Source: Spartobacteria bacterium UBA6821 (GTDB lineage Bacteria > Verrucomicrobiota > Verrucomicrobiia > Chthoniobacterales > UBA6821). From it: 13,655 nt of DNA. Position numbers and translations under genes: made by a program. The notes under the pieces were generated by a model. That model ran no database searches. It worked only from the letters and a program-made list of their open reading frames with translations, and was not told the origin of the DNA. Below are positions 1 to 13,655 of the stretch, piece by piece. Position 1 is the first letter of the stretch. The number at the start of each line of letters is the position of its first letter. The stretch covers positions 1,009-14,663 of the forward strand of contig DKEN01000086.1 of assembly GCA_002452515.1 (NCBI GenBank), in the 5' to 3' direction.

Positions 1-3000
1 AGACCACCACGTGCCAATCCGTCGCCTCCATTCCCTGCCACAAGGACTTCTGCAGTCGATCCTGCGGTACTGTTGACGGAGTTTAGATTGCCACCAGCTC
101 CGCCGGTAGCGCCGTAACTGAAACCACCTTCACCGGCGATGATGCGATTGTAACCATAGTAGGGATCTGAGCGCCCGGATGAGGCTGACACCGAAGAGAT
201 GGAGCCACCTGCACCGCCATTGCCCGTGATACCGGTGCCTCCATTGCCAGCGAGAATTGAAATTTCCGAGACGGCTGAAGCAGCAGTTGATTGATTTGTG
301 AAATTGCTCACTGAACCACCGGTTCCACCCGAAAGTCCATTTCCTCCCTCGCCAGATTGAATCACAATCTCACCACCCAGGTAGTTGGTCGTGCTGATGG
401 GACTGCTATTGATCACCGAGCCACCTGTTCCTCCGGCTCCAGCCATGGCACTTCCACCCGCACCGGCCGTATAGGAGAGGTATCCCCCATTGAAACCAAT
501 GTCAGAACCACCGTTTGTAGGTGGGAACAATGGGGCAAATCCTGTAATGTTGCCACCGGTTCCACCACTGACAACCCCACTCCCTCCGTTACCGGCAACT
601 AAGTAAATTTCACTCTCGTAGGTGGTATAACCAGCGGTTCCCGAGGTTCCGTTAATAGTGCCTCCGTTTCCACCCTGATATCCTGATCCACCATCCCCAG
701 CGACGAAGTTGGAACCTCTCTGCGCTTGGAATGTGGAAAGACTCCCCCCATTCCCTCCTTTGCCAAAGAAGCCCGTGCCGCCCTGAGCCGCCACCAAAGT
801 AAAGCCTCCGGACAAGGTTGTTGCCGTTGGGTCAAATTGCAGCCTCAAGCCACTCAGAGAGCCACCATTGCCACCACTGGTCAAACCGTTCCCGCCATCA
901 CCGGCGACGAGCGTGACAAAAGGTTGATCCTGCCAAATCACCGGCAGCGTCACCGTGATGGAAGCCGTTGTCCCTGTCAGAGATCCATTGCCAATGGAGC
1001 CTCCCGCTCCTCCCGCGCCAAGGTCCGAATTGCCACCGGATCCGGCAGCTATCTGGATGGCATAATCAATGAGTCCCTGATTAACGATGACTGGCATACC
1101 ACCAATGTGGTTCACAGCGTAGGTACCCACTCCACCGATCAGGTAAGGGTCAAATAAATTGTAACCATCGCCATTGGAAGTGGGCTTGGCAGCGATATAT
1201 CCGAACGTCGTCCCCGCAGTCACCAGCGGCGCATAGCTGGTGGCTCCTAGTGTGGAAGTCGCGTCATTATTATAGAGGCCGAAAGCAACGATTGCCCCGT
1301 CATAATTCCCTGTCGCAGGTGCGTACTGGTCGCCAACTCTAGTAAGTACCTGCAGATCAGCATCGTAGGTAAGGTTAGCTTCACTATAAAGCTGACCGCC
1401 AGGTGCCAGATCAAACGTATAAAATGCTGTGTTCGCTGTTGCATTGGTATAAAGGGCAAACTGGGTTGGATCGGCACCACCAAAACTACCGGCAACGATT
1501 CCCTTGAAATCAACATTGGAGCCAGTGCCCAGAAGTGTATCTTTACCGACTAGGGTGACACCTGAAGTTTCGTTCATGCTGGCAACACCTGCAATTGGAT
1601 CATAAGTCCCGGAAAAGAGACTCACCGCATTTCCCGCATCCAGAACCACCACGTCAAAACTGTCTGGTGTTAACGACCCAGTTTGAGTGATCCCCGTAGT
1701 GATGGCAATGTCGATGGGAGTTGCGTTATAGCTTGAAAAGCCAATGATGACACTTTTGTCAAAATCAGCAGTGGCATAGGTGGGCGTCACTCCAGAACCC
1801 TGCAGGTGTCCTGAGACATCCTGGAGCAAGGCGACAAACCCGTCACCAGTCGTAGGGATACCGGCCAGCACCAGCACATCCGATGCGGCATTCCCCGCTT
1901 GTGCCGCTGTGGCCTTCAGCTCAAACTGACCATGTCCCAGGTACTCCGTCCCTCCATTAAGGACCGGCATCTTGGTGTCCTGACCAGTGAGGCTGTTGTA
2001 GGAAAAATTAGCAAAGAAGTGCCCATCTCCTGTCCCATCAAGCACCACCGCCGTGGTTGCGGGTTGGATGCTACCGTTGTAGTAATAAACCTGTTGGGTG
2101 TAGGCCAGACCCATGATCGGTTGACCCGCATGGGGACTGCCTATGGGATAGACAGCACCATTAAAATCTCCGGTCACCAGATTGGTGATGGCTCCACCGC
2201 TGGCCAGGAAGCCCTGATTGACAAGATTTGGCAGGGTTGAGTGAAGGGAGGAATCGATGAAATTTCCCCCTGTCGTGGAAGTGGCCTCCGTCCCCCAGAT
2301 GCTGACACCTGTGGTGGGGTCGTTTCCGGGATTCATAAAAACGCTGATCCCGGTGTTGTTGTTTGGTAGCGACGAGGCGACGGCAATATCCAGAATCGGG
2401 GTGCCATCGGGATAGGTTGCTCCATTAAAATCCCCCACGGTGATGGCTGAGGTGCTGGTGTCCAGTGAGTTCAATCCGGGAACAGCCAGATAGAGCACCG
2501 GGGAAGCGTTGGTAATCCCCGCAGCCGACCCAAAAACGATGCCCAGCTGATCGGGTGAGTTGGTCATGAACACCTCATCGGCGTACCCATCGTTGTTGAA
2601 ATCAATCAACTTCGGCGTTCCAATGTCGCCCGCTGCGCGGTAGGTCGTGACGACGGCAACCGCGCTCGCAAATCCCCCTGCGTCGGTCGGCGTCAGAGTC
2701 CCGGTTGAAATGCTGGCTCCGGGTCCGGCATTTCCGAGAGCGTTGCCTCCATTCCCCAAGTCGAAATTGATGTTTCCATTCATGGAAAATTGCCCGAGCG
2801 AAAGCGTGCCTGCGGCACCGCCCGCGCCAAGGAAACCCACCCCGCCGCTTCCTGTCTTGATCTGGACGAGACCTTCTACCGAACCGACGTCCGAAAGATT
2901 CGTGATGGAACCACCGTTACCTCCCTTGCTTCCATCGCCGCCGTTACCAGCCTGAATGCGCAACCCTCCGCTATCGCCGTCAAGTGCCACATTGCTGATG

Positions 3001-3992
3001 CTGCCCCCATTGGCCCCGATGCCACCATCGCCTGCAACGATCCCATTGATCGTGAAGGGTACTGGGCTGGCACCTGTGGTGGTGCTCGCGGTGGCGCTGT
3101 TAATCGCGGAGATTCCGATAATATTGCCACCTGCCACTTCCACTCCCGGTGTGTAGGTCTTGAGTGTGCCACCCTCTTGGAGATCACCGGGATTATGGAG
3201 AACTATAGGAGGGAGATTTGGGTCAGCAGGGTTTGGTGTTGTGATTGTGGTTGAGTAATATCCGAAACTGAAGCTGTTTCCACCGGCGGCGGTTCCCGTC
3301 TTCCCGGCGCCAATGTAGGGAATGACACCGGAAACCTGATAATACGAGGTAGTTATGCCATTGAAATTTGCGACTTGGGCGGCGGTTCCCGCCGTGTCAA
3401 TCGTGATACCATCCCCAGAGGCACCATCCCCAACACCCCCTCCGGCATAGATGTTGCCATAGATGGAATAGTTACTGGGAGCAAGATGGGTCAGGTAATT
3501 GACCCCCGCAGGAACATCGGCTTGTGTCAGAGAACGCAGGGTGATCGCGTCGATCGTGGAGTTCAGCAATAAGAGGCCATCATGCCCGGTAGGATTACTC
3601 CCATCGGAATTCGAGAGAGTCCCATTCGCCTGCAGGTTTGTCACAATGTCGCCATTAATATTGACGAAGGAAGTCAGTTTCAGCCCGTTGCCCGCGGAAA
3701 TACCGGTGATGTCGTTGTAATCGAACTTATTACTCCCGTTGACATCAGTTGTATAAATCAATGCCTCACCCTGAGTGACGGCCATGAGATAGACTCCGTT
3801 CGCCTTGAGTCCGTGACCCGCCGTCAGGAGTTGGGGGGTCCCGAGGGTGACATCGATGTAAGTGATGCCTGCCAACCCCGCTGGAGCGATGCGGGATTCA
3901 AGGGATTCTAGGAATGATCTCGCCGGTCTGGTCATTTTTGGGAAAGAAGGAGTGTTCTTTTTCACGAGGGGGGGAGTCGTTTTGAGGTTCAT
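1..3992 (-). CDS. Giant glycine-rich beta-strand-repeat protein with LEPR-like N-terminus and embedded FG-GAP/VCBS-like region; partial at 3' end
   Basis: Reading the minus strand from the ATG at 3992-3990, the frame has no stop down to base 1, so 1330 codons are visible and the C-terminus is missing. Residues about 26-38 read SFLESLESRIAPA, a LEPR-type motif in which Pro is replaced by Ser. Residues 83-94 (DVNGSNKFDYND) resemble an EF-hand loop, followed by NINGDIVTNL at 111-120. Residues about 315-435 hold four AGxGG...GGS(I/V) units. Residues about 440-970 contain FG-GAP/VCBS-like motifs (DFNNDGYADEVF at 464, DFNGATYPDG at 521, DFNGAVYPIG at 609), suggesting a beta-propeller. From about 980 to the edge there are ten more glycine-rich units. 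The N-terminal third is paralogous to the gene just upstream. ATG at 3935 (residue 20) is an alternative start that would put the motif nearer the N-terminus, as in the paralogue. Probable role: exported surface or adhesive protein (inference). No enzymatic motif was seen. Confidence 0.9.
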   Translation of the reverse strand, partial: MNLKTTPPLVKKNTPSFPKMTRPARSFLESLESRIAPAGLAGITYIDVTLGTPQLLTAGHGLKANGVYLMAVTQGEALIYTTDVNGSNKFDYNDITGISAGNGLKLTSFVNINGDIVTNLQANGTLSNSDGSNPTGHDGLLLLNSTIDAITLRSLTQADVPAGVNYLTHLAPSNYSIYGNIYAGGGVGDGASGDGITIDTAGTAAQVANFNGITTSYYQVSGVIPYIGAGKTGTAAGGNSFSFGYYSTTITTPNPADPNLPPIVLHNPGDLQEGGTLKTYTPGVEVAGGNIIGISAINSATASTTTGASPVPFTINGIVAGDGGIGANGGSISNVALDGDSGGLRIQAGNGGDGSKGGNGGSITNLSDVGSVEGLVQIKTGSGGVGFLGAGGAAGTLSLGQFSMNGNINFDLGNGGNALGNAGPGASISTGTLTPTDAGGFASAVAVVTTYRAAGDIGTPKLIDFNNDGYADEVFMTNSPDQLGIVFGSAAGITNASPVLYLAVPGLNSLDTSTSAITVGDFNGATYPDGTPILDIAVASSLPNNNTGISVFMNPGNDPTTGVSIWGTEATSTTGGNFIDSSLHSTLPNLVNQGFLASGGAITNLVTGDFNGAVYPIGSPHAGQPIMGLAYTQQVYYYNGSIQPATTAVVLDGTGDGHFFANFSYNSLTGQDTKMPVLNGGTEYLGHGQFELKATAAQAGNAASDVLVLAGIPTTGDGFVALLQDVSGHLQGSGVTPTYATADFDKSVIIGFSSYNATPIDIAITTGITQTGSLTPDSFDVVVLDAGNAVSLFSGTYDPIAGVASMNETSGVTLVGKDTLLGTGSNVDFKGIVAGSFGGADPTQFALYTNATANTAFYTFDLAPGGQLYSEANLTYDADLQVLTRVGDQYAPATGNYDGAIVAFGLYNNDATSTLGATSYAPLVTAGTTFGYIAAKPTSNGDGYNLFDPYLIGGVGTYAVNHIGGMPVIVNQGLIDYAIQIAAGSGGNSDLGAGGAGGSIGNGSLTGTTASITVTLPVIWQDQPFVTLVAGDGGNGLTSGGNGGSLSGLRLQFDPTATTLSGGFTLVAAQGGTGFFGKGGNGGSLSTFQAQRGSNFVAGDGGSGYQGGNGGTINGTSGTAGYTTYESEIYLVAGNGGSGVVSGGTGGNITGFAPLFPPTNGGSDIGFNGGYLSYTAGAGGSAMAGAGGTGGSVINSSPISTTNYLGGEIVIQSGEGGNGLSGGTGGSVSNFTNQSTAASAVSEISILAGNGGTGITGNGGAGGSISSVSASSGRSDPYYGYNRIIAGEGGFSYGATGGAGGNLNSVNSTAGSTAEVLVAGNGGDGLARGG

Positions 3993-4001
3993 GGCGCTGG
4001 G

Positions 4002-7000
4002 CTAAACGGCAAGGGGAACGGTGGGCAGATAGAGACCATAGCCCGAGGTTTGGCTGGAGTCCGTGGTGAGGAACGCGGTTGGTGTTAAATTACGCGCCTG
4101 GGTCAGCGTCAGCGCCGCGATGAGTCCATCGAGCGGATCCGTTGTGCCGAGCGTCCAGGCAGATGAACCCGAACCGGAAGGCGTCAAGAAACCGGTTGTT
4201 GTCTGGAAGTAGTCCGCTCCTCCTGTCGTCGGACTGCCAGCCTTGCCGCCGACAAGATTAGCCGAGTAGAAATTGCTGTAGGATCCGTCAAGGTTCGTGG
4301 TCAACGCCGTGGAGCCTCCGAGATAAAGGGCATCGACCTTGTTCACGAGTTGCGGCGAGGCCGCGCGTCCGGCAACGATCGTTGAAATTGCCTGAGCGGT
4401 GATGTTGGTGACATTGCCGGCCAGGCCGGATGTCTTGGCAGGAAGTGCCCCGGCGTTGCCATTCACGCCACCTATTCCGGCGAAAATACCGCCCATCGCG
4501 CTCCCATCGGTTGCAAAGCCATAATTTTCACCGGTCCGAATACCGATGTCTCCGGCCACATTGACATTGGTCACACTTCCTCCAAGGGCCGCCTTCACTG
4601 TCGCGCTGCCACCGACCGAACTGGTGATGTTCCCGCCGTTACCAGCTGCGATGGCATTGACAATGACGCTCGCCGAAGACGATATCTTGTTCACACTTCC
4701 TCCAAGTCCTGCGGCAGCCGTGCCGCTCCCGCCGTCTCCGGCCTGGACTGAAAATGCCTGTTCTCCTCCATAGATGCTGAGTCCAGTGAAGGATCCTCCT
4801 GCACCGGCCTTGCCGCCAGTTCCACCTGCACCTGCACTGAAGACAGCGGAATCAGCCGCGTTGATGTCCGTACTTGTGTAACCCGAAGCATTCGTCACAT
4901 TTCCACCGCGACCCGCCAGTGTCGTGGCGGTGATGGCATCGCCACCGGATCCCGCAATCACGGAAAGAGTTCCCGTGGACCCCAGTGTTCCTGTTGCTCC
5001 AGTGAAGGCCACCTGGGAGATATCTCCTCCGTTGCCGCCGATAGATCCGGCCCCTGCCTGGAAAGCAATACTACCGAGCGCCAAGGCGCTTGCATTGAAA
5101 ATCGAGCCGCCTGCAGCTCCCGTGGATGGCGTCGTCCCGAGAGCGGCTGCACCAGCATCACCAGCCTGGATGGTGACGGAGGATTGCAGCGATTTCGCGA
5201 TGATGCCCTGTGCTATTGTCGAGGAACCAATAGATCCACCTGCGCCGATCTTGCCTTTGTTGCCTTCAGAGCTTCCACCCGTGCCTGCGACAAGGTTCAC
5301 GGCATCCTGCACCTGAAGATTAGCATTGGTGATGGCCCCTCCTGCTCCAGCGGTGCCGGTCCCGCTGCTGTCGCCACCGAAACCGGCTATGAGCGTCGCG
5401 GTCTGGGTATTCCCCCCCGCGTCGGGCACCAGTGCACTGAAGGCAATCCCTGAGAGCGAACCTCCCTTTCCACCGCTCCCCGTAGCGCCCAACACACTTC
5501 CCCCATCACCGGCAGTAGCAGCCAGTGAAGCCATTGCTGTATGGCCCTCCGAGGAATCGTTTTTGATGAAGTAATTGAACGATTGCATCGATCCGCCCGC
5601 TCCGCCGCCTTTGAAGCCATCCCCTCCGTTGCCAGCCTGTGGGCTCAGGCTGACATAGGACCCAGTACCGGAATCAAAGATCGTTGTGGAGTTAATACTG
5701 CCTCCAGCCCCGCCGATGCCACCCGTGGTTCCGTTGCCAAGGGAGTCGCCTCCTGTACCAGCAGTAAGGGATAGGGTAGTCAGCGTCGAGTTGGGAGCTG
5801 AAATTCCAGAGATCGTGCCTCCTGCGCCACCGTTGCCGGTAAAGGAAGAGCCGCCCGATCCTGAGTTCACGATCAGACTTTGAAGATATTCGTCCGCAAA
5901 CCACCCGAAATTGAGATTGCTCACAGAACCTCCGGCACCACCGCCGGATTGGGTATTGGAACCGTTGCCCCCCTGGAAAATAAACGACTCTCCTGTGAGT
6001 GGCCCGAATTGGCTGGGAAGTGTCACGCCACTGGTATTGATCACGGATCCCCCCACCGCACCAGTTCCCAAAACGGGAGTTCCTGCGTTTCCGGCGGAAG
6101 CATCACCTCCAGCCACATAGACCGTAGAAGGGGGCGTCGTTAGGGGATCACCATAGACATCATCCTGAATGTTGAATGTGGTCACTGATCCCCCGGATCC
6201 GGCTTTTTTCCCGGCAGTAAAGAGAGTTCCACCATCACCACCGAGAACCTGAATATCAAAGGCACCCGGTGCGGAAAGCGGGGTGGCGGTGAGGAGGGTT
6301 GTATTTGTCACAGCTCCACCGTTGCCGGCAGTCGCTCCAGCGCCGCCATCACCCCCTTGCACCGTCACATCACTTTGCAGCAAGTTGGTCGAGGCCACGA
6401 TGGCCTTACCACTGTATTCGTATCCTACCCAGACTTTGCTTACTGCGCCGCCACTTCCGCCAGCCCCGGCACTACCGGAAATCGCATCCCCTCCGACTCC
6501 CCCAGCAATCAAAATCAGGTCGTTATTGCTGCTGTCAGCCACCCCCTTTATCACGACTTGGGAGACGGCACCACCTGCACCCCCATTGATGGAGGAACCA
6601 AGACCAGCACCACCATTACCACCCTGAATCGTCATTCCAGTAGCATCTGACGTAAGTGTCACATTCGCGATGCTCCCACCGGCGGCTCCCGCACCACCTG
6701 CACCGGCATAAAGTCCCGTTGAATTCCCCACCGTGATGTTGGAGAGACTTCCGCCGGTAAGTTTCGCGGCAGGAAGAAGCCCATTCCCCTGCGAGCTGTC
6801 GCTGCTGAACTGGGTGAGATCACCGAATCCCACGCCTGCATAGCCTCCGAAAGTATAATACGTATTGGCGGCGGTCAGTCCGCTCTGCACAGTCCCATAG
6901 ACAATACCGGCGCTGACGTTCGAAATGGACCCTCCGGCGATGATGCTGCCAGAGATAGGATTCGAACCGGCAGGCCCATCCCCTGCACTAGAGGAGCCAA

Positions 7001-7580
7001 CATTCCCACTCATAGTAATGGAGCCGATGCTCTGCTTGTTGGAGATCAGGTTATCTGCGGAGATGGTCCACGTGGCTGGATTGGAAAGCGTCTTGGCGAT
7101 CAGATTGTCTACGATATCGCCGTTCACATTCAGGCCGGTAGAGAGCGCAATCTTGGCCCCCGAACTCAGCGAGATTCCGGAGATTTCGTTGGCCTGGGGA
7201 ACACCATCGTGGTTGTAGTCGGTGAAAAAAACCTCCGCCGCACCTCCCGCCACACTGATGGAACTGCCGAACCCACCGGAAGAACCCGGGGTGTAGATCA
7301 GGAGCGTGTCGCCACTCTTCAGCGGAATGAAGTAATTATCCGAAGTGAAGCCCGTAAGGGTGCCAGTGCCCGGCTGAATCGCAACAGCGGATGCTTTCCC
7401 AAAGAGTGTAGATACTGGGTGTGCCGGCGCATTGTTGCTTGCGTCTCCATACTGATAGGTATTATGGCTACCGGCAGGGACAGGATAGGCGGTGCTGCCA
7501 GCAGAAACAGGGCCCGCATAAATGACGGCAGGCGCAATGCGGGGTTCGAGCGATTCGAGAAACAACCGGGGAAGAGACAT
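4002..7580 (-). CDS. Giant glycine-rich beta-strand-repeat protein with N-terminal LEPR motif
   Basis: A complete 1192-residue frame. The N-terminus LFLESLEPRIAPA (residues 7-18) is a LEPR-type motif, known at the N-termini of large putative surface proteins of Planctomycetes and Verrucomicrobia and suspected to be a sorting signal. No classical signal peptide is evident. Residues 121-132 (DYNHDGVPQANE) fit the EF-hand loop pattern with D1, N3, D5, G6 and E12. NVNGDIVDNL follows at 151-160. Residues about 285-1050 hold roughly 19 units, each a short hydrophobic strand, then AGxGG, a variable loop, GGAGGS(I/V) and another strand. This pattern suggests a beta-solenoid or a polyglycine-type sheet. 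The C-terminus (about 1050-1192) is non-repetitive and has neither an autotransporter barrel nor a PEP-CTERM tail; it ends LPTVPLAV. The stop is 9 nt before the start of the downstream paralogue, suggesting one transcript. The start lacks a Shine-Dalgarno sequence. Exact function is unknown; surface structure or adhesin is inference. Confidence 0.93.
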   Translation of the reverse strand: MSLPRLFLESLEPRIAPAVIYAGPVSAGSTAYPVPAGSHNTYQYGDASNNAPAHPVSTLFGKASAVAIQPGTGTLTGFTSDNYFIPLKSGDTLLIYTPGSSGGFGSSISVAGGAAEVFFTDYNHDGVPQANEISGISLSSGAKIALSTGLNVNGDIVDNLIAKTLSNPATWTISADNLISNKQSIGSITMSGNVGSSSAGDGPAGSNPISGSIIAGGSISNVSAGIVYGTVQSGLTAANTYYTFGGYAGVGFGDLTQFSSDSSQGNGLLPAAKLTGGSLSNITVGNSTGLYAGAGGAGAAGGSIANVTLTSDATGMTIQGGNGGAGLGSSINGGAGGAVSQVVIKGVADSSNNDLILIAGGVGGDAISGSAGAGGSGGAVSKVWVGYEYSGKAIVASTNLLQSDVTVQGGDGGAGATAGNGGAVTNTTLLTATPLSAPGAFDIQVLGGDGGTLFTAGKKAGSGGSVTTFNIQDDVYGDPLTTPPSTVYVAGGDASAGNAGTPVLGTGAVGGSVINTSGVTLPSQFGPLTGESFIFQGGNGSNTQSGGGAGGSVSNLNFGWFADEYLQSLIVNSGSGGSSFTGNGGAGGTISGISAPNSTLTTLSLTAGTGGDSLGNGTTGGIGGAGGSINSTTIFDSGTGSYVSLSPQAGNGGDGFKGGGAGGSMQSFNYFIKNDSSEGHTAMASLAATAGDGGSVLGATGSGGKGGSLSGIAFSALVPDAGGNTQTATLIAGFGGDSSGTGTAGAGGAITNANLQVQDAVNLVAGTGGSSEGNKGKIGAGGSIGSSTIAQGIIAKSLQSSVTIQAGDAGAAALGTTPSTGAAGGSIFNASALALGSIAFQAGAGSIGGNGGDISQVAFTGATGTLGSTGTLSVIAGSGGDAITATTLAGRGGNVTNASGYTSTDINAADSAVFSAGAGGTGGKAGAGGSFTGLSIYGGEQAFSVQAGDGGSGTAAAGLGGSVNKISSSASVIVNAIAAGNGGNITSSVGGSATVKAALGGSVTNVNVAGDIGIRTGENYGFATDGSAMGGIFAGIGGVNGNAGALPAKTSGLAGNVTNITAQAISTIVAGRAASPQLVNKVDALYLGGSTALTTNLDGSYSNFYSANLVGGKAGSPTTGGADYFQTTTGFLTPSGSGSSAWTLGTTDPLDGLIAALTLTQARNLTPTAFLTTDSSQTSGYGLYLPTVPLAV
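4571..4706. repeat. 16-bp exact direct repeat pair inside the repeat protein gene, 120 bp apart
   Basis: The 16-mer TCACACTTCCTCCAAG occurs at 4571-4586 and again at 4691-4706. The offset is exactly 120 bp, or 40 codons, and both copies encode the LGGSV part of the glycine-rich unit. Most other units share protein but not nucleotide sequence. This pair may therefore be a more recent duplication or gene-conversion tract, or simply codon coincidence in a glycine-rich motif. Confidence 0.7.
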
Positions 7581-7990
7581 TGGGGGAGAAAGGGGTAGTT
7601 AATTATCTGCGAAGCATACCGTAGCCAGTTTTATCGCGCGCGCATCTTTTTTTTTCACCACATCAACTGATTTTGAAGAGCAGACACTTTTTCTTAAGGC
7701 GGTCGATTGCGGGCGGACAAGCTGGTCAGCAGGAACGCACCACATCTTTTCCCGAGCTAAGGTCATGTCTCTCACACAGAGTGTCATCAGAGTCATCATT
7801 GATTGCCGTATCACAAAAAAACGACCCTCTCCTGAAGGCACCAACCCAACAAAACAAAGAGATCCAAAATCAGCATTATTAATGAGTTAGGAAAAATCGT
7901 GTTGCCCGAAATGATGGAGATACCGATTGACAGGAAAGCATCCTTGACCTACTACCGCTGGTGACAGTCCATCCACAAACCACAAACCAA
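7581..7990. other. Divergent intergenic region between the repeat-protein operon and the outer-membrane barrel gene
   Basis: About 410 nt without a convincing gene. The short frames here have no family resemblance and no start context. It holds a promoter candidate for the rightward gene (7927-7955), a CG-alternating tract beside a T-run (about 7634-7654), a direct repeat GTCATCA at 7783-7789 and 7792-7798, and an 11-bp AT-rich palindrome CATTATTAATG at 7874-7884 about 40 nt upstream of the promoter. The latter two could be operator sites, but nothing else supports that. No clear -35/-10 pair was seen for the leftward operon; the best -10-like string is GATAAT on the minus strand near 7600-7605, without a good -35. 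Confidence 0.6.
7927..7955 (+). promoter_or_regulatory. Sigma70-type promoter candidate for the outer-membrane barrel gene
   Basis: A perfect -35 hexamer TTGACA lies at 7927-7932, then a 17-bp spacer and a weak -10 (TACTAC, 7950-7955, 3 of 6 matches). Transcription would start near 7962, giving a leader of about 29 nt before the ATG at 7991. If so, the in-frame GTG at 7961 would sit at or before the transcription start, which supports the downstream ATG. Confidence 0.5.
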
Positions 7991-8524
7991 ATGAATAAAA
8001 CCCTTACACTCCTCGCAGTTGTTTTGGCTACCGCAGCGACCTCGTTCGCAGGCGTGGCTGATTCCAAGAAAGTCGTTGTTGCACCGGTTCAGACCGATCT
8101 GTTCCGTGCCGGCGAAGTACAAGTTGACGCTTTTGTTGCTGGCGCAGCCGGCAAGTTCAGCGGCAAGAACTACAATGGCGTTGGCGGCGGTCTCGGCGTG
8201 AACTACTTCTTCACCCGTTACTTCGGCATCGGCGTTGATGACACCCTCGGTGGCCTCAACCACAACGGCAGCACCTACGACAACCTTCAGGGTAACCTGA
8301 TCGCCCGTCTGCCCATCGAAAGCTGGCACCTCGCTCCTTACGCCATCGCTGGTGGTGGAGCAACGTGGGGCGCACACAATGCACAGGGCAACGGCAACGT
8401 TGGCGTTGGTGTTGAGTACCGCTTTACCCGCACCGTCGGTCTCTTCGTTGATTCCCGTTACATCTATGGTAACCAGGGTCTCAGCGAAACTCTCAGCCGC
8501 GCTGGTGTTCGTTTCGCTTTCTAA
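7991..8524 (+). CDS. Small outer-membrane beta-barrel protein (porin/OmpA-barrel type)
   Basis: A 177-residue protein. Residues 1-20 (MNKTLTLLAVVLATAATSFA) form a textbook Sec signal peptide with likely cleavage after SFA. The mature part alternates short strands with turns: about 42-50, 64-83, 101-121, 136-157 and 169-177. It ends in Phe (RAGVRFAF), the usual C-terminal signal for the BAM assembly machinery. Size and pattern fit an eight-stranded barrel; the precise ligand or role cannot be told. The ATG at 7991 is preferred over the in-frame GTG at 7961 because it places the signal peptide at the very N-terminus. Codon use is strikingly uniform (frequent GGC, CGT/CGC, AAC, TAC), suggesting high expression. 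It is a single-gene unit: its own promoter candidate upstream and a strong terminator directly downstream. It is transcribed divergently from the giant repeat proteins. Confidence 0.88.
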   Translation: MNKTLTLLAVVLATAATSFAGVADSKKVVVAPVQTDLFRAGEVQVDAFVAGAAGKFSGKNYNGVGGGLGVNYFFTRYFGIGVDDTLGGLNHNGSTYDNLQGNLIARLPIESWHLAPYAIAGGGATWGAHNAQGNGNVGVGVEYRFTRTVGLFVDSRYIYGNQGLSETLSRAGVRFAF

Positions 8525-8551
8525 GAACTCTTAGTTAAAGATTAATTTGCA

Positions 8552-8581
8552 GAGGCCCCGGAGGAAACTCCGGGGCCTTTT
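8552..8581 (+). terminator. Rho-independent terminator after the outer-membrane barrel gene
   Basis: A perfect 10-bp stem GGCCCCGGAG (8554-8563) / CTCCGGGGCC (8568-8577) closes a GAAA tetraloop, with an extra A-T pair extending it, followed by TTTT at 8578-8581. It begins 27 nt after the stop codon. Confidence 0.92.
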
Positions 8582-8638
8582 GTATGCCGGTCATCCCTGA
8601 CCAGGCATCCTTTGGATTCCGTGTTTTCATCCCCTTCG

Positions 8639-8667
8639 TTGACGCCTCCCGGGAGAAACAGTAGGGT
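8639..8667 (+). promoter_or_regulatory. Promoter candidate for the mnmA-ribBA cluster
   Basis: TTGACG (8639-8644), a 17-bp spacer, then TAGGGT (8662-8667), which keeps the most conserved TA...T of the -10. It lies between the preceding terminator and the mnmA ATG at 8691, giving a leader of under 20 nt. That is too short for any riboswitch. Confidence 0.45.
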
Positions 8668-8690
8668 ACTCAGTCCAACTCGCTTTCGTC

Positions 8691-9839
8691 ATGACCTCTT
8701 CCACATCACCCAGCACTTCCCGACGCGTCGTCGTGGGAATGAGCGGCGGCGTTGACTCCAGTGTCGCTGCCTGGCTGCTCAAGGAGCAGGGATGGGAGGT
8801 CATCGGGGTCACCATGAAGCTCTGGCCTCAGGATTGCATGACGCGCGCGGAGGACAAATGTTGCGGCCCGCAGGCCATCGCTGACGCACGCAGTGTTGCC
8901 CATACTCTGGGTGTCCCCCATTTCGTCATCGATGAGGCCGTACCCTTCGAGCGACTGGTGATTGATTACTTCGCGGATGAATATCGCGCAGGACGCACGC
9001 CAAACCCCTGCGTCATGTGCAACGAGAAACTGAAATTTGGCAACCTCTGGGACAAGGCCACCGCCCTTGGAGCCCACTTCATTGCCACCGGTCATTACGC
9101 TTCGGTGGAGCATTCCGATCACCAGCCACCCATCCTGCGCAAGGGACTTGATTCAAAAAAAGATCAGTCCTACTTCCTATTCAGCCTGCGCGGAGAACAA
9201 CTCGAACGCGCCCTCTTCCCTCTTGGATCCCTGACCAAGGAAGAGATCCGTGGGATTGCCCGCAAACTCGGCCTCAAGGTCGCCGACAAGGAGGACAGCC
9301 AGGAGATCTGCTTTGTGCCAGGGAAGGACTACAAGGCGTTCCTCAAGGATCGGGGCGAAACCTTCCAGCCGGGTGGCTTCTACGACCTCAAGGGAAACTT
9401 CCTCGGCCCTCATGAAGGCATCGAACTCTTCACCATCGGCCAGCGCAAGGGTCTTCCCGGAGGCGCGGGCACTCCTCGCTATGTCATCGATATCGATGCG
9501 GCTTCAGGTCGCGTCATCCTCGGCGGTGAGGAAGACCTGCTCTGCGAGGAGTTCACCGTCAGCCGTGCAAACTGGCACATCAGCCCCCCATCGCTCCCCT
9601 TGAAAATCAGCGTCAAGATTCGCCATGGACACACGGGTGAAGCGGCCGAAGTGGTTGCCGGCCCCGACGACACAGCAATTGTCCGTCCTCTTGAACCCCT
9701 TAGGGCAGTCACGCCAGGCCAAGCCGCCGTCTTCTACGACGGAGATCGCGTCATTGGAGGCGGCTGGATCGCCCGGCGCACGATCCTGCCCGCTGCGGCT
9801 TCGAAAACCGAGACTGCACAGGAAACCGCTGTAGCATGA
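8691..9839 (+). CDS. mnmA: tRNA-specific 2-thiouridylase MnmA
   Basis: 382 residues, near the family's usual size of about 360-380. It makes the 2-thio group of U34 in Lys, Glu and Gln tRNAs: it adenylates C2 with ATP, then transfers sulfur. The PP-loop motif SGGVDSS is at 18-24. TPNPCVMCN (103-111) places the catalytic Cys at C110, aligned with the LCN cysteine of E. coli, with an additional C107 where many homologues have Asp. The second catalytic cysteine is C207 in [12 protein letters not shown] at 134-137 and [10 protein letters not shown] at 249-258 are also typical. C49, C57 and C58 (DCM...DKCC) form an extra cysteine cluster in the N-terminal domain. The N-terminus has a short Ser/Thr-rich stretch before the core at about residue 12. 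Its stop TGA overlaps the ribBA start as ATGA, so the two are probably translationally coupled. Confidence 0.97.
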
Positions 9840-11101
9840 ATAAAAACCCAGTGGCAAAGGTGGCGACACCGGGCAAGAAGACTCCCGCCCGACGCACGAC
9901 TACCAGCACCCACTTCGATGCGATCGAGGAGGTCATCGAGGAAATCCGCCGGGGAAAAATGGTGATTGTCACCGACGACGAAGATCGGGAAAACGAAGGA
10001 GACCTTGTCATGGCCGCTTCCAAGGTGACAGCGCAGGCTGTCAATTTCATGGCCCATCATGCGCGCGGACTCATCTGCGTGCCGATCACGGAAGCACGCG
10101 CCGCCAAACTCGGCCTCCAGCGCATGGTCGCCCATAACCGGGATTTACACTCAACCGACTTCACGGTCTCCGTCGATGCTTCCATCGGTACCACTACCGG
10201 AATCAGCGCACGCGATCGCGCCACAACCGTGAAGGTGCTCAGCGACCCAGAAGCGGAACCGAAGAACCTCAATCAGCCCGGACATATCTTTCCCCTGCAA
10301 GCAGCGCCGGGCGGAGTCCTTCGCCGTGCTGGGCACACAGAGGCCTCCGTCGATCTTGCCCGCCTTGCTGGACTCGATCCTTCTGGCGTGATCTGTGAGA
10401 TATTGAATGAGGATGGCTCGATGGCCCGTCTTCCCGACCTGCTGAAATTCAAAAAAAAGCACGGCCTGAAAATCTGCTCCATCCGCGACTTGATCGCCTA
10501 CCGACGCGCCAGCGAAAAGCTTGTCCAGCGAGAGCAGGAGATCTCCATGCCGACTGATTTCGGGGATTTTCGCCTCTTCCTCTACCGATCGGAAATCGAC
10601 AACAACCACCATCTGGCTCTTGTCAAAGGTCCCATTGATCCCAAGAAGTCGGCTCTCGTTCGCGTCCATAGCGAATGTCTTACCGGGGATGTCTTCGGCT
10701 CCCGTCGGTGCGATTGCGGCAGCCAGTTGCACACCGCCCTGAGTCAGATCGCGGAAAGCGGGCATGGCGTCCTTGTCTACATGCGTCAGGAAGGTCGCGG
10801 AATCGGCCTCGCTGCCAAGATACACGCCTACAAACTTCAAGAGGAGGGCATGGACACCGTTCAGGCCAACGAACATCTCGGCTACCCTCCCGATCTCCGT
10901 GAATATGGTACCGGGGCGCAGATTCTGGCCGACCTCGGCGTAAAGAAAATCCGCCTCCTTACCAACAATCCCCGCAAGGTCGTGGGTCTGGATGGCTACG
11001 GGATGGAAATCGTCGAACGCGTTCCCATCCGCTCCATCTCCAATCCGCACAACGCCGATTATCTTTCCACCAAGAAAAAGAAATTGGGGCATTTGCTATA
11101 A
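9836..11101 (+). CDS. ribBA: Bifunctional 3,4-dihydroxy-2-butanone-4-phosphate synthase / GTP cyclohydrolase II
   Basis: 421 residues catalysing the two entry reactions of riboflavin synthesis: ribulose 5-phosphate to DHBP plus formate, and GTP to diaminopyrimidinone plus formate and pyrophosphate. The N-terminal RibB domain (about 26-225) shows the acidic loop [11 protein letters not shown] (47-57) and [17 protein letters not shown] (164-180). The C-terminal RibA domain (about 235-421) has the zinc-binding cysteines C281, C292 and C294 in [26 protein letters not shown] at 317-325, and D353/R355 in [14 protein letters not shown], matching the catalytic Asp/Arg of GTP cyclohydrolase II. Both halves therefore look active, unlike fusions with a decayed RibA half. 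A Lys/Thr-rich N-terminal tail of about 25 residues precedes the core. The start overlaps the mnmA stop; 135 nt follow before ribH. Confidence 0.97.
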
Positions 11102-11116
11102 CCGCTGAAGGCAAAC

Positions 11117-11198
11117 AGTCGAAGGTCGACAGCTTTCTGAGGTCTTTGACTGAGTCTCTGGCCTTGGATCCTTTGCCCTCGACCTTCCGCTCTCGACT
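11117..11198. repeat. Inverted repeat in the ribBA-ribH intergenic gap
   Basis: GAAGGTCGA (11121-11129) and TCGACCTTC (11179-11187) are exact 9-bp inverted arms separated by 49 nt. AGTC (11117-11120) and GACT (11195-11198) could extend the stem across a bulge. There is no T-run directly after it, so it is not a classic terminator. It may be an mRNA structure separating ribBA from ribH or a copy of a dispersed intergenic repeat. It is the only notable structure in the 135-nt gap. Confidence 0.55.
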
Positions 11199-11236
11199 CG
11201 GCCTTAACCATCTTTTAGTCTATTCCTTTCAGCCCA

Positions 11237-11716
11237 ATGCTCAAGCACCTCCCAACCCGTCCTCGCGTCTCCGTACAAGGCATCGGTCGCATTGCGATTG
11301 TCGCCAGCCGCTACAATACAGAACTCGTCGAAGCGATGGTAGCCAAGGCTCAGGAGGAAATCATGAGCACCGATCCTCAGGCAAAAATCGAGGTGGTGCA
11401 CGCCCCCGGTTCCTTTGAGATCCCCTTCCTCGCCCAACTGATCATTCAGCGTCACAAGCCTGACGCCGTGATCTGCCTTGGGGTGATCCTCCGTGGCGCG
11501 ACCGGCCATGCCGATCTCATCGCCGCCTCCATCAGCGACACCCTCTGCCAGCTCTCCGTAACAACCGGAACACCCGTGATCCATGGTGTTCTCCTGCTTG
11601 ATAATGAAGAACAGGCCAAGGAACGCTGCCTTGGCGATGAATACAATCGGGGTACCGAGGCTGCACGCGCCGCGCTCGAAGTCCTTCGTGAGGCAAGAGG
11701 CATCATCACACGCTGA
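11237..11716 (+). CDS. ribH: 6,7-dimethyl-8-ribityllumazine synthase
   Basis: 159 residues, typical for the family, which usually assembles into 60-subunit shells or pentamers. It condenses 5-amino-6-ribitylaminouracil with the DHBP made by the RibB half of the preceding gene to give lumazine, the penultimate riboflavin step. Visible motifs: RYNTELVEAM (25-34), HAPGSFEIP (55-63), GVILRGATGHADLI (82-95) containing the catalytic His H91, and GTPVIHGVLLLDNEEQAKER (111-130), where R130 matches the phosphate-binding Arg. The usual aromatic residue after that His is Ala here. The start at 11237 gives a short N-terminal tail before the first strand. The leader CTATTCCTTTCAGCCCA lacks a Shine-Dalgarno sequence. 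The stop is 6 nt before nusB. Confidence 0.96.
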   Translation: MLKHLPTRPRVSVQGIGRIAIVASRYNTELVEAMVAKAQEEIMSTDPQAKIEVVHAPGSFEIPFLAQLIIQRHKPDAVICLGVILRGATGHADLIAASISDTLCQLSVTTGTPVIHGVLLLDNEEQAKERCLGDEYNRGTEAARAALEVLREARGIITR

Positions 11717-11722
11717 TTTATT

Positions 11723-12187
11723 ATGGGAGTCCGACGCGAAGGCCGTGAGGCCGCCATCCAGTTTCTTTATCAGCGCGATCTCGGCGGCGGTGCCGGAGTC
11801 TCCGATTTGGAGGATTTCTACGCTTTCCGGGGACTTAGTCCCGCAGCTCGTCGATTCTGTGAGGGGCTCGTGCGAGGCCTGCTTGATCACACTGTGGCAG
11901 TAGACGATGCCCTGCGCACCCACAGTCAGAATTACGAACTCGACCGCCTCTCGGCTGTTGATCGGAATATCCTCCGTCTTGCCATTCACGAGATGCTCTT
12001 CTGCCCCGAGATTCCCCCGGTTGTCTCCATCAACGAAGCCATCGACATCGCCAAAAAATACAGCACGGAGGAATCGGGACGATTCGTCAACGGGGTCCTG
12101 GACCGCATCAAGGCGACGTTGAAGCGACCAGACCGAACCTCAGCCAAAGCAGCCGAATTGGCATCCGACACCACGGAAGATGAGTAG
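11723..12187 (+). CDS. nusB: Transcription antitermination factor NusB
   Basis: 154 residues; all-helical NusB family, which binds the boxA RNA element with NusE (S10) in rRNA antitermination complexes. The N-terminal RREGREAAIQFLYQRDL (4-20) is the typical arginine-rich RNA-binding opening. The core motifs LSAVDRNILRLAIHEML (76-92) and VSINEAIDIAKKYSTEESG (101-119) followed by RFVNGVLDRI (120-129) are highly characteristic. The tail after about 135 is Lys/Ser/Thr-rich and ends acidic. It follows ribH by 6 nt, a pairing seen in many bacteria, and overlaps the start of ftsY by 8 nt, so all three are very likely on one transcript. Confidence 0.96.
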   Translation: MGVRREGREAAIQFLYQRDLGGGAGVSDLEDFYAFRGLSPAARRFCEGLVRGLLDHTVAVDDALRTHSQNYELDRLSAVDRNILRLAIHEMLFCPEIPPVVSINEAIDIAKKYSTEESGRFVNGVLDRIKATLKRPDRTSAKAAELASDTTEDE

Positions 12188-13031
12188 TTGGCTCAAGGGC
12201 GTTCTGGGACGCATTACCGGGACACACGAGGCGGTCGATTGGGAAGAAGTGGAAGCGGCACTCTGGCAGTCCGATCTTGGAGCACCCACCGCCACCGCAA
12301 TCTTGGAATCTCTGCGTTCAAAAGGTCTCGCCCTCCATGCGGATAATGTCCTCGCTGCCGCCCGCGACGAGGCAGCCAAACATCTTCCAGAAAAAGGCGC
12401 TGATCTCACCCCTTCCCACGAGGGCCCTGTCGTCATCCTCATGGTTGGCGTCAACGGAACCGGGAAGACCACCAGCAGCGCCAAGCTCGCAGCCCTCCTG
12501 AAATCACGCGGCCAAAGCGTTCTTCTCTGCGCTGCTGACACCTTCCGCGCCGCCGCCGTGGAACAACTCAAAGCCTGGGGTGAGCGCCTCGATGTCGAGG
12601 TCGTCAGCAGTACCTATGGATCCGATCCAGCAGCCCTCTGCCATGACGCGCTCTCCAAGGCTAAGCGCCTCAAATCCGACTTCCTCATCTGCGACACCGC
12701 GGGACGCCTCCACACCAAGGAGAACCTCATGCAGGAACTCTCCAAAGTGAAGCGTTCCCTCGCCAAGATTGATCCCACCGCTCCGCACGAAATCCTGCTC
12801 GTTGTGGACACCACGACCGGGAGCAACGCCGTTGTGCAGGCCCAGGAATTCCATGCAGCCACCGGACTCACCGGGCTGATCCTCACCAAACTCGATGGCT
12901 CGGGGAAAGGTGGCGTCGCCGTTGCCGTTGCTCGAGAAACAGGCATCCTGCCCCGTTTTGTCGGAAGTGGAGAACAGGCAGGCGATATCGCCCTCTTTGA
13001 CCGTTCGACTTTCCTGGAACGGATGCTTTAG
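12180..13031 (+). CDS. ftsY: Signal recognition particle receptor FtsY
   Basis: 283 residues, essentially only the N and G domains. The acidic A domain that precedes them in E. coli is absent, as in many short FtsY proteins. N domain about 1-80, G domain about 83-283. GTPase motifs: GVNGTGKTT (90-98), DTFRAAAVEQL (120-130), DTAGR (172-176), TKLDGSGKGG (236-245) and the closing GSGEQAGDIALFD (262-274). It docks the SRP-ribosome complex at the inner membrane by a reciprocal GTPase dimer with Ffh. The motif usually written GQNA reads GSNA (214-217), an odd change at a conserved Gln. Ffh also has related motifs, but the GSGE...F ending and lack of an M domain favour FtsY. The ATG lies inside the nusB 3' end (ATGAGTAG), so coupling is likely. 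Confidence 0.95.
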   Translation: MSSWLKGVLGRITGTHEAVDWEEVEAALWQSDLGAPTATAILESLRSKGLALHADNVLAAARDEAAKHLPEKGADLTPSHEGPVVILMVGVNGTGKTTSSAKLAALLKSRGQSVLLCAADTFRAAAVEQLKAWGERLDVEVVSSTYGSDPAALCHDALSKAKRLKSDFLICDTAGRLHTKENLMQELSKVKRSLAKIDPTAPHEILLVVDTTTGSNAVVQAQEFHAATGLTGLILTKLDGSGKGGVAVAVARETGILPRFVGSGEQAGDIALFDRSTFLERML

Positions 13032-13056
13032 GTTTCTCTCTGAAAAGATCGGATCA

Positions 13057-13076
13057 CCCTCTCCTTCGGGGAAGGG
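13057..13076. repeat. Hairpin with UUCG tetraloop between convergent ftsY and esterase genes
   Basis: CCCTCTCC (13057-13064), loop TTCG, GGGAAGGG (13069-13076): seven of eight positions can pair (one G-U, one C-A mismatch), closed by the very stable cUUCGg loop. It begins 26 nt after the ftsY stop. No T-run follows on the plus strand, so it is not a canonical terminator, though it may slow polymerase or protect the mRNA 3' end. The string resembles the CCCTCTCC...GGGAGAGGG palindromes often dispersed in bacterial intergenic regions. Confidence 0.55.
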
Positions 13077-13136
13077 ATGCTCACTCCACGGGGCCGTCTC
13101 CCTCCGGAGCGCAAACAGAGGGAATCATCGAAGAGT

Positions 13137-13655
13137 TTAGTGCTTGTCGCTTCGGAACGGCGCTGCGGGTAACCCGGCTCCATTGATGAGATTGCACCCC
13201 TCGGGATAATTAGCCCAAGCGTAGCGTACCGTCACGGGTGAGGTAACGGCGGAATTCTTCACGATCACGGCATCGCCGGAGATGGTCGCCTCCGCAGGCA
13301 GATAGTTGCCGTCGATACCGGCAATTTCGAAAGTCTTGAGCGGGCCGTCTTTCGCCGTCAGTCCATCGGCATGCGTAAATTTCACCCGAATCGTACTGCC
13401 ATCGATGGTCGCGGACTCAAACTGCGGACCCGAAAACTCGATCTTGCGGTCGTAGTTCTTGGCGAGAGCAATGCGCGACAGACGGTCTCCGACGGCCTGT
13501 TTGTTCTTGGGATGGACGTTCTTGGGATCACCGATGTCGATCGTCACCGCCATCGCAGTGCCTGGGATCTTCAGCGCCTCGGCCTGCCATTCGCGCACTT
13601 GCGGGCTGTTACTCGGGTTCTGCAATGCCGCAAGCTGGCAGAAATAAAACGGCAG
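13137..13655 (-). CDS. Sialate O-acetylesterase-like protein (SASA family), C-terminal part; runs off the window
   Basis: 172 residues are visible from the window edge (LPFYFCQLAAL...) to the TAA at 13139-13137. The frame is open through base 13655, so the TTG at 13625 is an internal Leu and the true start lies outside. AMAVTIDIGDPKNVHPKNK (34-52) is the characteristic SGNH/SASA segment with the catalytic-triad His at H48. The tail (VRYAWANYPEGCNLINGAGL, then PAAPFRSDKH) is the usual end of this family, a beta-sandwich finishing in a PASPFR-like string. Members remove O-acetyl groups from sialic acids or acetylated plant or host glycans, normally in the periplasm or outside the cell. The signal peptide and catalytic Ser would be in the missing N-terminal part. 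It is convergent with ftsY and separated from it by about 105 nt, so it is unrelated in transcription. Confidence 0.93.
   Translation of the reverse strand: MPFYFCQLAALQNPSNSPQVREWQAEALKIPGTAMAVTIDIGDPKNVHPKNKQAVGDRLSRIALAKNYDRKIEFSGPQFESATIDGSTIRVKFTHADGLTAKDGPLKTFEIAGIDGNYLPAEATISGDAVIVKNSAVTSPVTVRYAWANYPEGCNLINGAGLPAAPFRSDKH

What the first reader, a model, noticed from the sequence alone, without database searches (positions are those of the whole stretch)
1..7580. Tandem pair of paralogous LEPR/AGxGG repeat giants as a possible undescribed surface system
Two adjacent genes, 9 nt apart, share an N-terminal module (LES-LE(P/S)R-IAPA, EF-hand-like loop, GIS...NGDIV.NL) and the same repeat consensus, yet differ in internal architecture. 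Co-transcribed giant proteins with a shared sorting-type N-terminus suggest co-assembly at the cell surface, for example an adhesin, sheath or S-layer-like structure. I know of no described function for this architecture.
Basis: partly seen in the sequence, partly recalled or inferred. Interest (0 to 1): 0.75.

Follow-up and report, generated by a model that had tools for sequence, protein, structure and literature searches.

The report
Paired giant proteins with own exporter
Two neighbouring genes in a Verrucomicrobia-type bacterium encode giant rod-like, probably exported proteins that recur side by side in related bacteria and tend to occur together with an unusual export gene set whose cargo has been unknown.

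Summary
Gene A (4002-7580, minus, 1192 aa) and gene B (1633 aa, running 910 bases past the window start) lie 9 bases apart and share an N-terminal module, Gly-rich repeats and, not noted before, a C-terminal module. B also carries a beta-propeller. A then B on one strand recurs in 14 of 15 relative loci, and the two diverge in step (r 0.96, 13 pairs). In 4 of the 15 loci the pair sits beside T1SS-like genes: GAF-HlyD, HlyD, M50 peptidase-HlyD, in one followed by a TolC-type OEP. The window's own genome has this set without a seen OEP on another contig; none of 21 other genomes of its family matched either profile. Over 213 genomes of the order, 16 of 18 pair-bearing genomes and 2 of 195 others have that M50-HlyD, though on the pair's contig in only 3 of 16. 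Best explanation: A and B are exported beta-helix rods, cargo of this exporter, a variant of a module published in 2015 with unknown role (PMC4452313). Export and surface location are inferred; co-assembly is untested.

The parts
4002..7580 (-). Gene A, 1192 aa: N-module, Gly-rich beta-helix repeats, C-module; first gene of the pair
1..3992 (-). Gene B, residues 1-1330 of 1633; its 3' end lies outside the window at C114:99
3993..4001 (-). 9-base gap between A stop and B start
7527..7559 (-). A N-terminal tag LESLEPRIAPA (residues 8-18)
   Evidence: (E9, L11, E12 and R14 to A18 invariant in 36 rows)
3879..3911 (-). B N-terminal tag LESLESRIAPA (residues 28-38)
   Evidence: (E32, R34, A36, P37, A38 invariant in 34 rows)
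7185..7220 (-). A EF-hand-like loop DYNHDGVPQANE (residues 121-132)
3711..3746 (-). B EF-hand-like loop DVNGSNKFDYND (residues 83-94), degenerate
4611..6707 (-). A Gly-rich repeat block (residues 292-990), beta-helix-like in the model
4005..4613 (-). A C-terminal module (residues 990-1192), matched to B residues 1420-1633
2703..3035 (-). B first Gly-rich repeat block (residues 320-430)
1116..2672 (-). B beta-propeller (residues 441-959), FG-GAP-like in homologues
1..1046 (-). B second Gly-rich repeat block (residues 983 onward, to the window edge)

Best explanation
A and B are a co-transcribed pair of large structural proteins of a lineage within Verrucomicrobiota. Both have an N-terminal LExLExRIAPA module and a C-terminal module flanking a beta-helix whose turns are Gly-rich loops; B also carries a beta-propeller. 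They are carried across the envelope, probably in one step, by a T1SS-like exporter made of an M50 protease-HlyD fusion as inner-membrane part, a short HlyD and a GAF-HlyD adaptor, a TolC-type OEP channel and a DUF3467 protein. They then act outside the cell as a rod-like adhesin or matrix, A as scaffold and B presenting the propeller. Shown here: the pair, its conservation, the homology of its modules, predicted folds, linkage in some loci and co-occurrence with the exporter genes. Inferred: co-transcription (from the 9-base gap), that A and B are the exporter's cargo, that the tag is a targeting signal, and that the proteins work together outside the cell.
Against: No experiment. Of the 16 genomes with both, pair and M50-HlyD (>= 500 bits) lie on one contig in 3 (G083, G093, G091; G083 and G093 are near relatives, 98% in M50-HlyD) and on different contigs in 13, the window's genome included. 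No OEP gene was seen in the window's genome. G026 (96% complete) has the pair but no M50-HlyD match; G099 and G126 have M50-HlyD without a strong pair match. G082 has a tagged large protein but no M50-HlyD match. Co-occurrence is not corrected for phylogeny, and the bit-score cuts were chosen after seeing the scores (at E <= 1e-20 it is 16 of 18 against 15 of 195). In L012 the gene after B, on the opposite strand, has MacB_PCD and FtsX permease domains, and L018 has a BLAST relative there, so an ABC-type partner is not excluded. The M50 match is below Pfam's cut-off in the three relatives scanned, above it only in the own genome.
Confidence: 0.5

Rival explanations
1. A and B are exported surface or matrix proteins, but by another route; the HlyD/M50 gene set handles other cargo and co-occurs because both belong to the same mobile or lifestyle gene pool.
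For: Patchy distribution of both; different contigs in 13 of 16 genomes that have both; other tagged proteins exist in the same genomes; a MacB/FtsX-type permease gene next to B in L012.
Against: Direct adjacency in 4 of 15 loci; shared contig lengths for 26 of 120 hits.
Confidence: 0.28
2. Two-partner-secretion-type adhesins: beta-helix exoproteins like EtpA, secreted through a TpsB barrel.
Against: No Pfam family matched A or B residues 1-1330 at E <= 1; the match starts after the tag module; no TpsB-type family appeared among the 30 neighbour proteins scanned; the OMP-like gene is also in two congeners without the pair.
Confidence: 0.06
3. Ice-binding or other polyglycine-II matrix proteins, selected for Gly-rich flat faces rather than for adhesion.
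For: Foldseek top hit is a springtail antifreeze bundle of polyproline-II helices, E 0.026, probability 0.35; lag-3 Gly periodicity.
Against: The fold hit is weak; the best second-look match covers 453 residues of a beta-helix adhesin instead.
Confidence: 0.05
4. Cytoplasmic or unexpressed genes, or a misbinned contig.
For: The A profile matches none of the 15 congeners and 6 confamilials tested.
Against: Flanking ribBA is 80-83% identical in the 8 congeners searched and at most 77% in full-length matches elsewhere (one 74-residue fragment is 78%); mnmA and ribBA are syntenic in 3 of 3 congener loci compared; both ORFs are open and have many homologues.
Confidence: 0.04

Closest known systems
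SecA_DEAD-associated T1SS-related locus of PVC and other bacteria (Kamneva et al. 2015, PMC4452313; abstract, found passages and sections 16-17 read)
   Same: M50 peptidase-HlyD, HlyD and GAF-HlyD genes together, OEP in some loci, M50 similarity weak; broader role stated there as completely unknown.
   Different: The set in the window's genome has DUF3467 and no secondary SecA was found (one SecA_DEAD match, 1038-aa frame). A lower-scoring M50-HlyD paralogue has a short SecA beside it in G120. Sections 16-17 name no giant-protein cargo.
LEPR-type N-terminal domain, NCBIfam NF012209 (LEPR-8K; that this is the LEPR-XLL domain is recalled)
   Same: Short LE.R motif near the N-terminus of large proteins (description recalled).
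   Different: No match of the A or B tags to the model at E <= 10.
TpsA exoproteins such as EtpA
   Same: Beta-helix rod of similar size.
   Different: No Pfam family hit; different N-terminus; linked to HlyD/M50 genes in some loci.
FG-GAP / integrin-alpha-type beta-propeller proteins
   Same: B homologue P0127 hits PF01839 and PF13517 above cut-off; the B profile hits cartilage acidic protein 1, E 1.1e-5.
   Different: The propeller is inserted between Gly-rich beta-helix blocks.
Planctomycete giant genes (PMC5352709, found passages only)
   Same: Genes over 5 kb in a PVC phylum, in part annotated as surface proteins.
   Different: A alone is 3.6 kb and B 4.9 kb, just under that size; here a defined, conserved two-gene unit.

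Membership tests
LEPR-8K / LEPR-XLL (NF012209) | Score over the model's cut-off of 17 bits | tested here: not met
   No match at E <= 10 for the A or B N-termini; in the own genome only one hit, 15.1 bits, on contig C18
LEPR-8K / LEPR-XLL (NF012209) | Motif near the N-terminus of a large protein | tested here: met
   Starts at residue 8 in A and 28 in B
Type I secretion system | HlyD-type membrane fusion protein | tested here: met
   Three L085 genes with HlyD families over Pfam cut-offs
Type I secretion system | Outer-membrane factor (OEP/TolC) | tested here: inconclusive
   Met in the three relatives scanned, one of them beside the pair; not seen on the own genome's 10.4 kb contig, rest of the genome not searched for it
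Type I secretion system | ABC transporter in the locus | tested here: inconclusive
   None among the 7 of 8 L085 ORFs scanned; a MacB_PCD/FtsX permease gene lies next to B in L012; genomes not searched for ABC exporters
Kamneva SecA_DEAD/HlyD/M50 module | M50-HlyD, HlyD and GAF-HlyD genes together | tested here: met
   L085; M50 34.6 bits against cut-off 27.2, GAF_2 29.1 against 28.6
Kamneva SecA_DEAD/HlyD/M50 module | Secondary SecA_DEAD protein | tested here: not met
   Own genome (86% complete) has one SecA_DEAD match, in a 1038-aa frame
Two-partner secretion exoprotein (TpsA) | TPS/haemagglutination-activity domain | tested here: not met
   No Pfam family at E <= 1 in A or in B residues 1-1330
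Two-partner secretion exoprotein (TpsA) | Beta-helix fold | tested here: met
FG-GAP propeller protein | FG-GAP Pfam match | tested here: inconclusive
S-layer protein | Ordered lattice on the cell surface | not testable with these tools
   Needs imaging

The most novel reading that the evidence does not exclude
LExLExRIAPA is the N-terminal address of a one-step export pathway that has neither an ABC transporter nor a dedicated SecA, built around an M50 protease-HlyD fusion (HEFGH motif kept in the window's genome), and the A-B pair is its signature cargo. This would be a distinct secretion system of Verrucomicrobiota that is gained and lost together with its cargo.
Probability: 0.25. Interest if true: 0.87.

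Novelty: new variant of a known kind. Interest (0 to 1): 0.68.

Why it matters
The HlyD/M50/GAF gene set was reported in 2015 with a broader role stated as completely unknown (PMC4452313, section 17 read). A conserved, co-evolving pair of giant proteins, linked to a relative of that set in some loci and co-occurring with it in many genomes, gives it a concrete cargo hypothesis and a candidate N-terminal signal, both testable by one deletion and surface proteomics. It also gives a group of giant Verrucomicrobia proteins, mostly unnamed or 'hypothetical protein' in the listings, a defined family, architecture and possible route to the outside.

Tried and rejected
Pfam and NCBIfam: no family for A or for B residues 1-1330 at E <= 1. 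LEPR model NF012209: no match to the tags. PDB sequence search with the A profile: two chains at E 0.029 and 0.7, taken as noise; DUF3467 found nothing convincing, best E 0.15. DNA tandem repeats: none. Misbinning considered and rejected. The A profile over 387 genomes drawn across the phylum matched only the window's genome; the draw held few of the order's other positives. The genome searches scored only the best 2 to 5 candidates per genome, so further copies can be missed.

The strict tag pattern is weak evidence by itself: 39 places in 213 genomes against 27 for the reversed-pattern control by my count of the rows; it also misses tags that begin with I or V. I fetched 15 of the 39 places; by translation 13 hold tagged proteins (18 proteins, one a 256-aa fragment at a contig end, three of the 13 places Gly-rich like A and B), L075 is not a real tag and L076 gave none. 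CSLREA-like and cyclophilin-like are names recalled from the look of the sequence, not from a call.

The genomes behind L007-L021 and the G handles overlap (equal contig lengths), so searches are not independent. Of the 18 genomes counted as pair-bearing, G042, G107, G122 and G127 are counted on one of the two genes only, and in G106, G121 and G131 gene A is cut by contig ends. Other clusters of neighbours shared by L011, L017 and L020 include starch synthase, arginyl-tRNA synthetase and a tail-specific protease in L011 and were read as ordinary synteny.

Literature: ten searches listed no paper that by title or abstract describes this pair or names it as cargo; two searches listed only 20 of 214 and 10 of 461 papers, and only open-licence PMC papers are held. 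B's C-terminal third could not be modelled with the rest (length limit, N gap), and no A-B complex was predicted. No signal-peptide predictor was available; only hydropathy was computed.

On re-checking, two facts were added that lower the odds: pair and M50-HlyD share a contig in only 3 of 16 genomes, and the tag pattern's control is high. I moved the best explanation from 0.55 to 0.50 and the novel case from 0.28 to 0.25.
Full report
What is there. The window is part of contig C114 of a 2.35 Mb, 153-contig genome, placed in Verrucomicrobiota by the record titles of its relatives (inference). On the minus strand, gene A (4002-7580, 1192 aa) is followed after 9 bases by gene B, which runs off the window and ends at C114:99, 1633 aa in all with two undetermined residues at a 2-base gap. 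Both are acidic (pI 4.27 and 4.16), Gly-rich (21% and 18%) and have no cysteine. Neither has a strongly hydrophobic N-terminal stretch: the highest 12-residue mean hydropathy in the first 80 residues is 1.43 in A and 1.53 in B; no signal-peptide predictor was run.

Shared modules. Family alignments of 36 A and 34 B sequences compared by hhalign give E 4e-23 for the N-terminal modules, 3e-35 for the repeat blocks and 2.8e-8 for the C-terminal modules, with mismatched controls at 0.026 to 0.51. So A and B are paralogues over both ends and the repeats. A tag of the form LExLExRIAP (first letter L, I, V, F or M) is in the first 120 residues of 115 of 120 A hits and 117 of 120 B hits listed. A has 272 and B (residues 1-1330) 332 homologues at E <= 1e-3 among capped candidates, 120 of each listed; the few that carry an organism name are Verrucomicrobiota, among them Chthoniobacterales, Chthoniobacteraceae, Chthoniobacter and Terrimicrobiaceae.

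Recurrence. In 15 loci of named MAGs, 14 have an A-type gene followed on the same strand by a B-type gene, with A-stop to B-start distances from 36 bases apart to apparent overlaps of up to 86 bases (the larger overlaps rest on the first possible start codon); in some loci A or B is cut by the end of the stretch. The exception, L019, is an A-like gene alone, from the isolate that has a pair at L018. Complete A-type proteins range from about 1.1 to 2.8 thousand residues. Pairwise identities of A and B over 13 of the pairs correlate at 0.962, 0 of 5000 permutations as high. In the protein database, 38 of 120 listed A hits have the same longest-contig length as a listed B hit, against 0.3 on average in a control with jittered lengths.

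Distribution. The A profile matches 21 of 213 genomes of the order, the window's included and some by fragments, 12 of 45 genera, and only the window's own among 387 genomes spread over the phylum. In the window's family it is found in 1 of 22 genomes. The contig does not look foreign: ribBA is 80-83% identical in the 8 congeners searched and at most 77% in full-length matches elsewhere. mnmA and ribBA are syntenic in 3 of 3 congener loci compared and the OMP-like gene in 2 of 3; in those two (G009, G021) another gene lies beyond it where the pair sits here. The pair was therefore gained here or lost by its relatives.

The exporter link. Clustering the neighbours of these loci brought out, besides shared housekeeping synteny, a set present in 4 loci, which Pfam reads as GAF-HlyD, HlyD and M50 peptidase-HlyD. 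The M50 match is below Pfam's cut-off in the three relatives scanned and the GAF match in L008 too; in the window's genome both are above. DUF3467 is ahead of the set in L008 and ahead of A in L011 by Pfam; L014 and L017 carry members of the same BLAST cluster. In L008 the order is DUF3467, GAF-HlyD, HlyD, M50-HlyD, A, B; on G091:C13 (L009 and L099) it is A, B, GAF-HlyD, HlyD, M50-HlyD, OEP; L007 and L016 show part of the same before the contig ends. Three genes after M50-HlyD were scanned, one beside the pair (L099) and two at exporter loci away from it (L086, L091); all three are OEP proteins. The window's own genome has DUF3467, GAF-HlyD, HlyD and M50-HlyD in a row on contig C74, which ends about 0.5 kb beyond M50-HlyD; no OEP gene was seen there. 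The M50-HlyD profile matches none of the 15 congeners and 6 confamilials at E <= 1e-20 (where all 31 matching genomes are listed; that all 21 were among the 213 is seen).

Co-occurrence. Counting a genome as pair-bearing at A >= 200 bits or B >= 400 bits, 18 of 213 qualify. M50-HlyD at >= 500 bits is in 16 of these 18 and in 2 of the other 195 (Fisher p 5e-20); at E <= 1e-20 it is in 16 of 18 and 15 of 195 (p 8e-14). Phylogeny is not corrected for and the cut-offs were set after seeing the scores. Misses: G026 and G121 have the pair without an M50-HlyD match (G121's contig ends inside the neighbouring GAF-HlyD gene, L016); G099 and G126 have the reverse. Against a tight link: of the 16 genomes with both, the two lie on one contig in 3 (G083, G093, G091) and on different contigs in 13. 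26 of 120 listed M50-HlyD hits share a longest-contig length with a listed A or B hit, 19 of these contigs under 50 kb, control mean 0.6.

Relation to what is known. Kamneva et al. 2015 (PMC4452313; abstract, found passages and sections 16-17 read) described M50/HlyD, HlyD and GAF-HlyD genes around a secondary SecA_DEAD protein and called their broader role completely unknown; the sections read name no giant cargo. The window's genome (86% complete) has a single SecA_DEAD match, in a 1038-aa frame. In the 22 genomes searched, second, shorter SecA frames appear in G131, G036 and G122; G120 shows only a short one, next to a lower-scoring M50-HlyD paralogue. So the pair-linked set looks like a SecA-less relative of that module. 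How it would be energised is open: no ABC gene was found on C74 among the ORFs scanned, but a MacB_PCD/FtsX permease gene lies next to B, on the other strand, in L012, with a BLAST relative in L018.

The tag. It is not confined to the pair. Of 15 other places fetched from relatives (of 39 pattern matches, whose reversed control gave 27), 13 show tagged proteins by translation, most of them other large proteins. The NCBIfam LEPR model does not match. That the tag addresses proteins to this exporter is the boldest reading and rests on co-occurrence alone; G082, with a tagged large protein and no M50-HlyD match, speaks against an exclusive link.

Verdict. I rate it a new variant of a known kind: giant PVC proteins plus a T1SS-like module, joined here into one testable system.

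Noticed in passing
L085:5881-9860 (own genome, contig C74): Two overlapping NHL-repeat ORFs (184 and 1142 aa) diverge from the exporter genes; possibly one gene split by a frameshift or assembly error.
   Followed up: partly
L062-L074 (relatives): The LExLExRIAPA tag is also found near the N-terminus of other large proteins, some CSLREA-like or cyclophilin-like by eye (names recalled).
   Followed up: partly
G120:C122:23715-27088: A lower-scoring M50-HlyD gene has a short SecA_DEAD gene next to it, as in the module of PMC4452313.
   Followed up: partly
L018:733-2892 and L019:147-5282: Further Gly-rich A-like proteins with a variant tag, without a B partner in view.
   Followed up: no
L012:16107-17483 (-), and L018:16081-16635 (-): A MacB_PCD/FtsX permease gene lies convergently just after B in L012; a BLAST relative lies at the same place in L018.
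   Followed up: partly
window 1 and 13655: Both window ends coincide with N gaps of the contig (C114:1007-1008 and 14664-14684).
   Followed up: yes
L058 and L061 versus window 7581-7960: In two congeners another gene (120 aa) lies beside the OMP-like gene where the pair sits here, so the site differs by gain or loss.
   Followed up: partly
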